Assembly: GCA_017618115.1 (NCBI GenBank)
Contig: JAFZUX010000008.1
Coordinates: forward strand, 62,001-126,000
Direction of reading: 5' to 3'
DNA: 64,000 bases
Source: Bacteroidales bacterium
GTDB lineage: Bacteria; Bacteroidota; Bacteroidia; Bacteroidales; UBA932
Both the position numbers and the translations under genes were made by a program. How positions within the stretch are numbered: the first letter of the stretch is position 1; the number at the start of each line of letters is the position of its first letter. The notes beneath the pieces are model-generated. The model saw only the letters and a program-made list of their open reading frames with translations, was not told the origin of the DNA and ran no database searches. Shown in pieces: positions 1-64,000 of this stretch.

Positions 1-162
1 TGTGAGATTCTTACCTGGGCCTGCCTAAACGGAGCAAAGGCATTGGGAATAGATGGATGGTGCGGTTCGCTCACAGTTGGAAAGAGGCCGGGAGTTGTGC
101 TTTTGGAGAATGTCAAAGATTTTAAACTCACTGAGTTAAGTAAATCTCAAAGATTGGCGTAA
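1..162 (+). CDS. Amidohydrolase family protein, C-terminal end (partial)
   Basis: Frame 1 is open from the first base to a TAA at 160-162 and gives the last 53 residues of a protein. The segment NGAKALGIDGWCGSL, followed by TVGKRPGVVLLENV, is the typical end of metal-dependent amidohydrolases of the cytosine deaminase / chlorohydrolase group: a helix with NGAKALG, then the small beta domain in which the protein is described as a set value. The metal-binding core lies left of the window, so the substrate cannot be named. It ends 2 bp before the radical SAM gene and is probably its operon partner. Family assignment rests on these C-terminal motifs only. Confidence 0.75.
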   Translation, partial: CEILTWACLNGAKALGIDGWCGSLTVGKRPGVVLLENVKDFKLTELSKSQRLA

Positions 163-164
163 TT

Positions 165-968
165 ATGTCTACACATCTTTTTGAATCTATAATTGTGGGC
201 CCCATCCACAGCAGAAGATTGGGAACCTCACTGGGAATAAACCTTCTTCCTCAGAGAGGAAAGGTCTGCAGTTTTGACTGCATCTACTGCGAATGCGGAT
301 GGAATAAAGAGCATAAGACGGATAAAAAACTTCCTACGGAAAAGGATGTAAAAGAGCAACTTACAAAGAGAGCTCAGGAACTGGTTAAAGAGGGTGTTAA
401 GGTAGATTCCATCACCTTCTCCGGAAACGGTGAGCCCACCATTCATCCCGAGTTCCCAAAGATTATAGATACCGTTCTTAAGATTAGGAACGAGCATCTT
501 CCTTCTGCAAAGATTTCAGTTCTGAGTAACTCCTCCATGCTTTGGAAAGAGGGTGTTAGAGAGGCTCTTATGAAGATAGACAACCCTATCCTCAAGATAG
601 ATTCCACCATAGAAAAAGTGTTAAGATGCATCAACCGTCCTAACCAAAGATACTCTTTGGAAGAGACCATAGAGAGCCTTAAAAAGTTCAACGGCAACTT
701 CATACTTCAGACCATGTTCCTGAAAGGAAGTGCGGAAGATCCACTTACGGGAGAGATTGTGGCGTTGGATTGCACTGAAAAAGAGCATGTTGAAGGCTGG
801 AAAAATCTGGTAAGGGAATTAAAGCCGCGGCAGATTATGATGTACACTTTAGACAGGGATACTCCGCTGCAGGGGCTTAAAAAGGTTACTATTGAAGAGA
901 TGAAAGAGATTGCCCAACCGCTTTTGGCTGAGGGCTTTAAGATAACAGTAAACGGAGAGCCGGTATGA
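165..968 (+). CDS. Radical SAM protein, COG0731-like
   Basis: The protein has 267 residues. A CxxxCxxC cluster lies at residues 35-42 (CSFDCIYC) and would bind the 4Fe-4S cluster that cleaves S-adenosylmethionine. SGNGEPT at residues 86-92 is the glycine-rich SAM-binding segment. The N-terminal run IVGPIHSRRLGTSLGINLLP is characteristic of the COG0731 (wyosine-synthesis-like) radical SAM group found in many anaerobes. The substrate is unknown. The gene begins 2 bp after the amidohydrolase stop and overlaps dtd by 4 bp (ATGA), so the genes are translationally coupled. A tRNA- or RNA-related role is tempting because of dtd, but is inference. The family call is solid, the function is not. Confidence 0.88.
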   Translation: MSTHLFESIIVGPIHSRRLGTSLGINLLPQRGKVCSFDCIYCECGWNKEHKTDKKLPTEKDVKEQLTKRAQELVKEGVKVDSITFSGNGEPTIHPEFPKIIDTVLKIRNEHLPSAKISVLSNSSMLWKEGVREALMKIDNPILKIDSTIEKVLRCINRPNQRYSLEETIESLKKFNGNFILQTMFLKGSAEDPLTGEIVALDCTEKEHVEGWKNLVRELKPRQIMMYTLDRDTPLQGLKKVTIEEMKEIAQPLLAEGFKITVNGEPV

Positions 969-1438
969 GAGCCGTAATACAGAGAGTTAAACATTGCAGT
1001 GTTACAATTGAGGGCAAGGTCCATTCTAAAATTGGCAAGGGACTGATGGTACTCCTTGGCATTGTAGATGATGATACTCAGGAGGATATAGACTTCCTGG
1101 CAAAGAAGATTGTCAACCTCCGAGTCTTTGATGATGACAACGGAGTGATGAACATCTCCGTCCAGGATGATATGGGAGACATAATGGTCATAAGCCAGTT
1201 CACCCTAATGGCTCAGACGCTGAAAGGGAACCGCCCATCATACGTAAAAGCGGCCAGACCAGAGACGGCAATCCCTCTGTATGAGAAGTTTATAGAGACC
1301 ATCGGGATACTTCTTAACTCCAAGCCGGAGAATCCAAAGAGAGAGATTGCAACGGGAGTCTTTGGTGCGGATATGAAAGTGGAGCTGCTGAATGACGGCC
1401 CGGTTACCATCCTGATGGACAGTAAAAGAAAAGAATAA
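965..1438 (+). CDS. dtd: D-aminoacyl-tRNA deacylase
   Basis: The protein has 157 residues, slightly longer than the usual 145-150. It removes D-amino acids (and glycine from tRNA-Ala) from mischarged tRNA, acting in the cytosol as a dimer. The diagnostic motifs are visible: MRAVIQRV at the start, SQFTL at residues 77-81, and NDGPVT at 143-148, which carries the Gly-cisPro element that excludes L-amino acids. The start codon overlaps the radical SAM stop by 4 bp. deoC follows after 12 bp. Nothing is missing from the catalytic signature. Confidence 0.96.
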   Translation: MRAVIQRVKHCSVTIEGKVHSKIGKGLMVLLGIVDDDTQEDIDFLAKKIVNLRVFDDDNGVMNISVQDDMGDIMVISQFTLMAQTLKGNRPSYVKAARPETAIPLYEKFIETIGILLNSKPENPKREIATGVFGADMKVELLNDGPVTILMDSKRKE

Positions 1439-1450
1439 ATTTAACATAAT

Positions 1451-2344
1451 ATGAAAGAGATACTGAAAAAATACAACCTGAAGCTGGTGGCTGAAGAGGT
1501 TGAAAAAGAATTGGCAGAACTTAAAAAGAAGGCGGAGAAAAATATCAATGAAGAGAATCTTAAAATCTGCCTTGGCGCAATAGATCTTACATCATTGCAT
1601 ACATCTGATACTCCGGAGTTTATAGCGGAGTTCACTAAGAAGGTAAACGGCTTTAAGGCACTCTACCCTAACTACCCGCTGCCTGCATCAATCTGCGTCT
1701 ATCCAAACTTTGCAAAGGTTGTAAAAGAGAACCTAAAGGAGCAGGGCGTTGGTATCACTACAGTTTCCGCCTGCTTCCCTTCATCTCAGAGTTTCCTGGA
1801 TGTTAAGGTGTTAGAGACCGAGCACGCTGTCAGTGACGGAGCAACGGAGATTGATATTGTTCTTGCCCACAACTCATTTATGGACGGAAGATTTGATGAG
1901 TGCCGTAGTGAGATAGAGACTCTGCGTAAGGTTACTGAAGGAAAGCATCTGAAGGTCATTCTGGAGAGCGGAGCCCTTCAAACCTACGGTCCTGATTTGC
2001 AGGCAGGTATAGAGAGAATAGCAGCAGCCTCGCTGATGGCTCTTGAGTGCGGTGCAGACTTCATAAAGACTTCAACCGGAAAGCAGGAACCATCCGCTAC
2101 CCCTATTGCGGCTCTCGTTATGTGCAAGTGCCTGAAGGCATTTATGGAAAAGACGGGAAAGCGCAGAGGCTTCAAACCGGCCGGCGGCATCTCCTCTTCA
2201 GAAGACGCAATCCTCTACTTCACAATAGTTAAGGAGACGCTTGGCGCAGAGGGCACTACTCCATCCTTTTTCAGAATAGGAGCAAGTTCATTGGCCAACA
2301 AGATTCTCACTTCTCTTAAGGGAGAAACTGTAAAATACTATTAG
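1451..2344 (+). CDS. deoC: Deoxyribose-phosphate aldolase
   Basis: The protein has 297 residues; the E. coli enzyme has 259, and a helical N-terminal extension of about 40 residues explains the difference. It splits 2-deoxyribose-5-phosphate into glyceraldehyde-3-phosphate and acetaldehyde in deoxynucleoside salvage. Schiff-base lysine K206 lies in FIKTSTG, the catalytic aspartate region is ATEIDIVLAH near residues 131-140, and KPAGGIS is the phosphate-binding strand. It is the last gene of the rightward run and converges on pheT with only 7 bp between stop codons. No terminator hairpin is visible in that gap. Confidence 0.96.
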   Translation: MKEILKKYNLKLVAEEVEKELAELKKKAEKNINEENLKICLGAIDLTSLHTSDTPEFIAEFTKKVNGFKALYPNYPLPASICVYPNFAKVVKENLKEQGVGITTVSACFPSSQSFLDVKVLETEHAVSDGATEIDIVLAHNSFMDGRFDECRSEIETLRKVTEGKHLKVILESGALQTYGPDLQAGIERIAAASLMALECGADFIKTSTGKQEPSATPIAALVMCKCLKAFMEKTGKRRGFKPAGGISSSEDAILYFTIVKETLGAEGTTPSFFRIGASSLANKILTSLKGETVKYY

Positions 2345-2351
2345 TAAGAAA

Positions 2352-4823
2352 TTATCTTAGTTCAGCGCCGAACTTCTCACGGAAGAGGCGGAGGAGTTTC
2401 TCCATGATAGCGTCTACCGCTTTATCTGTAAGGGTCTTATCCGGATCCTGGAGATGGAAGCTAATGGCGTATTGCTTCTTGCCCTGAGGGATCTTATCAC
2501 CTGTGTAGACATCAAAGAGAACAACGTTGGTGAGGAGTTTCTTCTCTGCCTGATATGCGGCGTTGCGGAGTTCCGCAAAGGAGACTTTGTAGTCCAAAAG
2601 CAGTGCAAGGTCTCTCTTAACCTCTGGGAAACGAGGAAGTTCCGTAAACTTAACGGAGTTCTTCTTAACCTTTGCCAAGAGGACATCCCAGGAGAACTCT
2701 GCAGCGTAAACCTTCTGCTTTATACCAAAGAGTTTGGTAAGACGCTGGCTTACTGTTCCCATAACTACAATCTCCTTACCGTTTGATCGGAGTTTATAGG
2801 AGAGTCCGTCTGAGAAGATATCTGAAGGAGCACCCTCATAATCAAGGTCTTTGAGCTCAATGCCATAGCTCTTGAGAAGAAGTTCTACATATCCCTTGAG
2901 GGAGAAATAATCTCCGCTAACGGTCTTGTTTCTCCAACCCTTAAGTCCCTCTCCGGTAACAAAGAGTGAGAGTTTTGGACGCTCAGTGTAAGCCTTAAGA
3001 GTACTTCTCTCCTCATCCGTTTTCTTGTACTCCGGATTGAAAGAGTAAACGTTACCCATCTCATAGAGTTTAAGCTGGGTAACCTGGCGGTTAATATTGT
3101 ATGCAACAACCTCCAAACCGTTGAACAGCAGGGTCTGACGCATAGCGTTAAGATCTGAACTGAGTGGGTTGCAAATCATAACACAACTGCTCTGCGGATA
3201 GCTCTTCAGGTTCTCATAATATGCGCTCTTGGTAAGAGAGTTGTTCATCATCTCCATAAAGCCGTTGGCCGTAAGAGTCTGGCAGGCACTCTCTCTGATC
3301 TTCTCTGGATCCGGGTGAGCGGTGATGTTAACCGAGCACTTCATACTCTGAGGCAGCGGAACGTTGTTGTATCCGTAAATTCTCAGAACATCCTCCACCA
3401 CGTCACACTCTCTGTAAACGTCTACTCTGTAGGTTGGTACCTTAACTGTGCAGCCTGTCTCCGTACGGTTGACAAACTCCATCTCAAGTGAAGTGAGAAT
3501 CTGCTCAATCTTCTCCTTACCCAGTTTGCAGCCCATAAGTGATTCCATACGGGCATAATCAAGATCAACTACCTTCTTCTCTATAGGTTTGGAAATCACA
3601 TCCTTAACTTCACCTACAATCTCTCCTCCGGCCAGCTCCTGAACCAATAGAGCGGCTCTTCTCAGTGCGTATGGAACCATATTAGGGTCACAGCCTCTCT
3701 CAAAGCGGAATGATGCCTCGGTCTTGAGGGTATGACGCTTGGATGTCTTTCTTACCAGAACAGGGTTAAAGTACGCACTCTCAAGGAATACGGAGGTTGT
3801 GGAGTCACTTACTCCGCTCTCCTGTCCGCCGAATACTCCGGCAATGCACATTGGCTCACTCTCGTTGCAAATCATAAGATCTGTTGCGGCAAGTTCTCTT
3901 TCAACACCGTCCAAAGTGGTGAACTTGGTTCCCTCCTTGCAGAAATCCACAACAATCTTGTTGCCCTTAATCTTCTCAACGTCAAAAGCGTGGAGAGGAT
4001 TACCGGTCTCAATAAGAATGAAGTTGGTAATATCTACAATGTTGTTAATAGGACGGAATCCGACGGAGAGAAGTTTTTTCTTCATCCACTCCGGAGACTC
4101 CTTTACCTTTACTCCCTTAATAGTAACTCCGCTGTAACGAGGCGCTCCGTCAGGCTGATTTACAACAACATCCACAGCCTCTGCGGAAGGCTTGCCCTCC
4201 TTGAATGCCTCTACTGAAGGAGTTGTAAGTTCTCCACCCAGGTTGTTCAGTTTGAGCCAGGCGGATAAATCTCTTGCAACGCCGATAAATGAAGCAGCGT
4301 CTATTCTGTTAGGTGTCAAGCCAATAGTGTAAACAGTATCACACTTTAGGTTGAAGTAATCCTTTGCCGGTGTTCCAACTTTTGTCTCAGATGGAAGCAC
4401 CATAATGCCAGCGTGGTCCGTTCCAACTCCCAACTCATCCTCTGCGCAAAGCATTCCGAATGACTCAACTCCGCGGATTTTAGATCTCTTAATCTTTACA
4501 TCCTCTCCTCCAATTACAAGTTTAGTATTGAGGGTGGCCAACATAACCTTCTGACCTTTAGCAACATTAGGAGCACCGCACACTACCTGCAGCAGTTCCC
4601 CCTCTCCTGTGTTAACCTTTGTAACGTGGAGGTGGTCTGAGTTGGGATGAGGCTCGCACTCTACAACCTCAGCAACAATAACTCCGGCCAATCCGCCGGG
4701 GATCTCCTCTACAACATCCTGATGCTCAACCTCCAGGCCTATGTTAGTTAAAGCGGAAGCAACCTCGTCCGGATTGAGGTCAAACTTCACATACTCTTTT
4801 AGCCAATTGTAAGAAATATCCAT
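2352..4823 (-). CDS. pheT: Phenylalanyl-tRNA synthetase beta subunit
   Basis: The protein has 823 residues, a normal length for the beta chain. It joins PheS in an alpha2-beta2 enzyme that charges tRNA-Phe. Visible parts in order: MDISYNWLKEYV start, tRNA-binding OB-fold (residues about 40-155), B3/B4 editing domain, B5 domain, and a C-terminal ferredoxin-like anticodon-binding domain starting at FTELPRFPEVKRDLALLL. pheS is not in this window, so the two subunits are encoded apart, as in many Bacteroidota. The gene follows ftsY by 11 bp and is probably read from the ftsY promoter. Confidence 0.97.
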   Translation of the reverse strand: MDISYNWLKEYVKFDLNPDEVASALTNIGLEVEHQDVVEEIPGGLAGVIVAEVVECEPHPNSDHLHVTKVNTGEGELLQVVCGAPNVAKGQKVMLATLNTKLVIGGEDVKIKRSKIRGVESFGMLCAEDELGVGTDHAGIMVLPSETKVGTPAKDYFNLKCDTVYTIGLTPNRIDAASFIGVARDLSAWLKLNNLGGELTTPSVEAFKEGKPSAEAVDVVVNQPDGAPRYSGVTIKGVKVKESPEWMKKKLLSVGFRPINNIVDITNFILIETGNPLHAFDVEKIKGNKIVVDFCKEGTKFTTLDGVERELAATDLMICNESEPMCIAGVFGGQESGVSDSTTSVFLESAYFNPVLVRKTSKRHTLKTEASFRFERGCDPNMVPYALRRAALLVQELAGGEIVGEVKDVISKPIEKKVVDLDYARMESLMGCKLGKEKIEQILTSLEMEFVNRTETGCTVKVPTYRVDVYRECDVVEDVLRIYGYNNVPLPQSMKCSVNITAHPDPEKIRESACQTLTANGFMEMMNNSLTKSAYYENLKSYPQSSCVMICNPLSSDLNAMRQTLLFNGLEVVAYNINRQVTQLKLYEMGNVYSFNPEYKKTDEERSTLKAYTERPKLSLFVTGEGLKGWRNKTVSGDYFSLKGYVELLLKSYGIELKDLDYEGAPSDIFSDGLSYKLRSNGKEIVVMGTVSQRLTKLFGIKQKVYAAEFSWDVLLAKVKKNSVKFTELPRFPEVKRDLALLLDYKVSFAELRNAAYQAEKKLLTNVVLFDVYTGDKIPQGKKQYAISFHLQDPDKTLTDKAVDAIMEKLLRLFREKFGAELR

Positions 4824-4834
4824 ATTTACTCTTT

Positions 4835-5830
4835 TTAATTTTTTTCCTCTTTAAACAACGCCTCCACAAAATCCTCTCTGCTAAACACTTTCAGTTGGTC
4901 TACCTGCTCGCCCACTCCTATGAACTTCACCGGAATGTTGAACTGATCTGCTATGCCTATTACCACACCGCCCTTGGCAGAACCGTCCAACTTGGTGATA
5001 GAGAGAGAGGTAACCTGGGTAGCCTTGGAAAATTCCTTGGCCTGAATGAAGGCGTTCTGCCCTGTAGAACCGTCAAGTACCAACATCACATCGTGAGGAG
5101 CATCAGGCACCACCTTGGCCATAACGTTCTTAATCTTAGTGAGTTCGTTCATAAGCCCCACCTTGTTCTGAAGCCTTCCGGCGGTATCTATAAGCACTAC
5201 GTCCACTCCCTTTGCGGCAGCAGAAGAGACTGTGTCATAAGCAACTGCAGCGGGATCTGCACCCATCTGCTGCTTAACTATCTCAACACCTGCCCTTTGC
5301 GCCCAGATATCCAACTGCTCCACCGCAGCGGCACGGAAAGTATCCGCAGCACCTATCATAACCCTCTTTCCGTTCTGCTTTAACAGTGATGCAATTTTCC
5401 CGATAGTAGTAGTCTTACCGACTCCGTTAACTCCCACAACCATAATTACATACGGCTTCTTAGAGAAGTCAAACAGGCGGCTGTTATCCTTGAATGCGTT
5501 CTCCACCAACTCCTCATCGGAAACACCGCTTGTAGAGGAGGCGGAGAGCATATCTGAGATCTCCTCCTTCAGAATTTCCATCACCTTCTCCGTAGAGAGA
5601 TTCTTCTCTTTCTCAACTCTTTGCTGCAGTCTCTCTATGATTTTGGTCGTAGTTGCAATCCCCACATCGGAAGTAATGAGCGCCTCCTCAATATCTTCCA
5701 ACACATCCTCATCCACGCTGGCCTTTCCCATGACAGCTCTTGCTATCCTTGAGAAGAAACCTCTTCTTGTGGAGGAAAGCCCCAAATCCAGGGCAGAATC
5801 AGATTTTTTCTTTCTTGAGAAAATTCCCAT
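4835..5830 (-). CDS. ftsY: Signal recognition particle receptor FtsY
   Basis: The protein has 331 residues and is the SRP-receptor GTPase that docks ribosome-SRP complexes at the inner membrane. The short N-terminus (about 25 residues, rich in K and R) lacks the long acidic A domain of E. coli FtsY. An N-domain helical bundle follows, then the G domain with GVNGVGKTTT (P-loop), DTAGRLQNK (G3) and TKLDGSAKGG (G4/G5). It has its own -7 element (TATATTTG at 5859-5852) directly behind a strong terminator, so it starts a new transcript, continued by pheT. Confidence 0.97.
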   Translation of the reverse strand: MGIFSRKKKSDSALDLGLSSTRRGFFSRIARAVMGKASVDEDVLEDIEEALITSDVGIATTTKIIERLQQRVEKEKNLSTEKVMEILKEEISDMLSASSTSGVSDEELVENAFKDNSRLFDFSKKPYVIMVVGVNGVGKTTTIGKIASLLKQNGKRVMIGAADTFRAAAVEQLDIWAQRAGVEIVKQQMGADPAAVAYDTVSSAAAKGVDVVLIDTAGRLQNKVGLMNELTKIKNVMAKVVPDAPHDVMLVLDGSTGQNAFIQAKEFSKATQVTSLSITKLDGSAKGGVVIGIADQFNIPVKFIGVGEQVDQLKVFSREDFVEALFKEEKN

Positions 5831-5851
5831 ATCACGCTCAAAATAAGGTTA

Positions 5852-5859
5852 CAAATATA
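5852..5859 (-). promoter_or_regulatory. ftsY -7 promoter element
   Basis: Read on the minus strand this is TATATTTG, an exact match to the Bacteroidota -7 consensus TAnnTTTG. The expected transcription start lies about 15 bp before the ftsY ATG. The upstream terminator at 5863-5892 isolates it from the ribosomal-protein genes. Confidence 0.75.
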
Positions 5860-5862
5860 AAC

Positions 5863-5892
5863 AAAAAAGACTTCAGGAGCAATCTCCTGAAG
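5863..5892 (-). terminator. Rho-independent terminator after the DUF4295 gene
   Basis: On the minus strand CTTCAGGAG, a 4-nt loop and CTCCTGAAG form a perfect 9-bp stem, followed at once by a run of six T residues. It closes the rpmB-rpmG-DUF4295 transcript. Confidence 0.92.
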
Positions 5893-5919
5893 CCTTTGAT
5901 AATTGTCCGAATAAAGAAC

Positions 5920-6087
5920 TTAATTCTTCTTGCCTGCGAGGAACTCTTTCTCCTGTCCTACAGGAACTACAGCCTCCTCAAAATAGTAAGAACCAGTCTT
6001 CTTGGATCTAACCATACGGATACATTTAACAACATTCTTATTTGCTGATTTATCACCGGCGAACGTTGCAACCGCTTTCTTTGCCAT
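5920..6087 (-). CDS. DUF4295 family small protein
   Basis: The protein has 55 residues and starts MAKKAVATFAGDKSANK. This is the small basic DUF4295 protein that sits directly behind L28 and L33 across Bacteroidota. It is rich in lysine and valine, with a FEEAVVP segment near residues 36-42. The conserved link to two 50S proteins and its size and charge suggest a ribosome-associated role, but no biochemical function is known to me. It starts 17 bp after rpmG and ends just before a strong terminator. Confidence 0.9.
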   Translation of the reverse strand: MAKKAVATFAGDKSANKNVVKCIRMVRSKKTGSYYFEEAVVPVGQEKEFLAGKKN

Positions 6088-6104
6088 AATCTAAAAGTTT
6101 TTAA

Positions 6105-6287
6105 TTATTTAACTTCTCTGTGAAGCGTAACCTTCTTAAGATAAGGGTTGTATTTTTTACGCTCCAAGCGCTGGTTTGTATTCTTCTTATTCTTAGTTGT
6201 AATGTAGCGGCTCATACCAGGAACACCGCTAGCTCTCTGCTCAGTGCACTCAAGGATAACCTGAACTCTGTTTTCTTTCTTAGCCAT
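6105..6287 (-). CDS. rpmG: 50S ribosomal protein L33
   Basis: The protein has 60 residues. [17 protein letters not shown] at the start and [12 protein letters not shown] in the middle are the L33 signature, ending in the usual basic tail. Only one cysteine is present, so this is the zinc-free (C-minus) form. It lies 11 bp after rpmB and 17 bp before the DUF4295 gene in a compact three-gene unit. Confidence 0.97.
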
Positions 6288-6298
6288 AGTAAACCTCC

Positions 6299-6541
6299 TT
6301 AAATGATATTTACATATCCATTATCCATAGCCTTTTTGAGCTCAGCCTCAAGGCCGTTTTTGTTGATGTTGCGCATTCCGGCAGCGCTAACCTTAAGAGT
6401 AACAAATCTTTTCTCGCTCTCCAGCCAGAATCTCTTCTCTCTCAAATTAACGGCAAACTCGCGTTTGGTGCGTCTCTTTGAGTGAGATACATTGTTACCA
6501 ATCATTCTCTTTTTACCTGTAATTTGACAAACCCTTGCCAT
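6299..6541 (-). CDS. rpmB: 50S ribosomal protein L28
   Basis: The protein has 80 residues. [23 protein letters not shown] and the final [15 protein letters not shown] are diagnostic for L28. A single cysteine is present, so no zinc site. It is the first gene of rpmB-rpmG-DUF4295. A one-mismatch -7 element lies about 40 bp upstream. Confidence 0.97.
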
Positions 6542-6580
6542 AACTATTTAATTTTTTAATATTTTTTCAAAATCGGGCTG

Positions 6581-6588
6581 CAAATATG
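6581..6588 (-). promoter_or_regulatory. Possible rpmB -7 element (one mismatch)
   Basis: The minus strand reads CATATTTG, which differs from TAnnTTTG only in the first base. It lies in the 71-bp gap between lepB and rpmB and is the best candidate for the ribosomal-protein promoter. Read-through from lepB is the alternative. Confidence 0.4.
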
Positions 6589-6612
6589 GGATATTTTTTT
6601 CTAAATCCCAAA

Positions 6613-7968
6613 TTAAATGTGCCTTACACCCTTTAAAATTCTGTTCCAACGAATACTTTGTGGGAATCTGCGGTACTTATCTCTGGAGAACCAAATCAGT
6701 GAAGGCGCTCCAACTATATGATCCTCAGGCACAAAGCCCCAATATCTGGAATCTAGGGAGTTATGACGGTTATCTCCCATCATCCAATAGTAATCTTGCT
6801 TAAACGTATAAGTTGTAGTCTGCTCTCCGTTAATGAAGAACAGGCTGTCTCTCTCCTCCAAAGTGTTATCCTCGTAAGAAGTAATAAGTCTTCTGTAGAG
6901 GTTGATGCTCTTGGAATCCAACGTTACGGTAGCTCCCTTTACGGGAATCCATATAGGACCGTAATTATCTCTTGTCCAATGATTTGTTGTATCAAACGGG
7001 AAGAGTGTGAGCGGAGAGTCCGGGTAATCCGGAGGGAAGACGTCTATGTTCTCCTCCATACTTATTACCACGCTCAAAGCTTTAATCTTCTCCGCCTCCT
7101 CTTTTGTAAGAGCTATATCCGGATATCCCGGAAGTGAAGGATCAAAGGAGGCATCCTCCGGGTTGATCCTCATCTCATCCAGAATAACCTGATTTATAGG
7201 AGATCCCTTTGTAATAACGGTGTAGGAACTTTGAAGAGTCTTTCTCTCCGGCTCTCTTACGCCGTTTACATAGACAACTCCCTCTCTTACCTCCAATGTA
7301 TCTCCCGATACGGCTACGCACCTCTTTACATAGTTGTCTTTCTTATCTTTAGGACGAACTATGATTGGACCCAGGCTCTGCTCAACAAAACTTCTCTGCC
7401 CCGCATTCAGACGTACCAACGAGTAGTAGTCTGCCTGAGGCGCCTGTTTCAGAACCGTATCTCCGTTAGGGAAGGCGAATACTACTATGTCTCCCCTCTT
7501 TACTCTTCCGAAGCCCTTGAGGCGGCGGTACTTATTCTGAATCAAAGTGGAATAAGACTCTTTGCCTGAGAGCGGAAGGGTGTTGTGAACCAGAGGAACG
7601 GAGAGCGGAGTCTGCGGGATCTTTGGTCCGTAAGCCAGTTTGGTAACAAAGAGATAATCTCCCGTGTAAAGTGTCTTCTCCATTGAAGGAGAAGGAATTG
7701 TGAAGGCCTCAAACCAGAAGATTTTGATTACCATTGCTGCAATCACCGCAAAGATAATTGCATCAACCCAATCCAGAAGAGTATCCGTAAAGTTACCCCT
7801 CTTCTTGGTTCTCTTCCAGAAGGCCCACTTAACTTTCTTGGTTATGTATAAATCGAAAATTACCGGCAGTCCTAAAAGCCACCAGTAATTTCCAAGCCAT
7901 ATAACCCACAGAATGTAAAGGGTTGCCCAGAAAGAAAACTTAAACCATCTGTTCTTTAAGAACTTCAC
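6613..7968 (-). CDS. lepB: Signal peptidase I, long Bacteroidota form
   Basis: The protein has 451 residues, far longer than minimal type I signal peptidases. It cleaves signal peptides on the outer face of the inner membrane. Hydrophobic segments lie near residues 10-45 and 67-88. The nucleophile motif is PSPSMEKTL with S95; the general-base lysine lies in YVKRCVAVSGD near residue 215; the C-terminal box is GDNRHNSLDSRYWG. The long insert between the Lys and C-terminal boxes is typical of the phylum. The start is GTG at 7966-7968, 14 bp after rplT, with no Shine-Dalgarno, so it probably depends on the thrS-infC-rpmI-rplT transcript. Confidence 0.96.
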   Translation of the reverse strand: MKFLKNRWFKFSFWATLYILWVIWLGNYWWLLGLPVIFDLYITKKVKWAFWKRTKKRGNFTDTLLDWVDAIIFAVIAAMVIKIFWFEAFTIPSPSMEKTLYTGDYLFVTKLAYGPKIPQTPLSVPLVHNTLPLSGKESYSTLIQNKYRRLKGFGRVKRGDIVVFAFPNGDTVLKQAPQADYYSLVRLNAGQRSFVEQSLGPIIVRPKDKKDNYVKRCVAVSGDTLEVREGVVYVNGVREPERKTLQSSYTVITKGSPINQVILDEMRINPEDASFDPSLPGYPDIALTKEEAEKIKALSVVISMEENIDVFPPDYPDSPLTLFPFDTTNHWTRDNYGPIWIPVKGATVTLDSKSINLYRRLITSYEDNTLEERDSLFFINGEQTTTYTFKQDYYWMMGDNRHNSLDSRYWGFVPEDHIVGAPSLIWFSRDKYRRFPQSIRWNRILKGVRHI

Positions 7969-7982
7969 CTTTACGGGGAGGT

Positions 7983-8327
7983 TTATTTAAGAGATTTTAC
8001 AACCTGCTCAAAAGCCTGAGGATTGTTCATTGCAAGATCTGCAAGAACCTTGCGGTTCAAAGAGATATCGCTCTTTGAAAGCTTTCCGATGAACTGTGAG
8101 TAGTTCATTCCGTAAGCTCTTACTGCAGCGTTGATTCTCTGAATCCAAAGAACTCTGTAGCTCTTCTTCTTGTCTTTACGATCATTGTAGGCATGAGTCC
8201 ATCCTTTCTCCAGGGTGTTTTTTGCTACGGTGTAGACATTTGCCCTTGCATGGAAGTTGCCTTTGGTCTGCTTTAAAATTTTCTTGCGGCGTGCTCTTGA
8301 CGCAACAGAATTTACACTTCTTGGCAT
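7983..8327 (-). CDS. rplT: 50S ribosomal protein L20
   Basis: The protein has 114 residues. [20 protein letters not shown] is the disordered RNA-binding start of L20, followed by the helical domain that reads [20 protein letters not shown] near the end. It assembles early on 23S rRNA. In other bacteria L20 also represses its own operon by binding a leader RNA. Here an 80-nt structured gap lies directly in front of it (see 8328-8407). Confidence 0.98.
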
Positions 8328-8407
8328 AATTTTAATGTTTTGGAAGCCAGCGCTCTTCTCCTTAAGAGACTTTCTCTGCTGGACATCCGGTTAATAAATA
8401 AGTTAAC
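8328..8407 (-). promoter_or_regulatory. Structured rpmI-rplT spacer, possible L20 binding site
   Basis: This 80-nt gap is unusually long for this operon, where the rpmI-infC and lepB-rplT gaps are 4 and 14 nt. In the mRNA CCAGC (8382-8378) pairs with GCTGG (8351-8347), enclosing an inner hairpin AGAGA-aag-TCTCT (8377-8365). L20 is known in E. coli and Bacillus to bind structured leaders. Whether this one mimics the 23S site was not tested. Confidence 0.45.
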
Positions 8408-8602
8408 TTAAGAGAGGATCAACTCTTTAACTCTCTTCTCATCACTGCTTGCAATGACTCCTGAGTATGCAAGATTTCTCTTACGCTTAGTAGTCTTCTT
8501 AGTCAGAATGTGACTGTGGTAAGCATGATGTCTTTTTACTTTACCCGAGCCAGTAAGCTCAAAGCGCTTTTTGGCACTGGACTTGGTCTTTAATTTTGGC
8601 AT
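8408..8602 (-). CDS. rpmI: 50S ribosomal protein L35
   Basis: The protein has 64 residues. [14 protein letters not shown] at the start and the [14 protein letters not shown] segment are diagnostic for L35. A start nine codons further upstream is open but lacks homology and would overlap infC; the ATG at 8602 gives the canonical N-terminus and a 4-bp gap to infC. It belongs to the infC-rpmI-rplT set conserved across bacteria. Confidence 0.97.
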
Positions 8603-8606
8603 ATCT

Positions 8607-9251
8607 TTACTTTTTTTTAATAGGTGCAATTATCATACTCATCCTCTTGCCCTCAAGCAGAGGCATTTTCTCCGCCTTTCCAAACTCCTCAAGTTCAACA
8701 GCAAAGCGCAGTAACAACTTTTCTCCTTGCTCTGAGAACAAGATTGAGCGTCCTTTGAAATATACAAAAGCCTTAACCTTGTTACCCTCCTTGAGGAAGT
8801 TTTTGGCGTGGTTCAACTTAAACTGGAAGTCATGCTCATCCGTGTTAGGACCAAAACGCAACTCCTTAATCTCTGTTTTTGCTGCGTTGGCCTTCATCTC
8901 CTTGGCCTTCTTTTTCTGCTGATACAGATACTTTTGGTAATCTATAATCTTGCAGACAGGAGGTTCCGCATTAGGTGCAATCTCAACTAAGTCAAGCTCC
9001 ATCTCCTGAGCCATCTTCAAAGCCTGTGCAATTGGATAAATCTTCTGCTCAGGCACATTGTCTCCCACTACCCTAACCTCGGGTACTCTGATTTGCTCAT
9101 TTACTCTAGGCCCCTCATCTTCATCCTTACGGAACTTGTTATTTGGACCCTTAAAACCCGGATTGGTGGCATTTGCGTTGCCGGGTTTGTTAGCTTGGTT
9201 GCCTCCCTGGGGTTTATAAAAACCACCTGGACGCGGTTTGAATGTTGCGAT
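8607..9251 (-). CDS. infC: Translation initiation factor IF-3 with ATC start and N-terminal extension
   Basis: The frame gives 214 residues from an ATC codon at 9251-9249. The only upstream in-frame limit is a stop two codons earlier. A perfect AGGAGG lies 7 nt before this ATC, the best ribosome site in the window. AUC/AUU starts on infC are known to allow IF3 to repress its own translation. The core starts at [14 protein letters not shown] (residues 50-63), followed by the N-domain, a lysine-rich linker and the C-domain ending MIIAPIKKK. Residues 1-49 are an extension rich in G, N, P and K, then an acidic patch. A GTG start at residue 62 would remove the conserved start of IF3 and is rejected. 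Confidence 0.93.
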
Positions 9252-9258
9252 AAACTAT

Positions 9259-9264
9259 CCTCCT
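9259..9264 (-). promoter_or_regulatory. infC Shine-Dalgarno that fixes the ATC start
   Basis: The minus strand reads AGGAGG, spaced 7 nt from the ATC codon at 9251-9249. Strong Shine-Dalgarno sites are rare in this window, so its presence in front of a non-canonical start codon is informative. Confidence 0.85.
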
Positions 9265-9282
9265 ATTTTAAGTTAAACATAT

Positions 9283-11244
9283 TTAATTTGCAGGAGTTAC
9301 CTGATCTCCCAGTTCCTCCTTAGTCTTTTTCTCTATAAGTTGAGCAAACTCCTCAACCTTCATAACACCAAGATTTACACCACCTTGCTGTCTTACAGCC
9401 ACGCTCTCGGTTTCCATTTCCTTCTCTCCTACAACCAACAGATAAGGCATTTTCTTGAGCTCGTTTTCTCTAATACGCTTACCTATTGTCTCGTTGCGGT
9501 CGTCAATGGAGGCGCGAATTTCGCAATTTTTTAGTGAATTGCAAACTTTTTTAGCAAAATCCACATATTTCTCTCCAACCGGAAGGACAACGCACTGGTC
9601 CGGAGTGAGCCACAAAGGAAGGTTTCCTGCGGTGTGCTCCAGAAGAACGGCTACGAATCTCTCCATGGAACCGAACGGTGCACGGTGTATCATGATCGGG
9701 CGATGTTTCTGATTATCAGCGCCTGTGTACTCCAAGCCAAACCTCTCCGGGAGGTTGTAGTCTACCTGGATGGTACCAAGCTGCCACTGACGGCCGATAG
9801 CATCCTTAACCATAAAGTCCAGTTTAGGGCCGTAGAAGGCTGCCTCGCCGTACTCTATCTTGGTCTTAAGTCCCTTCTCCTGAGCGGATTCAATGATTGC
9901 CTGCTCCGCCTTCTCCCAGTTCTCCTCACTCCCGATGTATTTAGAGCGATCTACCTTATCGCGGAGAGAAACCTGAGCGGTATACTGGTCAAACTTCAGA
10001 GTCTTAAAGATATAGAGCACAATGTCAATAACCTTGCAGAACTCCTCCTTTAACTGATCCGGTCTTACAAAGAGGTGGGCGTCATCCTGGGTAAAACCGC
10101 GGACTCTTGTAAGTCCGTGAAGCTCACCGCTCTGCTCGTATCTGTAAACCGTTCCGAACTCTGCAAAACGGAGCGGAAGGTCTTTATATGAACGAGGTTT
10201 TGTCTTGTAAATCTCACAGTGGTGAGGGCAGTTCATAGGCTTAAGCAAGAACTCCTCTCCCTCCTGCGGAGTGGTGATAGGACGGAATGAATCCTTGCCG
10301 TATTTTGCCCAGTGTCCGCTGGTTACATAGAGTTCCTTCTGTCCTATATGAGGGGTAATTACCGGCAGATAGCCGTAATCACTCTGAACCTTGCGCAAGA
10401 AATTCTCAAGACGGGTTCTCAGGGCCGCTCCTCTTGGAAGCCACAGAGGCAGACCTGCTCCCACCTTCTGGCTGAATGCAAAGAGTTCCAGCTCTTTACC
10501 CAGCTTTCTGTGGTCTCTCTTCTTTGCCTCTTCCAGCACTTTCAGGTACTCGTCCAGCATACTCTTCTTAGGGAAGGTTATACCGTATATTCTTGTAAGC
10601 TGTTTGCGTTTCTCATCTCCCCTCCAGTATGCGCCTGCAATTGAGGTAAGCTTAATTGCCTTAATTACAGAGGTTGACATAATGTGAGGACCACGGCACA
10701 AATCTGTGAAGTTACCGTTTGTATAGAAGGAGATTGAACCGTCTTTAAGCTCTCCGATGAGCTCGGTCTTGTACTCGTCTCCCTTCTTTGTAAAGTATGC
10801 AAGAGCCTCATCTTTAGGAACTTCTCTGCGAACATACTCCTCGCCTGTTCGTGCAAGTTCCAACATTTTGTCTTCCACCTTCTTAAGATCAGCCTCGGTG
10901 AGGGTCTTGTCTCCCAGGTCTACGTCATAGTAGAAACCGTTCTCAATGGCCGGTCCTATACCGAACTTAATACCCGGATAGATAGCCTCAAGTGCCTCAG
11001 CCATAAGGTGTGAGGATGAGTGCCAGAAGGCCTTTTTGCCCTCATCGTCATCCCACTTGTGAAGACGAATATTTGCATCAGTTTCAATTGGTGTACGAAG
11101 GTCACAGACCTGATCGTTTACAGAGACAGACAACACCTCTGCGGCAAGACGGGGACTGATGCTCTCTGCAATCTGATAACCCGTTACGCCTTTTTCAAAA
11201 TCTTTTACACTTCCGTCCGGAAATGTAATCTTAATAATACTCAT
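9283..11244 (-). CDS. thrS: Threonyl-tRNA synthetase
   Basis: The protein has 653 residues. It charges tRNA-Thr and edits Ser-tRNA-Thr. Domains in order: TGS (about 1-62), the HxxxH / C editing domain (about 63-240, with [10 protein letters not shown]), class II core with [10 protein letters not shown] (zinc-binding Cys) and [12 protein letters not shown] (motif 2), and the anticodon-binding domain from about residue 540. It heads the thrS-infC-rpmI-rplT-lepB unit. Its leader carries a striking hairpin that resembles the anticodon arm of tRNA-Thr (11271-11291), which suggests that ThrRS represses its own translation. Confidence 0.98.
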
Positions 11245-11270
11245 AAAACTTTATTTTATTGTTTTCTATA

Positions 11271-11291
11271 GGATACCATACGGCGGTATCC
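11271..11291 (-). promoter_or_regulatory. thrS leader hairpin resembling a tRNA-Thr anticodon arm
   Basis: In the thrS mRNA GGATACC (11291-11285) and GGTATCC (11277-11271) form a perfect 7-bp stem closing a 7-nt loop GCCGTAT. If the loop is numbered 32-38 as in tRNA, positions 34-36 read CGU, a threonine anticodon, and position 37 is A. The hairpin ends 26 nt before the ATG. In E. coli the thrS operator uses a similar mimic to let ThrRS repress its own translation. The mimic reading here is inference from sequence. Confidence 0.65.
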
Positions 11292-11307
11292 ACCTTTCAA
11301 AGGCCTG

Positions 11308-11315
11308 CAAATCTA
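11308..11315 (-). promoter_or_regulatory. thrS operon -7 element
   Basis: The minus strand reads TAGATTTG, matching TAnnTTTG. The expected start gives a leader of about 58 nt that contains the anticodon-arm-like hairpin. It stands back to back with the DUF4199 promoter, separated by 9 bp. Confidence 0.65.
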
Positions 11316-11324
11316 CAAATTTTA

Positions 11325-11332
11325 TATCTTTG
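11325..11332 (+). promoter_or_regulatory. -7 element of the DUF4199 / glycosyltransferase operon
   Basis: TATCTTTG matches TAnnTTTG and lies 29 bp before the ATG at 11361. Confidence 0.7.
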
Positions 11333-11360
11333 CACAAAACAATCCTTAAAAGGAAATACT

Positions 11361-11891
11361 ATGGAGAATAATGTAAAATCGGTATCAAAGTGGAACCGTG
11401 CCGCAGTAGAAGGCGTTAAACTGGCTATTATCAGTATAGTATTGATGCTGGCAGCAGGACTTACTCAATCTAAAGGTTTAGGCACTATTATTTGGATAGT
11501 TAAACTGGCAGCAACCATTACCTTCCTCTGGTGGGCAATGAAGAGATATTCAGTTGCAAATGCAGCCGTTATGGGACAGACCACATACGCAGAATCTTTC
11601 ACATTCGGATTCATAACCTCATTCCTCTCTTCAATTGTTCTGGCTGTTTACACATACGTTAACTGCCTCTTTATCAATCCGGATCAGTTGCAGCTGGCTA
11701 AAGACGCCTATATGACTCAATTAGAGAGCAGGCCGGAAATTTCTATGGAGATGATAGAGAAGGTATTTGATAATCTGGAAATTATCTCCACCTTCGGCGT
11801 ACTTATCTTCTACACCATCTGGGGTCTGATTATCTCTGCAATACTTGCAGGCTCAACCAAGGTACTTCCGGAAGGATACAATAACAACTAA
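11361..11891 (+). CDS. DUF4199 family membrane protein
   Basis: The ATG at 11361 gives 176 residues; earlier in-frame codons precede the promoter and are not used. Four hydrophobic segments are visible (about residues 18-36, 41-60, 75-100 and 148-170), with a helical hydrophilic stretch between the third and fourth (DPDQ/AKDAY region). This is the DUF4199 family, whose members in Bacteroidota commonly lie next to a GT2 glycosyltransferase. No biochemical role is known to me. The next gene starts 2 bp after its stop, so the two are surely cotranscribed, and a joint role in envelope glycan or lipid modification is plausible. Confidence 0.85.
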   Translation: MENNVKSVSKWNRAAVEGVKLAIISIVLMLAAGLTQSKGLGTIIWIVKLAATITFLWWAMKRYSVANAAVMGQTTYAESFTFGFITSFLSSIVLAVYTYVNCLFINPDQLQLAKDAYMTQLESRPEISMEMIEKVFDNLEIISTFGVLIFYTIWGLIISAILAGSTKVLPEGYNNN

Positions 11892-11893
11892 CT

Positions 11894-12889
11894 ATGGATA
11901 TTTCTGTCGTTATCTCTATTTTTAACGAGAAGGAATCTCTGAGGGAGTTGGTTGCAGGCATTAGGGATGTTCTCTGCAAAGCCTCTCTCTCTCATGAGAT
12001 TATAATGGTCAGCGACGGCTCTACTGACGGCAGTTGGGAGGAGATTGAATCTCTTGCAAAGGAGCTGAACACAGAGCAGCCTATTATAAGAGGTATCTGC
12101 TTCCGCCGCAACTACGGCAAGTCCGCCGCTCTTTTCTGCGGCTTTGAAAAGGCTCAGGGAGACGTAGTTATCACGATGGATGCAGACCTGCAGGATGACC
12201 CGCAGGAACTACCGGAACTTTACCGCATGGTGAAGGAGGAGGGCTATGACCTTGTAAGCGGCTGGAAAAAAAAGAGATATGACAACCGTCTCACCAAGAA
12301 CCTCCCTTCCAAAATATACAACGCCACCGCAAGATGGGTCACCAAGACCAAGCTTCACGATATGAACTGCGGTCTTAAAGCCTATAAGAATGAGGTGGTT
12401 AAGAACATTGAGGTATACGGAGAGATGCACCGTTACATTCCTTTCCTTGCAAAGGAGGCGGGCTACACCAACATAGGTGAGAAACCGGTTCACCACCATA
12501 AGAGAAAGTACGGCTCCTCTAAGTTCGGAATGAGCCGATTTGTAAACGGCTATCTGGATTTGATGACCCTCTGGTTCCTCCAGAAGTTTGGCAAGAAGCC
12601 TATGCACCTCTTTGGAGTCTGGGGTACGTTGATGTTCCTAATTGGCGGTGCCATAGCACTTTGGATTATCATCCGCAAACTTGTTCTGCAGGCGCAGATG
12701 CAGGCTCAGTTAAACCTCAACGGAGTTACTGATATCAAACTCAGAGGAGTTACAGATCAGCCTCTCTTCTACATTGCTCTGGTTGTGGTGGTTATAGGAG
12801 TGATGCTTTTCCTTACGGGATTCATCGCAGAGCTTATAAGCCGTAACGCTCAGGGCCGTAACAATTATCAGATTAAAAAAGAATTTTAA
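11894..12889 (+). CDS. Family 2 glycosyltransferase, polyprenyl-phosphate type
   Basis: The protein has 331 residues. The GT-A fold starts at DISVVISIFNEKESL; the nucleotide-sugar site is MVSDGSTDGS and the metal-binding motif is TMDADLQDDPQE. Two C-terminal transmembrane helices (about residues 235-258 and 292-315) make it resemble DPM1/GtrB/ArnC enzymes, which transfer a sugar to undecaprenyl phosphate at the cytoplasmic face. The sugar donor is not clear. It follows the DUF4199 gene by 2 bp and overlaps the next start by one base (TAATG). Confidence 0.92.
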   Translation: MDISVVISIFNEKESLRELVAGIRDVLCKASLSHEIIMVSDGSTDGSWEEIESLAKELNTEQPIIRGICFRRNYGKSAALFCGFEKAQGDVVITMDADLQDDPQELPELYRMVKEEGYDLVSGWKKKRYDNRLTKNLPSKIYNATARWVTKTKLHDMNCGLKAYKNEVVKNIEVYGEMHRYIPFLAKEAGYTNIGEKPVHHHKRKYGSSKFGMSRFVNGYLDLMTLWFLQKFGKKPMHLFGVWGTLMFLIGGAIALWIIIRKLVLQAQMQAQLNLNGVTDIKLRGVTDQPLFYIALVVVVIGVMLFLTGFIAELISRNAQGRNNYQIKKEF

Positions 12890-14688
12890 TGAAAAAATTA
12901 GGCATCAGTTTCATCTTTGCATTGTTGGGAGCAATGCTGCTCTCCCTTACAACCTCCTGTGACAGAGTAGCGGACGGCGAGTACACTCTTCATCTTCTCA
13001 CTACCAACGATGTACACGGCAACTGGTTTGACTCCTCCTATACGGACAACAACCAGAAGAGGTCTCTCTTTTCAGTAAGTTATTACGTTAACCACTTAAG
13101 AGACAGCGTAGGTGAAGATAACGTAATTCTGGTAGACGGCGGAGACTGCCTCCAGGGAGACAATGCCGCCTTTATGTATAACTATGTAGATACCGTTGGA
13201 GATCACCTCTTTGCAAGGCTGGCAGCCTATATGAAATATGATGCCGTAACCGTTGGTAATCACGATATTGAAACGGGCCACGCCGTTTATGACGCCGTAA
13301 AGGCAGATCTTGAGGAGAGAGGTATTCCTTTCCTCGGCGGAAACGCAATTAAAACCGATGCAACCACAACTGAAGAGGAGGCAAAGACTAAGGGCTACAA
13401 GTTCAGCGAGAGATATTTTGATACATTTAAGATTATTGAGAAGGGAGGTCTTAAGGTTGCAATCCTCGGATACTCAAACCCTAACATGAAAGCCTGGTTG
13501 GATGAGAGCATATTCAGCGGAATGTATTTCGTATCTCTCATACCTCTGGCTCAGCAGGATGTAGACAAGATTAGAAAGAAGTATAAGCCTCACGTTGTGA
13601 TAGTTGCGGTACACTCCGGAACCGGTAACGGAGACGGAAATTCTCTGGAAAGCCAGGGTCTGGATCTCTTCAAAACACTCAAGGGAGTAGATTTCCTAAT
13701 CTGCTCACATGATCACCGTCAGTTCATCAAAAAGTCTGACAATATATGTCTTATAAACTCCGGCAGCCACGCCAAGAACCTTGGTCACGGTGTTCTTAAG
13801 GTGAAGGTGGAGAAGGGAAAGATTGCCTCCAAAGAATTGGAAGCGGACCTCATACCGGTTAAGATGCATAAGGTGGACACCACAATGAGACGCATCTTCA
13901 GAAAAGAGTATCTTGAGGTTAGAGCCTTTACCAACACCGAGATAGGAACCCTTGTAAGAAATATGAGAACCAGAGATGCTTACCAGGGGATGAGTGACTA
14001 TGTAAACTTCATTCACACAGTCTCTTTCTGGCACAGTGATGCAGATATCTCAATTGCAGCACCTTTAACCTTCAACAAGGAGATTGAAAAGGGAACGCTC
14101 GTATATAATGACCTGTTTACCATCTATCCGTTTGAGAATCAGATGTTCGTCATTAATATGACCGGAAAGGAAATTAAGGATTATCTGGAACAGTCATACG
14201 ATCAGTGGGTTACAAGAAATATCCCGGGCCACGTTCTAAAGATTCAGCGCAATGACGATCCGCGCAACAGCCAAAGCGGCTGGTCATTCATAAAGAGAAG
14301 TTACAACTTTGACTCCGCCGGCGGAATCAACTATACTGTAGATATTTCCAAGCCTATGGGAGAGAGAATCAACATCCTCTCCATGGCTTCCGGAGAGCCT
14401 TTCAAGGCAGATACTACCTACAAGGTTGCAATGACCTCCTACCGTGCAAGCGGCGGAGGAGAACTGCTGGATAAGTGCGGCATTGTAACGGACAACATCA
14501 ATAAGAGAATAGTTCAGAAATACCCTGAGTACAGGGAGATTATCTACCAGTATATTCAGGATAAAAAGGTAGTGGATCCGGATTCCATAGGGAACGAGAA
14601 AGTCATAGGCCACTGGGAGTTCATCCCTAAAAAGATGGCCTCACTGGCAATTAAAAAGGATATGGATTTGCTCTTCCCTAATAAGTAA
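12889..14688 (+). CDS. 5'-nucleotidase / metallophosphoesterase lipoprotein, UshA-like
   Basis: The protein has 599 residues. A signal peptide ends in the lipobox LTTSC with C24, so it is probably an anchored lipoprotein. The two-metal phosphoesterase domain has TTNDVHGNW, GGDCLQGD, GNHDIETG and a later HSGTGNG / CSHDHRQF pair. The C-terminal 5_nucleotid_C domain runs from about residue 350, with YDQWVTRN and SAGGINYTVD. Enzymes of this class remove phosphate from nucleotides or related sugars in the periplasm. It starts within the last base of the glycosyltransferase stop. A second UshA-like protein at 42013-43884 has a different anchor. Confidence 0.9.
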   Translation: MKKLGISFIFALLGAMLLSLTTSCDRVADGEYTLHLLTTNDVHGNWFDSSYTDNNQKRSLFSVSYYVNHLRDSVGEDNVILVDGGDCLQGDNAAFMYNYVDTVGDHLFARLAAYMKYDAVTVGNHDIETGHAVYDAVKADLEERGIPFLGGNAIKTDATTTEEEAKTKGYKFSERYFDTFKIIEKGGLKVAILGYSNPNMKAWLDESIFSGMYFVSLIPLAQQDVDKIRKKYKPHVVIVAVHSGTGNGDGNSLESQGLDLFKTLKGVDFLICSHDHRQFIKKSDNICLINSGSHAKNLGHGVLKVKVEKGKIASKELEADLIPVKMHKVDTTMRRIFRKEYLEVRAFTNTEIGTLVRNMRTRDAYQGMSDYVNFIHTVSFWHSDADISIAAPLTFNKEIEKGTLVYNDLFTIYPFENQMFVINMTGKEIKDYLEQSYDQWVTRNIPGHVLKIQRNDDPRNSQSGWSFIKRSYNFDSAGGINYTVDISKPMGERINILSMASGEPFKADTTYKVAMTSYRASGGGELLDKCGIVTDNINKRIVQKYPEYREIIYQYIQDKKVVDPDSIGNEKVIGHWEFIPKKMASLAIKKDMDLLFPNK

Positions 14689-14696
14689 ACAACTGA

Positions 14697-16133
14697 TTAC
14701 AAAGCCTCTGCAGCATCACGGATTGCCTCGCTCATAGTCGGGTGAGGGAATACGGTGTTTCTTACCTGCTCTGCGGTAGCACCCAAATCCAGAGCGAGTA
14801 CCATTCCGCCTATAATCTCTGTAACGTCCGCTCCAATAAGGTGAACGCCAAGGAGTTTGTCACTATCAGCGTCTGAGATGAGTTTAACAAAACCGTCCGT
14901 CTTGCCGGCTGCTGTAGCCTTGCCGGAAGCGGTGAACATAAACTTACCCACCTTGTAGTTGAGCCCCAGCTCTTTTGCCTTTCTCTCAGTCATACCTGCA
15001 GAGGCAATCTGAGGAGTAGTATATGTTGCACCCGGAATGTGCTCGTAATTCACAGGGTGGAATTTGACCTCTTTCCCCTCCTGCTCCGCGATATGTTCAA
15101 CGCAGGCAACCGCCTCGGCAGAAGCCACGTGCGCCAGTGCCGGAGTAGGAATCACATCACCTATTGCATAGATTTCCGCAACGCCGGTATGATAGAATTT
15201 GTTTACGTTTATCTTGCCTCTGTCTGTTGAAATGCCTACGCTCTCAAGATTGAGATCCGCGGTATTTGCACCAACTCCAACGGCACAGAGAACTCTCTCA
15301 ACCTTAATCTTCTCCTCTCCCTTCTTACTCTCCACTATTACCGTAACGTTCTCAGGATCAGGAGTTCCGTCCTCCAGGCAGGCATTCTCATCTATGGTAA
15401 TGCCTGTTACCTTGGTGCTTACCATAACCTTCATACCCTCCTTGCGGAATGAGCGGCTCAACTGAGCGGAGACGTCATCATCCTCCAGCGGAACAATTCT
15501 GTCCAAGAACTCAATAAGGTGAACCTGGCAACCCATTGCAAGATAGAAGTTTGCCAGCTCGCTGCCTATTGCTCCGGAACCAATCACGGCCAGAGACTTA
15601 GGAAGCGTCTCGGGAATCAGAGCGTTCTTGTAAGAGACAATCTTTTTTCCGTCAAACGGTGCAAACGGAAGAGCTTTAGGACTTGCTCCCGTTGCAATGA
15701 TGATATATTTTCCCTTAAGTTGACCATTGCCTTCAACCTCAATAGTATTGGCATCCAGGAATTTACCCTTACCGTTTACAACCGTGATTTTGTTCTTGTT
15801 AAAGAGAAACTCCACACCCTTTCTCATCCTGTCAGAGACGCCTCTCTCTCTCTCAACAACCTTTGCAATATCCACCTTAAGCTCTTTTGTGCGCTCAGGA
15901 TCTGCAATGTTGTCTCCGTCAAAAGAGATTCCGTAACTTGCAAGGTGCTTGAAAGATAGGAAGGTCTCCGCAGATTTAAGGAGTGCTTTGGTCGGTATGC
16001 AACCCCAGTTGAGGCAGATACCTCCAATCTCAGCCTTCTCAACAACGGCAACTTTGAATCCGTACTGAGCCGCTCTTACTGCAGCCACATAACCACCCGG
16101 GCCGGAGCCCAGAACTATAACGTCATATTCCAT
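14697..16133 (-). CDS. lpdA: Dihydrolipoyl dehydrogenase
   Basis: The protein has 478 residues. It is the FAD- and NAD-dependent enzyme that reoxidises lipoamide in 2-oxoacid dehydrogenase or glycine-cleavage complexes. FAD binding is shown by VLGSGPGGYVAA, the redox disulfide by GGICLNWGCIPTKALL, NAD binding by VIGSGAIGSELA, and the C-terminal dimer interface contains the HPTMSEA active-site histidine. None of the partner E1/E2 genes is in the window. It lies 21 bp after secA and may be read with it. Its stop faces that of the 5'-nucleotidase across 8 bp. Confidence 0.96.
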   Translation of the reverse strand: MEYDVIVLGSGPGGYVAAVRAAQYGFKVAVVEKAEIGGICLNWGCIPTKALLKSAETFLSFKHLASYGISFDGDNIADPERTKELKVDIAKVVERERGVSDRMRKGVEFLFNKNKITVVNGKGKFLDANTIEVEGNGQLKGKYIIIATGASPKALPFAPFDGKKIVSYKNALIPETLPKSLAVIGSGAIGSELANFYLAMGCQVHLIEFLDRIVPLEDDDVSAQLSRSFRKEGMKVMVSTKVTGITIDENACLEDGTPDPENVTVIVESKKGEEKIKVERVLCAVGVGANTADLNLESVGISTDRGKINVNKFYHTGVAEIYAIGDVIPTPALAHVASAEAVACVEHIAEQEGKEVKFHPVNYEHIPGATYTTPQIASAGMTERKAKELGLNYKVGKFMFTASGKATAAGKTDGFVKLISDADSDKLLGVHLIGADVTEIIGGMVLALDLGATAEQVRNTVFPHPTMSEAIRDAAEAL

Positions 16134-16154
16134 ATAGAGTCTCTCTAAAAATTT

Positions 16155-19100
16155 CTAAACCAATCCCTTACCGTGGCAGTTCTTAAACTTCTTACCGCTT
16201 CCGCAAGGGCAAGGATCATTACGTCCGACCTTCTTCTCCACGTGAACCGGCTGGTTGCTTCTGCCCTCTCTTCCGGCGGCTGCCGCAGCCTCTGCACTGC
16301 CGTCATCTCTGCGCATACTCATACGGCTCATATCTGTCTTGCGTCCTCTCTCCTCCTGACGGAGTGAGGCATCTTCTTCCTGGCGCAGAGCGAGTTGCGC
16401 TCTTACAAGGAATGAGATAACATCTCTGCTTATATTCTCAATAACCGTCTTAAAGAGTTCGTAACCCTCAAATTTATAGATTACCAGCGGATCTTTCTGC
16501 TCGTAAGTAGCGTTCTGAACAGACTGCTTAAGGTCATCCATATCTCTTAAGTGCTGCTTCCAGTGCTCGTCTATCTTTATGAGTGTTACGCACTTAACAA
16601 GAGCCTTCTGAATCTCTTTACCCTTGGTGTCTACAGCCTTCTTCATATTCACAATGAGCTGCAGAACTTTCTGTCCGTCTGTGATAGGAATTGCAACGTT
16701 CTGATATGTAGCGGACTGTGCCTTGAATATTCTCTCAACAATTGGATATGTCTTGTTTACAAGGGTCTCACCTCTTCTTTCAATTATCTGAGTGATAGCC
16801 TCTTCCAAGGTGTCGCTGAGCTGAGATGAAGACATCTTTAAGAACTGCTCCTCATCAAAATCCGGGTCAAATGAGACCTGACGCAAGAGTTCAAGTTTGA
16901 ACTCCTCAAATGAGTAATCGTTCTTGCGATATGCCATTGCCTCTGAGAAGTCTGCAATCATATTCTGCAAATCCACATCCATTCTCTCACCGTTGAGAGC
17001 GTTGTTTCTGCGGGAATAGATCACGGTTCTCTGAGTATTCATAACATCATCATACTCAAGGAGTCTCTTACGTATACCAAAGTTATTCTCCTCAACTTTC
17101 TTTTGTGCTCTCTCAACTGAAGAGGAGAGCCACTTGTGCTGCAGAACCTCTCCCTCTTTCATACCCATACGGTCTACCAACTTGGCAATTCTGTCTGCAC
17201 CAAAGAGTCTCATAAGGTTGTCTTCCAGAGATACATAGAACTCTGAAGAGCCCGGGTCACCCTGTCTTCCGGCACGTCCTCTAAGCTGACGGTCTACACG
17301 GCGGCTGTCGTGACGCTCGGTTCCGATGATTGCCAAACCTCCCGCTTCTACAACTCCCTCTCCCAGTTTAATATCCGTACCACGGCCGGCCATGTTGGTT
17401 GCAATGGTAACGGTTCCGGCCTGACCGGCATTGGCCACAATCTCCGCCTCCTTTGCGTGGAGTTTAGCGTTCAATACGCTATGAGGTATTCTTCTGAGTG
17501 TAAGAGATTTACTCAACATCTCGGATACCTCCACGGAGGTAGTACCTACAAGGCAAGGACGGCCCGCCTTACGCAGTTCAACTATCCTGTCAATTACTGC
17601 GTTGAACTTATCTTTTCTTGTTCTGTAGATCAAATCTTCTGCATCCAGACGGATTACAGGTTTATTTGTCGGGATGGAGACAACATCCAATTTGTAGATA
17701 GACCAGAACTCTCCGGCCTCCGTAGATGCGGTACCGGTCATACCTGCAAGTTTGTGGTACATACGGAAGTAGTTCTGCAGGGTGATGGTTGCAAAGGTCT
17801 GGGTAGCAGCCTCTACCTTCACTCTCTCCTTTGCCTCCACTGCCTGGTGCAGACCGTCGGACCAACGTCTTCCCTCCATAATACGGCCCGTCTGCTCGTC
17901 CACAATCTTAATCTTGTTGTCCATTATTACGTAGTCCACATCCTTCTCAAAGAGGGTGTAGGCTTTAAGTAACTGAGTAACAGTGTGTACCCTCTCAGCC
18001 TTAATGGCGTAATCCGCCATCAGCTGATCCTTCTCCATCTGTTTCTCCTCATCACTCTTGTCAGATTTCTCTATCTCGGAAACTGCAACACCAACGTCCG
18101 GAATGACAAAGAATTTAGGGTCGTTAACCAGTGAGGCAATGTACTCGTTACCTTTATCCGTCATCTCAACAGATCTTTCCTGCTCATCTATAACAAAATA
18201 GAGAGGGTCTGTAACTACGTGCATCTCACGGTTGTTGTTCTGCATGTAGAAGTTGTTGACGCTGTTGAGCAGTTGTTTCATTCCCTGCTCGGAGAGGAAC
18301 TTGATGAGAGGGTTGTATTTTGGCAGAGCCTTGTGAGCTCTTAAGAGCGCCATTCCTCCCTCATCCTTTTTACCCTCTGCAATGAGTCTCTTGGCCTCGT
18401 TCAGATATTTTGTAGCCTCCTGTTTCTGAATATTATAGAGCTTCTCAACATACGGCTTGTACTCCTCGTACTGCTGGTCTTCTCCCTTAGGAACCGGACC
18501 GGAAATAATGAGCGGTGTACGGGCATCGTCAATCAAGACGGAGTCTACCTCATCCACAATTGCATAGTGGTGTTCTCTCTGAACCAGATCCTCCAGAGAT
18601 ACTGCCATATTGTCTCTTAAGTAGTCAAAGCCGAACTCGTTGTTGGTTCCAAAGGTGATATCTGCAAGGTAAGCCTTCTTACGTGCCTCAGAATTAGGCT
18701 CGTGCTTATCTATACAATCTACCGAGAGGCCGTGGAACTGGTACAAAGGACCCATCCACTCGGAGTCTCTTTTTGCCAGATAGTCGTTCACGGTAACCAC
18801 GTGGGTTCCCATACCTGCAAGGGCGTTGAGGAATACAGGAAGGGTTGCAACCAAGGTCTTACCTTCACCGGTTGCCATCTCGGCAATCTTTCCCTGGTGC
18901 AGCACTATACCTCCAATTAACTGAACGTCATAGTGTACCATATCCCAGGTAATCATGTTGCCGCCGGCCATCCAACTGTTTGCCCAGACGGCGTTATCAC
19001 CCTCAATCTTTACATAGTCAAACCTTGCGGAGAGGTCCTTATCAAACTCGGTAGCCGTAACGGTAATAGTTTCATTCTCCTTAAAACGGCGGGCCGTAGA

Positions 19101-19454
19101 TTTCATAATTGCAAAGGCCGTAGGAAGTACCTCATTCAGAACAACTTCTATATCCTCGTTTATCTTCTTCTTAAGGCGGTCATCCTCTGCGGCAATCTTC
19201 TCCTTCTCCCTTGCGGAAATCTCAACATCCTCCAACTGGCTCTTGAGTTCCTCACGCTTTTTCAGATCGGATGCTATCCTCTCTCTGATTGTCTGCCTAA
19301 CTTTGTTTGTCTCCTCTCTGAGCTGATTATCTGAAAGTTGATCAACTCTCTCATACTCCTTAAGAACACTTGCAAGAATAGGCTTAATAGCCTTTAAATC
19401 TCTCTCCTCCTTGGAACCGAAGATACTCTTAAGAAGGTTTGACATTGTACTCAT
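16155..19454 (-). CDS. secA: Protein translocase ATPase SecA
   Basis: The protein has 1099 residues against about 900 in E. coli, because of long insertions in the nucleotide-binding region common to Bacteroidota Sec[14 protein letters not shown] is Walker [20 protein letters not shown] is Walker B plus the variable linker, and [12 protein letters not shown] lies in NBD2. The C-terminus keeps the SecB/zinc tail [13 protein letters not shown]. Between the scaffold and tail is a low-complexity segment rich in R, E and A. Start could be either ATG of MSTMSN; the first is given. A one-mismatch -7 element (CAAATTTG) lies about 80 bp upstream. Confidence 0.98.
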
Positions 19455-19531
19455 ATACTCTATCTCTCTTTAAAAAATTAATCATTTTACGCTCATCCCT
19501 ACACAATAATGGTGCGGGATGAAATAACTGA

Positions 19532-19539
19532 CAAATTTG
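19532..19539 (-). promoter_or_regulatory. Possible secA -7 element (one mismatch)
   Basis: The minus strand reads CAAATTTG, one base from TAnnTTTG. The sequence is its own reverse complement, so orientation is ambiguous, but only secA lies downstream in a sensible position. It is the best candidate between the ferredoxin terminator and secA. Confidence 0.35.
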
Positions 19540-19551
19540 CGGAAAAAATGG

Positions 19552-19593
19552 GACAAAAAAAAGGGTTTACCCAAAGGCAAACCCCTTTTTTCC
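19552..19593 (-). terminator. Rho-independent terminator after the ferredoxin gene
   Basis: On the minus strand GGGTTT and AAACCC pair around a 10-nt loop, flanked by A and T runs (AAAAAAGG before, TTTTTTTT after). It ends the one-gene ferredoxin transcript before secA. Confidence 0.85.
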
Positions 19594-19605
19594 TCTATCT
19601 AATAA

Positions 19606-19773
19606 TTAACCCTGAACAATAGCACCCATAGGGCAAGCACTTGCACAAGTACCGCACTCAGTGCAAAGACCCGGATCAATTGAGTAGATGTCACCTGCAG
19701 AGATAGCACCCATTGGGCACTCGCCCTGGCAAGTTCCGCATGCAGCGCAATCTGAAGTAATTTTGTAAGCCAT
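19606..19773 (-). CDS. 2[4Fe-4S] ferredoxin
   Basis: The protein has 55 residues, the size of clostridial-type ferredoxins. Two clusters are laid out symmetrically: C9, C12, C15, C19-P and C37, C40, C43, C47-P, each as CxxCxxCxxxCP. It carries electrons at low potential in anaerobes, for example for pyruvate:ferredoxin oxidoreductase. It is a monocistronic gene, with a TATATTTG promoter element about 40 bp upstream and a terminator just after. Confidence 0.97.
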   Translation of the reverse strand: MAYKITSDCAACGTCQGECPMGAISAGDIYSIDPGLCTECGTCASACPMGAIVQG

Positions 19774-19812
19774 AATAATTAGTATTTAATTGTTGTTAGT
19801 TTCTTTGGGTGG

Positions 19813-19820
19813 CAAATATA
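19813..19820 (-). promoter_or_regulatory. Ferredoxin -7 element
   Basis: The minus strand reads TATATTTG, an exact TAnnTTTG match, about 40 bp before the ATG at 19773. It lies between the M16 peptidase stop and the ferredoxin. Confidence 0.75.
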
Positions 19821-19847
19821 CAAATTCCAGACCAATTTCAAAGTATA

Positions 19848-22793
19848 TTAATAGCCGAATATATCCTCTGTCTTAAGTATGTTTACTTTACCGTAACTTG
19901 GAGCTATATCCTTGAGTTTCAACTCAGGAATATTTCCCAGAATACCGGTGTTGTAAGCACGTCCTTTAATGTTGTTTTTCTGGTAGTTAACAATATCATC
20001 CAAATTCAGGGAAGAAATCTTCTCATAGAGTTTCTTGTCATAATCCAGAGATACTCCCTTCTCATTCAGAGCAATGTAGTGCCAGATAACATCTATTCCG
20101 TTGTAACGGCGGGTTGCAAGGTTCTGCAGTGTATTGGCCTTTGCTACATCAAATGACTTCTGAGCAACAGGCATATCTGTCAGAATCTCGTCAAATGCCT
20201 TCATTGCATCCAGCATCTTATCGTTCTGAGTGTAAATTCTTGCAAGATAGTAAGGCACCTCACCCTTACGTGAAGGAAGAGTTGTGAATGCGCTTGCGTG
20301 GTATGCAAGTCCCTTAGCCTCACGCAGATCCTGGAATACTATAGATGACATTCCGCTGCCGAAGTATGTATCATACAGTTTGGTAAAGGCATCATTCTCA
20401 GGGTTGTACTCTACATCATCATAAGTGGTAACCTTGTAGAGGTTAATCTGGTTAGCCTTGTAAGGAGCAACAAATACTCTTGCAACTGAACTGTTCCAAG
20501 GGTTGAATATCTTGGATGGTCCGAACTCTGCAAGGTTCTCCTCAACCTTGTGAACGGAAGCAATCTTAGCCTTAATCTCATCCTTTGAAAGAGGTCCGTA
20601 GTAAACAATATCATGCTTGTGACGGAAGAGATCCTTAACCGCCTCAATCAACTGGTCTGAAGTCAGCATTGCAATCTCCAGAGGTTTGAGGTCTGTAGTA
20701 AGCGCATTCTCAGGACCGTATGCGGCATACATCATAACTGCGTTCTCGTTGCTGCGCTTGTCTGTCTTGGCGTTGAACTTCTCCAACATCCAGTTCTGCT
20801 TCATAACAGCAAGAAGCTGCTCATCTCCCTTAACGTTCTTAACCATATCCTCAAAGATTGCGCAGGCATCATCCAAAGTTGAGCTGAGACCGGAAACAAA
20901 AGCGGTTACATCATTAGGAGAATCGCTAATTCCAACGTTAGCAGCCAAAGCGTAAAGTTTGGTGCGCAACTCCTCGTTGCTGAGTGAATCTGTACCCAAA
21001 GCGTTTACGTAAGAAATAGCGTAAGGAAGAACGCGGTTGTCATTGGAACCGTTTGTAAAGTAGTAGTTTATCTGAGCAAGCTCGTTATCGTCATTGTGCT
21101 TGTAGTAGAAAAGCTGTCCGTTAGCAAGAGTATCTACGCTCATATCCTTCTTGTAGTCAACAAATACCGGCTCAATAGGTTTTGCTGCGTTGATGAACTC
21201 CTCAATGTCTCTCAGGAACTGAGAAGAGGTGTCACGGTTAGTGCGGATAGCTGTAATTGCCGGTTTCTCAAGGGTTTTAACGCCTACCTGAGGACCAACA
21301 ACTTTGTTAACCTGAACGTAGTTGTCATTGAAGTTTCTTTTTGCAAAGGCAACAATGTCATCCTTTGTAATCTTCTCCAAACGCTCAACCTGGTTAACTA
21401 CATAATCCCAAGGGAGATGATTGATGAATGCCTGATACTGCATGGCGGCAATGCTGCGGTAAGAATCCTGCATCTGCATCTTCATCTTCTTGAGGTTGTT
21501 GAGAATAGAAGTAATCATAGACTCGTCAAACTCACCCTTCTTAATCTTCTCAATCTCATCAAATACCAACTGCTTAGCCTCCTCCAGAGTCTGTCCCTCT
21601 CTTGGCTCGCTCTCTGCAAAGAAGAGTGTGTAGTCTGTAAGTTCGTAAGTGTAAGCGGCTGAACCCAGAGTCTTGTGAGGACGGTTAATGTCCAAGTCTA
21701 CAAGACCTGCAACTCCGTTAAAGAGAATGTTCTTAACCATATAAAGAGTATCCTCCGTATAGTTGATACCCTCTTTGTTTGCCCTGTAAGCGGAAGGGAA
21801 TCTCCAACCTACCATAACAAACGGAGACTCAAGGCCGTAAACGGTCTTCTCAATATGCTCGTTAATAGGCTCCTCATCCTCAAACTCCAGTAACTTGATG
21901 TTGTCATTCTTCTGCCAGTCTCCAAAGTACTGCTTAATCACCTTAATAACCTCATCAGGATTAAAGTCACCTGCCATACAGATGGCTACGTTGTTAGGTA
22001 CGTAGAAGTTATTGAAGTGGTTCTGAATGTTTACAATAGAAGGGTTCTTAAGGTGCTCCTGAGTTCCTATTGTAGTCTGAAGTCCGTAAGGGTGCTTGTC
22101 AAACATAGCAAAGAGCAGAGTATCTACAGCGTTGCCTCCGTCATTTGAGAGGGAGAGGTTGCACTCCTCATAAACAGCCTCAAGCTCAGTGTGGAAACCT
22201 CTTATAACCATATTCTTAAAGCGGTCACTCTGAATCTTTGCCCAAGCCTCTACCATATTGGAAGGGATATCCTCAGTGTAAACGGTCATATCAAATGAGG
22301 TGAAGGCGTTGGAGCCCTTTGCACCCATCTGAGCCATAATCTTATCATACTCGTTGCCGATGAAGTACTGAGATGCCTCGTATGAGAGGGAATCTATGAG
22401 CGCATACTGTGCCTTTCTCTCCTGAGGGTCTGTAAGAGTTCTGTACTTTTCAAACTCCTCCGTAATTCTGTCGAGATAAGGTTTCTCTGCCTCATAATTG
22501 GTTGTACCAAAGCTCTTTGTACCCTTGAACATCAGGTGCTCCAGGTAGTGTGAAAGACCGGTAGTCTCCGCCGGGTCATTCTTACTTCCGGTTCTTACTG
22601 CAACGTAAGTCTGAATTCTTGGTTCCTTTTTAACCACTGAAAGATAGACGGTAAGTCCGTTATCCAGTGTGTAGATTCTGGTTGCGGTAGGGTCTCCCTT
22701 TACGGTGGAATATTTCTCACCGCAGGATACAATTGCGCTTACAAGCACGATTGTTGCAACCAACATTGTTGAAAGTTTAAATATGCGTTTCAT
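19848..22793 (-). CDS. M16 family zinc metallopeptidase, lipoprotein
   Basis: The protein has 981 residues, a full-length two-half M16 (pitrilysin/insulinase-like) peptidase. The signal peptide ends in a lipobox with C24 (AIVSC), so it is envelope-anchored. The inverted zinc motif HYLEH is at residues 82-86, with the downstream third-ligand glutamate in ELEAVYEE. The C-terminal half (from about 560) repeats the fold without the zinc motif, with the RxxY-like region YLARIY and DLREAKGLAYH. It degrades peptides held inside the clamshell. Substrates are unknown. The gene is preceded by its own -7 element and is separate from the ferredoxin. Confidence 0.93.
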   Translation of the reverse strand: MKRIFKLSTMLVATIVLVSAIVSCGEKYSTVKGDPTATRIYTLDNGLTVYLSVVKKEPRIQTYVAVRTGSKNDPAETTGLSHYLEHLMFKGTKSFGTTNYEAEKPYLDRITEEFEKYRTLTDPQERKAQYALIDSLSYEASQYFIGNEYDKIMAQMGAKGSNAFTSFDMTVYTEDIPSNMVEAWAKIQSDRFKNMVIRGFHTELEAVYEECNLSLSNDGGNAVDTLLFAMFDKHPYGLQTTIGTQEHLKNPSIVNIQNHFNNFYVPNNVAICMAGDFNPDEVIKVIKQYFGDWQKNDNIKLLEFEDEEPINEHIEKTVYGLESPFVMVGWRFPSAYRANKEGINYTEDTLYMVKNILFNGVAGLVDLDINRPHKTLGSAAYTYELTDYTLFFAESEPREGQTLEEAKQLVFDEIEKIKKGEFDESMITSILNNLKKMKMQMQDSYRSIAAMQYQAFINHLPWDYVVNQVERLEKITKDDIVAFAKRNFNDNYVQVNKVVGPQVGVKTLEKPAITAIRTNRDTSSQFLRDIEEFINAAKPIEPVFVDYKKDMSVDTLANGQLFYYKHNDDNELAQINYYFTNGSNDNRVLPYAISYVNALGTDSLSNEELRTKLYALAANVGISDSPNDVTAFVSGLSSTLDDACAIFEDMVKNVKGDEQLLAVMKQNWMLEKFNAKTDKRSNENAVMMYAAYGPENALTTDLKPLEIAMLTSDQLIEAVKDLFRHKHDIVYYGPLSKDEIKAKIASVHKVEENLAEFGPSKIFNPWNSSVARVFVAPYKANQINLYKVTTYDDVEYNPENDAFTKLYDTYFGSGMSSIVFQDLREAKGLAYHASAFTTLPSRKGEVPYYLARIYTQNDKMLDAMKAFDEILTDMPVAQKSFDVAKANTLQNLATRRYNGIDVIWHYIALNEKGVSLDYDKKLYEKISSLNLDDIVNYQKNNIKGRAYNTGILGNIPELKLKDIAPSYGKVNILKTEDIFGY

Positions 22794-22825
22794 GTCTAAA
22801 AATGAATATTTGCAATTGAAGCAGA

Positions 22826-22833
22826 CAAAAGTA
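22826..22833 (-). promoter_or_regulatory. M16 peptidase -7 element
   Basis: The minus strand reads TACTTTTG, a TAnnTTTG match, about 33 bp before the peptidase ATG. Confidence 0.65.
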
Positions 22834-22855
22834 CTAAATAAATGGAACTAAATGT

Positions 22856-22863
22856 TAACTTTG
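22856..22863 (+). promoter_or_regulatory. -7 element of the DUF1573-meaB operon
   Basis: TAACTTTG matches TAnnTTTG. It lies 17 bp before the ATG at 22881, so the leader would be about 12 nt, or about 33 nt if the alternative ATG at 22902 is used. Confidence 0.7.
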
Positions 22864-22880
22864 TGAGTTAGTTATCAACA

Positions 22881-23996
22881 ATGATAAGAAGAGTGAAAAA
22901 TATGGTATCTGTAGCCCTGAGAAGGACTTTTTCTATCGCGATGGTTATTTTACTCACCGTAAGTTCCTTTTTTGCACAGACGGGCCACACCACCTCCCTC
23001 AGTTTTGACAAGGTTGTGCACAACTTTGGCAAGTTCCTGGCCTCATCGGGAGCAAAGAGTTGCACATTTAAATATACCAATGTGAGCAGTGAGCCGGTTG
23101 TGATCAACAACATCCTCTCCTCCTGCGGCTGCAGCGTGCCGGAGTGGAACAAGGCCCCTATCAAACCGGGGGAGAGCGGAGAGATTAAGGTCACCTTCCT
23201 CAACGACCAGGGCCCCTACCCTTTTGACAAGACTCTGACCGTTTACCTCTCTTCTTCACAAAAGCCTGTAATTTTGAGAATTACCGGAGTAGCCTACGAT
23301 AAGGAGAAACCTATATCCGAACTCTATCCCGTCCATCTGGGCCCTCTCGGAATGAAGAGTGACGTTCAGAACGGAGGGCAGATTGAACAGGGGCTCTCCA
23401 AATCTTTGAAGGAGAACGTTGTAAACCTCTCCTCCAAAACCGTTAACGTCTCCTTTGAGGATGTAGATCCCGCTTTGGAGATCTCCATAAAACCGTCCAA
23501 AATAGAGCCGGGAGAGAGCGCAACCATCTCATACACAATCAACACCAAGAACGGGCCTAAGCGCTGGGGAAAGAATACCTACAAGGCCTCAATAGTTGTA
23601 GACGGCAAGAAAACCGGTAAATTGTTTAAGAGCCAGGCGGTAATACTGACCCCTTATACCGGTCTAACATCCAAGCAGATAGATGAAGGTTCCCAGATCT
23701 TTGCAGAGCGCAGTTCCATTAGTTTCGGCACGGCAAAGGTGGGTGATAAGATTCCCGTTAGTTTCAAATTCCGTAACCCGGGTAAAAAGACTCTTGTAAT
23801 CTACAAGGTGGAGACCGGCGGAGATAAGATGGAGATAAACTGCCCGGCCAAAATTGCACCTAATGCAACGGCCACCCTTACGGGAACCATTACGGCACAG
23901 ACAAAAGATCCAGATAAAGTATTTATAATCACTCTAATAACAAACTCACCGCAGAGACCTATAGTAACGCTGTTTGTTAACGGAGTTATACAGTAA
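22881..23996 (+). CDS. DUF1573 domain exported protein
   Basis: The protein has 371 residues. An N-terminal signal peptide (hydrophobic stretch about 17-30, ending near FFAQ) is followed by an immunoglobulin-like ASH/DUF1573 domain with the family marker SCGCSVPEW near residues 92-100. Two further beta-rich repeats follow, the last one from about residue 275 with VSFKFRNPGKKTLVI. Such proteins are periplasmic or surface proteins of unknown function. A second ATG (MVSVALRR) seven codons later would also give a good signal peptide. It is cotranscribed with meaB 6 bp downstream. Confidence 0.88.
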   Translation: MIRRVKNMVSVALRRTFSIAMVILLTVSSFFAQTGHTTSLSFDKVVHNFGKFLASSGAKSCTFKYTNVSSEPVVINNILSSCGCSVPEWNKAPIKPGESGEIKVTFLNDQGPYPFDKTLTVYLSSSQKPVILRITGVAYDKEKPISELYPVHLGPLGMKSDVQNGGQIEQGLSKSLKENVVNLSSKTVNVSFEDVDPALEISIKPSKIEPGESATISYTINTKNGPKRWGKNTYKASIVVDGKKTGKLFKSQAVILTPYTGLTSKQIDEGSQIFAERSSISFGTAKVGDKIPVSFKFRNPGKKTLVIYKVETGGDKMEINCPAKIAPNATATLTGTITAQTKDPDKVFIITLITNSPQRPIVTLFVNGVIQ

Positions 23997-24002
23997 CAAG
24001 AT

Positions 24003-25163
24003 ATGAGCAAGAAGGCAACCAACAAGATTGCGGCAAATACAGAAGATTGGCCACCAAAGAAATGCGACAACCCGGATACCGCGTTAATTGTAAACGACGG
24101 AGTAAACTGTCAGCCGGTGGTTAATCCCTACATCAAGAACTTTTTTGCCAAGAAGAAACCTACCCTGCTTACAGCCAAGGAGTACCTCAAGGGCATCTTT
24201 GAGGGAGACCGCTCCATTTTAGGCAGAGCAATTACACTGGTGGAGAGTTCCAACCCGGAGCATCGCGCTCTGGCTAAGGAGATTATAATGGGTTGTCAGG
24301 AGAAGATTCGCAAGAGCAAAATCCGCACTATGAGGATAGGCATCACCGGAGTTCCGGGTGCAGGAAAGAGCACATTCATAGAGGCTTTCGGAGGTTACAT
24401 CACAGCCAAGGGGCACAAGTTGGCGGTCCTGGCAATTGACCCTTCCAGCGAGAGGAGCAAGGGTTCCATTTTGGGAGACAAGACCCGTATGGAGACCCTT
24501 ACCAAAGATCCTAAAGTCTTTATCCGTCCTTCGCCTTCCGCAGGTTCTCTGGGCGGAGTTACAAGAAAGACCCGTGAGACCATACTACTCTGTGAAGCAG
24601 CAGGTTATGACGTCGTATTCATAGAGACCGTAGGAGTTGGACAGAGCGAGACTGCAGTCCACTCAATGAGTGACTTCTTCCTGCTTCTGATGCTAAGCGG
24701 TGCGGGAGATGACCTTCAGGGAATTAAGAGAGGCATCATGGAGATGAGTGACCTTATTGCCATTACCAAGGCGGACGGTAACAACGAGGAGAAGGCGGAG
24801 GGTGCCAAAGCGCTCTATGCCGGGGCGTTGCACCTCTTCCCGCCTACTGATTCCGGCTGGGTTCCAACCGCAGTAACCTCATCTGCAGTAACTAAGAAGG
24901 GTCTGGATGTAATTCTTCAGAAGATTGAGGAGTACTTCAAGCTTGTAAAGAGGAACGGTTACTATGACCTCAAGCGCCGTCAGCAGGCAAAGTACTGGAT
25001 GTACGAGTCTATTAACGAGACCCTAAAGAACGATTTCTACGATAATCCCAAAATAGACAAGGCTCTTCAGAAGACTGAACAGCAGGTACTTGCAGGCCAG
25101 ATTGATTCCTTTATGGCAGCGGAGCAACTGATAGATCTCTACAGGGAGGAGGAGAAGCAGTAA
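24003..25163 (+). CDS. meaB: Methylmalonyl-CoA mutase-associated GTPase MeaB
   Basis: The protein has 386 residues. The G domain has GVPGAGKSTF (P-loop), DPSSERSKGSILGDKTRM (switch region), ETVGVGQSE and ITKADG, all diagnostic for MeaB/ArgK. MeaB protects and reloads B12-dependent methylmalonyl-CoA mutase, part of the succinate-to-propionate route of Bacteroidota. The mutase genes are not in the window. An extra N-terminal stretch of about 50 residues precedes the family core and has no recognisable motif. The next gene starts 1 bp after the stop. Confidence 0.95.
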   Translation: MSKKATNKIAANTEDWPPKKCDNPDTALIVNDGVNCQPVVNPYIKNFFAKKKPTLLTAKEYLKGIFEGDRSILGRAITLVESSNPEHRALAKEIIMGCQEKIRKSKIRTMRIGITGVPGAGKSTFIEAFGGYITAKGHKLAVLAIDPSSERSKGSILGDKTRMETLTKDPKVFIRPSPSAGSLGGVTRKTRETILLCEAAGYDVVFIETVGVGQSETAVHSMSDFFLLLMLSGAGDDLQGIKRGIMEMSDLIAITKADGNNEEKAEGAKALYAGALHLFPPTDSGWVPTAVTSSAVTKKGLDVILQKIEEYFKLVKRNGYYDLKRRQQAKYWMYESINETLKNDFYDNPKIDKALQKTEQQVLAGQIDSFMAAEQLIDLYREEEKQ

Positions 25164-25164
25164 G

Positions 25165-26262
25165 TTGAATCAGATTACCGCCATCTTAACCGAGGCGCTC
25201 AAGGGTGCCGTTATGATTACAGGACTTGTAATCATAATGATGCTCCTTATAGAATTTCTCAACATTGAAAGCCACGGCAAGACCCTCTATAAACTGCGCA
25301 CTAAGAACACTTTACAGGTAATTGTAGGCACCTTGCTGGGCATCATTCCCGGCTGCGTGGGAGGCTTTGCCGCCGTCTCGCTCTACACCCACTCCGTCAT
25401 AGGATTCGGCGCCCTCATTGCCGCCATGATTGCCTCCACCGGAGACGAGGCCTTTGTAATGGCCGCCACCTCTCCCAAAAGTTACCTGATTGTAATCTGT
25501 ACCGTTTCTATTATCGCGATAGTAACCGGTCTTATTATCAACCTTGTACAGAAAAAGAGAGGAGTCACTTCCGCCCCCGTCTGCAAGGAGGAATTTGCCC
25601 TGCATACAGATGAAGACAGTTCCAACCCCTCCCCTTTCAAACGGAACTCCTACCGTAACCTTCTCTCTTTCAGTTGGAGAAGGGCTGTCATTATAATTGG
25701 CATTCTGCTCTTTATTGTAGCAATGCTCACCGGACTGATTGATGACGGAGGTGAATCTACCGGCCGTAATGATTTGATAGGTAAGATTTTCAACGAGAGG
25801 TGGATTAACATACTCTTTGCCGTTATCTCCCTCTTTACCCTGCTTATGACCGCTACCGCAAAGGAGCACTTCATAAGGGAACACATCTGGGACCACCTGC
25901 TTAAAAAGCATCTGCCGGGTGTCTTCCTTTGGACTCTGGGTGCCCTTATAGTTTGCGGCATTCTTACAGAGGAACTTAGTATAGAGAGCTGGATATCAAC
26001 CCACAGCAGCTATATGCCGTTAATAGTTCTGGCGGCCGCCGCCATTGGACTTATTCCGCAGAGCGGCCCTCACATGATATTCATACTGCTTTGCACTCAG
26101 GGCACCCTGCCTCTCTACATACTGATAGTGAGTGCAATATCACAGCAGGGCCACGTCTCCCTCCCGCTGCTTGCAGAGAGCAAAAAGCGCTGGCTGCTGA
26201 GCAAACTACTCTGCGCCCTAATTGCAATAACAGTTGGAATGATTTGTTTTATGGTAACTTAA
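25165..26262 (+). CDS. Putative 10-TM heavy-metal exporter (ArsP_2-like)
   Basis: The protein has 365 residues. About ten hydrophobic segments are arranged as two halves around a charged cytoplasmic stretch near residues 133-165. GIIPGCVGGFAAVSLYTH in the first half and GLIPQSGPHMIF in the second match the ArsP_2 (PF11449) family, described as putative manganese or arsenic transporters. The substrate is not established. Translation starts at TTG (25165-25167), only 1 bp after meaB, with a GGAGGAGGAG stretch about 10 nt upstream. ridA follows after 12 bp. Confidence 0.85.
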   Translation: MNQITAILTEALKGAVMITGLVIIMMLLIEFLNIESHGKTLYKLRTKNTLQVIVGTLLGIIPGCVGGFAAVSLYTHSVIGFGALIAAMIASTGDEAFVMAATSPKSYLIVICTVSIIAIVTGLIINLVQKKRGVTSAPVCKEEFALHTDEDSSNPSPFKRNSYRNLLSFSWRRAVIIIGILLFIVAMLTGLIDDGGESTGRNDLIGKIFNERWINILFAVISLFTLLMTATAKEHFIREHIWDHLLKKHLPGVFLWTLGALIVCGILTEELSIESWISTHSSYMPLIVLAAAAIGLIPQSGPHMIFILLCTQGTLPLYILIVSAISQQGHVSLPLLAESKKRWLLSKLLCALIAITVGMICFMVT

Positions 26263-26274
26263 AATAATAGAGAT

Positions 26275-26652
26275 ATGAAAAAGATTGTAGCAAGCCCAAA
26301 GGCACCGGCCGCTGTAGGAACTTACAGCCAGGCAGTTATAGCAGACAACACAATTTACGCATCCGGTCAGCTTCCTATTGACCCTGCAACCGGAGAGTTT
26401 GCAAAGGGAGGTTTCAAAGAGCAGCTCACCCAGGTATTTACCAACCTCAAGAACGTGCTTGAGGAGGGCGGATTCAAGATGAGTGATGCCGTTAAGGTAA
26501 CCGTTTACCTTCAAGACCTTGCAAACTTTGCAGCACTTAATGAAGTTTACGCCAAATTCTTCTCTGAACCATACCCTGCAAGAGTAGCCTTCCAGGTAGC
26601 CGCCCTCCCCAAGAACGCCATGGTAGAGGTGGACGTAATTGCAGTTAAGTAA
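26275..26652 (+). CDS. ridA: RidA family enamine/imine deaminase
   Basis: The protein has 125 residues, the normal RidA length. It hydrolyses reactive 2-aminoacrylate made by PLP enzymes. SPKAPAAVGTYSQAV, YASGQLPIDPATG and the C-terminal PARVAFQVAALPKNAMVEVDVIA, with the conserved arginine, are diagnostic. It is the last gene of the DUF1573-meaB-exporter-ridA run and converges on rho across a bidirectional terminator. Confidence 0.95.
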   Translation: MKKIVASPKAPAAVGTYSQAVIADNTIYASGQLPIDPATGEFAKGGFKEQLTQVFTNLKNVLEEGGFKMSDAVKVTVYLQDLANFAALNEVYAKFFSEPYPARVAFQVAALPKNAMVEVDVIAVK

Positions 26653-26718
26653 ACTGTGCCCTCCCCCATTCTTCGTGCAGTTTTTTAGTTTACAAATAAA
26701 CTAATTTTGCAATATGAG

Positions 26719-26747
26719 AAAGAGCCCGGTGAAATACCGAGCTCTTT
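26719..26747. terminator. Bidirectional terminator between ridA and rho
   Basis: GAGCCCGGT, a 5-nt loop and ACCGAGCTC form a stem with one mismatch, flanked by A runs on the left and T runs on the right, so it can work for ridA (plus) and rho (minus). A second, AT-only hairpin (TTAGTTTA-caaa-TAAACTAA, 26685-26704) lies just before it. Confidence 0.8.
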
Positions 26748-26749
26748 TC

Positions 26750-28546
26750 TTATTTTAAAGCATCTCCGTTCATGGTGACAAGGAATTCCTCGTTGGAGGT
26801 TGTCTTTTCAAGGCGGGATTTCATGAACTCCATAGCCTCAACGCTGTTCATATCAGAGAGGTAGTTTCTCAAGATCCATACACGGTTGAGAACCTCCTTG
26901 TTAACCAGCAGGTCATCTCTACGGGTAGAACTGAGGGTAACGTCAACTGCAGGGAATACTCTCTTGTTGGAGAGCTTTCTGTCTAACTGCAACTCCATGT
27001 TACCCGTTCCCTTGAACTCCTCAAAGATAACGTCATCCATCTTGGAGCCGGTCTCCGTAAGAGCTGTTGCTATAATTGTAAGAGAACCACCGTTTTCTAC
27101 GTTTCTGGCAGCACCAAAGAATCTCTTTGGTTTGTGAAGTGCGTTGGCATCTACACCACCGCTGAGCACCTTACCGCTGGCAGGCTGAACTGTGTTGAAT
27201 GCACGTGCAAGACGGGTGATAGAATCCAAAAGGATAACCACATCATGTCCGCACTCAACAAGTCTCTTTGCCTTCTCAAGCACTATGCTTGCAACCTTTA
27301 CATGACGGTCTGCAGGCTCGTCAAAGGTAGATGCAACTACCTCAGCCTTAACGCTGCGGGCCATATCAGTTACCTCCTCCGGACGCTCGTCTATAAGAAG
27401 GACAATCAGATAAACCTCCGGGTGGTTGTCTGCAATGGCGTTTGCTATCTCCTTAAGCAGCACGGTCTTACCGGTCTTAGGCTGAGCTACAATAAGACCT
27501 CTCTGTCCCTTACCTATAGGAGCGAACATATCTACAACTCTGCAGGAGAGGTTGTTGTGTCCGTTGCCCAGAATGTTGAACTTCTCATCCGGAAATAGCG
27601 GAGTAAGGAAGTCAAACGGTACTCTGTCTCTGATGAAGGCAGGATCTCTGCCGTTGATGGAATCTATCTTTACAAGAGGGAAGTATTTGTCACCCTCTCT
27701 TGGCGGCTTAATCTCTCCGTAAACGGTATCTCCGGTCTTAAGGGCGTAAAGCTTTATCTGTGACTGTGATACATAGATATCATCTGGTGAGTTCAGATAG
27801 TTGTAATCAGATGAACGGAGGAAACCGTAACCGTCAGGCATAATTTCAAGCACTCCGTTTGCCTTTACAACTCCCTCAAACTCAATCTTTACAGGTTTCT
27901 CTCTCTCCTGGAACTCCTCCTGGTTTCTACGCTGCTCCATCTGAGGACGCTGAGGGCGCTCACTTTGCTGAGGACGCTCACCCTGCGGTGCGTTCTGCTG
28001 AACAGGTCTTTGCATCTGCTGAGGTGCGGCAGGTCTTGGTTGCGGCTGAGGCTGTGCAACGTTCTGTGGCTGAGGCTGTGCAACATTCTGCTGCTGAGCC
28101 TCTTCTGCCTGTGCCTGCTGGGCTGCAATCTGGTTCTTTCCGGTTCCTTTAGGACGTCCCCTACGCTTTGCAGGCTGTGCTGCCTCCGCATTTGATGGCT
28201 GAGGCTGGGCTGCGTTCTGTGTATTCTGCGCTGCAGGTGCGGTCTCCTCCTTTCTCTTTCTTCCCCTCTTCTTAGGCTCTGCAACCTCCGGGTTACTGTT
28301 ACTCTTTTCAACGTTCTGATTCTCCGCTCTTTGCTCAACTACAGGTTTAGAAACCTGTATACGCTCTCTCTTGGCCCTCTTTGGACGCTGGATTGGCTGG
28401 TCTACAGACTGAATGGCCTGCTCGTCCAAAATCTTGTAAATCAAATCTTCCTGTGAATAATTCTTAGCTTTGGAAATGTTCAGTTTCTCTGCAATTGCCA
28501 ACAACTCATCAAAGCTCTTAGATTTTAGTTCAATAATGTCAATCAT
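26750..28546 (-). CDS. rho: Transcription termination factor Rho with disordered insert
   Basis: The protein has 598 residues against 419 in E. coli. Residues 1-45 are the Rho_N helical domain ([15 protein letters not shown]). Residues about 50-215 are low-complexity, rich in Q, A, P, R and N, with several AQPQPQ-type repeats. The cold-shock RNA-binding domain follows ([16 protein letters not shown]), then the RecA-like motor with VAQPKTGKT as P-loop, [12 protein letters not shown] and DSITRLARA. The disordered insert is typical of Bacteroidota; in B. thetaiotaomicron it was reported to drive phase separation. A hairpin leader precedes the gene. Confidence 0.97.
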
Positions 28547-28565
28547 ATAAAAAATTGGGGATTAC

Positions 28566-28586
28566 ATCCGTACGAGTTGCACGGAT
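28566..28586 (-). promoter_or_regulatory. rho leader hairpin
   Basis: In the rho mRNA ATCCGT, a 9-nt loop and ACGGAT form a perfect 6-bp stem that starts a few nucleotides after the predicted transcription start and ends 19 nt before the ATG. It could protect the 5' end or tune initiation. Its role is unknown. Confidence 0.45.
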
Positions 28587-28594
28587 TTGTTATG

Positions 28595-28602
28595 CAAATA
28601 TA
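28595..28602 (-). promoter_or_regulatory. rho -7 element
   Basis: The minus strand reads TATATTTG, an exact TAnnTTTG match. The predicted leader is about 43 nt and holds the hairpin at 28566-28586. Confidence 0.75.
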
Positions 28603-28621
28603 ATCTATTTTTTGAAAAGAA

Positions 28622-28652
28622 AAAAATAAGGGAGTGATTTTCACCCCCTTAT
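28622..28652 (-). terminator. Rho-independent terminator after pepD
   Basis: On the minus strand AAGGGGGTGA, a short A loop and TCACTCCCTT form a 10-bp stem with one mismatch, followed by a run of T residues. It closes the dnaA-pepD transcript before the rho promoter. Confidence 0.88.
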
Positions 28653-28655
28653 TAA

Positions 28656-30092
28656 CTACTTCAGAGAAATAACAATCTCTTCAAGGAACTTGGTAAACTT
28701 CTCCAATGACTTGAGATCCAGCTTCTCACCCGGTGCGTGTACACCTCTTAGGGTTGGACCGAATGAGATCATATCCATCTCCGGGAACTTAAGTGAGAAG
28801 AGACCGCACTCCAAGCCTGCAGGCGTTACAACAACTTTTGCATCCTCTTTGAAAAGACGCTTGTAAGTCTTCTTGCAAACATCAAGGATTGGGGAGTTGA
28901 GGTTAGGAATCCAACCAGGGTATTCTCCTGAGTGAACTACTTTTGCACCTGCAAGAGCCCAGCAGGCCTCCATCTGCTGTGCCATCCAGCGTCTCTCACT
29001 TACAACTGCACTTCTCTGGCTTGAACCAATCACAATCTTGTTGCCCGGACGCATCTTAATGGATGCAAAGTTTGTGGAGATCTCAATGAGTCCCTTAATG
29101 GAGTCACTGATCTTGTAAGAACCGTGAGGTGAGGCAACTCCGGCAAAAATCAAAGAGGCTGCGGTGTTCTCGTCTATTGCTCCCTTTGTCCAGGTTACCG
29201 GAACAAGTTCCATATCAACGTTAGGATCTGAGAGTGAGAACTCAGAACGAACATATCCTCTTATCTCCTCAAAAATCTCAAATACAGAGCCCTTTGCGCT
29301 CTTAGGGAATCCGAAGAGGGCGTGAGCGTCTCTTGGGATGGCGTTGCGTTTGTTACCGCCGTCAATCTCATAGAGTTCAATGCGGTGCTTATCCAGAACC
29401 TTGTATAAGAATCTGAGCAACTGCTGGTTGGCATTAACTCTGTTCTTGTTGATATCATCTCCGCTGTGACCTCCCAAACTTCCGAATACCCTTACTTTAT
29501 ACTTGAGGTACTCTTTGGTTTGAGGTACTCGTTTGTATTTGAATACGGCTGTGGTATCTATACCGCCGTTGCAGCCAATGCAGAGTTCTCCCTCATCCTC
29601 GGAATCCAGATTAAGGAGAATGTTACCGGTAACGAATCCAGGTTTGAGTGCCTCGGCACCGTCCAAACCTGTCTCTTCTGAGACGGTAAAGAGGGCCTCA
29701 ACTCTTCCTGTCTTAATTGTAGGATCCGTAACCACAGCAAGTTGCGCAGCCATACCTATTCCGCAGTCTGCTCCCAGTGTAGTATCTTTTGAGATAAGCC
29801 AGCCGTCCTCCTCGGTGTAAGGGATTGGATCTTTGGCAAAATCGTGCTCAACTCCCGGATTCTTCTCGCACACCATATCTGAATGGCTCTGGAGAATAAC
29901 GGTAGGAACTTTCTCTTTGCCCTTATCTGCCTCCTTGATAATCACTACGTTACCAACCTCGTCTCTCTTTGCTTTGAGGTTGTGCTTCTTGGCAAAGGCC
30001 AAAAGCCACTCTATAATTTTCTCCTCGTGACCACTCTCTCTGGGAACAGTGGTAATCTCCTTGAAGATTTCAAGAATGTCTTTGCTGTTCAT
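28656..30092 (-). CDS. pepD: Aminoacyl-histidine dipeptidase (M20)
   Basis: The protein has 478 residues. It is a cytosolic dizinc dipeptidase of the M20C group with broad dipeptide specificity. Metal-ligand motifs are HSDMVCEKN (first His-x-Asp), GADCGIGMA (bridging Asp), SEETGLDGA (catalytic Glu) and NLDSEDEGE; the late histidine lies in GVHAPGEKLD. The dimerisation lid is the central GGHSGDDINKNRVNA domain. It lies 24 bp after dnaA and ends in a clear terminator. Confidence 0.96.
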   Translation of the reverse strand: MNSKDILEIFKEITTVPRESGHEEKIIEWLLAFAKKHNLKAKRDEVGNVVIIKEADKGKEKVPTVILQSHSDMVCEKNPGVEHDFAKDPIPYTEEDGWLISKDTTLGADCGIGMAAQLAVVTDPTIKTGRVEALFTVSEETGLDGAEALKPGFVTGNILLNLDSEDEGELCIGCNGGIDTTAVFKYKRVPQTKEYLKYKVRVFGSLGGHSGDDINKNRVNANQQLLRFLYKVLDKHRIELYEIDGGNKRNAIPRDAHALFGFPKSAKGSVFEIFEEIRGYVRSEFSLSDPNVDMELVPVTWTKGAIDENTAASLIFAGVASPHGSYKISDSIKGLIEISTNFASIKMRPGNKIVIGSSQRSAVVSERRWMAQQMEACWALAGAKVVHSGEYPGWIPNLNSPILDVCKKTYKRLFKEDAKVVVTPAGLECGLFSLKFPEMDMISFGPTLRGVHAPGEKLDLKSLEKFTKFLEEIVISLK

Positions 30093-30116
30093 AATACTAT
30101 ATTTTTAAATTGATTA

Positions 30117-31526
30117 CTAGTTATTGCTCTTGAGTTGACGCTCAAGATCAGCCACATAGTGACGGATATTTCTGTCCGTATCTATAAGATCGGATACGGT
30201 GTTGCAGGCGTGGAGAACGGTAGCGTGATCCTTTCCGCCCATCTGACTACCTATAGATGCAAGGGAGGTCTTGGTCAGATTTCTTACAAGGTACATAGTA
30301 ATCTGACGTGCCTGAACAATCTCCCTCTTCCTTGTCTTTGAGACAATTAACTCAGGAGTAATCTTAAAGTAGTCACAGACGGTATTACGTATTCTCTCAA
30401 GAGAAATCTCAGAAGAATCTATGTTGATTATCTGCTGAGTTACCTTCTTTGCAAGTTCCAGGGTTATGTTCTCGTTATTGAGAGTTGCGTGTGCTACCAG
30501 AGAGAGAATGGTTCCCTCAAGTTCACGTACGCTGCCTGTAACTCTGTTAGCCAGATACTCAATCACTTCTGCCGGCAGAACTATACCCTCGTTCTCGCTC
30601 TTGGCCTTGAATATCTTCAATCTTGTCTCATAATCCGGAGGTAGAAGCTCGGCGGACAGGCCCCATTTAAATCTCTGCAGTACTCTCTGATCAAAGCCCT
30701 GCAAACTGCCGGGAGGACAATCTGAAGTAAGGATTATCTGCTTTCCCGCCTGGTGCAGATAGTTGAAGATATGGAAGAATATATTCTGAGTTCCCTTGCT
30801 GGTAAACTCTTGTACATCATCTATAATCAAAACATCTATCTGTTGGTAGAAGTGTAGAAAATCCGGTATCTTATTACCTACAAAGGCATTCTGGAACTGT
30901 GTCTTAAAGGTAATTGCACTAACATACAAGACAATCTTATCCGGTAACCTTTCTTTAATTCTCAATCCTATGGCCTGAGACAGATGGGTCTTGCCCAGCC
31001 CCGAACCTCCGTATATGAACAAAGGGTTGAAAGGATTTCCACCCGGAGTCTTTGCTACGGTCTCACCGGCACTTCTTGCAAGACGGTTGCAAGTTCCCTC
31101 GATAAAATTGTCAAAAGAGTACCGAGGATTAAGATTTGACTCAATGTAGAGTTGCTGAATTCCCGGAATCACAAAAGGATTCATCTTCTCCTTTTCATCC
31201 CTAGGAATTGCAATACCCCTGTTTTTAAGCTGAATCTCGTTCTGGTGAGAGTAAGATACCGTGGAGTTGAGAATCTTAACATTGTAGGCAAGTTTAACAT
31301 TCTCTCCTATCACCCTCTTAAGAGTCTTTGCCAAGATATCGTTCAACTGGCTCTCTTCTAACTGACGGTAGTATGCATCTGAAGGAACTTCTATTGTAAG
31401 TTTGCTTCCTACTAAGGAGACCGGCTTTACCGGAAGGAACCATGTCTTGAAGACGGAATCAGGAACATTGTTCTTGATTATCTTAAGGCACTCACCCCAA
31501 ACCTCTATGTAGTTTCTCTCCTTCAT
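30117..31526 (-). CDS. dnaA: Chromosomal replication initiator DnaA
   Basis: The protein has 469 residues. Domain I (about 1-85), a short linker, the AAA+ domain with GGSGLGKTHLSQAIG (Walker A) and VLIIDDVQEF (Walker B), and the DNA-binding domain IV with the DnaA signature GGKDHATVLHAC near the end are all present. It initiates replication at oriC. The 206-bp upstream spacer has no convincing DnaA-box cluster, so an origin here is not supported. Only a one-mismatch -7 element is visible upstream. Confidence 0.98.
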   Translation of the reverse strand: MKERNYIEVWGECLKIIKNNVPDSVFKTWFLPVKPVSLVGSKLTIEVPSDAYYRQLEESQLNDILAKTLKRVIGENVKLAYNVKILNSTVSYSHQNEIQLKNRGIAIPRDEKEKMNPFVIPGIQQLYIESNLNPRYSFDNFIEGTCNRLARSAGETVAKTPGGNPFNPLFIYGGSGLGKTHLSQAIGLRIKERLPDKIVLYVSAITFKTQFQNAFVGNKIPDFLHFYQQIDVLIIDDVQEFTSKGTQNIFFHIFNYLHQAGKQIILTSDCPPGSLQGFDQRVLQRFKWGLSAELLPPDYETRLKIFKAKSENEGIVLPAEVIEYLANRVTGSVRELEGTILSLVAHATLNNENITLELAKKVTQQIINIDSSEISLERIRNTVCDYFKITPELIVSKTRKREIVQARQITMYLVRNLTKTSLASIGSQMGGKDHATVLHACNTVSDLIDTDRNIRHYVADLERQLKSNN

Positions 31527-31732
31527 TAAACTTTGATGATACTAGAAAAAAAAAGCGCCGCGTTGTTTTGGCAGAACAAAAATGGTTAAAAAAAAGTTAT
31601 AAAAAAAAATCGTCAGCTATTGTTTTTTTCGGAATAAATATAAGAGCCTTATAAATCAGTAAGAAAAAATTTACCCATTTGTAAGGGTGTCATTTTTTGC
31701 TAATTGCAAGATTATCCTTTATAACTCTCTAA
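31527..31732 (-). promoter_or_regulatory. AT-rich spacer upstream of dnaA
   Basis: The spacer is rich in A/T runs. The best promoter-like site on the minus strand is TAATCTTG at 31714-31707, one mismatch from TAnnTTTG, giving a long leader of about 170 nt. I found no cluster of TTATCCACA-type DnaA boxes and no clear terminator for the MCE gene. Nothing else can be supported. Confidence 0.35.
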
Positions 31733-32644
31733 TCAGAAAACTTTTACTCTTATGTATTTTTTAGGGTTCTCTTTTATCTTTTTAACAAGATCTTCAATTT
31801 CCACCACCAAACTGTCCAAAGAGTTGTGCAAAGCGTCCGTGGAGATGAGTTTTCCGGTGGTAGATTCGGGTGACTGCACCTTCTCCAAAAGTGCGTTGAG
31901 CTCATCCACTGTCTTACTGAGTTTTACGGTAGAGAGTTCCTGGGAGGTCTTATTTAAGTTGCTGAGTGTCTTATGGAAATCCCCGTTAGGAGAGGAAAGA
32001 GAATCCGTTAAAGCGTTGATATTCTTGAGTGAAGCGGAGAGATCCGGAGTCATCTCGTTCAAAGAACCGGTAAGTTTCTGAACATTGGCCAAAGAGCCGT
32101 TCAGACGGTGCAAAGATGAATGAAGATCTGCTCTGGCGGCAGAGTCAAGAGTCTGATTTATAGCAGAGAGAGTCTTCTCCAACTCCTCCATTACCTCACC
32201 CAGTTTATTCTTCAGAGGGCTGGCGTAACCATAGAGGATACTGATCATATCCGGAGCGGTACTGCCCGGAATGGTGTCTCCCCTTCTGAGAAATAACTTG
32301 CCGTCTCCCAGCACAATACGTAAAGATTTACCGCCCAATATACTAGAACTGTATGCCTCCGCTCTTGAGTTTGACGGTATAGAGTAATCCTTTTTAACAC
32401 TGAGACTTATAAGAAAACAATCTTTCACCGGGTCAAATTTTATCCTATCTATTGCCCCCACTTTAAGTCCCTTTATGTAAACGGGAGATGTTACCGTAAT
32501 TCCGTCTACTTCACCCAAATAGGTGTAATAAGTGTTGCTCCCCTTAAAGATATCGTGACCCTTCAGATAGTTCAAGGCAAAGAAGAGGGCCACTAAAATG
32601 AGAATCAAAAACAGGCCTATTTTCTGACTGCTGCTAATCTTCAT
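31733..32644 (-). CDS. MCE/MlaD family protein
   Basis: The protein has 303 residues. A single N-terminal transmembrane helix (about 9-27) anchors an MCE domain (about 35-115), recognised by VDGITVTSPVYIKGLKVGAI. The rest (about 140-295) is predicted long helix with heptad-like leucines and asparagines, typical of MlaD/PqiB-type proteins that form hexameric lipid-transfer tubes. The partner permease (MlaE) and ATPase (MlaF) are not adjacent. The gene follows the amidase by 7 bp; in Bacteroidota these two are often neighbours. Confidence 0.92.
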   Translation of the reverse strand: MKISSSQKIGLFLILILVALFFALNYLKGHDIFKGSNTYYTYLGEVDGITVTSPVYIKGLKVGAIDRIKFDPVKDCFLISLSVKKDYSIPSNSRAEAYSSSILGGKSLRIVLGDGKLFLRRGDTIPGSTAPDMISILYGYASPLKNKLGEVMEELEKTLSAINQTLDSAARADLHSSLHRLNGSLANVQKLTGSLNEMTPDLSASLKNINALTDSLSSPNGDFHKTLSNLNKTSQELSTVKLSKTVDELNALLEKVQSPESTTGKLISTDALHNSLDSLVVEIEDLVKKIKENPKKYIRVKVF

Positions 32645-32651
32645 AATATGC

Positions 32652-33728
32652 TTATTTAATCACTATTACAAATGCTCCTTTAAAGCTCTTTCTCACTTCG
32701 GAAAGCTCTTTTAAAGCCTCCTCCCTGGTATTATATCTTCCAAGATAGTATTTGTATCTCCCATCCTGATAGATATAACGGGCATCACGCCTCCCTTTCA
32801 AATCCGGAGCGTCGGATGCAAGTTTCTTATTAACCGCCATTATCTGAATGGCGTAAAATTGATCAATTTGTTCAATTTGTTCAATTTTATCCTCAGGCTC
32901 ATTATTCGGCTCCGCCGGCTCTTTATCCAGAGAGTTATGGCTCTCGTAATCCTCCTTATATTTTGTAAAGGCATCCGCCAGGCGGCGGGCTATCTTGGTC
33001 TGTCCCTGCTCGGTAACCAAAATCTTCAGATCTTCCTGGTTGGAGAGGAACCCTATCTCGGTAAGAACGGAAGGCATTGTAGTTCTCCAAAGGACCAGGA
33101 ACCCGGCCTGCTTAACTCCCCTGCCGTGCTTTACCGGCCCCTTTGCATACTCATCCTGAATGAACTTTGCAAACTTTATACTCTGCTCTGAGTAAGCGTT
33201 TTGCAAAAGGGAGAATATAATGTATGACTCCGGAGAATCAGGGTTAAAGCCCTCATACTTAGTGGTATAATCCTCCTCCATCTTAATTACGGCGTTCTCT
33301 CTCTTTGATACCTCAAAGTTGCGGTCGCTTACGTGAGTTCCCATTGTGAAGGTCTCGCTGCCGCGAGGAACCGTTGACGGATTGGCGTTTACGTGAACGG
33401 AAATGAAGAGGTCCGCCTTGTTGCGGTTGGCTATGTCCGCTCTCTCGGCAAGTGGGATGAATACATCTTTCTTCCTGGTATAGACCACTTTAACATCCGG
33501 ATGCTCCTCCTCAATCATCTTTCCGAGTTTAAGAACTACGGAGAGAACTATGTTCTTCTCACTGTACTTCTTGTCTTTGCTAAGGCAGCCGCTGTCCCTT
33601 CCTCCGTGGCCGGCATCAAGCACAAGGCACTTGAGCCCCTCCGTCTGAGAGGAGGCCTCAGCAGGTAGAAGGAGGAAGAGTGTTGCAATTATGCACATTA
33701 ATCCGTATCGGGAAAAATGATTGGCCAT
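32652..33728 (-). CDS. N-acetylmuramoyl-L-alanine amidase with SPOR-like C-terminus
   Basis: The protein has 358 residues. A signal peptide (about 1-27, ending near AEASSQ) is followed by an Amidase_3 domain with LDAGHGGRDSG (first zinc His), the catalytic helix glutamates and FISVHVNAN (second zinc region). It cuts the bond between the glycan and the peptide stem in the periplasm. After an acidic linker (EPAEPNNEPEDKIEQIEQ) the last 70 residues, with FYAIQIMAV and YKYYLGRYNTREEAL, look like a SPOR peptidoglycan-binding domain. The predicted promoter faces that of lptD. Confidence 0.94.
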   Translation of the reverse strand: MANHFSRYGLMCIIATLFLLLPAEASSQTEGLKCLVLDAGHGGRDSGCLSKDKKYSEKNIVLSVVLKLGKMIEEEHPDVKVVYTRKKDVFIPLAERADIANRNKADLFISVHVNANPSTVPRGSETFTMGTHVSDRNFEVSKRENAVIKMEEDYTTKYEGFNPDSPESYIIFSLLQNAYSEQSIKFAKFIQDEYAKGPVKHGRGVKQAGFLVLWRTTMPSVLTEIGFLSNQEDLKILVTEQGQTKIARRLADAFTKYKEDYESHNSLDKEPAEPNNEPEDKIEQIEQIDQFYAIQIMAVNKKLASDAPDLKGRRDARYIYQDGRYKYYLGRYNTREEALKELSEVRKSFKGAFVIVIK

Positions 33729-33757
33729 CTTAGGTACGTTAATTGCTTAAATTGTGC

Positions 33758-33765
33758 TACATTTG
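33758..33765 (+). promoter_or_regulatory. lptD -7 element (face-to-face pair)
   Basis: TACATTTG matches TAnnTTTG and points to lptD, whose ATG is at 33813. It lies 10 bp from an oppositely oriented element, TAAATTTG on the minus strand. The pair sits in a perfect dyad ATTTGTC-gctgct-GACAAAT (33761-33780). Confidence 0.6.
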
Positions 33766-33775
33766 TCGCTGCTGA

Positions 33776-33783
33776 CAAATTTA
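33776..33783 (-). promoter_or_regulatory. Amidase -7 element (face-to-face pair)
   Basis: The minus strand reads TAAATTTG, matching TAnnTTTG and pointing to the amidase start at 33728. The predicted start sites of this promoter and the lptD promoter overlap, so both cannot be open at once. Confidence 0.55.
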
Positions 33784-33812
33784 CAAATAAAAGCGGAAAA
33801 AAAGTGTATAGG

Positions 33813-36539
33813 ATGAGTTTTAAGAGAATCATACGTGGATGGGGATACTTTGCTCTTATCGTATCACTTGTTCTTATCATGCAGAGCTTTTCCGCTCCAA
33901 AACGGTCCCAGATTCCTGGTCTTAGGGTTTTACGCCTCACGGATACGGTTCCTGCAAAGGATTCCATAACTCAGGATTCTTTAAAGAGAGACTCCCTTGT
34001 AATAATAGATTCCTCACAAATCTCCACCCTTAAGGAGCCGGTCTTCTCCACCGGAAGAGACTCCAGCGTAGAGATTATGACGGAGGGCAAGAGAATGCTC
34101 TATTACTATGGAGATGTGACGGTTACATACGGAGACATTCAACTCAAGGCAGACTACATGGCCTATAACGTGCAGACCAAAACCGTCTTTGCCAAGGGAC
34201 TGCCGGACTCATCGGGAGTAATAAAAGGTTTCCCGGAGTTGAAGGAGGGTAAGAATACCTTCACCATGGAGAGTGTCTACTATAACTTTGACACCAAGAA
34301 GGCCAAGATTTTCAACATGATGACTCAGGAGGGAGAGGGCAATATCAGAGGAAAATACATAAAGAAGATGCCGGATAACTCCGTCAATATCTCCAGAGGT
34401 ATCTATACCACCTGTGATGCGGAAGAGCCCCATTTCTACCTCCAGATGACAACGGCAAAAGTTGTAAACTCCGGTCCTGTAAAGAAGACGGTATTCGGCC
34501 CGGCATACACTGTAATTGAGGGTGTTCCAACGCCTTTCGCACTGCCTTTCGGCTTTGTGCCAAAGATCAGCAACAGAAGCGGCGGTATACTTTTCCCTAC
34601 TTACGGTGAGGAGACGGCCAGAGGTTTTTACCTCAAAGGGTTGGGGTATTACTTCGTATTCGGGGAGCACTTTGATTTGGCGGCAACTTGTGACCTCTAT
34701 ACAAAAGGGTCTTGGGCAACCAACCTAAATGCGAGGTACACAAAGAGATATAAGTATTCCGGTTCTCTATCGGGAGGCTACTCCGTAGATATTACGGGAG
34801 AAAAGGGGCAGCCGGACTACGTCAAGAGCAAGAACTTCTCGCTCAACTGGAGTCACAATCAGGATGCAAAGGCAAGGCCGGGAACAACCTTCAGAGCCTC
34901 TGTAAACTTCTCCAGTCCGTCTAATAGCCGCTATAACTCAACCACTATAAATCAGGCACTTACAAACCAGATTTCATCTTCCATCTCTTACGGAAAAACT
35001 TGGGCGGGAACTCCGTTCTCCCTCTCCGTAAACGCTCTGCACAATCAGAACTCCAGAGATAGTTCATACGCGGTTACCTTCCCTAACCTCACCTTTACCG
35101 TGAGCCGTATCAATCCGTTCCGTAGAAAGGAGATGATTGGAAAGAAGAAGTTTTACGAGGATATCACCTTCAACTATACGGCAAGGTTTGACAACAAGAT
35201 AAACTTCAAGAGCAGAGAGGTTAAGGAGCCGGACTTCTTCAAAAAGATGAAGAACGGACTGCAGCACAGTTTCTCCATAGGACTCCCTACCTTTACGGTT
35301 CTCAAGTATATACAGGCCTCACCTAACGTAAGTTACGGAATGAACTGGTACTTCTCGGATGCGGTTCAGTACTATGATACCGAGCAGAAGAAGACGGTTA
35401 CAAAGTACTCGGATCCGTTCAGCACATTCGGCGTAACTCAGAACTACAACTTTGCTCTGAGTTTCAACACCCGTCTTTACGGTCTCTTCAACTTTGGAAA
35501 AGATTATAAGATTCAGGCAATAAGACACACCCTTACTCCTAGTTTGAGTTTCAACTATATGCCGGAACTTGGAACACATGCAAACGGCTATCGCACATAC
35601 TCTTACGTAGATATGAACGGTGTTCCTCACTCCGTGGTTTACAACAAATACAGCGGTCAGTTGTACTCTCCTCCGGGAATGGGTAAGAATGCCGGAATGT
35701 CTTTCAACTTCGGTAACCTGTTGGAGGCTAAGATCAGATCTCAGCAAGATACTACCGGTAAGGGAACCAGAAAGATAAGACTTATAGACCAGTTGAACAT
35801 ATCAGGTTCCTACAACTTCCTGGCAGACTCTCTTAAGCTCTCAAACATAGCGGTTTCCATGACCACTACCGTATTCGGAAAGATGGCCATAAACGGTTCC
35901 ATGACATTGGATCCGTACGCTATTAACGAGCGCGGAGTGAAGATTAACAAACTGAATATTCAGCAGAAGGGATTTCATCCGTTCCGCCTTACCGGGGCCA
36001 GCCTCTCCACCTCCTACAGTTTCTCCGGAGAGGGAACAAGTAAACTTGGTTCCGAGTATGTACCTCAAGGGGCTATATCCAGAGCCGGTTCAAACTCAAC
36101 CAGCGGTTACGAAAGGATTTACTATCACCCTGTTACGGGAGAGTACATCCCGGGAGGATGGGTTTATTACTATGACCCTAAGATGCCGTGGAGCGTGAAC
36201 CTCAACTACAGCTACTCTTACTACAAGAATTACCAATACTCAAATAACCAGCTTATTACAAAGCATAACCACTCCATGACCCTGGGAGTAAGTTCACAGA
36301 TTAGGATTTACAAAGATTTGAACATCTCCCTCAATACCGGAGTGGACCTTACAAAGATGCAGCTTACCACCACACAGCTTTCCGGCTCATTCAGTCTGCA
36401 CTGTTTCCAAATCTCCTTCTCCTGGATACCTAACGGAAAATGGGAGAGCTGGAGTTTCAGAATCTGTGCAAACGCCTCATCTTTGGCAGATTTGCTGCAG
36501 TTTAAGAAGAACGCAAGTTACTGGGATAACCAGTATTAA
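33813..36539 (+). CDS. lptD: LPS-assembly outer-membrane protein LptD
   Basis: The ATG at 33813 gives 908 residues; codons further upstream lie before or on the promoter. A signal-anchor-like hydrophobic stretch (about 11-27) is followed by an OstA/LptA-like beta-jellyroll domain (about 70-215: MTEGKRMLYYYGDVTVTYGD, then LKADYMAYN) and a long outer-membrane beta-barrel rich in aromatic and asparagine residues (GSWATNLNARYTKRYKYSG). It inserts lipopolysaccharide in the outer leaflet. This is the long Bacteroidota form. rpe follows after 11 bp. Confidence 0.92.
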   Translation: MSFKRIIRGWGYFALIVSLVLIMQSFSAPKRSQIPGLRVLRLTDTVPAKDSITQDSLKRDSLVIIDSSQISTLKEPVFSTGRDSSVEIMTEGKRMLYYYGDVTVTYGDIQLKADYMAYNVQTKTVFAKGLPDSSGVIKGFPELKEGKNTFTMESVYYNFDTKKAKIFNMMTQEGEGNIRGKYIKKMPDNSVNISRGIYTTCDAEEPHFYLQMTTAKVVNSGPVKKTVFGPAYTVIEGVPTPFALPFGFVPKISNRSGGILFPTYGEETARGFYLKGLGYYFVFGEHFDLAATCDLYTKGSWATNLNARYTKRYKYSGSLSGGYSVDITGEKGQPDYVKSKNFSLNWSHNQDAKARPGTTFRASVNFSSPSNSRYNSTTINQALTNQISSSISYGKTWAGTPFSLSVNALHNQNSRDSSYAVTFPNLTFTVSRINPFRRKEMIGKKKFYEDITFNYTARFDNKINFKSREVKEPDFFKKMKNGLQHSFSIGLPTFTVLKYIQASPNVSYGMNWYFSDAVQYYDTEQKKTVTKYSDPFSTFGVTQNYNFALSFNTRLYGLFNFGKDYKIQAIRHTLTPSLSFNYMPELGTHANGYRTYSYVDMNGVPHSVVYNKYSGQLYSPPGMGKNAGMSFNFGNLLEAKIRSQQDTTGKGTRKIRLIDQLNISGSYNFLADSLKLSNIAVSMTTTVFGKMAINGSMTLDPYAINERGVKINKLNIQQKGFHPFRLTGASLSTSYSFSGEGTSKLGSEYVPQGAISRAGSNSTSGYERIYYHPVTGEYIPGGWVYYYDPKMPWSVNLNYSYSYYKNYQYSNNQLITKHNHSMTLGVSSQIRIYKDLNISLNTGVDLTKMQLTTTQLSGSFSLHCFQISFSWIPNGKWESWSFRICANASSLADLLQFKKNASYWDNQY

Positions 36540-36550
36540 AACAATATGTT

Positions 36551-37204
36551 ATGAAAAGGATGATTGTAGCCCCTTCAATGCTCTCCGCAGATTTTGCCAA
36601 TCTGGGAAAGGATATTGACATGGTAAACCAAAACGGAGATATATTCCATCTGGATATTATGGACGGAGTATTTGTTCCCAATATCTCTTACGGAACTCCT
36701 GTAATTAAGGCCATTACATCCAGGGCTACCATTGAGGTGGAGGCTCACCTTATGATTGTGGAACCTCAGAAATTCCTTAAGGATTACAAAGAGATGGGAG
36801 TGGGGTCAATAAGCGTTCACTATGAAGCCTGCACCCACCTGGACAGAGTTGTCAATCAGATTAAGGAACTGGGAATGAAGGCGGGAGTTGCAATCAACCC
36901 TCACACCAGCGTTAATCTTTTGCAGGATATTGTAAAGGTTTCAGATTACATATTGGTAATGAGCGTTAATCCGGGGTTCGGCGGTCAGAAATTCATTCCT
37001 TACACCACTCAGAAAATCAGAGATTTAAAGAAGATTATCCAGGATAACAACCCTAATTGTCTGATTGAGGTGGACGGCGGAGTAGGCCTTTCCAATATTG
37101 AGGAGTTGGCACGCGCAGGTGCAGATGTAGTTGTTGCCGGAAATGCGGTATTCTCTTCAAAGAATCCGGCAGAGACAATCAAGAAACTCCAGGGCTTACT
37201 TTAA
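36551..37204 (+). CDS. rpe: Ribulose-phosphate 3-epimerase
   Basis: The protein has 217 residues. It interconverts ribulose-5-phosphate and xylulose-5-phosphate in the pentose phosphate pathway. APSMLSADFANLG, HLDIMDGVFVPNIS (metal and catalytic Asp) and MSVNPGFGGQKF are diagnostic, as is EVDGGVG with the second catalytic Asp. It shares 9 bp with the end of psd on the other strand, so the two genes overlap tail to tail. Confidence 0.97.
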   Translation: MKRMIVAPSMLSADFANLGKDIDMVNQNGDIFHLDIMDGVFVPNISYGTPVIKAITSRATIEVEAHLMIVEPQKFLKDYKEMGVGSISVHYEACTHLDRVVNQIKELGMKAGVAINPHTSVNLLQDIVKVSDYILVMSVNPGFGGQKFIPYTTQKIRDLKKIIQDNNPNCLIEVDGGVGLSNIEELARAGADVVVAGNAVFSSKNPAETIKKLQGLL

Positions 37205-37852
37205 GCGGGCAATTACCGTTCTGCAGGCGGATACTTTATCCCCCACTTTTACAAGAACTTCCGAATCAAGCGGCAGGAAGAAATCCACGCGGCTGCCGAA
37301 CTTTATGAATCCCAGTTGCTCTCCTGCGGCAACCTTCTCACCCTCTTTTGCATAGCAGACAATGCGGCGGGCTATGTAGCCTGCAATCTGACGGAAGAGA
37401 ATCTTTGCACCGCTCTCAGTTTCAACCACAACGGAAGTTCTCTCGTTTTTAACTGATGACTTTGGATGCCATGCTACCAGGTAATCTCCCGGATGATAAT
37501 TCTTGTAAATAATGAGCCCCCCTACTGGATAATAGTTTACGTGAACGTTGAACAGGCTCATAAATACTGAGACCTGAAGAGCCTTGGAGTGCAGGTATTC
37601 ATCCTCCTCCACCTCCTTTACAATCACCACTTTACCATCTGCAGAAGAGAGCACCTCGTTTGCAGCAGATGATATTGTTTTTCTTTTGGGATCTCTGAAA
37701 AAGTATGCAATGAAGATAAAGAGAACCACCACCAGGATTGAGAAAATTATAGGAAGCGGTCTCAAACCAGTAAAAAGCAAGAGGGCGGTGATAACAGCCG
37801 CAAAGAAGAAAAAGGTAATTAAAACTGATATGCGTCCCTCTTTGTGTATCAT
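37196..37852 (-). CDS. psd: Phosphatidylserine decarboxylase
   Basis: The protein has 218 residues, the short form of the family. Two hydrophobic segments at the N-terminus (about 9-30 and 34-52) anchor it in the membrane. FMSLFNVHVNYYPVGG near residue 98 and FIKFGSRVD near 183-190 are diagnostic; autocleavage is expected between G186 and S187 to create the pyruvoyl group. It makes phosphatidylethanolamine. It follows cdsA by 8 bp, so two phospholipid enzymes are in one operon. Confidence 0.94.
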   Translation of the reverse strand: MIHKEGRISVLITFFFFAAVITALLLFTGLRPLPIIFSILVVVLFIFIAYFFRDPKRKTISSAANEVLSSADGKVVIVKEVEEDEYLHSKALQVSVFMSLFNVHVNYYPVGGLIIYKNYHPGDYLVAWHPKSSVKNERTSVVVETESGAKILFRQIAGYIARRIVCYAKEGEKVAAGEQLGFIKFGSRVDFFLPLDSEVLVKVGDKVSACRTVIARLK

Positions 37853-37860
37853 TGCAATTA

Positions 37861-38766
37861 TTAGAATACCAGGTAATTATAAAAGAGATAGAAGACCGCA
37901 GCGGCAGGGAAGGCAAAAAGTGCGCTGTCAAATCTGTCCAGCAGTCCGCCGTGGCCCGGCATAATGTTTCCGGAATCCTTCACCTCAAACCTTCTTTTGA
38001 GTTGGCTCTCAACCAAATCTCCCATCACTGCAAATATGCTCACAATCAGAGCGTAGAGAGTGCAGGCCTTGTAGCTTGCCTCCGGAAGCAACAGGTTAAA
38101 GTATCTTAAAATAACCGCTGCAATTACTGAGAAAATCAGAGAACCTATAACGCCCTCCCAGGATTTCTTGGGTGAAACGCTTGGCATAAGTTTATGACCC
38201 TTAGCACCTTGCCCGAATGCAGTCCCTATACAGTATGCTCCTACATCTCCCGCCCAAAGAAGAATCAGAAGTGAAGCAATCTTCCAACCGTTGTATCCGA
38301 AGAAACCAACTACGTTCAGCGTTGCAAATGGTATAGCTACATAAACCAATGATGACCAGGCAAATTCCAGCCCTTTGTTATCCTTGCTGAAGAGTCTCTC
38401 CAGCGGTATCATAAAGAGGCAGAGAACCAGCAGAGCCACAAAGATCATTGCCGCCGAATAGTATGCCCTGGAGTTGGGCAGCATATCCGGAACCTCTGAA
38501 GAACAGGTCTCTACAGTTCCTCCCATAACGGAGAAAAGCAGAGCCGGTATCAAAAAGATTGAGAGTGAGGCTGTTATTGAGAGCAACTTTAAAAGTACCT
38601 TCCCCTTCCCTACTGTGAAATGGAGGTACTCATAAACCATGCAGCAGACTATAAATGAAAAAACTATGATGTATGGGAGCGGGTTATGCTTCCAGAAAAA
38701 GAGGCAGGATATAAGTATTACGCAGAATACTATACCGCTAATCGTTCTCTTTATCAGCTCTTTCAT
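37861..38766 (-). CDS. cdsA: Phosphatidate cytidylyltransferase
   Basis: The protein has 301 residues. It forms CDP-diacylglycerol from phosphatidic acid and CTP in the inner membrane. About eight hydrophobic segments precede the family signature near residues 255-285: SQLKRRFEVKDSG followed by MPGHGGLLDRFDS. Its start overlaps the end of ftsH by 29 bp, which implies translational coupling. Confidence 0.95.
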   Translation of the reverse strand: MKELIKRTISGIVFCVILISCLFFWKHNPLPYIIVFSFIVCCMVYEYLHFTVGKGKVLLKLLSITASLSIFLIPALLFSVMGGTVETCSSEVPDMLPNSRAYYSAAMIFVALLVLCLFMIPLERLFSKDNKGLEFAWSSLVYVAIPFATLNVVGFFGYNGWKIASLLILLWAGDVGAYCIGTAFGQGAKGHKLMPSVSPKKSWEGVIGSLIFSVIAAVILRYFNLLLPEASYKACTLYALIVSIFAVMGDLVESQLKRRFEVKDSGNIMPGHGGLLDRFDSALFAFPAAAVFYLFYNYLVF

Positions 38767-40696
38767 TTTGCTCTAACTTTACGCGAGGTCCGTAAATTCT
38801 CTCAAGATCCTCTGCAAAGATTACCTCCTTCTCCAACAGCAGCTGAGCCAACTCCTTAAAGCCCTCCATGTGGCTCTCCAGAACATCCTTAGCCATCTGG
38901 TGTGCCTTATCTATCAGCGCTTTAGTCTCTGCATCAACAAGTTCCGCAGTCTTCTCGCTGAAAGGTTTTGTGAGGTTGTAACCATCCTCCTGGAAGTTGT
39001 AGTATGAGATGTTGCCCACCTTGTCGCTCATTCCGTAGTAGGCAACCATAGCGTATGCCATCTTTGTCAAACGCTCCAAATCATTGAGTGCACCGGAAGA
39101 AATCTTGTTGTTTATAATCTCCTCGGCAACTCTTCCTCCAATGAGAGAAGCCATCTCATCCATCATCTGCTCCTTGGTCATAATCTGCCTCTCCTCAGGC
39201 ACATACCAGGCTGCACCCAAGGCTTTTCCTCTAGGGATGATTGTAACCTTAAGCAGCGGATTTGCATTCGGAAGGAACCAACTTACGGTAGCGTGGCCCG
39301 CCTCATGGAACGCAATTGTACGCTTTTCTGAAGGCGGAATAATCTTGCTCTTTCTCTCAAGACCGCCAACAATTCTGTCAATTGCATCAAGGAAATCCTG
39401 CTTATCTACAGACTTCTTGTTGTGACGTGCAGCAATCAAAGCCGCTTCATTGCAGACATTTGCAATATCCGCACCTGAGAATCCCGGCGTCTGCTTGGAG
39501 AGGAAACTGATATCCAAATCGGGATCCAGTTTGAGTTTCTTAAGGTGAACTTTAAATATCTGCTCTCTGTCTTTAAGTTCAGGAAGATCTATGGTAATCT
39601 GACGGTCAAATCTTCCCGCACGCATAAGAGCTTTATCCAAAATATCTGCACGGTTGGTTGCGGCCAGAATAATCACACCGCTGTTTGTGCCAAAGCCGTC
39701 CATCTCTGTAAGCAGCTGGTTAAGAGTATTTTCTCTCTCATCGTTTGAGGAGAATCCCACATTCTTTCCTCTTGCTCTTCCCACTGCGTCAATCTCATCT
39801 ATAAAGACAATACAAGGAGCCTTCTCCTTTGCCTGCTTGAACAAGTCTCTTACTCTGGAGGCACCAACTCCCACAAACATCTCCACAAAGTCAGAACCGC
39901 TCATTGAGAAGAACGGAACATTTGCTTCACCGGCTACCGCCTTGGCCAACAGGGTTTTACCGGTACCTGGAGGACCAATAAGAAGTGCTCCCTTAGGAAT
40001 CTTTCCTCCCAAACTGGTATACTTTGCAGGACTCTTTAAGAAGTCCACAATCTCCATAATCTCAACCTTGGCCTCCTCCAAACCCGCTACATCCTTGAAG
40101 GTTACCTTAACCTTGCTGTTCTTGTCAAAGACCTTGGCCTGGCTCTTTCCAACGTTGAAAATTCCGCCGCCGCCACCTGCTCCCATATTGGAAACACCTC
40201 TGGAAAGACGGCTCATAAGGTAGAACAGCAGAACCAACATCAGAATTGGCCAAACCCAACTCAGTATGTTGCTCCAGTAGTTTACAGACTCCTCAAACTC
40301 GTATTTGAATTTCTTATCTTCCGGAAGAAGGGCCCTTGCCTCAGAGAACTCCTTTTCCGCTTCAAATGAGGATGGTACAACAAAGTAGAACTGAGGTGCA
40401 GATTTAGGAGTCTCTCCGCCAAAACGGTTTTTGTACTTCTCCTGAGACTCTTTTTTGAGTTTCACATATCCCTTGTTCTCATTGGTAATGAAGGAGATCT
40501 TATCCACATCACCGGCAGGAATCATCTGCTCCCTAACCTCATACCACTCAGTCTTAAGCTGTTTATTGGAGGAGCCTCCCGTAAGCCATACATATCCGAG
40601 GACCAGAATCAAAGGCAGATAAATAATCCATACCACTGAGAATGGATTTTTCCTTTTCTGATTACCGCCCCTATTATTCAATCTGTTGTCTGCCAT
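38738..40696 (-). CDS. ftsH: Membrane AAA+ zinc protease FtsH
   Basis: The ATG at 40696 (MADNRLNNRGG) gives 652 residues; an open stretch further upstream overlaps rsfS and is not used. Two transmembrane helices (about 22-40 and 140-160) flank a periplasmic domain. The AAA+ core has [18 protein letters not shown] and [15 protein letters not shown], and the protease site is HEAGH. It degrades membrane and short-lived cytosolic proteins; in E. coli it also controls LPS synthesis. It lies 4 bp after rsfS. Confidence 0.97.
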   Translation of the reverse strand: MADNRLNNRGGNQKRKNPFSVVWIIYLPLILVLGYVWLTGGSSNKQLKTEWYEVREQMIPAGDVDKISFITNENKGYVKLKKESQEKYKNRFGGETPKSAPQFYFVVPSSFEAEKEFSEARALLPEDKKFKYEFEESVNYWSNILSWVWPILMLVLLFYLMSRLSRGVSNMGAGGGGGIFNVGKSQAKVFDKNSKVKVTFKDVAGLEEAKVEIMEIVDFLKSPAKYTSLGGKIPKGALLIGPPGTGKTLLAKAVAGEANVPFFSMSGSDFVEMFVGVGASRVRDLFKQAKEKAPCIVFIDEIDAVGRARGKNVGFSSNDERENTLNQLLTEMDGFGTNSGVIILAATNRADILDKALMRAGRFDRQITIDLPELKDREQIFKVHLKKLKLDPDLDISFLSKQTPGFSGADIANVCNEAALIAARHNKKSVDKQDFLDAIDRIVGGLERKSKIIPPSEKRTIAFHEAGHATVSWFLPNANPLLKVTIIPRGKALGAAWYVPEERQIMTKEQMMDEMASLIGGRVAEEIINNKISSGALNDLERLTKMAYAMVAYYGMSDKVGNISYYNFQEDGYNLTKPFSEKTAELVDAETKALIDKAHQMAKDVLESHMEGFKELAQLLLEKEVIFAEDLERIYGPRVKLEQNERADKEND

Positions 40697-40700
40697 ATAT

Positions 40701-41180
40701 TTAGTCTTGGTATTCTTTCTTAGGACAATCGCTCCACAAATCTTCAAGACGATAGAAATTTCTGTACTCCGTCTGGAAAATGTGAACTACAATGTCACCG
40801 TAATCTTGTATAATCCAGAAGCGATTCTCTTTACCCTGGGAGCGGACGACCTTCTTCTTGCACTTTACAATCATCTCATCCTCAACATTATCCGCGATAG
40901 CTGAAACGTTCGGAGTGGAGTCTGCATTGCAAATGACAAAGAAGTCACAGATGCTGCTGCCAACCTTTCTAAGATCCAGAGAGACAACGTTTTGCCCCTT
41001 CTTGTCCAGTATGGCCTCAACAATCACATCCAACTCGCCCGGCAGTTTTGCCGCAGGCTTCTTTGCAGCAGGCTTCTTTGCAACCGCCTTTTTCACACTT
41101 TTCTTTGCCGGAGCCTTAGCCGCCTTGCTCTTTGCAGCGCTCTTGGTAACCGCTTTCTTAGATTTTTTCTCTTCTGTCAT
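40701..41180 (-). CDS. rsfS: Ribosome silencing factor RsfS with histone-like tail
   Basis: The protein has 159 residues against about 105-120 usually. The core (from about residue 48) shows VVEAILDKKGQNVVSLDLR, CDFFVICNAD and the C-terminal WIIQDYGDIVVHIF, all RsfS/Iojap markers. RsfS binds L14 and blocks 30S-50S joining during starvation. Residues 1-46 are nearly all K, A and P (KKAVAKKPAAKKPAAK type), like histone H1 tails. It heads the rsfS-ftsH-cdsA-psd operon, with TATCTTTG about 23 bp upstream. Confidence 0.94.
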   Translation of the reverse strand: MTEEKKSKKAVTKSAAKSKAAKAPAKKSVKKAVAKKPAAKKPAAKLPGELDVIVEAILDKKGQNVVSLDLRKVGSSICDFFVICNADSTPNVSAIADNVEDEMIVKCKKKVVRSQGKENRFWIIQDYGDIVVHIFQTEYRNFYRLEDLWSDCPKKEYQD

Positions 41181-41191
41181 ATCTTAATTGT

Positions 41192-41199
41192 TAACTTTG
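41192..41199 (+). promoter_or_regulatory. birA -7 element (face-to-face pair)
   Basis: TAACTTTG matches TAnnTTTG and points to birA, whose ATG is at 41237. It is separated by only 3 bp from the oppositely oriented rsfS element, forming the near-palindrome TAACTTTG-ctt-CAAAGATA. Confidence 0.6.
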
Positions 41200-41202
41200 C
41201 TT

Positions 41203-41210
41203 CAAAGATA
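41203..41210 (-). promoter_or_regulatory. rsfS -7 element (face-to-face pair)
   Basis: The minus strand reads TATCTTTG, matching TAnnTTTG, and points to rsfS (ATG at 41180). With the birA element it makes two promoters whose open complexes would overlap. Confidence 0.65.
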
Positions 41211-41236
41211 CATCAATTATTTTGCCAACCGACATT

Positions 41237-42010
41237 ATGGCACAAAAACTTAATATTACCTGGCTGGATGTTACGGATTCCACCAACAACAGAGCCCAGG
41301 ACGGAATACCTACAGCAGAGGACAGAAGCGTCTGGGCAGCCCTTTTCCAAACCCAGGGAAGGGGCCAGAGAGGCAACACCTGGAAGGCCTCCAAAGGAGA
41401 GAACCTCACCTTTTCCATCCTGCTCAAGCCCGATTTCATTTTTGCTCAAGACCAGTTCATTGTCTCCGCGATAGTTACCCTCGGCCTTCACAAGTACCTG
41501 CAAAACAAAGGCATAGAGAGCCGCATCAAGTGGCCCAACGATATCTACGTGGGTGACAGAAAAATTGTAGGTATCCTGATAGAAAACGGCATATCCGGAA
41601 ACAACCTCTCTACCAGCATCTGCGGTATTGGACTGAATCTCAACCAAAGAGAGTTCCCAAAAGATTTGCCCAACCCAACCTCCGTCATACTGGAGCTTGA
41701 AAGGCTCGGCACCCCAGTATCAAAAATGGATCTTAAGACGGAATTGGAACTTCTGCTTACAGATATCTTCTCCTACTATGATAAGGCCCGCAGCGAATTC
41801 CTTGCAAAGGGAAATTACAATGTCCTTTATGACGAGTACCTTGCAAACCTATACCGCCGCGGCGAGTTCCACCGTTACATTGAAACGGCCACAGGTAAGG
41901 ATATCAGAGCCAGAATCATAGGGCTGGACGAGTACGCCTGCCTCATCCTTGAATACGAGGACGGCACACGCAAATCATTTGCTTTCAAAGAAATTAGCTA
42001 TATTATCTAA
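41237..42010 (+). CDS. birA: Biotin-[acetyl-CoA-carboxylase] ligase
   Basis: The ATG at 41237 gives 257 residues. It attaches biotin to the carboxyl carrier protein. QTQGRGQRGNTW is the biotinyl-AMP loop (GRGRxG-like), followed by IKWPNDIYVGDRKIVGILIE, diagnostic for the ligase, and GIGLNLNQ. No N-terminal helix-turn-helix is present, so it is a simple (class I) ligase, not a repressor. The C-terminal SH3-like domain is seen in IIGLDEYACLILEYEDG. It converges on the next gene with 2 bp between stops. Confidence 0.95.
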   Translation: MAQKLNITWLDVTDSTNNRAQDGIPTAEDRSVWAALFQTQGRGQRGNTWKASKGENLTFSILLKPDFIFAQDQFIVSAIVTLGLHKYLQNKGIESRIKWPNDIYVGDRKIVGILIENGISGNNLSTSICGIGLNLNQREFPKDLPNPTSVILELERLGTPVSKMDLKTELELLLTDIFSYYDKARSEFLAKGNYNVLYDEYLANLYRRGEFHRYIETATGKDIRARIIGLDEYACLILEYEDGTRKSFAFKEISYII

Positions 42011-42012
42011 AT

Positions 42013-43884
42013 TTACTTTTTACGGCGTCTGAGAGTACGGATGAGGAAGTAGAGCACTGCTATCAGGGCAACTGCCGCTACGCCCCAGATAATGAACGGA
42101 ACATAACTTGGCTCAGCCTTGCCGGCAGGAACCGGATAGCTATCAGGAACATCTACTTTGTCTCTCAGGTAGAGAGCGTAAGCGTACCACTCGGCGATAT
42201 CTGCGTTGTCCAGGAACCACCCTTCTGCATTGCCTCTTAACGGGCAACTCATCTCAATATCCAAAATCTCTTTACCGTCCTTGGTCTTAGGAGTAAGTGA
42301 GAGGAAACCGTGAGACTTCTTATCTACCAGTGAGATACAGTTGGCAGTGTAGAGATCCGTAACTACAGGATAGAGAGCGGATGACTCAACCTTCTTGCCG
42401 TGAACATAGACATCCTTAACCTTGAAGAGTTTAGGCATCACAGGGTTGTAGGTGTAGTTCATTCCGTAGAATGTCATATAGGTATCCGGATTCTCCGGAG
42501 CGGCGGAAACGTTGTACTCGCAAATTGCCTTGAGTTCTTTACCGGTTAAGTAACAGAGAATTACAGGATATCCCGGATTCTTTCTGGAATCTCTTCCAAG
42601 AGAAAGGGTGTTGAATACGTCCTCGTATGTGATAGGACCCTGAGGAAGGTTCTGACGTATAACTCCCTTAGGAACAATGGATACAAGGCGTGAGGTATCT
42701 TTAGGAACCTCCTTGAGGAAGTATGCACAGTTAAAGATTGCCTTTGCAATATCGTATGCCATTGGGTTGAAACCGGTGGAATCGGTATTCATTGAGAGCT
42801 GAGTCTTTACGGTATCCATCACCTCAAACGGAGAGGAGTGGTATCTCTTCTCGAACTGCTCTACAACCTTCATTTTAAGCATATTTGCAAGGAAGAGAGC
42901 TCCTGCGTCCGGTGCAATATCGTCCGGAACCGCCTTCAACTCATAACCCTGGAGAGCGACTCCGCTCTTTGATTTGAAGAGATCAGCCTCTCCAATAATG
43001 GTTCCGTTGGAGCCTGCAGAGACAATCGGGACATTTCCAACCATATAAGGTTTAAAGAGAGCCTCATGATCGTGACCGCTTATAATAAGATCAATATCAG
43101 GACATTCTTTAGCCAGGCGGGCATCCTCGCTCTTATCTCTCAGAGAAGCGCCGCTGTGAGAAAGGCAGATTATAATGTCCGGTTTCTGAGCCTTGATGGA
43201 TGGGAGCAACTTCTTTGCAACCTCCACAGGATCCTGGAATGACATCTTGCCTGCTACGTTGCTTATGTTGTAAGCGTTGTTTCCCAAAAGGCCGAATACT
43301 GCAACTCTCAGATTACCTTTATTGAAGATGAAAAATCTCTGGTGTCCTATGAATTTGAGAGCGTTGGAAAAGTTCTTGTCATCTCCGCCGTCAATATTTG
43401 CAGTAACGTTAACCGGGAATACCATACTCTTTCCTGTGGTAGGATTCTTGTCATTGCCCTGAATCCTGGAGTTGTAGAGCATATAGGAGAGAGATGTCAG
43501 ACCCAGATCAAAGTCATGGTTTCCAAAGACAAATGCATCATAGCCTGCATAGGCGAGCAGACGGTACTCTGTTGCATCTATCTCATAGAAAGCAGAATAG
43601 ATGGAACCCATGGCCATATCTCCGGCATCCAGAGTAATTACATCATATCCGTTCTCAACTGCAGTCTCTCTCTCCTTGTTTATGAAAGAGACCAACTTGC
43701 CGTAACGGTCTGCACAGGAGTGAAGATCTCCGGTAAAGATTACCTTTAAGGTGTTTACCTTGTGGTTGGTTTTGTTCGCAGGAGTTAAACGGTTATGGCC
43801 TACTGTAGATTGGGCATAAGAGTTGCCTGAGAAAGCAACACAAACCAGTGCTGCAATCAGTAAGAGTATTCTGCTCTTTTTCAT
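42013..43884 (-). CDS. 5'-nucleotidase / metallophosphoesterase, membrane-anchored
   Basis: The protein has 623 residues. A signal peptide (about 1-25, ending near SYAQ) leads to a UshA-like phosphoesterase domain: IFTGDLHSCADR, LDAGDMAMGS, FGNHDFDLG, LSHSGA and SGHDHEALF. A 5_nucleotid_C domain follows from about residue 360. Unlike the lipoprotein homolog at 12889-14688, this one ends in a transmembrane helix (about 597-617) and a basic tail RRRKK, so it would be anchored by its C-terminus in the inner membrane facing the periplasm. It follows pyrF by 16 bp and may end the tig-clpP-clpX-pyrF transcript. Confidence 0.9.
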   Translation of the reverse strand: MKKSRILLLIAALVCVAFSGNSYAQSTVGHNRLTPANKTNHKVNTLKVIFTGDLHSCADRYGKLVSFINKERETAVENGYDVITLDAGDMAMGSIYSAFYEIDATEYRLLAYAGYDAFVFGNHDFDLGLTSLSYMLYNSRIQGNDKNPTTGKSMVFPVNVTANIDGGDDKNFSNALKFIGHQRFFIFNKGNLRVAVFGLLGNNAYNISNVAGKMSFQDPVEVAKKLLPSIKAQKPDIIICLSHSGASLRDKSEDARLAKECPDIDLIISGHDHEALFKPYMVGNVPIVSAGSNGTIIGEADLFKSKSGVALQGYELKAVPDDIAPDAGALFLANMLKMKVVEQFEKRYHSSPFEVMDTVKTQLSMNTDSTGFNPMAYDIAKAIFNCAYFLKEVPKDTSRLVSIVPKGVIRQNLPQGPITYEDVFNTLSLGRDSRKNPGYPVILCYLTGKELKAICEYNVSAAPENPDTYMTFYGMNYTYNPVMPKLFKVKDVYVHGKKVESSALYPVVTDLYTANCISLVDKKSHGFLSLTPKTKDGKEILDIEMSCPLRGNAEGWFLDNADIAEWYAYALYLRDKVDVPDSYPVPAGKAEPSYVPFIIWGVAAVALIAVLYFLIRTLRRRKK

Positions 43885-43900
43885 ATAATTAAATGTTTAT

Positions 43901-44776
43901 TTACTTGTTTAGGAAAGGCTTCATCTGCAAGGCAATCTTAGCAGCCTCCGCTGCCGCCGCCTCTGCAAAGTTTTCAGATGAATCCGCAAAAATGATTCCC
44001 CTTGAGGAGTTAACCAAAAGGCCGCACTTGGAGTTCATGCCGGCGGTTGCAACATCCTCAACATTACCTCCTTGTACGCCTACTCCCGGAACAAGGAAGA
44101 AGCTCTCGGGAGAGAGAAGACGTATTCTGTTCAACTGTCCCGGACGGGTTGCTCCAACAACAAACATAATGCGCTCTTTGTTGCCCCACTTCTCCGCCTG
44201 GCGTATAACTCTCTCATATAAAGGAGTTACCACATCCTCCTCTTCTCCCATAGGAGTAAAATGAGGAGAGGTCTCCAGAGTCTCAAAATCTTCTGCTGTA
44301 ACGTTGGATGTAAGTGCCAGAACTATAACCCACTTACCCTCATACTCCAGGAAAGGATGCACGGCATCTCCCCCCATATAAGGAGAGACGGTTACCGCAT
44401 CACAATCCATCCTCTTAAAGAAAGCCTTAGCATATTGACGGGCTGTGTTTCCAATATCTCCGCGCTTGGCATCTGCAATGATGAAGATAGTTGGATAATT
44501 GGCACGGATATACTCCACCGTCTTCTCCATCTGAGCAAAACCCTCAGACCCCAAAGCCTCGTAAAAGGCTGTGTTTAACTTAAATGCCACAGCATACTGA
44601 GCCGTAGCATCTATTATCCTCTTGTTAAAGAGAAAGAGAGCGGCACTCTCATCCAGCCCCTGCTTTTTAACCTCTTCTTTAATGCAGGAAGGAATCTTCT
44701 CTATGTCCGTATCCAAACCTACACAGAGAAAGCTTCCCTTCTTTTGAATTTCAGAGTATAATTGATCGTAAGTCAT
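43901..44776 (-). CDS. pyrF: Orotidine 5'-phosphate decarboxylase, type 2
   Basis: The protein has 291 residues, the longer type 2 (mycobacterial-like) form. It makes UMP, the last step of pyrimidine synthesis. FLCVGLDTDIEKIP at the start, FKLNTAFYE, and ADAKRGDIGNTA with the catalytic Asp-Lys pair are diagnostic, along with VVGATRPGQL near the phosphate site. It starts 2 bp after clpX, an odd partner for a protease subunit; the linkage probably reflects operon packing. Confidence 0.96.
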   Translation of the reverse strand: MTYDQLYSEIQKKGSFLCVGLDTDIEKIPSCIKEEVKKQGLDESAALFLFNKRIIDATAQYAVAFKLNTAFYEALGSEGFAQMEKTVEYIRANYPTIFIIADAKRGDIGNTARQYAKAFFKRMDCDAVTVSPYMGGDAVHPFLEYEGKWVIVLALTSNVTAEDFETLETSPHFTPMGEEEDVVTPLYERVIRQAEKWGNKERIMFVVGATRPGQLNRIRLLSPESFFLVPGVGVQGGNVEDVATAGMNSKCGLLVNSSRGIIFADSSENFAEAAAAEAAKIALQMKPFLNK

Positions 44777-44778
44777 AA

Positions 44779-46047
44779 TCAGATTTTTAGAAACATACTG
44801 CCGGTAAGAGAGGATATCTTCTCCTCTGCATAAGGGAGCGTAATCTCAAACTCTTTCTTTGTCATAGACGGAGCGGCATACATTGCATCCATCATAATAG
44901 CCTCACAGATAGAGCGTAAGCCTCTTGCTCCCAGGTTGTACTTGATTGCCGTGTCCACAATCAAATCCAGCACCTTGTCATCTATCTTGAGTTCTATGCC
45001 GTCCATCTTGAATATCTCCTTGTACTGCTTAATGAGAGCGTTCTTAGGTTCTGTAAGAATGTTCATCAAAGCCTCTCTGTCCAGAGGATGCAGATACGTT
45101 ACAACCGGCAGTCTTCCAATGAGTTCCGGAATGAGTCCGTAAGAACGTAAATCTTGCGGAGCAATGTACTTGAGAAGTTCTTTCTTGTCTACAACCTTCA
45201 GCCTCTCCTGAACTCCGTAACCCACAACCTTGGTATTGAGCCTCTGCGCTATCTTCTTTTCTATTCCCTCAAATGCACCGCCGCAGATGAAGAGGATGTT
45301 GGTAGTATCCACCGCAATCATCTTCTGCTCAGGATGTTTGCGGCCTCCCTGAGGCGGAACGTTCACAATGTTTCCCTCCAGAATTTTTAGCATTGCCTGC
45401 TGCACTCCCTCTCCGGAAACGTCACGTGTAATTGAAGGGTTGTCACTCTTACGGGCAATCTTGTCTATCTCATCTATGAAGACAATACCCATCTGTGCCT
45501 TTTCCACGTCATAATCAGCATCTTGCAGAAGGCGTGTAAGTATGCTCTCAACATCCTCTCCCACATAACCGGCCTCCGTTAAAACGGTAGCGTCCACAAT
45601 GGCAAAAGGAAGATGGAGCATCTTGGCTATTGTTCTGGCCAGAAGTGTCTTACCGGTTCCGGTAGGTCCAACCATCAAGACATTGGACTTCTCAATATCC
45701 AGGTCAGATTTCTCCTCCCGGCCTTTGTAAAGAATTCTTTTGTAGTGGTTGTAAACGGCAACGCTCAGGAACTTTTTAGCCTCCTCCTGCCCTATCACAT
45801 ACTGATTGAGGTACTTGTGTATCTCTTTAGGTGTGAGGAGTTTGAAATCCTCCTTCACCTTCTCTCCGTAATTGCTTTTTACGGGAGAGAGTTTCATCTC
45901 TTTCAGATATTCGTGAACCCTCTCAACACACTCAGAGCAGATACATCCCAAATCTCCTCCCAAGAGAAGAACACCGTCCTTCTCTCCGCGGGAGCAGAAG
46001 ATACATCTTCTCTCCTTATCCTTTGGTCCTCCGTTCTTTACAGCCAT
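44779..46047 (-). CDS. clpX: ClpX unfoldase
   Basis: The protein has 422 residues. The N-terminal zinc-binding domain has C15, C18, C37 and C40. The AAA+ core shows [28 protein letters not shown], and the pore-loop GYVGEDVES. The ClpP-docking IGF-type loop lies near residues 265-275 ([10 protein letters not shown]). It unfolds tagged proteins and feeds them to ClpP. It starts 2 bp after clpP. Confidence 0.97.
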
Positions 46048-46049
46048 CT

Positions 46050-46718
46050 CTATTTCTTCTGCTTGGAAAGAATCTCGTCTATCATTCCGTACTCTTTAGC
46101 CTCAACTGAAGTCATCCAGTAATCTCTGTCTGCGTCCTTCTCAATCTGCTTGAGGCTCTTGCCGGTATTCTGAGCAAGTGACTCGTAGAGCTCTTTCCTT
46201 GTCTTTATAATCTCCCTGGCTTCTATCTCAATATCAGATGCCTGGCCCTGGGTTCCACCCATAGGCTGGTGAATCATAATCCTTGAGTGAGGGAGTGCGC
46301 TGCGCCTGCCCTTGTATCCTGCGGCCAGCAGAACCGCTGCCATTGAGGCTGCCATTCCGGTGCAGATGGTACATACCTTAGGACTTACCAGATTCATGGT
46401 GTCATAGATACCCCAACCTGCATAGACGTGACCGCCCGGAGAGTTGATATAAAGCTGAATATCAGCGTTCGGATCTGCACTCTCCAGATAGAGCAACTGC
46501 GCCTGAATGATGTTGGCAACATCATCGTTGATAGGTACACCCAAAAAGATAATTCTGTCCATCATAAGACGGGAGAAGACATCCATACTGGCCACGTTCA
46601 ACTGCCTCTCCTCAATAATTGTAGGATTAATGTAAGCAGCTGTAAGTGAAGCGTATCCGCTTAACTTTAAAGACCCTATGTTTTTATCCAGGGCGTACTT
46701 TTCAAAATCTTTGATCAT
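46050..46718 (-). CDS. clpP: ATP-dependent Clp protease proteolytic subunit
   Basis: The protein has 222 residues. The catalytic serine S125 lies in GMAASMAAVLLAAG and the histidine H150 in RIMIHQPMGG; the aspartate follows about 50 residues later. INSPGGHVYAG forms the oxyanion region. It starts 1 bp after tig and is followed by clpX, so chaperone, protease and unfoldase are made together. The N-terminus is about 25 residues longer than mature E. coli ClpP and may be processed. Confidence 0.97.
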   Translation of the reverse strand: MIKDFEKYALDKNIGSLKLSGYASLTAAYINPTIIEERQLNVASMDVFSRLMMDRIIFLGVPINDDVANIIQAQLLYLESADPNADIQLYINSPGGHVYAGWGIYDTMNLVSPKVCTICTGMAASMAAVLLAAGYKGRRSALPHSRIMIHQPMGGTQGQASDIEIEAREIIKTRKELYESLAQNTGKSLKQIEKDADRDYWMTSVEAKEYGMIDEILSKQKK

Positions 46719-46719
46719 A

Positions 46720-48171
46720 CTATTCTGTTTTTTTCTTAGTGCTCTTCTTTACAGGCTTAGCCTCAGCAGGTTTCTCTTCGCTTTCCTCCTTCTTAGCACT
46801 CTTCTTTGCTGCAGCCTTCTTAGCAGGTTTTGCAGCCTTAGCAGCCTGTTGCTCGTTGAGTTCTGTAAGTTCCTCTCTTGTAACCTCTTTGGTAACTGCG
46901 GTTATAAGACCTCTTACATAATCAACAACCTTACCCTCCTCACATTTCTCATATATTCTGTTTATCTCCTTCTCGTTGTTGAGCATCTGCTCTGCATACT
47001 GACTGAGAGTCTCCTCAGGAACGCTTCCCAGACCGTACATTGCAAACTGATTGGCTGTCATCTCTTTAGCCACAGCAAGCAAATCCTCCTTGCTAATCTT
47101 CATCTTCTGATCCTCAAAGATTTTTCTGGAAATCATCTGCCAACGGTAATCCTGGAGGAAGAGAGGGAACTCCTTCTCAATCTGTTCCATAGTGAACTTA
47201 CCGTCGTTAACTCTGAAGAGCCACTTCTTAAGGAAGTTCTCCGGCAGAGGAAGGTCTGCCTTCTTAACCATATAGTCTATGAGGTCTCTTCTGAAACGCC
47301 ACTCGCTCTCCTGCTTGAACTCACCTTTCATTCTCTCTTCCAGAGCTTTATCAAACTCCTCTACGCTCTTTACCTTATCCTTTCCAAAGAGACGGTCAAA
47401 GAGATCCTGCTCCTCCTTAGCCGGAACAAATGTCTTAACCTCCTCAATGGTAATCTTCCACATAGGGTTGGATGCGTCAAACTCATCCTTGTTGATTCTC
47501 AAAAGGGAAGCTCTGTCCGTCTCGTTAGGGAAGCACTTAACTACGTCAACCTCAAAGCTTTCACCGGCCTTCTTGCCCATAAACTGCTTCTTGGTCTTAG
47601 TGTCCATGCTCTTAAGAGTGATGTAGGTCTTCTCAACCTTCTTGTCACCCTGCTCCATATTTACAACCAGGAAATCCTCCTCGCCGGCCTTCTCTGTATC
47701 CTCAAGTTTTCCAAACTGACGGAGCATATCTGCCTTGTAAGCCTTGAGCCCCTCCTCAGTAACCTTAAGGTCATAGTAATCAACCTTATCTGCCTTATCC
47801 AGAGCAATGTTCACCTCTGGCTTAACTGCCATATCGTAAACAAACTCAAACTTCTCATCCTTCTCAACATCAATCTGTTTCTGCTTCTCCTCGTTAGGAA
47901 TAGGCTCACCTATAATATTGAGGTTGTTATCCTTTATGAAGTTGTTAATACCGTCTGTAATAAGATTGTTCACCGCCTCGTTCATTGCGTTTGGACCGTA
48001 CATCTTCTCTATGAGACCCATAGGAGCCATACCCTTACGGAATCCTCTAATCTCAGCCTTTTTACGATACTCACGAAGCTGTTTCTCTTTCTTTTCATTT
48101 ACCTCAGCCTTCTCCAAAGAGACTGTCAGAAGGTAGGTAAGCTGTTCTGTTTCTTTCTTAGTTACTTTCAT
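46720..48171 (-). CDS. tig: Trigger factor with lysine/alanine-rich tail
   Basis: The protein has 483 residues. The ribosome-binding signature appears as RGFRKGMAPMGLIEKMYG near residues 39-56 (GFRxGxxP type). The central PPIase-like region is diverged, and the C-terminal helical arms run from about 250 to 430. The last 45 residues are almost only K, A, E and P (AAKAAKPAKKAAAKKSAKK and on), beyond the normal fold. It helps nascent chains fold at the ribosome exit. A clear TATCTTTG promoter lies 33 bp upstream; it heads tig-clpP-clpX-pyrF. Confidence 0.93.
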   Translation of the reverse strand: MKVTKKETEQLTYLLTVSLEKAEVNEKKEKQLREYRKKAEIRGFRKGMAPMGLIEKMYGPNAMNEAVNNLITDGINNFIKDNNLNIIGEPIPNEEKQKQIDVEKDEKFEFVYDMAVKPEVNIALDKADKVDYYDLKVTEEGLKAYKADMLRQFGKLEDTEKAGEEDFLVVNMEQGDKKVEKTYITLKSMDTKTKKQFMGKKAGESFEVDVVKCFPNETDRASLLRINKDEFDASNPMWKITIEEVKTFVPAKEEQDLFDRLFGKDKVKSVEEFDKALEERMKGEFKQESEWRFRRDLIDYMVKKADLPLPENFLKKWLFRVNDGKFTMEQIEKEFPLFLQDYRWQMISRKIFEDQKMKISKEDLLAVAKEMTANQFAMYGLGSVPEETLSQYAEQMLNNEKEINRIYEKCEEGKVVDYVRGLITAVTKEVTREELTELNEQQAAKAAKPAKKAAAKKSAKKEESEEKPAEAKPVKKSTKKKTE

Positions 48172-48203
48172 ATCTTGTAATTGTTATATTTTCCAAAGGG
48201 GGA

Positions 48204-48211
48204 CAAAGATA
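48204..48211 (-). promoter_or_regulatory. tig operon -7 element
   Basis: The minus strand reads TATCTTTG, matching TAnnTTTG. It sits inside a tight palindrome, CAAAGATA-gt-TATCTTTT on the plus strand, between the permease stop and tig. Confidence 0.72.
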
Positions 48212-48212
48212 G

Positions 48213-49199
48213 TTATCTTTTTTTAAACAAGATAACAAGGATGACCGGAATACCCAGCAGAGCCGCCATTGTGTTGATTGGGATTATGCTTCCCGTGCCC
48301 GGCAGTTCGCTCAGCGTGTCTGCAAGCAGAGTCAACACTCCGCCCAGCAGTGCCGATGCCGGAAAGAGCACCCTGTGGTTGGCATCCTTAAAGATAAACC
48401 TGGCAATATGCGGCACTGCAATTCCCAGAAAGCCTATAGGGCCGCAAAAGGCCGTCACCGCTCCAGCCAAAAGAGTTGTGGAGATAAGAATTCTGTTCCT
48501 TATACTCTTAACATTCAGCCCAATAGAAGCCGCATACTCTTCTCCGGGCAGTATGGCATTCAGATTTTTTATATTCCATATCGCGATAGTTATACCCACC
48601 ACAACCAACACTGCCAGCACAGCTATCTGCATTTTATCCAGGGCCGCAAAACTTCCCATCGTCCAGAGCACATACGCCTTAAGTGAGTGAGCGTTAGAGG
48701 TATACTGCAGCAGGTTTACTATTGCGCTTGCAATAAAGCCAATCATCACTCCAAAGATGAGAAGGGTCAGGTTTCCCTTCACACGGTTGGAGATGTAGAG
48801 AATCAACATCGTGACGGCAAAGGCCCCCACCAGAGCCGCTCCGGCACTTCCCAGAGAGACGGCCAGGGCGCTTCTTTCCGCACCGCCCCAGAGTGCGCTT
48901 CCCATAATGTAGAGGGCAACGCCCAGCCCCGCTCCGCTGCTTACTCCCAAAATGTAAGGGTCCGCCAGAGGGTTTCTGAAGAGCGTCTGCATCTGCAATC
49001 CGCAGGTTGCCAGCGCAATACCGCATATAACAGCCACTATCGCCTTAGGCAGGCGGAAGGAGAGGAGAATGTTGCGTCCAACCTCCGTTGAGAAGAGATC
49101 ATTCAGGGAGAGAGATGATGAACCCAGCAGCAAATCTGCCGCAAAGAAAACCACCAGCAGAAGGGCGAACAGAATAAAATATAGGGATTTACGCTTCAA
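48213..49199 (-). CDS. FecCD/BtuC-type ABC transporter permease (orphan)
   Basis: The protein has 328 residues with about nine to ten transmembrane segments. LATCGLQMQTLFRNPLADPYILGVSSGAG is the FecCD signature (split here for length in three motifs: GLQMQTLFRNPLADP, YILGVSSG, GIAVPHIAR). It would import siderophore iron, heme or B12. No ATPase or binding protein lies next to it, so it must pair with subunits elsewhere or be a remnant. Translation starts at TTG (49199-49197). It faces tpiA with closely packed divergent promoters. Confidence 0.93.
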   Translation of the reverse strand: MKRKSLYFILFALLLVVFFAADLLLGSSSLSLNDLFSTEVGRNILLSFRLPKAIVAVICGIALATCGLQMQTLFRNPLADPYILGVSSGAGLGVALYIMGSALWGGAERSALAVSLGSAGAALVGAFAVTMLILYISNRVKGNLTLLIFGVMIGFIASAIVNLLQYTSNAHSLKAYVLWTMGSFAALDKMQIAVLAVLVVVGITIAIWNIKNLNAILPGEEYAASIGLNVKSIRNRILISTTLLAGAVTAFCGPIGFLGIAVPHIARFIFKDANHRVLFPASALLGGVLTLLADTLSELPGTGSIIPINTMAALLGIPVILVILFKKR

Positions 49200-49225
49200 C
49201 GCTTCTCAAATTTCAATTAATGGAG

Positions 49226-49233
49226 CAAAAATA
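49226..49233 (-). promoter_or_regulatory. Permease -7 element
   Basis: The minus strand reads TATTTTTG, matching TAnnTTTG, about 27 bp before the TTG start. It is back to back with the tpiA element, separated by 12 bp. Confidence 0.55.
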
Positions 49234-49245
49234 GCCACTATTTAC

Positions 49246-49253
49246 TACTTTTG
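49246..49253 (+). promoter_or_regulatory. tpiA -7 element
   Basis: TACTTTTG matches TAnnTTTG and lies 20 bp before the tpiA ATG. Confidence 0.7.
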
Positions 49254-49273
49254 CAACGCAAATTAATTTAATT

Positions 49274-50098
49274 ATGAGACAGAAAATTGTAGCTGGAAAC
49301 TGGAAGATGAACACTACGGTTTCAGAAGGAATTGAACTTGTAAATCAGATTGTAGGAAAAATAGAAGAGGTACCGGAGAGCGTACATCTTATTGTAAATG
49401 TACCTTTTACGCATCTCTTCCCTGTAAGTAAAATTATCGGGGACATAAAGTGTCCATTCTGCAAAAGCAAAATTTCTCTGGGCGCTCAGAACTGCGCAGA
49501 TAAGGAGAAGGGTGCTTACACAGGAGAGGTTTCCGCACAGATGCTTGCCTCTGTAAGTAAGGCAGTTGGCACAGTTGCAGGTGCACCTGAGGGAGCAACC
49601 GGAGCTGCCGTTGAGTATGTAATCCTCGGCCACTCAGAGAGAAGAGGTTACTACGGTGAGACCAACGCCATCCTCTTTGAGAAGATGAAACTGGCTCTTG
49701 CTGCAGGCCTTAAGGTTATCTACTGCGTTGGTGAGGCTCTGGAGGAGAGAAAGGCCGGCAAGCACTTCCAGGTTGTTGAGAATGAGATTAAAGAGGTGCT
49801 TTTCAACCTTACGGACGAGCAGATGAAGAACGTTGTTGTTGCTTACGAGCCAATCTGGGCTATAGGTACCGGTGAGACTGCAACCAAGGAGCAGGCTCAG
49901 GAGATTCACGCATTTATCCGCAAGACCCTGCGTGAGAAGTTCAACGCACTGGCAGAGGAGACCCCTATTCTCTACGGCGGCAGCTGCAAACCATCCAACG
50001 CCAAAGAGCTTTTCAGCCAGGAGGATATAGACGGCGGCCTTATCGGCGGCGCCTCCCTCAAGGCAGACGACTTCCTGGCCATTGCCAAGAGTTTCTAA
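49274..50098 (+). CDS. tpiA: Triosephosphate isomerase with an insertion
   Basis: The protein has 274 residues against about 250 in most bacteria. Catalytic K11 (NWKMN), H120 in ILGHSERR and E192 in YEPIWAIGTG are in place. The extra length comes from an insert at about residues 94-113 (SKAVGTVAGAPEGATGAAVE) between loop 3 and the strand that carries the catalytic histidine, plus a CPFC stretch at residues 60-63. It interconverts the triose phosphates in glycolysis. It is monocistronic and converges on the histidine kinase gene. Confidence 0.95.
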   Translation: MRQKIVAGNWKMNTTVSEGIELVNQIVGKIEEVPESVHLIVNVPFTHLFPVSKIIGDIKCPFCKSKISLGAQNCADKEKGAYTGEVSAQMLASVSKAVGTVAGAPEGATGAAVEYVILGHSERRGYYGETNAILFEKMKLALAAGLKVIYCVGEALEERKAGKHFQVVENEIKEVLFNLTDEQMKNVVVAYEPIWAIGTGETATKEQAQEIHAFIRKTLREKFNALAEETPILYGGSCKPSNAKELFSQEDIDGGLIGGASLKADDFLAIAKSF

Positions 50099-50099
50099 T

Positions 50100-50125
50100 T
50101 TATTTTTCCAACTAGCGGAAAATAA
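50100..50125. terminator. Bidirectional hairpin between tpiA and the kinase gene
   Basis: TTATTTTTCC and GGAAAATAA pair around a 7-nt loop with one bulged base. A/T runs on both sides allow termination in both directions. It overlaps the last codons of the histidine kinase. Confidence 0.6.
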
Positions 50126-51353
50126 GATTAAATACAGTTTTGTCCGGTCCGGTGGATACTAGATTTATCTGACCGTTGTGGAGTCTCATTATCTGCCTTG
50201 AGAGAGAAAGACCTATTCCTGAACCGTCTGTTTTTGTTGTGTATAGTGGGATAAACATTTGTTTCTGAGCCTCTTGGCTTATAGCATTTCCATTATTTGA
50301 AACCTCAATTACCGTACTGTCTGCGGAATCTATCCTTGAGTTAATTTCAATCTTGGAGGCATTAGCTTGAATTGCATTTTTTACAAGATTGATGAGTATT
50401 TGTAATATCTGTCCACGGTCAGCAAAGAGTATCACATCGTTTGACTTTTCTGAGTAAGTACACAACACTCTTTTCCCTTCCATCTGGCTGTTTGTCAGGG
50501 AGATAACCTCTTCTGCAAGTTCCTTGACATAGAACACACTCTTAACCGGAGTTGCTACTCTAGTAAGATTTCTGTAAGATTCCACAAACTTTATAAGAGA
50601 TTTAGAAGATGCTGCTATTGTATCCAAACCATCCCTGATTGCCTTGCGTCTATCCGGGTTCAGTTCTTCTGGTTCCAGATAAGAGACAAGTGCATCACTG
50701 AGAGATGAAATGGGTGTTACTGTGTTCATTATCTCGTGAGTAAGAACCCTTATCAACTTTGACCATGCTTCCTCCTGATTACTTTCCATCTCTTGAGTAA
50801 CATCGTTAAAAGAAACAATCTTTACCTCTCGTTCCTTAACCTTTGCAGAAGATCTTGACATTACTATTGTCTTTTGGGAATTTTCGTTATAGAAACTTAC
50901 CCTTGATTTTTCTGAAGGGGATATACTATCACAGATAAAAGCCTCTGCAAGATCTTTGTCTAACAATCTTAACTGTCTGATATTAAGAAGAGATGCAAAA
51001 CCAAGAATTTGAAGAGCTTTCTGATTGGAATATGTTATTATACCGGAAGAGGCATCGTATACTACTATTCCTGTATTGACATCGTCCAAAAGTGTTCCAA
51101 AGAACTTCTCTTGCTCAAGAATCTGAAACCTCTCCTTGCGGAAAATTGAGTTAATGCGGTTAAGTGTCTTATTGAAACCTCCAGAAATTGCTTTCTTTTC
51201 ACTGAATCTGAAATTAGTCTCACCATCTTCAAGAGCATCCAGCATATAGTTTACCTTCTTCCGCATCTTGGTACTGCAGAACAGGATAGACAATACAGAA
51301 GAAAGTATCGCTACCGAAACAATCAATATGACAATCTCGCATGATGACATCAA
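50112..51353 (-). CDS. PAS-domain sensor histidine kinase, NtrB-like
   Basis: The protein has 413 residues. One N-terminal transmembrane helix (about 6-26) is followed by a HAMP-like linker, a PAS domain (about 85-185, with GIVVYDASSGIITYSN) and a kinase core. H-box is LTHEIMNTVTPISSL, the N-box LVNLVKNAIQAN-like (ILINLVKNAIQAN) and the G-box SGIGLSLSRQIM. There is no extracytoplasmic loop, so the signal is probably sensed in the membrane or cytoplasm. Its start overlaps the regulator stop by 4 bp (ATGA). AT-rich codon use sets it apart from housekeeping genes. Confidence 0.93.
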   Translation of the reverse strand: MMSSCEIVILIVSVAILSSVLSILFCSTKMRKKVNYMLDALEDGETNFRFSEKKAISGGFNKTLNRINSIFRKERFQILEQEKFFGTLLDDVNTGIVVYDASSGIITYSNQKALQILGFASLLNIRQLRLLDKDLAEAFICDSISPSEKSRVSFYNENSQKTIVMSRSSAKVKEREVKIVSFNDVTQEMESNQEEAWSKLIRVLTHEIMNTVTPISSLSDALVSYLEPEELNPDRRKAIRDGLDTIAASSKSLIKFVESYRNLTRVATPVKSVFYVKELAEEVISLTNSQMEGKRVLCTYSEKSNDVILFADRGQILQILINLVKNAIQANASKIEINSRIDSADSTVIEVSNNGNAISQEAQKQMFIPLYTTKTDGSGIGLSLSRQIMRLHNGQINLVSTGPDKTVFNLIFR

Positions 51354-52699
51354 ATTCCGTATTTCTTCAGTTTGTTATATAGGGTAGGACGGCTTATGTC
51401 CAAGGCTTTGGCTACAAGTGACAAATTGTCACCATACTTTTTCATAGCAACTTCAATGGCTTGTTTTTCAGTTTCTTCCAAAGTAAACACATCTACATTA
51501 CTTTTTACGTTTCGTATTGAGGCCTCTTCAGAAAACAAAGATGAATCCAAAAGAGAACTATCGCTGAGAATAACAGCCTTTTCAATAACATTCTGAAGTT
51601 GACGTATGTTACCTCTCCAAGAGAGGCGCTTCAGTAAAACTTTTGCCTCTTCCGTCAGTCCAGAAACATTACGATGATACTTTCCCGCAAACTTGCTGAT
51701 GAACAGCTCCGCCAAAGGAACAATATCAGAGGTCCGTTCCCTCAAAGGAGGTATCATTAAGTGGATGGTGTTAATTCTGTAAAACAAATCTTCCCTAAAC
51801 CCGCCCTCTGAAACAAGTTTATTGAGATCACGGTTAGTAGCGCATATAAGTCTGATATTCACAGGAATGCTCTTTGTGTCTCCGACTCTTGTAACCACCC
51901 TTTCCTGGAGCACCCTAAGTAGTTTTGCCTGACTTAAAAGTGGGATGTTACCTATCTCGTCAAGGAACAATGTGCTCCCGTTTGCCATTTCAAACTTACC
52001 CTTTTGATCAGACACTGCATCTGTATAAGCCCCTTTTATATGGCCAAACAATTCACTCTCAACCAAATTATCCGGGATAGCCCCTGCATCTACTGCAACC
52101 ATCGGCTTACCGGCCCTAAGGCTGTGTCTGTGTATATAACCGGCAAGCACATCCTTTCCGCACCCGTTTTCACCGGTAATCAATACTGTAGCCTCAGTGG
52201 CGGCTACTTTATCTACGATGTTCTTCAGAGAAGCCATAGACGAGGAAGATCCCCAAAACATCTCAACACTTTCAGATGCCTCAATATCAAAGATATCCCT
52301 ACTATCAGATTCGACAACACTTGCCTTGTATGCGGATGTAAGGACAGATATCAGTTTTTCGTTTTCCCAAGGTTTTACTAAAAAATCATAAGCCCCTCTT
52401 TTCATTCCCTCAACCGCCAAAGAAACATCTGCATAAGCAGTAAAGAGTACCACCTTGATTTGAGGATAAGATTTTCTTATTTCATTAAGCCAAAAAAGGC
52501 CCTCATTTCCTGTGTTGACTTCTGTAGAAAAGTTCATATCAAGAAGTACGACTTCTGGTCTGAATTCTCTAAGTTTACTCATGAGAGATGCAGGAGATGA
52601 CAACAGTTCAACCTCCGCAAAATGAGACGGAAGAAGAATCTTCAATGCGTTCCTGATTCCGAGATTATCATCAACTACCAGTATCTTACCTTTCTTCAT
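51350..52699 (-). CDS. NtrC-family sigma-54-dependent response regulator
   Basis: The ATG at 52699 gives 449 residues; an upstream TTG is open but adds only MRY. The receiver domain has D10/D11, phospho-acceptor D54 (VLLDMNF) and K109. The AAA+ domain has TGENGCGKD (176-183), the sigma-54 contact loop GAYTDA (223-228, a variant of GAFTGA) and LFLDEIG. The C-terminal Fis-type helix-turn-helix reads LSLVAKALDISRPTLYNKLKKYG. It should activate RpoN promoters. The exporter operon across the AlbA gene, with a sigma-54-like promoter, is the obvious target. Confidence 0.95.
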   Translation of the reverse strand: MKKGKILVVDDNLGIRNALKILLPSHFAEVELLSSPASLMSKLREFRPEVVLLDMNFSTEVNTGNEGLFWLNEIRKSYPQIKVVLFTAYADVSLAVEGMKRGAYDFLVKPWENEKLISVLTSAYKASVVESDSRDIFDIEASESVEMFWGSSSSMASLKNIVDKVAATEATVLITGENGCGKDVLAGYIHRHSLRAGKPMVAVDAGAIPDNLVESELFGHIKGAYTDAVSDQKGKFEMANGSTLFLDEIGNIPLLSQAKLLRVLQERVVTRVGDTKSIPVNIRLICATNRDLNKLVSEGGFREDLFYRINTIHLMIPPLRERTSDIVPLAELFISKFAGKYHRNVSGLTEEAKVLLKRLSWRGNIRQLQNVIEKAVILSDSSLLDSSLFSEEASIRNVKSNVDVFTLEETEKQAIEVAMKKYGDNLSLVAKALDISRPTLYNKLKKYGI

Positions 52700-52705
52700 A
52701 TATCG

Positions 52706-52713
52706 CAAAATTA
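52706..52713 (-). promoter_or_regulatory. -7 element of the two-component operon
   Basis: The minus strand reads TAATTTTG, matching TAnnTTTG. It ends only 6 bp before the ATG at 52699, so the transcript would be nearly or fully leaderless. Confidence 0.6.
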
Positions 52714-52762
52714 GTATTTTTTGTTCTATATTTTTACACTTGCAGCATTAATGTTAAAATAC

Positions 52763-52770
52763 TAAATTTG
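52763..52770 (+). promoter_or_regulatory. -7 element of the AlbA-type gene
   Basis: TAAATTTG matches TAnnTTTG, 22 bp before the ATG at 52793. Confidence 0.6.
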
Positions 52771-52792
52771 TGAACCATAATATTCTGAATCC

Positions 52793-54280
52793 ATGAAGAT
52801 TCTTGGAAACAAACTCATATCCGAATGTACGGAATACGACTTCAAGCAAGAATTGGAGCGGAAGAAAATCAGCCACTGGCTGAAGAGTGTCAGCGCCTAT
52901 GCAAACTCCGAAGGTGGTGCCCTCTACTACGGCGTTGACAACGACGGTAATGTAACCGGCCTTGCCAATCCGCAGAGCGATTCCGACTTCATCAGCCAGA
53001 AGATCAACGCCCATCTGGATCCTGTCCCGGACTGGACGCTGACTCCCGGGGAAGATGAGCAAGGCCACAAAGTGCTTGAAGTGCTTGTAAAGTCGGGACA
53101 GTTTGCGCCGTATTACCTTGTCCTGGACGGCTCCCGACAGGCATTTGTCCGTTCCGGTAACGAGAGTGTTGTGGCTTCTTCCAGGGAGTTGCTGAAGCTG
53201 GTACTGAAAGGCACCAACAGTAGCTGGGATGCTCTCCCAAGCCGGGAGACCGTCGAAAAGCATTCCTTCAAGATGCTCGCCCACGAGTACCACGAAAGGA
53301 CGTTGCAGCCTTGGGATGACAAGTATCCTGAATCCTGGGGCCTTGTCCTGGAAGACGGCACCCTCACAAACGGCGGACTCCTTTTCTCCGACAACTGCGA
53401 AGTTTACCAGTCCCGCGTGTTCTGTACTCGCTGGAACGGCCTCACCAAGACCGATGCCATCAACGATGCCGAATACAGCGGCAATCTGCTTTACCTTCTC
53501 AAGATGATGAGAGGGTTCATCAAGTCCAACACCGCAAAGCGCTGGTTCAAGTTGCCTGACTATCGCCTCAACTTCCCGGAGTATGCCGACCGCGCCATTC
53601 TCGAGTGTTGCGTAAACCACCTGATCCATCGTGATATGACCGAGGTCGGCAGTGAGGTGCACGTGGATATCTATGATGACCGCATCGAATTCTACTCTCC
53701 TGGAGGAATGTTCGACGGTACCAGGATTCAGGACCGCGACATTCTGAAAGTCCCGTCCAAGCGACGTAATCCCATCATCGCCGATGTCTTCACGCAGCTG
53801 GACTATATGGAGAAACGCGGCTCCGGATTCCAGAAGATCACAGAGCTGACTTCCGAGCTCCGACTCTTTACGGAAGACCGGATGCCGACATTCGAATCCG
53901 ACGCGTCTTCCTTCTTCACAACCGTCCATAGTGTTCTATACGGCAGAAGTGACGAAGATTTCCAGCGTGTCATCGACCAGGAATCCACACCAAAGGAGGA
54001 GAATACTACCCAAAAGACTACCCAAAAGGCCGAGGATACTACCCAAAAGGCTAACCCTAAGACGGAAAACACTACCCAAAAGCCAGTCAGTGACACTGCC
54101 CAAAAGATTCTGGACTTGCTTACTGAAGACCCATATCTTACTCGTCAGGACATAGCTCCGCTTCTCAATCTGACGCCAGACGGCGTGAAATACCATCTGA
54201 CCAGATTACAGAGATTAGGTTATCTTCTCCGCATCGAAGGCCGCAAATCAGGCCGTTGGAAAGTTCTGGTAAAGAAATAG
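52793..54280 (+). CDS. AlbA_2 / divergent AAA_4 domain putative transcriptional regulator with TTQK repeats
   Basis: The protein has 495 residues. The N-terminal AlbA_2 (AAA_4) domain shows VSAYANSEGGALYYGVDNDG. The central ATPase-like C-domain carries LIHRDM and the glycine-rich IADVFTQLDYMEKRGSGFQKI. A linker at about residues 405-438 has five copies of a T(T/A)QK unit, and a winged helix follows (LTRQDIAPLLNLTPDGVKYHL). This architecture (COG2865) is common in accessory regions; its function is unknown. GC is about 55% in sampled stretches, against about 40% in the flanking genes, so it was probably acquired. A 391-residue antisense frame is a by-product of that composition. Confidence 0.9.
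   Translation: MKILGNKLISECTEYDFKQELERKKISHWLKSVSAYANSEGGALYYGVDNDGNVTGLANPQSDSDFISQKINAHLDPVPDWTLTPGEDEQGHKVLEVLVKSGQFAPYYLVLDGSRQAFVRSGNESVVASSRELLKLVLKGTNSSWDALPSRETVEKHSFKMLAHEYHERTLQPWDDKYPESWGLVLEDGTLTNGGLLFSDNCEVYQSRVFCTRWNGLTKTDAINDAEYSGNLLYLLKMMRGFIKSNTAKRWFKLPDYRLNFPEYADRAILECCVNHLIHRDMTEVGSEVHVDIYDDRIEFYSPGGMFDGTRIQDRDILKVPSKRRNPIIADVFTQLDYMEKRGSGFQKITELTSELRLFTEDRMPTFESDASSFFTTVHSVLYGRSDEDFQRVIDQESTPKEENTTQKTTQKAEDTTQKANPKTENTTQKPVSDTAQKILDLLTEDPYLTRQDIAPLLNLTPDGVKYHLTRLQRLGYLLRIEGRKSGRWKVLVKK
54005..54106 (+). repeat. 12-bp minisatellite encoding TTQK
   Basis: Four exact copies of ACTACCCAAAAG (54005, 54017, 54038, 54071) and one with a single change (54095) lie in frame in the AlbA-type gene. 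Copy number can change without a frameshift, so the linker may vary in length between strains. Confidence 0.85.
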
Positions 54281-54326
54281 ACTGCTACTAAATAGTAGTA
54301 TTTACTTAACCGTGCTTTTGAAGCCT

Positions 54327-56711
54327 TTACTCCTTTTTTAACTCTGTTGCAGTATTAGCCTTTGCAGAGCGAAGCACTTGCCAAAGCACTGATACGCAAG
54401 CAAAAACTATTGTCAATAATGCCGCTGCAACCAGAGAGAAGACAACACTGTCTATTCTATAGGAATATTGCTCAAGATAGTGTTGGCACAGGTACCAGGC
54501 TACCGGTATTCCTATGATAATCGCAGTAAAGACAAGTATTGCATATTGCTTTACTGAGCGTCGGGTCTCCTTCGCAACGTCGCTTCCAAAAACTTTCCTA
54601 ATCGCAATCTGCTTAGTTTGCTCTGCGCTGAAATAAGTACTCATTGCAAGAAGCCCAAGAAGAGAGATCATAACAGCAAGTATCATAAACAACTCCATGA
54701 GTCTCATAGTACTTACTGCAGGAGCAAGTTTCTTCTTCAGGATATCATCCAGAAAGCCAAACAGATATGACTCATTGAAATAACCTTTGGTTTCTTCCAT
54801 ATATTCGCGGTAAACATCCTTTATAGCCTTTTGGACATACTCCTTGTCTGCAGAAGGAGTGATTTTGAGCAGAGGGTCACAAGCGTAGTAGAGCTTTTCA
54901 TATGACACGAGCATAACCGCTATACTTTGGTTTTCCTCGGATGCTTCCAACCTGTCTGCCGGAGTGTCTTTGATTATTCCTCCTATGTAGTCAGCACTCA
55001 TATTGTTCATTCTCATTGTCCTTGCAAAATATGATGATGTATCGGACACTCCCGCCATGCGGAATGCAGTCTCGCTGAGCCACAAGGAATTGGAAAGCGG
55101 ATGGCCAAAATCTTCAATCTTTTCGAACCCAAGGAGACGGAAATAAGTTGTATCACAGCCTATAAGAGCCAAGACCACGTTTTTTTCCTGGCCTCCCACA
55201 TCCATCTTTCTGGTCATTCTGTAATTGATATTCCCAGGGAAGCCCCTCCCATATCCTATTTCCTCAACAAAAGGCAGTTTGCGGAGCTTCTCCTCCAAAG
55301 GCTTCTGGCTTTCTACATTAGAACTTCCTCCGATTATAAACAGGTTATCGCTGCAGAAATTCATGGGACGTGCAAGCAAATGCTTCATCTGCATCTCCAT
55401 AGTTATAGCCATGGCTATCAACACCACTGCCAGGAGATTCTGGAATACAATAAAGAACTTGCTGAGTACCATCTTGCTTTTCCTTGAGTATGTTCCACGG
55501 ATTATGTCAATAGGCTTAGTCTTAGAGGCTTCCAGTGCCGGCAAGAGACCTGCAAGCGTTCCAAAAAGCATCACAGCAATGATATAAGCTACCACATATT
55601 TGAAGCCAAAACCGAATCTCAGAACAACGTCCTGACTGTCTATTGCTCCGGAAAGAAGATTACTGATAGCTGGAGTAAGAAGAAAAGCCAGAACTAAAGC
55701 AGCTGCAAAGCACACCGCAGTAAACAGCAGCGATTCCGAGATGTATTTCATAATTACCCTTCCTTTTGTTGCCCCGAGTAGTCTCCTTGTTGCCATCTCC
55801 TTTGACCTCTTTCTTACAAGAGCAACATTAAGATTGATGTAATTGATTATGGCAGAAGCCATAAGAAGCAGAACAACAATTGTCAGAATCCTCATAAGCG
55901 TCTTGTCTGCATGCCTGAGCATATAGGCTCCCTTGTGGAAGAACATCTCCTTGTAATTGTACAACTTGAGCTCATTTTCCTCCTTCTTGAAAAACCTGTA
56001 ATTCTCATAGCATTTGTCAAGAATGTTCTTCTTGAAAGTTTCTTCGTCCGCTTCTTTCTGACGCTTGATAATCGTCATGTGGGTTCCGTATGACATGAAC
56101 TTGTAACTTGCTTCTATGGCACTGTCACTACTCCTTTCTGCCGAAACAAGAATATCAGCTCTGGCAACAAGAGTATTATCAAGATCCTCAAATATGCCTC
56201 CTATTACATATTCCTTATAGACAAATACTCCCTTGTCCTCGCCGTTTAAAACCCCGATAGATCTTCCCAGCACTCCGTTTCCGTCATCTATCCTTGCAGC
56301 AAAACTGTGGCTTAAAAGAACGGTGCCTCCGCTCTGAAAGTCCTGAAGACTTCCATCCAGAATTCTGTATGGAAAGATGCTGAAAAAGTTGGTGTCTATT
56401 TCTACCAAGGATGCCATATAGATATGATCTGCAAACTTGAAGACCTCACCCCCCATCTGACCGATTCTAGTTATGCTTTCCACTCCAGGGATGCTGTCCA
56501 GAGACTCCTTGTCCCATGGGGAAAGAGCTAACAGTTCATCCCTACCTAATCCGTAAATCCTGTCACCATCCGGGCTCTCCCTTATAACATCATACTGCTG
56601 CCACACATAGCTTCCTATTAGAATCACGAATGCCAAGCTCACGATTAACCCCAATGCCTCTATTACTGCATATAACTTATTATTACCCAGAAACTTGAAA
56701 AAACTTTTCAT
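54327..56711 (-). CDS. ABC transporter permease, FtsX/MacB type (second copy)
   Basis: The protein has 794 residues. An N-terminal transmembrane helix (about 17-38) and a large periplasmic MacB_PCD domain are followed by three helices (about 270-390), a second periplasmic domain and a final helix group near the C-terminus (about 675-785). RKRSKEMATRRLLGATKGRV and IAIRKVFGSDVAKE are FtsX-type cytoplasmic motifs. It is a paralog of the upstream gene (same MKxxxxFLxxxKLY start). Such permeases power export or signalling rather than classic transport. The start is fixed by the second ATG of a 13-bp tandem repeat. Confidence 0.9.
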   Translation of the reverse strand: MKSFFKFLGNNKLYAVIEALGLIVSLAFVILIGSYVWQQYDVIRESPDGDRIYGLGRDELLALSPWDKESLDSIPGVESITRIGQMGGEVFKFADHIYMASLVEIDTNFFSIFPYRILDGSLQDFQSGGTVLLSHSFAARIDDGNGVLGRSIGVLNGEDKGVFVYKEYVIGGIFEDLDNTLVARADILVSAERSSDSAIEASYKFMSYGTHMTIIKRQKEADEETFKKNILDKCYENYRFFKKEENELKLYNYKEMFFHKGAYMLRHADKTLMRILTIVVLLLMASAIINYINLNVALVRKRSKEMATRRLLGATKGRVIMKYISESLLFTAVCFAAALVLAFLLTPAISNLLSGAIDSQDVVLRFGFGFKYVVAYIIAVMLFGTLAGLLPALEASKTKPIDIIRGTYSRKSKMVLSKFFIVFQNLLAVVLIAMAITMEMQMKHLLARPMNFCSDNLFIIGGSSNVESQKPLEEKLRKLPFVEEIGYGRGFPGNINYRMTRKMDVGGQEKNVVLALIGCDTTYFRLLGFEKIEDFGHPLSNSLWLSETAFRMAGVSDTSSYFARTMRMNNMSADYIGGIIKDTPADRLEASEENQSIAVMLVSYEKLYYACDPLLKITPSADKEYVQKAIKDVYREYMEETKGYFNESYLFGFLDDILKKKLAPAVSTMRLMELFMILAVMISLLGLLAMSTYFSAEQTKQIAIRKVFGSDVAKETRRSVKQYAILVFTAIIIGIPVAWYLCQHYLEQYSYRIDSVVFSLVAAALLTIVFACVSVLWQVLRSAKANTATELKKE

Positions 56712-56729
56712 AATAACTTTTCATAATAA
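56704..56729. repeat. 13-bp tandem duplication across a start codon
   Basis: CTTTTCATAATAA occurs twice in a row. On the minus strand each copy supplies an ATGAAAAG. The second is the permease start at 56711. The first, at 56724, opens a 13-codon out-of-frame reading frame that overlaps the gene start. Confidence 0.9.
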
Positions 56730-56746
56730 CATTTCAATATACTTCT

Positions 56747-59158
56747 CTATTCTTTCTTCAGAACTCCGGCAGGATTGAGGCGGGTTACCCTTAGCGTTTG
56801 AAAGACGATGGCAATAAATGAACAGGATACTATCATCAGAATTGCTGCAATAAAGAATAATGAACTCAGCGATACACGATGTGTATAATTCATAAGAAGT
56901 TCATTACAAATATACCAAGTAAAAGGCACGGCTGCAAGGCAGGCAACAAGAACAAGTATCATATAACTTCTAACGTTCTTCCATGTTTCTGAAGAAACCG
57001 TACCTCCAAATACCTTATGTACTGCTATATCATGTTCCTTCAGAGTTATGAACCAGGTGCTCAGGCCAATTAATCCCAGAAGAGATAGCAGGAGCATAAG
57101 GCCGGCAAACATCAAAACCAGAATCATCAGGGCCTGCTCTTCATTAAGTAGTTCACGGTTAAGTGCAGGAACAAATCCCTTTGTGTGAGGTTCCTTGTAA
57201 ATGCCCCAGGACTTATCCAGTGTCTGTTTCAAACAATCCAATATTTCTTTCTCAGCCTCAGGATGCTGACCGTTTACTCTTATAGCCAAGGACTTGTAGT
57301 AGGCCGTAGGACTCTCGTACCAGTCATCCTGAACACTTACGTAAGTGGGAATGTCATAATAATAACTGGCACGAAAATCTTCTACAACACCGCCAACGGC
57401 TGTTATTCCCAAGTCATCCAACTGGTTCTGATTAAGTTGGATATCATTTGGATTCAGCCCCATTTCCTTGACAAGACTTTCTGTCAGATATCCTATCCTG
57501 TCTCCTTCCCGCCTGAAATCCTTTACCACTTTAAAACCGAAAGCCTCAAAAGCACCAGGACTGCAATAAAGTTTACTTGCCCTATATCCTCGTAATTTCT
57601 GCTCACCGTCTGGAGTATTAACCGTCATCTGCTCCGTGCCGGATTCATCGTTAATGAATTTGCTTTCTGTAACATGGCCCGGACGGTCATCGCAATAACC
57701 TGCTTTATCCACACAATGAAGCCTCCTTAATGCATCTATTGCAGGATCGAGTTCATGATGGGCATAAGGGCCGTACATGTAGTAGACATCCTCCGCATCT
57801 ATTCCAAGAGGCAGCTTTACCAGCTTGCGGTACTGGAAAACATACAATACAGAGGCTGTAAGAAGAACCATTGTCACAAAGCACTGGATAAAGATGAACA
57901 CCTTGCTGAACACCATCTTGCCGTGAGTGCGCATTTCTCCCTTAATAACGTCCAGAGCCTTGAACTTGGATATTAGAAAGGCTGGAACTACTCCGGCTAC
58001 AAGTCCTACTAAGACTCCGAGCGCCACATACATAATGAGGCTTTGCCAGTTATATCCCACTCTCACGTCAAAGCCAAGCCCCGTTGAACGGAACACCGCA
58101 TTTATCTGTGGTACAATAAGGTATGACAGAGCTATACCAAGAACAAAACATATTGAAGTCAGAAGAAGAGATTCTTTTAGCAACTTGCCCAGAATTTCCC
58201 CTCTGGAAGATCCAAGAAGCCTGCGGGATGCCATCTCCTTTGCCCTAAAAAAAACCACTGCCACGTTAAGTGCTATGTAATTGAACAAGGAAAATACAAG
58301 CAGCACAATACTCAGTATAAGAATAAAATCAAACACGTAACTCTGGGAGCCTGTAAGACATCCTCCTGGAGCATCCGACAACTCATCGTAGCGGTAAAGC
58401 TTGATCTGCTCCTCCAGAACCCTCTTAACGTCCTCTTCCGAGCCTTCTTCAAGATATAATGCGCTTGCGTAATTATTTCTGGCCGCAGTACGGATCTTTG
58501 AAATCAGTTCATCCCTGTCTGTACCAGCCTTAACTTTGAAAAGGCATAGGTCTTTCTGGTGCATACGCTGTGGGTTCTTCCAGTAGTACTGAAGAGTAGG
58601 CCCGGCAATGTTTATTACCACATCGTGAGGCAACATTAAGGACCTCTCGTAGTCACCGACTACACCTCCAACTGTGTATTCGATGTCATCCAATACAAAG
58701 TGCTTTCCCACAGCATCCTTACCCCAGCCGGTCTTGCGGGCGAAGCTTTCAGAAACCAGGGCGTTTGTATTGTCACCGAGTACACTTCTGCTTCCCGATA
58801 TAAACTTTGTAGGGAAGAAGTCAAAGAAGTTCTGATCGCAGAGAAGGAGTTCTATACTGTAACTCTCCTGATCCACCTTAATGTCTGCAGGGCGGGTTGC
58901 ACTAAATAGCGTAGTCTGCTCCACTTCCGGAATGTTTGCCTTAAGGAATTCAGGCTGGTCAAAACAACCGCCGAGATATTTGCCCCATAGAGTGAATGTA
59001 TATGTGCGATTATAATCACGGTTAGCATGGTCTAGCATCCATAAATCATTTGTATAACTGACCAGAGGTATAATGAATGCTAGTGCCACACTTATGCCAA
59101 TAATTTCTATTAGCGTATACAGTTTGTGCTCCTTCAAGAAGCGGAGATAAGTTTTCAT
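56747..59158 (-). CDS. ABC transporter permease, FtsX/MacB type (first copy)
   Basis: The protein has 803 residues with the same layout as the next gene: a first helix (about 16-35), a periplasmic domain, three helices (about 280-400), a second periplasmic domain and C-terminal helices (about 685-795). VVFFRAKEMASRRLLGSSRGEI and DIAVHKVFGGTVSSE are the paired cytoplasmic motifs. It is 35 bp upstream of its paralog, so the two probably form a heterodimer driven by the single ATPase gene. It starts 27 bp after the ATPase stop. Confidence 0.9.
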   Translation of the reverse strand: MKTYLRFLKEHKLYTLIEIIGISVALAFIIPLVSYTNDLWMLDHANRDYNRTYTFTLWGKYLGGCFDQPEFLKANIPEVEQTTLFSATRPADIKVDQESYSIELLLCDQNFFDFFPTKFISGSRSVLGDNTNALVSESFARKTGWGKDAVGKHFVLDDIEYTVGGVVGDYERSLMLPHDVVINIAGPTLQYYWKNPQRMHQKDLCLFKVKAGTDRDELISKIRTAARNNYASALYLEEGSEEDVKRVLEEQIKLYRYDELSDAPGGCLTGSQSYVFDFILILSIVLLVFSLFNYIALNVAVVFFRAKEMASRRLLGSSRGEILGKLLKESLLLTSICFVLGIALSYLIVPQINAVFRSTGLGFDVRVGYNWQSLIMYVALGVLVGLVAGVVPAFLISKFKALDVIKGEMRTHGKMVFSKVFIFIQCFVTMVLLTASVLYVFQYRKLVKLPLGIDAEDVYYMYGPYAHHELDPAIDALRRLHCVDKAGYCDDRPGHVTESKFINDESGTEQMTVNTPDGEQKLRGYRASKLYCSPGAFEAFGFKVVKDFRREGDRIGYLTESLVKEMGLNPNDIQLNQNQLDDLGITAVGGVVEDFRASYYYDIPTYVSVQDDWYESPTAYYKSLAIRVNGQHPEAEKEILDCLKQTLDKSWGIYKEPHTKGFVPALNRELLNEEQALMILVLMFAGLMLLLSLLGLIGLSTWFITLKEHDIAVHKVFGGTVSSETWKNVRSYMILVLVACLAAVPFTWYICNELLMNYTHRVSLSSLFFIAAILMIVSCSFIAIVFQTLRVTRLNPAGVLKKE

Positions 59159-59185
59159 TTCAAGTTATTGGATGGATAATTGTCT

Positions 59186-59866
59186 TTACAGCAAGTTTTT
59201 CACATCGTTAACAATCTGACCATCAAAGAGATCTATAATCCTTTGAGCTACAGTAGCGTCTTTTTGGGAGTGTGTCACCATCACGATGGTTGTCCCCTCC
59301 TTATTCAATTCGCAGAGCAGGTCCATAACCTCTTTGCCGTTCTTGGAATCCAGGTTACCAGTCGGCTCGTCAGCCAATATCAGCTTTGGGTTTGACACCA
59401 CAGCCCTTGCAATGGCAACCCTCTGCTGCTGACCGCCAGATAGTTGCTGAGGAAAATGTTTTGCACGGTGAGAAATATTCATCCTCTTCAATATTTCAGT
59501 AACCCTCTTTTTTCTCTCAGATGCTGATATGTTCAAATATCGGAGAGGAAGTTCAACATTCTCATACACATTGAGTTCATCTATGAGGTTAAAGCTTTGG
59601 AACACGAATCCGATATTGCCCTTGCGGAACTTGGTGCGCTCCTTCTCCTTGAGGTTGGCCACCTCGGTGTCCAGGAGTTTGTAGCTACCGCTGGTGGGAT
59701 TGTCCAGCAGGCCCAGGATATTCAGCAGCGTGGACTTGCCGCAGCCCGAAGGTCCCATGATAGCGACGAACTCGCCGTCCTTGATTTCGAAGGAAACACC
59801 ATTGAGTGCAGTAGTTTCAATTTCTTCCGTCCGGAAGACTTTGCAAAGATTGCTAACAGTAATCAT
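59186..59866 (-). CDS. ABC transporter ATP-binding protein, MacB/LolD type
   Basis: The protein has 226 residues. Walker A is GPSGCGKST (38-46), the signature is LSGGQQQRVAIARA, and Walker B with the following D-loop is LILADEPTGNLDSKNG, all typical of MacB/LolD ATPases. It energises the two FtsX-type permeases. The gene is a mosaic: codons for about residues 22-85, including Walker A, are about 60% GC, while both flanks are about 35-37% GC. That suggests a recombination patch in the most conserved part. Confidence 0.95.
   Translation of the reverse strand: MITVSNLCKVFRTEEIETTALNGVSFEIKDGEFVAIMGPSGCGKSTLLNILGLLDNPTSGSYKLLDTEVANLKEKERTKFRKGNIGFVFQSFNLIDELNVYENVELPLRYLNISASERKKRVTEILKRMNISHRAKHFPQQLSGGQQQRVAIARAVVSNPKLILADEPTGNLDSKNGKEVMDLLCELNKEGTTIVMVTHSQKDATVAQRIIDLFDGQIVNDVKNLL
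59610..59800. other. GC-rich patch in the ABC ATPase gene
   Basis: Counting by hand in 60-bp blocks, GC is 35% (59521-59580), 48%, 58%, 62%, 47%, then about 35% again after 59820. The reading frame is unbroken. The patch uses GC-ending codons unlike the rest of the gene, as expected after gene conversion from a richer donor. Confidence 0.75.
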
Positions 59867-59900
59867 AATTGTTTGTATTTTAATTGTTTATTATTCGATT

Positions 59901-59929
59901 CGTCATTCCCGGCTTGACCGAGAATCTCA
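59901..59929. repeat. Palindromic intergenic element
   Basis: The sequence ATTCCCGG-CTTGA-CCGAGAAT is an 8-bp hairpin with one mismatch and is preceded by CGTC. It resembles dispersed CATTCCCGGCTTGACCGGGAAT-type elements seen in many bacterial genomes. It overlaps the last codons of the HlyD gene, in the gap before the ATPase gene. Confidence 0.5.
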
Positions 59930-61183
59930 AAATACCAACACGTCACTATCACCATAAGTTTCATACCCAGAGGTAATCACCTTCTCTCCCGGCTCCAGGC
60001 CTTCCAGGACTTCAAAATATTTAGGGTTCTGCCTGCCTATTTTAATCTTGCGTTTGATAGCTTGCTTACCACTTTTATCCATCACATATATCCACTGCCC
60101 TCCAGTTTTCTGGTAGAATGAGCCGCGTGGAATAATAACGGCTTCCTCGCTTTGTCCAAGCTGAAGGTTCAGATAATAAGTCTGACCTGTGCGAATGTTA
60201 TCCGGCTGAGCTCCTGTAAATAGGAAATCTGCCTTGAATTTACCCTCCCTTACTTCAGGATAGACCTTTCGGATGCTCGCACCGAATGTCTCGCCTTGAC
60301 GGTCAAAAGAGGCAGAAAGACCAGCTGTTACACGGTCTATATAATGCTCGTCTATCTTAGCCTCAATCTTGTAACTTTCAAGGTTATTAATCTGACCTAT
60401 CTTCATCCCGGCTGTAACATTTTGTCCTAGAACCACATCCAAAAGACCAAGTTCTCCGTCTATTGGTGCTGTAACGGTAAGATTATTCTTTCTTTCACGT
60501 ATCATACTCATATTCATTCTCATATTGGACAAGCTCTCGTTCATCTGTTGAATCTCAACAGAACGGTAAAGGCTGTCCTGTCTTTCTCTCTCCTTTGTAA
60601 GTTGGTAGTTCTTACGGCTCAGATTATAATCTTCCTCCGCCTTGAGATATTCGTCCCTAGAAACCAATTTATCTGAATAGAGAGCTTTATACTGTTCATA
60701 AGCACGCTTATTTCTCTCAACCTCCATCTCCAGAGCAAGACGTTCCTTTCGTACTGATAGTTTTTGCTGTTCCATGGAAATCATTGTGTTACGGAGTATA
60801 TTCTCCTTTTCTGCCAAGTCTGCCTCTGCGTTAAGAATCTGAAGGTCTAGGTTGTCATTTCTTAAACGGATTATAGGATCTCCCTTCTTCAGTAATGTGC
60901 CTTCCTCAATCATAATCTGCTCAACTACACCTCCCTCCATCGGACTAAGTTGGATTGTTACAATAGGCTGAACCTGTCCGTTAATTCTTATGTAGTCTAT
61001 AAATTCTCCCTTGAATACATCACTGACCGTAATTGCCTTTGAATCAGCCCTCAGTGTCTTCTGGTTGCCCCTTGCCAACAAGTATATCACAAAAAGGATT
61101 ACAAAAACTCCCAACCAATACGGCAACGCTTTCTTTCTGAAAGCCCTGCCTATTCCTTTCTTTTGTTCTATTAATTTATCCAT
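59927..61183 (-). CDS. HlyD/MacA-family periplasmic adaptor
   Basis: The protein has 418 residues. One transmembrane helix (about 21-39) is followed by a first beta-barrel/lipoyl half (PIVTIQLSPMEGGVVEQIMIEEGTLL region), a long coiled coil (about 110-220, rich in E, K, R and L), the second lipoyl half (VTAPIDGELGLLDVVLGQNV) and a membrane-proximal domain (VLEGLEPGEKVITSG). It would bridge the FtsX permeases and the TolC channel. It lies 14 bp after tolC. Its last codons lie in the palindromic element at 59901-59929. Confidence 0.93.
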   Translation of the reverse strand: MDKLIEQKKGIGRAFRKKALPYWLGVFVILFVIYLLARGNQKTLRADSKAITVSDVFKGEFIDYIRINGQVQPIVTIQLSPMEGGVVEQIMIEEGTLLKKGDPIIRLRNDNLDLQILNAEADLAEKENILRNTMISMEQQKLSVRKERLALEMEVERNKRAYEQYKALYSDKLVSRDEYLKAEEDYNLSRKNYQLTKERERQDSLYRSVEIQQMNESLSNMRMNMSMIRERKNNLTVTAPIDGELGLLDVVLGQNVTAGMKIGQINNLESYKIEAKIDEHYIDRVTAGLSASFDRQGETFGASIRKVYPEVREGKFKADFLFTGAQPDNIRTGQTYYLNLQLGQSEEAVIIPRGSFYQKTGGQWIYVMDKSGKQAIKRKIKIGRQNPKYFEVLEGLEPGEKVITSGYETYGDSDVLVF

Positions 61184-61197
61184 AATATCCTAATTTC

Positions 61198-62622
61198 CTA
61201 TTTCTGAGACAGATAGCTCTGGCCCATGTAATACTTCAGAACCTTGTCCTTTATCATAAACAACAGTTGAGCCTGCAGCTTGTCAGCTTGAGCCTGAAGG
61301 TTGTTGTTGATTGCCGTCTGATATTCCAACGAAGAAATCATTCCCTGTTCAAATTTCTTGACATTCAGCCTAAAGGCTTCTTGCTGAACCTGAGCCCTCT
61401 TTACAGCAAGATTCATAGATGAAAGAGAGTTATTTCTGTCTTGAACAGCTCTTTTTACTTCTGCAGCCAACTCCATCATTTTCTGATCTCTTTCTGCAAC
61501 AGCCTTTTCCAGCGAATGTTTCCTCTTCTTTATAGACGACTGGCTTTGTAATCTGTTATATATTGGAATGCTTATGCTCAACTGAAGGTATTCTCCACGA
61601 TTGTTTTTGAACTGCTCCCTAAAAGGCGCTGGAGAATATCCTGACCTACCAGGATAAGTAAAATAACTTGTTGACCAGCCACCACTTAAGATAATGGAAG
61701 GAGCAAGACTCCACCTTGCAATAGAAAGATTCTTTTTTGCAATCTTTATATAACCCTCAGCGATAGCTACTTGAGGGTTATGTTCAACAGCATACTCTAC
61801 AATATCATTTCCCGATAAATCCAATTGAATATCTTGTGAAAGAAGACGCGACGGCTCTTCTTCGTCAAGAAGCAGAGGTTCATCAATCGGCCATAACATA
61901 ACACTTTTGAGAGTTAGCAGAGCATCTTCTGCTTTACCAGTTGCCTGAAGAGATTGGAACTTCTTATCTGAAAGTTCTGCCTCCATCTGTACCACATCTG
62001 CGTACGACTTTCGTCCAAGCTCTTCCTCCTTTTTAGTTTTTGCTAATGCCGTCTCTGCAACCACAACCTGATCTAAAAGAATCCTGGACAGCTGGTTGTA
62101 GTACATAACATTGCTCCACGCCTCCATAGTTGCAAGGCAAACTTCATCTTCTGTCTGTTGCTGACGGTTGATTCCCATAAGGACAGAAGTCTTAGCAATA
62201 CTTATGTTGTTTACAGCTTGAAACCCGTCAAAGAGATTGATTCCTGCAGAAATTGAGTAACCGTTGTGAAAAGATTTAATATTGCTATACGTATTCGTTT
62301 CCGGATCAACGCTCCTGCCCCAGTTATAATATCCATATATAGAAGCACTTATACTTGGAGTAAAAGTACTGAGTATTGCATTCCTTCGTTCTACCACCGC
62401 ATCAGACAAATCTGCGTTTGATATTTTCATATTGGATGAATGAGCTACAGCATACTCCATACACTCTACCAGAGACATTTTAGATGAATCAGTGTTCATT
62501 GAGAAATTGGCAATTACCCCATATACATCATGAGCATATACAACACATGCTCTCAATGTTAAAAAGGAAATTGCCAAAAACCTCAACAAAAATCTTTTCT
62601 TTGTCTTTACAACTTTAATCAT
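61198..62622 (-). CDS. TolC-like outer-membrane efflux protein
   Basis: The protein has 474 residues. A signal peptide (about 1-30) precedes two repeats of the OEP fold: long helices with beta hairpins around NWGRSVDPETNTYSNIKSF and LSGGWSTSYFTYPG. The NPQVAIAEG and YLQLSISIPIYNRL segments are typical of TolC family barrels. It is the first gene of the exporter operon TolC-HlyD-ATPase-FtsX-FtsX. A sigma-54-like promoter and a dyad lie in its 167-bp upstream gap. Confidence 0.92.
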   Translation of the reverse strand: MIKVVKTKKRFLLRFLAISFLTLRACVVYAHDVYGVIANFSMNTDSSKMSLVECMEYAVAHSSNMKISNADLSDAVVERRNAILSTFTPSISASIYGYYNWGRSVDPETNTYSNIKSFHNGYSISAGINLFDGFQAVNNISIAKTSVLMGINRQQQTEDEVCLATMEAWSNVMYYNQLSRILLDQVVVAETALAKTKKEEELGRKSYADVVQMEAELSDKKFQSLQATGKAEDALLTLKSVMLWPIDEPLLLDEEEPSRLLSQDIQLDLSGNDIVEYAVEHNPQVAIAEGYIKIAKKNLSIARWSLAPSIILSGGWSTSYFTYPGRSGYSPAPFREQFKNNRGEYLQLSISIPIYNRLQSQSSIKKRKHSLEKAVAERDQKMMELAAEVKRAVQDRNNSLSSMNLAVKRAQVQQEAFRLNVKKFEQGMISSLEYQTAINNNLQAQADKLQAQLLFMIKDKVLKYYMGQSYLSQK

Positions 62623-62649
62623 AACTTATAATCAACCGCATTAGAGCAC

Positions 62650-62665
62650 ACCATAGTTTATGCCA
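62650..62665 (-). promoter_or_regulatory. Candidate sigma-54 promoter of the exporter operon
   Basis: The minus strand reads TGGCATAAACTATGGT. Against TGGCAYRnnnnTTGCW the -24 box is perfect and the -12 box reads ATGG instead of TTGC (two mismatches). The predicted start lies about 17 bp before the tolC ATG. No TAnnTTTG element is visible in this gap. The match fits the NtrC-type gene nearby, but the lost -12 C makes it uncertain. Confidence 0.5.
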
Positions 62666-62717
62666 TAACATCTAAATGGCTGAATAATAAGCTAATAATA
62701 AAAATATCATGAAAACT

Positions 62718-62742
62718 TGTGTGTAAAAAAATATTACACACA
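62718..62742. promoter_or_regulatory. Perfect 9-bp dyad, candidate NtrC-type enhancer site
   Basis: TGTGTGTAA and TTACACACA are separated by 7 bp. The centre lies about 90 bp upstream of the predicted sigma-54 start, within the normal range for NtrC-family enhancer sites. It has no T tract of terminator type on the minus strand side and stands apart from the phosphatase terminator. Confidence 0.55.
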
Positions 62743-62765
62743 TATAGAATCTTTACACCAACCGC

Positions 62766-62791
62766 AAAAAAAGAGGAGTCTGTTTCCCCTT
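62766..62791 (-). terminator. Terminator after the tyrosine phosphatase
   Basis: On the minus strand AGGGGA, a 7-nt loop and TCCTCT (one G-T pair) form a short stem followed by seven T residues. It starts at the phosphatase stop codon. Confidence 0.7.
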
Positions 62792-63230
62792 ACATCAGCA
62801 TAGCGTTACAGCCTTCTAGCAGATCCTGGAAGGTTGTTTCGTAATCACCCGTATACCAAGGGTCTGCAACATCCCGCTCCACCCCCGTAAAGGCCATCAT
62901 AAGATGAATCTTCCCCTTTGGATCATCCGGAATTATACGCTTAATCAGCCTCAGATTTGAGGCGTCCATACAGACAATAGAATCATAACGGTCATAATCT
63001 GAGCGCGTTACCTGCCTTGCTCTCTTCCCCGTATCAAACCACACCCCGTGCTGGTTAAGGCACCGCTTTGCAGGCGGATAAATTGGATTCCCTATCTCCT
63101 CCGTAGAGACTGCGGCAGACTTCGCATCATGAACCCCCTCCAGCCCCTTAGACTTCAGCAACGCCTTAAAAATGAACTCCGCCATCGGACTCCTGCAGAT
63201 ATTACCGTGGCAGACAAACAACACCCTCAT
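62790..63230 (-). CDS. Low-molecular-weight protein-tyrosine phosphatase
   Basis: The protein has 146 residues. The P-loop CHGNICRS (C7 nucleophile, R13) is at the N-terminus and the general-acid aspartate is D123 in DPWY, both diagnostic for the family. In bacteria such enzymes often counter BY-type tyrosine kinases in capsule production, but no kinase or capsule gene is in view. It follows the lipoprotein gene by 14 bp and ends in a terminator. Confidence 0.95.
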   Translation of the reverse strand: MRVLFVCHGNICRSPMAEFIFKALLKSKGLEGVHDAKSAAVSTEEIGNPIYPPAKRCLNQHGVWFDTGKRARQVTRSDYDRYDSIVCMDASNLRLIKRIIPDDPKGKIHLMMAFTGVERDVADPWYTGDYETTFQDLLEGCNAMLM

Positions 63231-63244
63231 AACCCTACATCACC

Positions 63245-63751
63245 TTAATTGCTGGTCTTCTTTTTCTTCAGCTTTAGAGTTCCTTCAACCTTGCAAGCTC
63301 CGTTATACCAGCCATTTGCGGGTTCTAGCTGAACAGGCTCAACATGTACTGAATCATCTGAAAAAACACCGTTAAGAGAAGGATTGTCAGACTCTCTGTA
63401 AATCAAAAATGTCTCCCCAGATTTAGGGTATGAAAAGATTGTTTCCGTAGTGTCTATAATGCCCAGATTATTTGTCTTTTGTCTAATTGAATAAATCTCA
63501 CCGACCGGATCTTCATAATAACTTGGAGTATAATGAATTCCTGGGAGGACTGTTCTAACCCTAATTCTGGCATTTCCAAGCGGTGTGTTCTGATTATCTA
63601 CAACGGTAGCCTTTATTGTGATTTTTGCGGATGGAGTACCGTACATACAGACTAATTCTTTCTTATCTTTCTTAGAGCAAGAAGTAAAACCAAGTAAAGC
63701 CAGGAGGCCAACCATCAAGAACTTGAATAAAGACAACGTTTTCTTTGCCAT
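63245..63751 (-). CDS. Putative radical SAM-associated lipoprotein
   Basis: The protein has 168 residues. A signal peptide ends in the lipobox FTSC with C25. After a charged linker comes VCMYGTPSAKITIKATVVD, an Ig-like carboxypeptidase-regulatory fold of about 100 residues, and a lysine-rich end. The MYGTP motif and layout recall the Bacteroidota family annotated as radical-SAM-associated lipoproteins, whose partner is a specific radical SAM enzyme. No such enzyme lies to its left, so it would be beyond the window end if present. The radical SAM gene at 165-968 is a different family and far away. The family call is moderate, the function unknown. Confidence 0.6.
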   Translation of the reverse strand: MAKKTLSLFKFLMVGLLALLGFTSCSKKDKKELVCMYGTPSAKITIKATVVDNQNTPLGNARIRVRTVLPGIHYTPSYYEDPVGEIYSIRQKTNNLGIIDTTETIFSYPKSGETFLIYRESDNPSLNGVFSDDSVHVEPVQLEPANGWYNGACKVEGTLKLKKKKTSN

Positions 63752-63912
63752 AATTTCTTTTTTTTTAGCCTATTACAAAGATACAAAGATCACTCCAAAG
63801 ATAAAAACAAATTCCAAATAATCATCATTAAAAGTCAATTTTCTATTTCCCAGATGTGCTATCTGAGCCAACTATTTTTCTTCTATCTTAATATGCAGAC
63901 ATTGAAACCCCG
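63752..63912. other. Right-end intergenic region, no gene seen
   Basis: Apart from the promoter at 63776-63783 this AT-rich stretch has no open frame, tRNA-like fold or terminator that I can support. It leads into the repeats at 63913. Confidence 0.6.
63776..63783 (-). promoter_or_regulatory. -7 element of the lipoprotein-phosphatase operon
   Basis: The minus strand reads TATCTTTG, matching TAnnTTTG, 25 bp before the ATG at 63751. A second near-copy (GATCTTTG) lies directly upstream. Confidence 0.7.
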
Positions 63913-64000
63913 CAAAAGTGTGCAAGGTGTCCCACTTTTGACACCACCTTGCACATTATCCCCCAAAAAACGTGCAAGGTGTCCCACTTTCAGCACCACC
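63913..64000. repeat. Palindromic direct repeats, cut by the window end
   Basis: The 19-mer GTGCAAGGTGTCCCACTTT occurs at 63920 and 63972, a period of 52 bp, and similarity continues to CACCACC at the last base. In the first copy TGTGCAAGGTG (63919-63929) pairs with CACCTTGCACA (63945-63955), a perfect 11-bp stem. CAAAAGTG (63913-63920) also pairs with CACTTTTG (63933-63940), a perfect 8-bp stem that excludes the first. The array probably continues to the right. Confidence 0.85.

Follow-up and report, generated by a model that had tools for sequence, protein, structure and literature searches.

In Escherichia coli, threonyl-tRNA synthetase (ThrRS) binds two anticodon-like arms in its mRNA leader and prevents binding of the 30S subunit (PMC11088916, PMC9976931, PMC3858243). 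In the reviews consulted, E. coli thrS is the bacterial example of synthetase autoregulation by an anticodon mimic (PMC11088916, PMC9976931). These sources also describe how methionine-type anticodon-like bases in the leader bring it under the control of MetRS (PMC11088916, PMC9976931), and how the operator is laid out in four domains that include a ribosome-binding domain and a linker (PMC11088916). Synthetases acting on anticodon-like mRNA elements are likewise described for yeast HisRS, AspRS and ThrRS/RPC10 mRNA (PMC6542539, PMC9956033), although these cases are eukaryotic and involve other synthetases or targets rather than a bacterial leader.

Here we describe a thrS leader from a 64-kb stretch of a Bacteroidales genome (hereafter the window; its assembly comprises 1.85 Mb in 26 contigs) that carries one hairpin with the threonine anticodon in its loop. 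In many Firmicutes, synthetase genes including thrS are controlled by T-box leaders, which bind tRNA through a codon-like specifier, whereas the window RNA displays an anticodon. Searches with Rfam 15, T-box included, at the gathering score gave no matches in the window and only three in 20 thrS loci, none of them on the thrS hairpin (Bacteroidales-1 in L071, tRNA in L034 and the DUF805 RNA in L207). The last of these matches, at 3945-4022 on the minus strand, is borderline at 51.7 bits against a cut-off of 51.1. No report of a Bacteroidota thrS leader was found by title or start of abstract in the open-licence literature, among the matches listed, and an earlier report elsewhere is possible. 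The terms thrS, threonyl and tRNA synthetase are absent from the main texts of three papers on motif discovery and one on a flavobacterial transcriptome (PMC8040213, PMC2864571, PMC7247131, PMC9723704).

Results

The thrS Leader of the Window Displays a Threonine Anticodon

The window carries thrS, infC, rpmI and rplT in the same order as E. coli (Table 1), with rpmI (L35) named from sequence alone. Among solved structures, the top matches of the encoded synthetase are ThrRS chains, including 1qf6, which we take to be the E. coli enzyme. No sigma-70-type promoter site was found in a search for one at thrS. Promoter elements for thrS and for the divergent DUF4199 gene were assigned by TAnnTTTG, presumably the promoter consensus in this organism. 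Because TAGATTTG fits this consensus and has TTTG 19 nt upstream of it (11338-11335, minus strand), the leader of about 58 nt proposed in the first-pass annotation appears reasonable. The interval between hairpin and AUG is A/U-rich, with no Shine-Dalgarno sequence recognizable by eye, and no terminator-like site is present in 11200-11400.

Table 1. Positions of the thrS leader hairpin and of neighbouring features in the window.
Feature	Position	Strand	Basis or remark
Anticodon-arm-like hairpin in the thrS leader	11271..11291	-	direct reading, fold, paired changes in the genus
5' arm of the hairpin	11291-11285	-	
Loop of the hairpin (G32 C33 C34 G35 U36 A37 U38)	11278..11284	-	tRNA numbering
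3' arm of the hairpin	11277-11271	-	
Predicted thrS 5' leader, ~58 nt	11245..11302	-	putative promoter
TAGATTTG, presumed -7 element (TAnnTTTG) of the thrS promoter	11308..11315	-	read from sequence; consensus presumed
TATCTTTG, presumed DUF4199 promoter element	11325-11332		beyond the hairpin; consensus presumed
thrS, threonyl-tRNA synthetase	9283..11244	-	TGS, SAD, class II core and HGTP anticodon-binding domains
infC (IF-3), rpmI (L35), rplT (L20), downstream of thrS	7983..9254	-	
Divergent DUF4199 gene	11361..11891	+	

The first-pass annotation had described a perfect 7-bp stem with a 7-nt loop that places CGU at positions 34-36 and A at 37, and this is what the minus strand reads: GGATACC-GCCGTAT-GGTATCC, with all seven pairs formed. 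C34-G35-U36 is a threonine anticodon, A37 follows it as in tRNA-Thr, and 26 nt separate the hairpin from the thrS ATG at 11244. When a 70-nt segment is folded with ViennaRNA the stem is paired, at -12 kcal/mol, and the program also joins G32 to U38, leaving a loop of 5 nt. The fold energy is ordinary for a leader of this composition (z -1.7; 12 of 200 shuffles fold equally well). When the 58-nt leader was shuffled 20,000 times with its dinucleotides preserved, a perfect hairpin of this shape with any loop arose 85 times, and one with GUA at 35-37 arose 5 times. The window holds four perfect palindromes of the same shape, and only that of thrS has GUA at 35-37 on either strand. Fold energy alone does not discriminate here; it is conservation in relatives, described below, that confirms the hairpin with its threonine anticodon loop as real.

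The E. coli operator offers the closest comparison. Like its domains II and IV, the window element is a leader hairpin that presents a threonine anticodon shortly before the initiation region (the E. coli hairpin GUGAUC-UUUCGUGUG-GGUCAC ends 21 nt before the AUG). The E. coli leader is otherwise different, as had been noted at the outset: its two-arm, four-domain layout is missing from the window, which has one arm and no second upstream domain, and the base that follows CGU, A37 in the window, is G in domain II of E. coli. Compared by eye, the stems look unrelated; the hairpins are short, and hairpin presence is scattered on the Bacteroidota ThrRS tree. Because the window lacks the second arm and the four-domain layout, we do not class its hairpin as the same element as the E. 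coli operator.

Two further observations were made around this gene. The infC frame runs from stop to stop without an ATG, and an AUC at 9251 (9251-9249, minus strand) that follows GGAGG is a possible start. E. coli infC has an unusual AUU start, and by analogy IF-3 autoregulation through the start codon may also be present at the window infC. Separately, a phage search for ThrRS gave nothing of use to the leader question; it returned a protein 67.6% identical to that of the window in MT837394.1 (773-2707), a 7-kb record labelled Bacteriophage sp. that is possibly a bacterial contig misfiled as phage.

The Stem Changes in Pairs and the Loop Keeps G35-U36-A37

A thrS match was found in all 39 genomes of the genus that were searched (partial in G036), and the start region was readable in 38. 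A clear hairpin is present in 27 of these 38 leaders, the other 11 including L105, whose weak hairpin was scored as lacking. When genomes are grouped by ThrRS identity (not by tree), the hairpin occurs in 20 of 21 leaders of the near group and in 7 of 17 of the more distant group. Near-group hairpins occupy the same place on differing stems, namely GGATACC/GGTATCC, CAAGTGC/GCACTTG, GTGCC/GGCAC and CCGGTGCC/GGCAGCGG, with CCGGTGTC/GACAGCGG as a paired variant. The distant group has a stem of its own, GCGUGU/GCACGC, of which one leader carries the doubly changed variant GCACGU/GCGUGC.

Pairing was assessed in alignment A1, built without reference to structure from 18 of the 21 near-group leaders (L088 and L089 are identical to L087, and L097 has no hairpin); alignment A2 holds the seven second-group leaders that have one. 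Because leaders without the hairpin were left out, pair counts from these alignments, and from alignment A4 below, describe carriers only. Stem covariation, proposed as a check by the first-pass annotation, is evident in A1: both sides have changed in six of eight pairs, with 24 such cells compared to 7.0 in column shuffles. None of 500 shuffles matched the observed pairing or covariation score, and all slid registers were worse. The number of further pair types (8, against 11.2 in shuffles) was below all 500 shuffles, and in 11 of the 18 rows a non-standard pair closes the loop.

While both arms change, G35, U36 and A37 are invariant columns in A1 (n=18). The expectation that relatives would keep both the hairpin and CGU held in the near group for the hairpin and for G35-U36-A37, but not for CGU as a whole: base 34 varies across the genus, with C in L001 and L086, A in L084 and L085, and U or G elsewhere, so that every threonine anticodon occurs. 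In a scan of 30 of the 41 matched tRNA loci, the tRNA-Thr loops of the genome read UU-NGU-AA with N being U, G or C, and the AGU mimics therefore copy no tRNA-Thr in that set. For this reason base 34 looks free, as it should be if recognition involves G35 and U36 alone. A free base 34 together with a kept G35-U36-A37 fits a mimic of the threonine anticodon and not a fixed binding sequence.

The Hairpin Recurs Across Bacteroidota with a Patchy Distribution

We collected 345 thrS loci, of which 341 had a usable start (L002, L003, L064 and L076 were excluded) and 310 remained after removal of similar leaders. The 100 nt before each start were scanned for hairpins with loops of 7-9 nt, and the triplet at 35-37 was recorded, with a strict cut at a stem score of at least 15. 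At some Sphingobacteriaceae-type loci the survey start lay several nucleotides upstream of the true start, which was corrected in later scans. GUA was found at 35-37 in 46 of the 310 leaders, compared to 15 for the next triplet, a mean of 2.9 for the others, and a mean of 1.3 (maximum 3) in 20 sets of shuffled leaders. The reverse strand gave GUA twice, and TAC on the same strand was found 0 times against 46 for GUA. The motif is tied to thrS: leaders of other genes at the same loci carry a GUA hairpin in 1 of 212 cases, or in 8 of 274 at a laxer cut (score 12, 125 nt).

The excess holds both within the genus (18 of 28 leaders; 0.7 in shuffles) and outside it (28 of 282; 2.0 in shuffles). The first-pass annotation had entered two reservations, that position 33 is C rather than U and that the stem has 7 bp, and neither is an objection. 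Position 33 varies, being U in 7 of the 18 genus matches, unlike tRNA-Thr, and in 22 of the 28 outside, and stem length ranges from 5 bp upward. In 19 of the 28 outside matches, an additional nucleotide on the 5' side lengthens the loop to 8 nt. With the score set to at least 13, records named Porphyromonas (L036), Muribaculaceae (L071), Odoribacter (L054), Olivibacter (L059) and Sphingobacterium (L072, L077) are included.

The same loop appears on unrelated stems in other families; speaking against the reading, a clear hairpin is missing from ten of the 17 distant genus leaders and, at the strict cut, from most leaders outside. On a FastTree phylogeny of 154 unique ThrRS proteins, hairpin presence requires 15 changes, compared to 27-36 in 200 label shuffles. 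The hairpin is inherited, but with many gains or losses, or with cases missed by the cut, and its distribution across Bacteroidota is patchy.

Additional loci came mostly from families or genera in which the motif had already been seen, and for that reason they speak to conservation within families and not to prevalence. In a Sphingobacteriaceae-type family (f150), the upstream hairpin scores at least 12 in 31 of 36 unique leaders, with U, C or A at base 34. Alignment A4 of this family, which replaced a MAFFT alignment of mixed Sphingobacteriaceae-type leaders (A3) in which some rows were misaligned, covers 23 of 30 loci; L394, L395, L400, L407 and L414 have no clear upstream hairpin, and in L404 and L418 it lies farther upstream. 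Both sides have changed in five of seven upstream pairs, and both helices of the family together show 16 doubly changed cells against 5.1 in shuffles; the count of further pair types was not significant (87 of 500).

All nine unique leaders of f147 have the hairpin, with CCUGC/GCAGG swapped for CCUAU/AUAGG, as do all seven leaders fetched for f121 (L337, L429-L434), on several differing stems that are likewise doubly changed. It is kept on similar stems in f97 (L261, L271, L426), f106 (L229, L252, L427) and f99 (L292, L428, and L054 via a contig shared with G404). Among eight f132 leaders, four have GUA, three have UGU with U37 (L213, L214, L435) and one has none. Because of these U37 leaders, and of L072, L077 and L197 in the start-codon hairpin described below, A37 is not absolute.

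Several further leaders have structures of their own. Seven of Alistipes/Rikenellaceae type (L022, L026, L028, L033, L039, L044, L047), not counted as matches, share a larger fold with a CUCGUAAUU segment, like UCCGUCUCGUAAUUGUGGA (CUCGUUAUU in L039 and L047), which is perhaps a more elaborate threonine anticodon mimic. Four of Paludibacter type (L034, L048, L053, L056) share ACC-AUUUGUAA-GGU within the last ~30 nt before thrS, a tRNA-Thr-like loop whose stem is below the strict cut in length. In L058, a long hairpin precedes thrS, with UGUA inside it or adjacent to it.

A Second Hairpin Encloses the Start Codon in One Family

The leaders of f150 also carry a second hairpin, typically AAUCAU-AGUUGUAG-AUGAUU, whose 3' arm contains the start codon. 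Its loop has NGUA in 33 of 36 leaders and NGU with U37 in the other three (L072, L077, L197), and 29 of the 36 carry GUA hairpins at both positions. The compact, single-hairpin form proposed from the window therefore describes that leader but not this family, in which there are two mimics, one of them over the start codon. The E. coli operator likewise has two anticodon-like arms, although in f150 the AUG is itself part of the second. In the loop of this second hairpin, base 34 is either U or C and the length is 7 or 8, whereas the stem is nearly constant and no pair in A4 has changed on both sides. Such constancy is expected because one arm encodes the start, and we make no claim of covariation for this stem.

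A GUA hairpin of this kind occurs at 1 of 274 starts of other genes. A pooled count had suggested that the start-codon form is phylum-wide, but this was gone once f150 was set apart: among 299 leaders outside the family GUA occurs in 9, compared to 18 for AAA and 9 for TAA, so that there is no enrichment overall. One match within the genus of the window, L130, has weak, chance-like pairing. In g15, a genus in the family of the window, 7 of 16 leaders (L113-L116, L138, L419, L421) place AUCA-[A/G]UUGUAA-UGAU, or a sequence close to it, over the AUG, L423 has an upstream hairpin and eight scored for neither form. With stems this short (4-6 bp), the g15 case is no more than suggestive of a start-codon mimic. 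The second-position hairpin is therefore claimed for f150, and is rare outside that family.

Discussion

Comparative sequence data support reading the thrS leader of the window as a predicted mimic of the threonine anticodon. It is very probable, in our assessment, that ThrRS binds this anticodon-arm mimic in its own leader and blocks initiation on thrS mRNA. This mechanism is further favoured by the anticodon-binding domain of ThrRS and by the precedent in E. coli, and the case for it rests on the upstream hairpin and not on the start-codon form. The leader RNA would fold into a hairpin imitating the anticodon arm of tRNA-Thr, and ThrRS that is free of tRNA-Thr would bind it through the C-terminal anticodon-binding domain and recognize G35 and U36. 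Once bound, the enzyme would cover the stretch from hairpin to AUG on which ribosomes land, and initiation would stop. ThrRS would in this way repress its own translation, and rising free tRNA-Thr would release the enzyme. Where the hairpin spans the start codon, binding by ThrRS would directly keep the AUG paired within a stem. We infer the identity of the ligand, repression by binding and competition by tRNA-Thr from the features described above.

Other explanations were weighed against the same data. The palindrome is perfect and lies upstream of both divergent genes, and could thus be a DNA operator for a transcription factor acting between thrS and the DUF4199 gene. However, close relatives have rewritten the arms and kept the loop, which is the reverse of what is expected of a protein-bound palindrome, and the loop signal is strand-specific. 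This explanation was rejected after a whole-genome palindrome search, in which the exact palindrome occurred once in the genome and, with at most two mismatches, at five sites including thrS, compared to four for a reversed control; we regard it as highly unlikely. Equally little weight attaches to an element that works without any protein. A hairpin near the predicted 5' end could stabilize the message, since stems of such size can protect mRNA, or could serve in attenuation. Yet a stability element would not hold three loop bases while both arms change, and an attenuator is opposed by the missing terminator-like site noted above.

The kept GUA includes U36-A37, the core of the t6A site, and the NGUA loop could thus be read by some other tRNA-reading protein, such as the enzymes of t6A37 synthesis, or by an RNA-binding protein other than ThrRS. 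The tRNAs with t6A include those for Ile, Lys, Asn, Met, Arg and Ser, so G35 would not be needed by these enzymes, whereas it is retained here; moreover, the hairpin is tied to thrS, and leaders with U37 still keep NGU. A reader of this kind is improbable, if slightly less so than the two preceding possibilities. That the hairpin arose by chance might be argued from its ordinary fold energy in the window and from the lack of a similar hairpin, at the strict cut, in most thrS leaders outside the genus. Paired changes, loop conservation and the survey excess in thrS leaders all contradict this, and we give chance almost no credence.

Returning to ThrRS as the probable reader of the hairpin, we lean towards a broader scenario in which Bacteroidota evolved a ThrRS operator of their own, probably several times: a free-standing threonine anticodon arm placed anywhere from ~60 nt upstream to over the start codon, with two arms in the Sphingobacteriaceae-type family. 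If this is true, a ThrRS dimer could grip both arms of the f150 leaders and lock the AUG inside a stem, repression would operate without a Shine-Dalgarno site, and the phylum would hold a natural series of anticodon mimics gained, moved and lost.

The logic of E. coli thrS probably recurs in a distant phylum, in a form of ~21 nt that is small enough for tests with synthetic RNA, and for which nature offers variants that differ in bases 33, 34 and 37, in the length of the loop and in where the hairpin lies. The leader of an operon that encodes ThrRS, IF-3 and ribosomal proteins also gains a likely function. The finding raises the testable question of whether anticodon mimics recur because the rules of tRNA identity supply a regulator ready-made.
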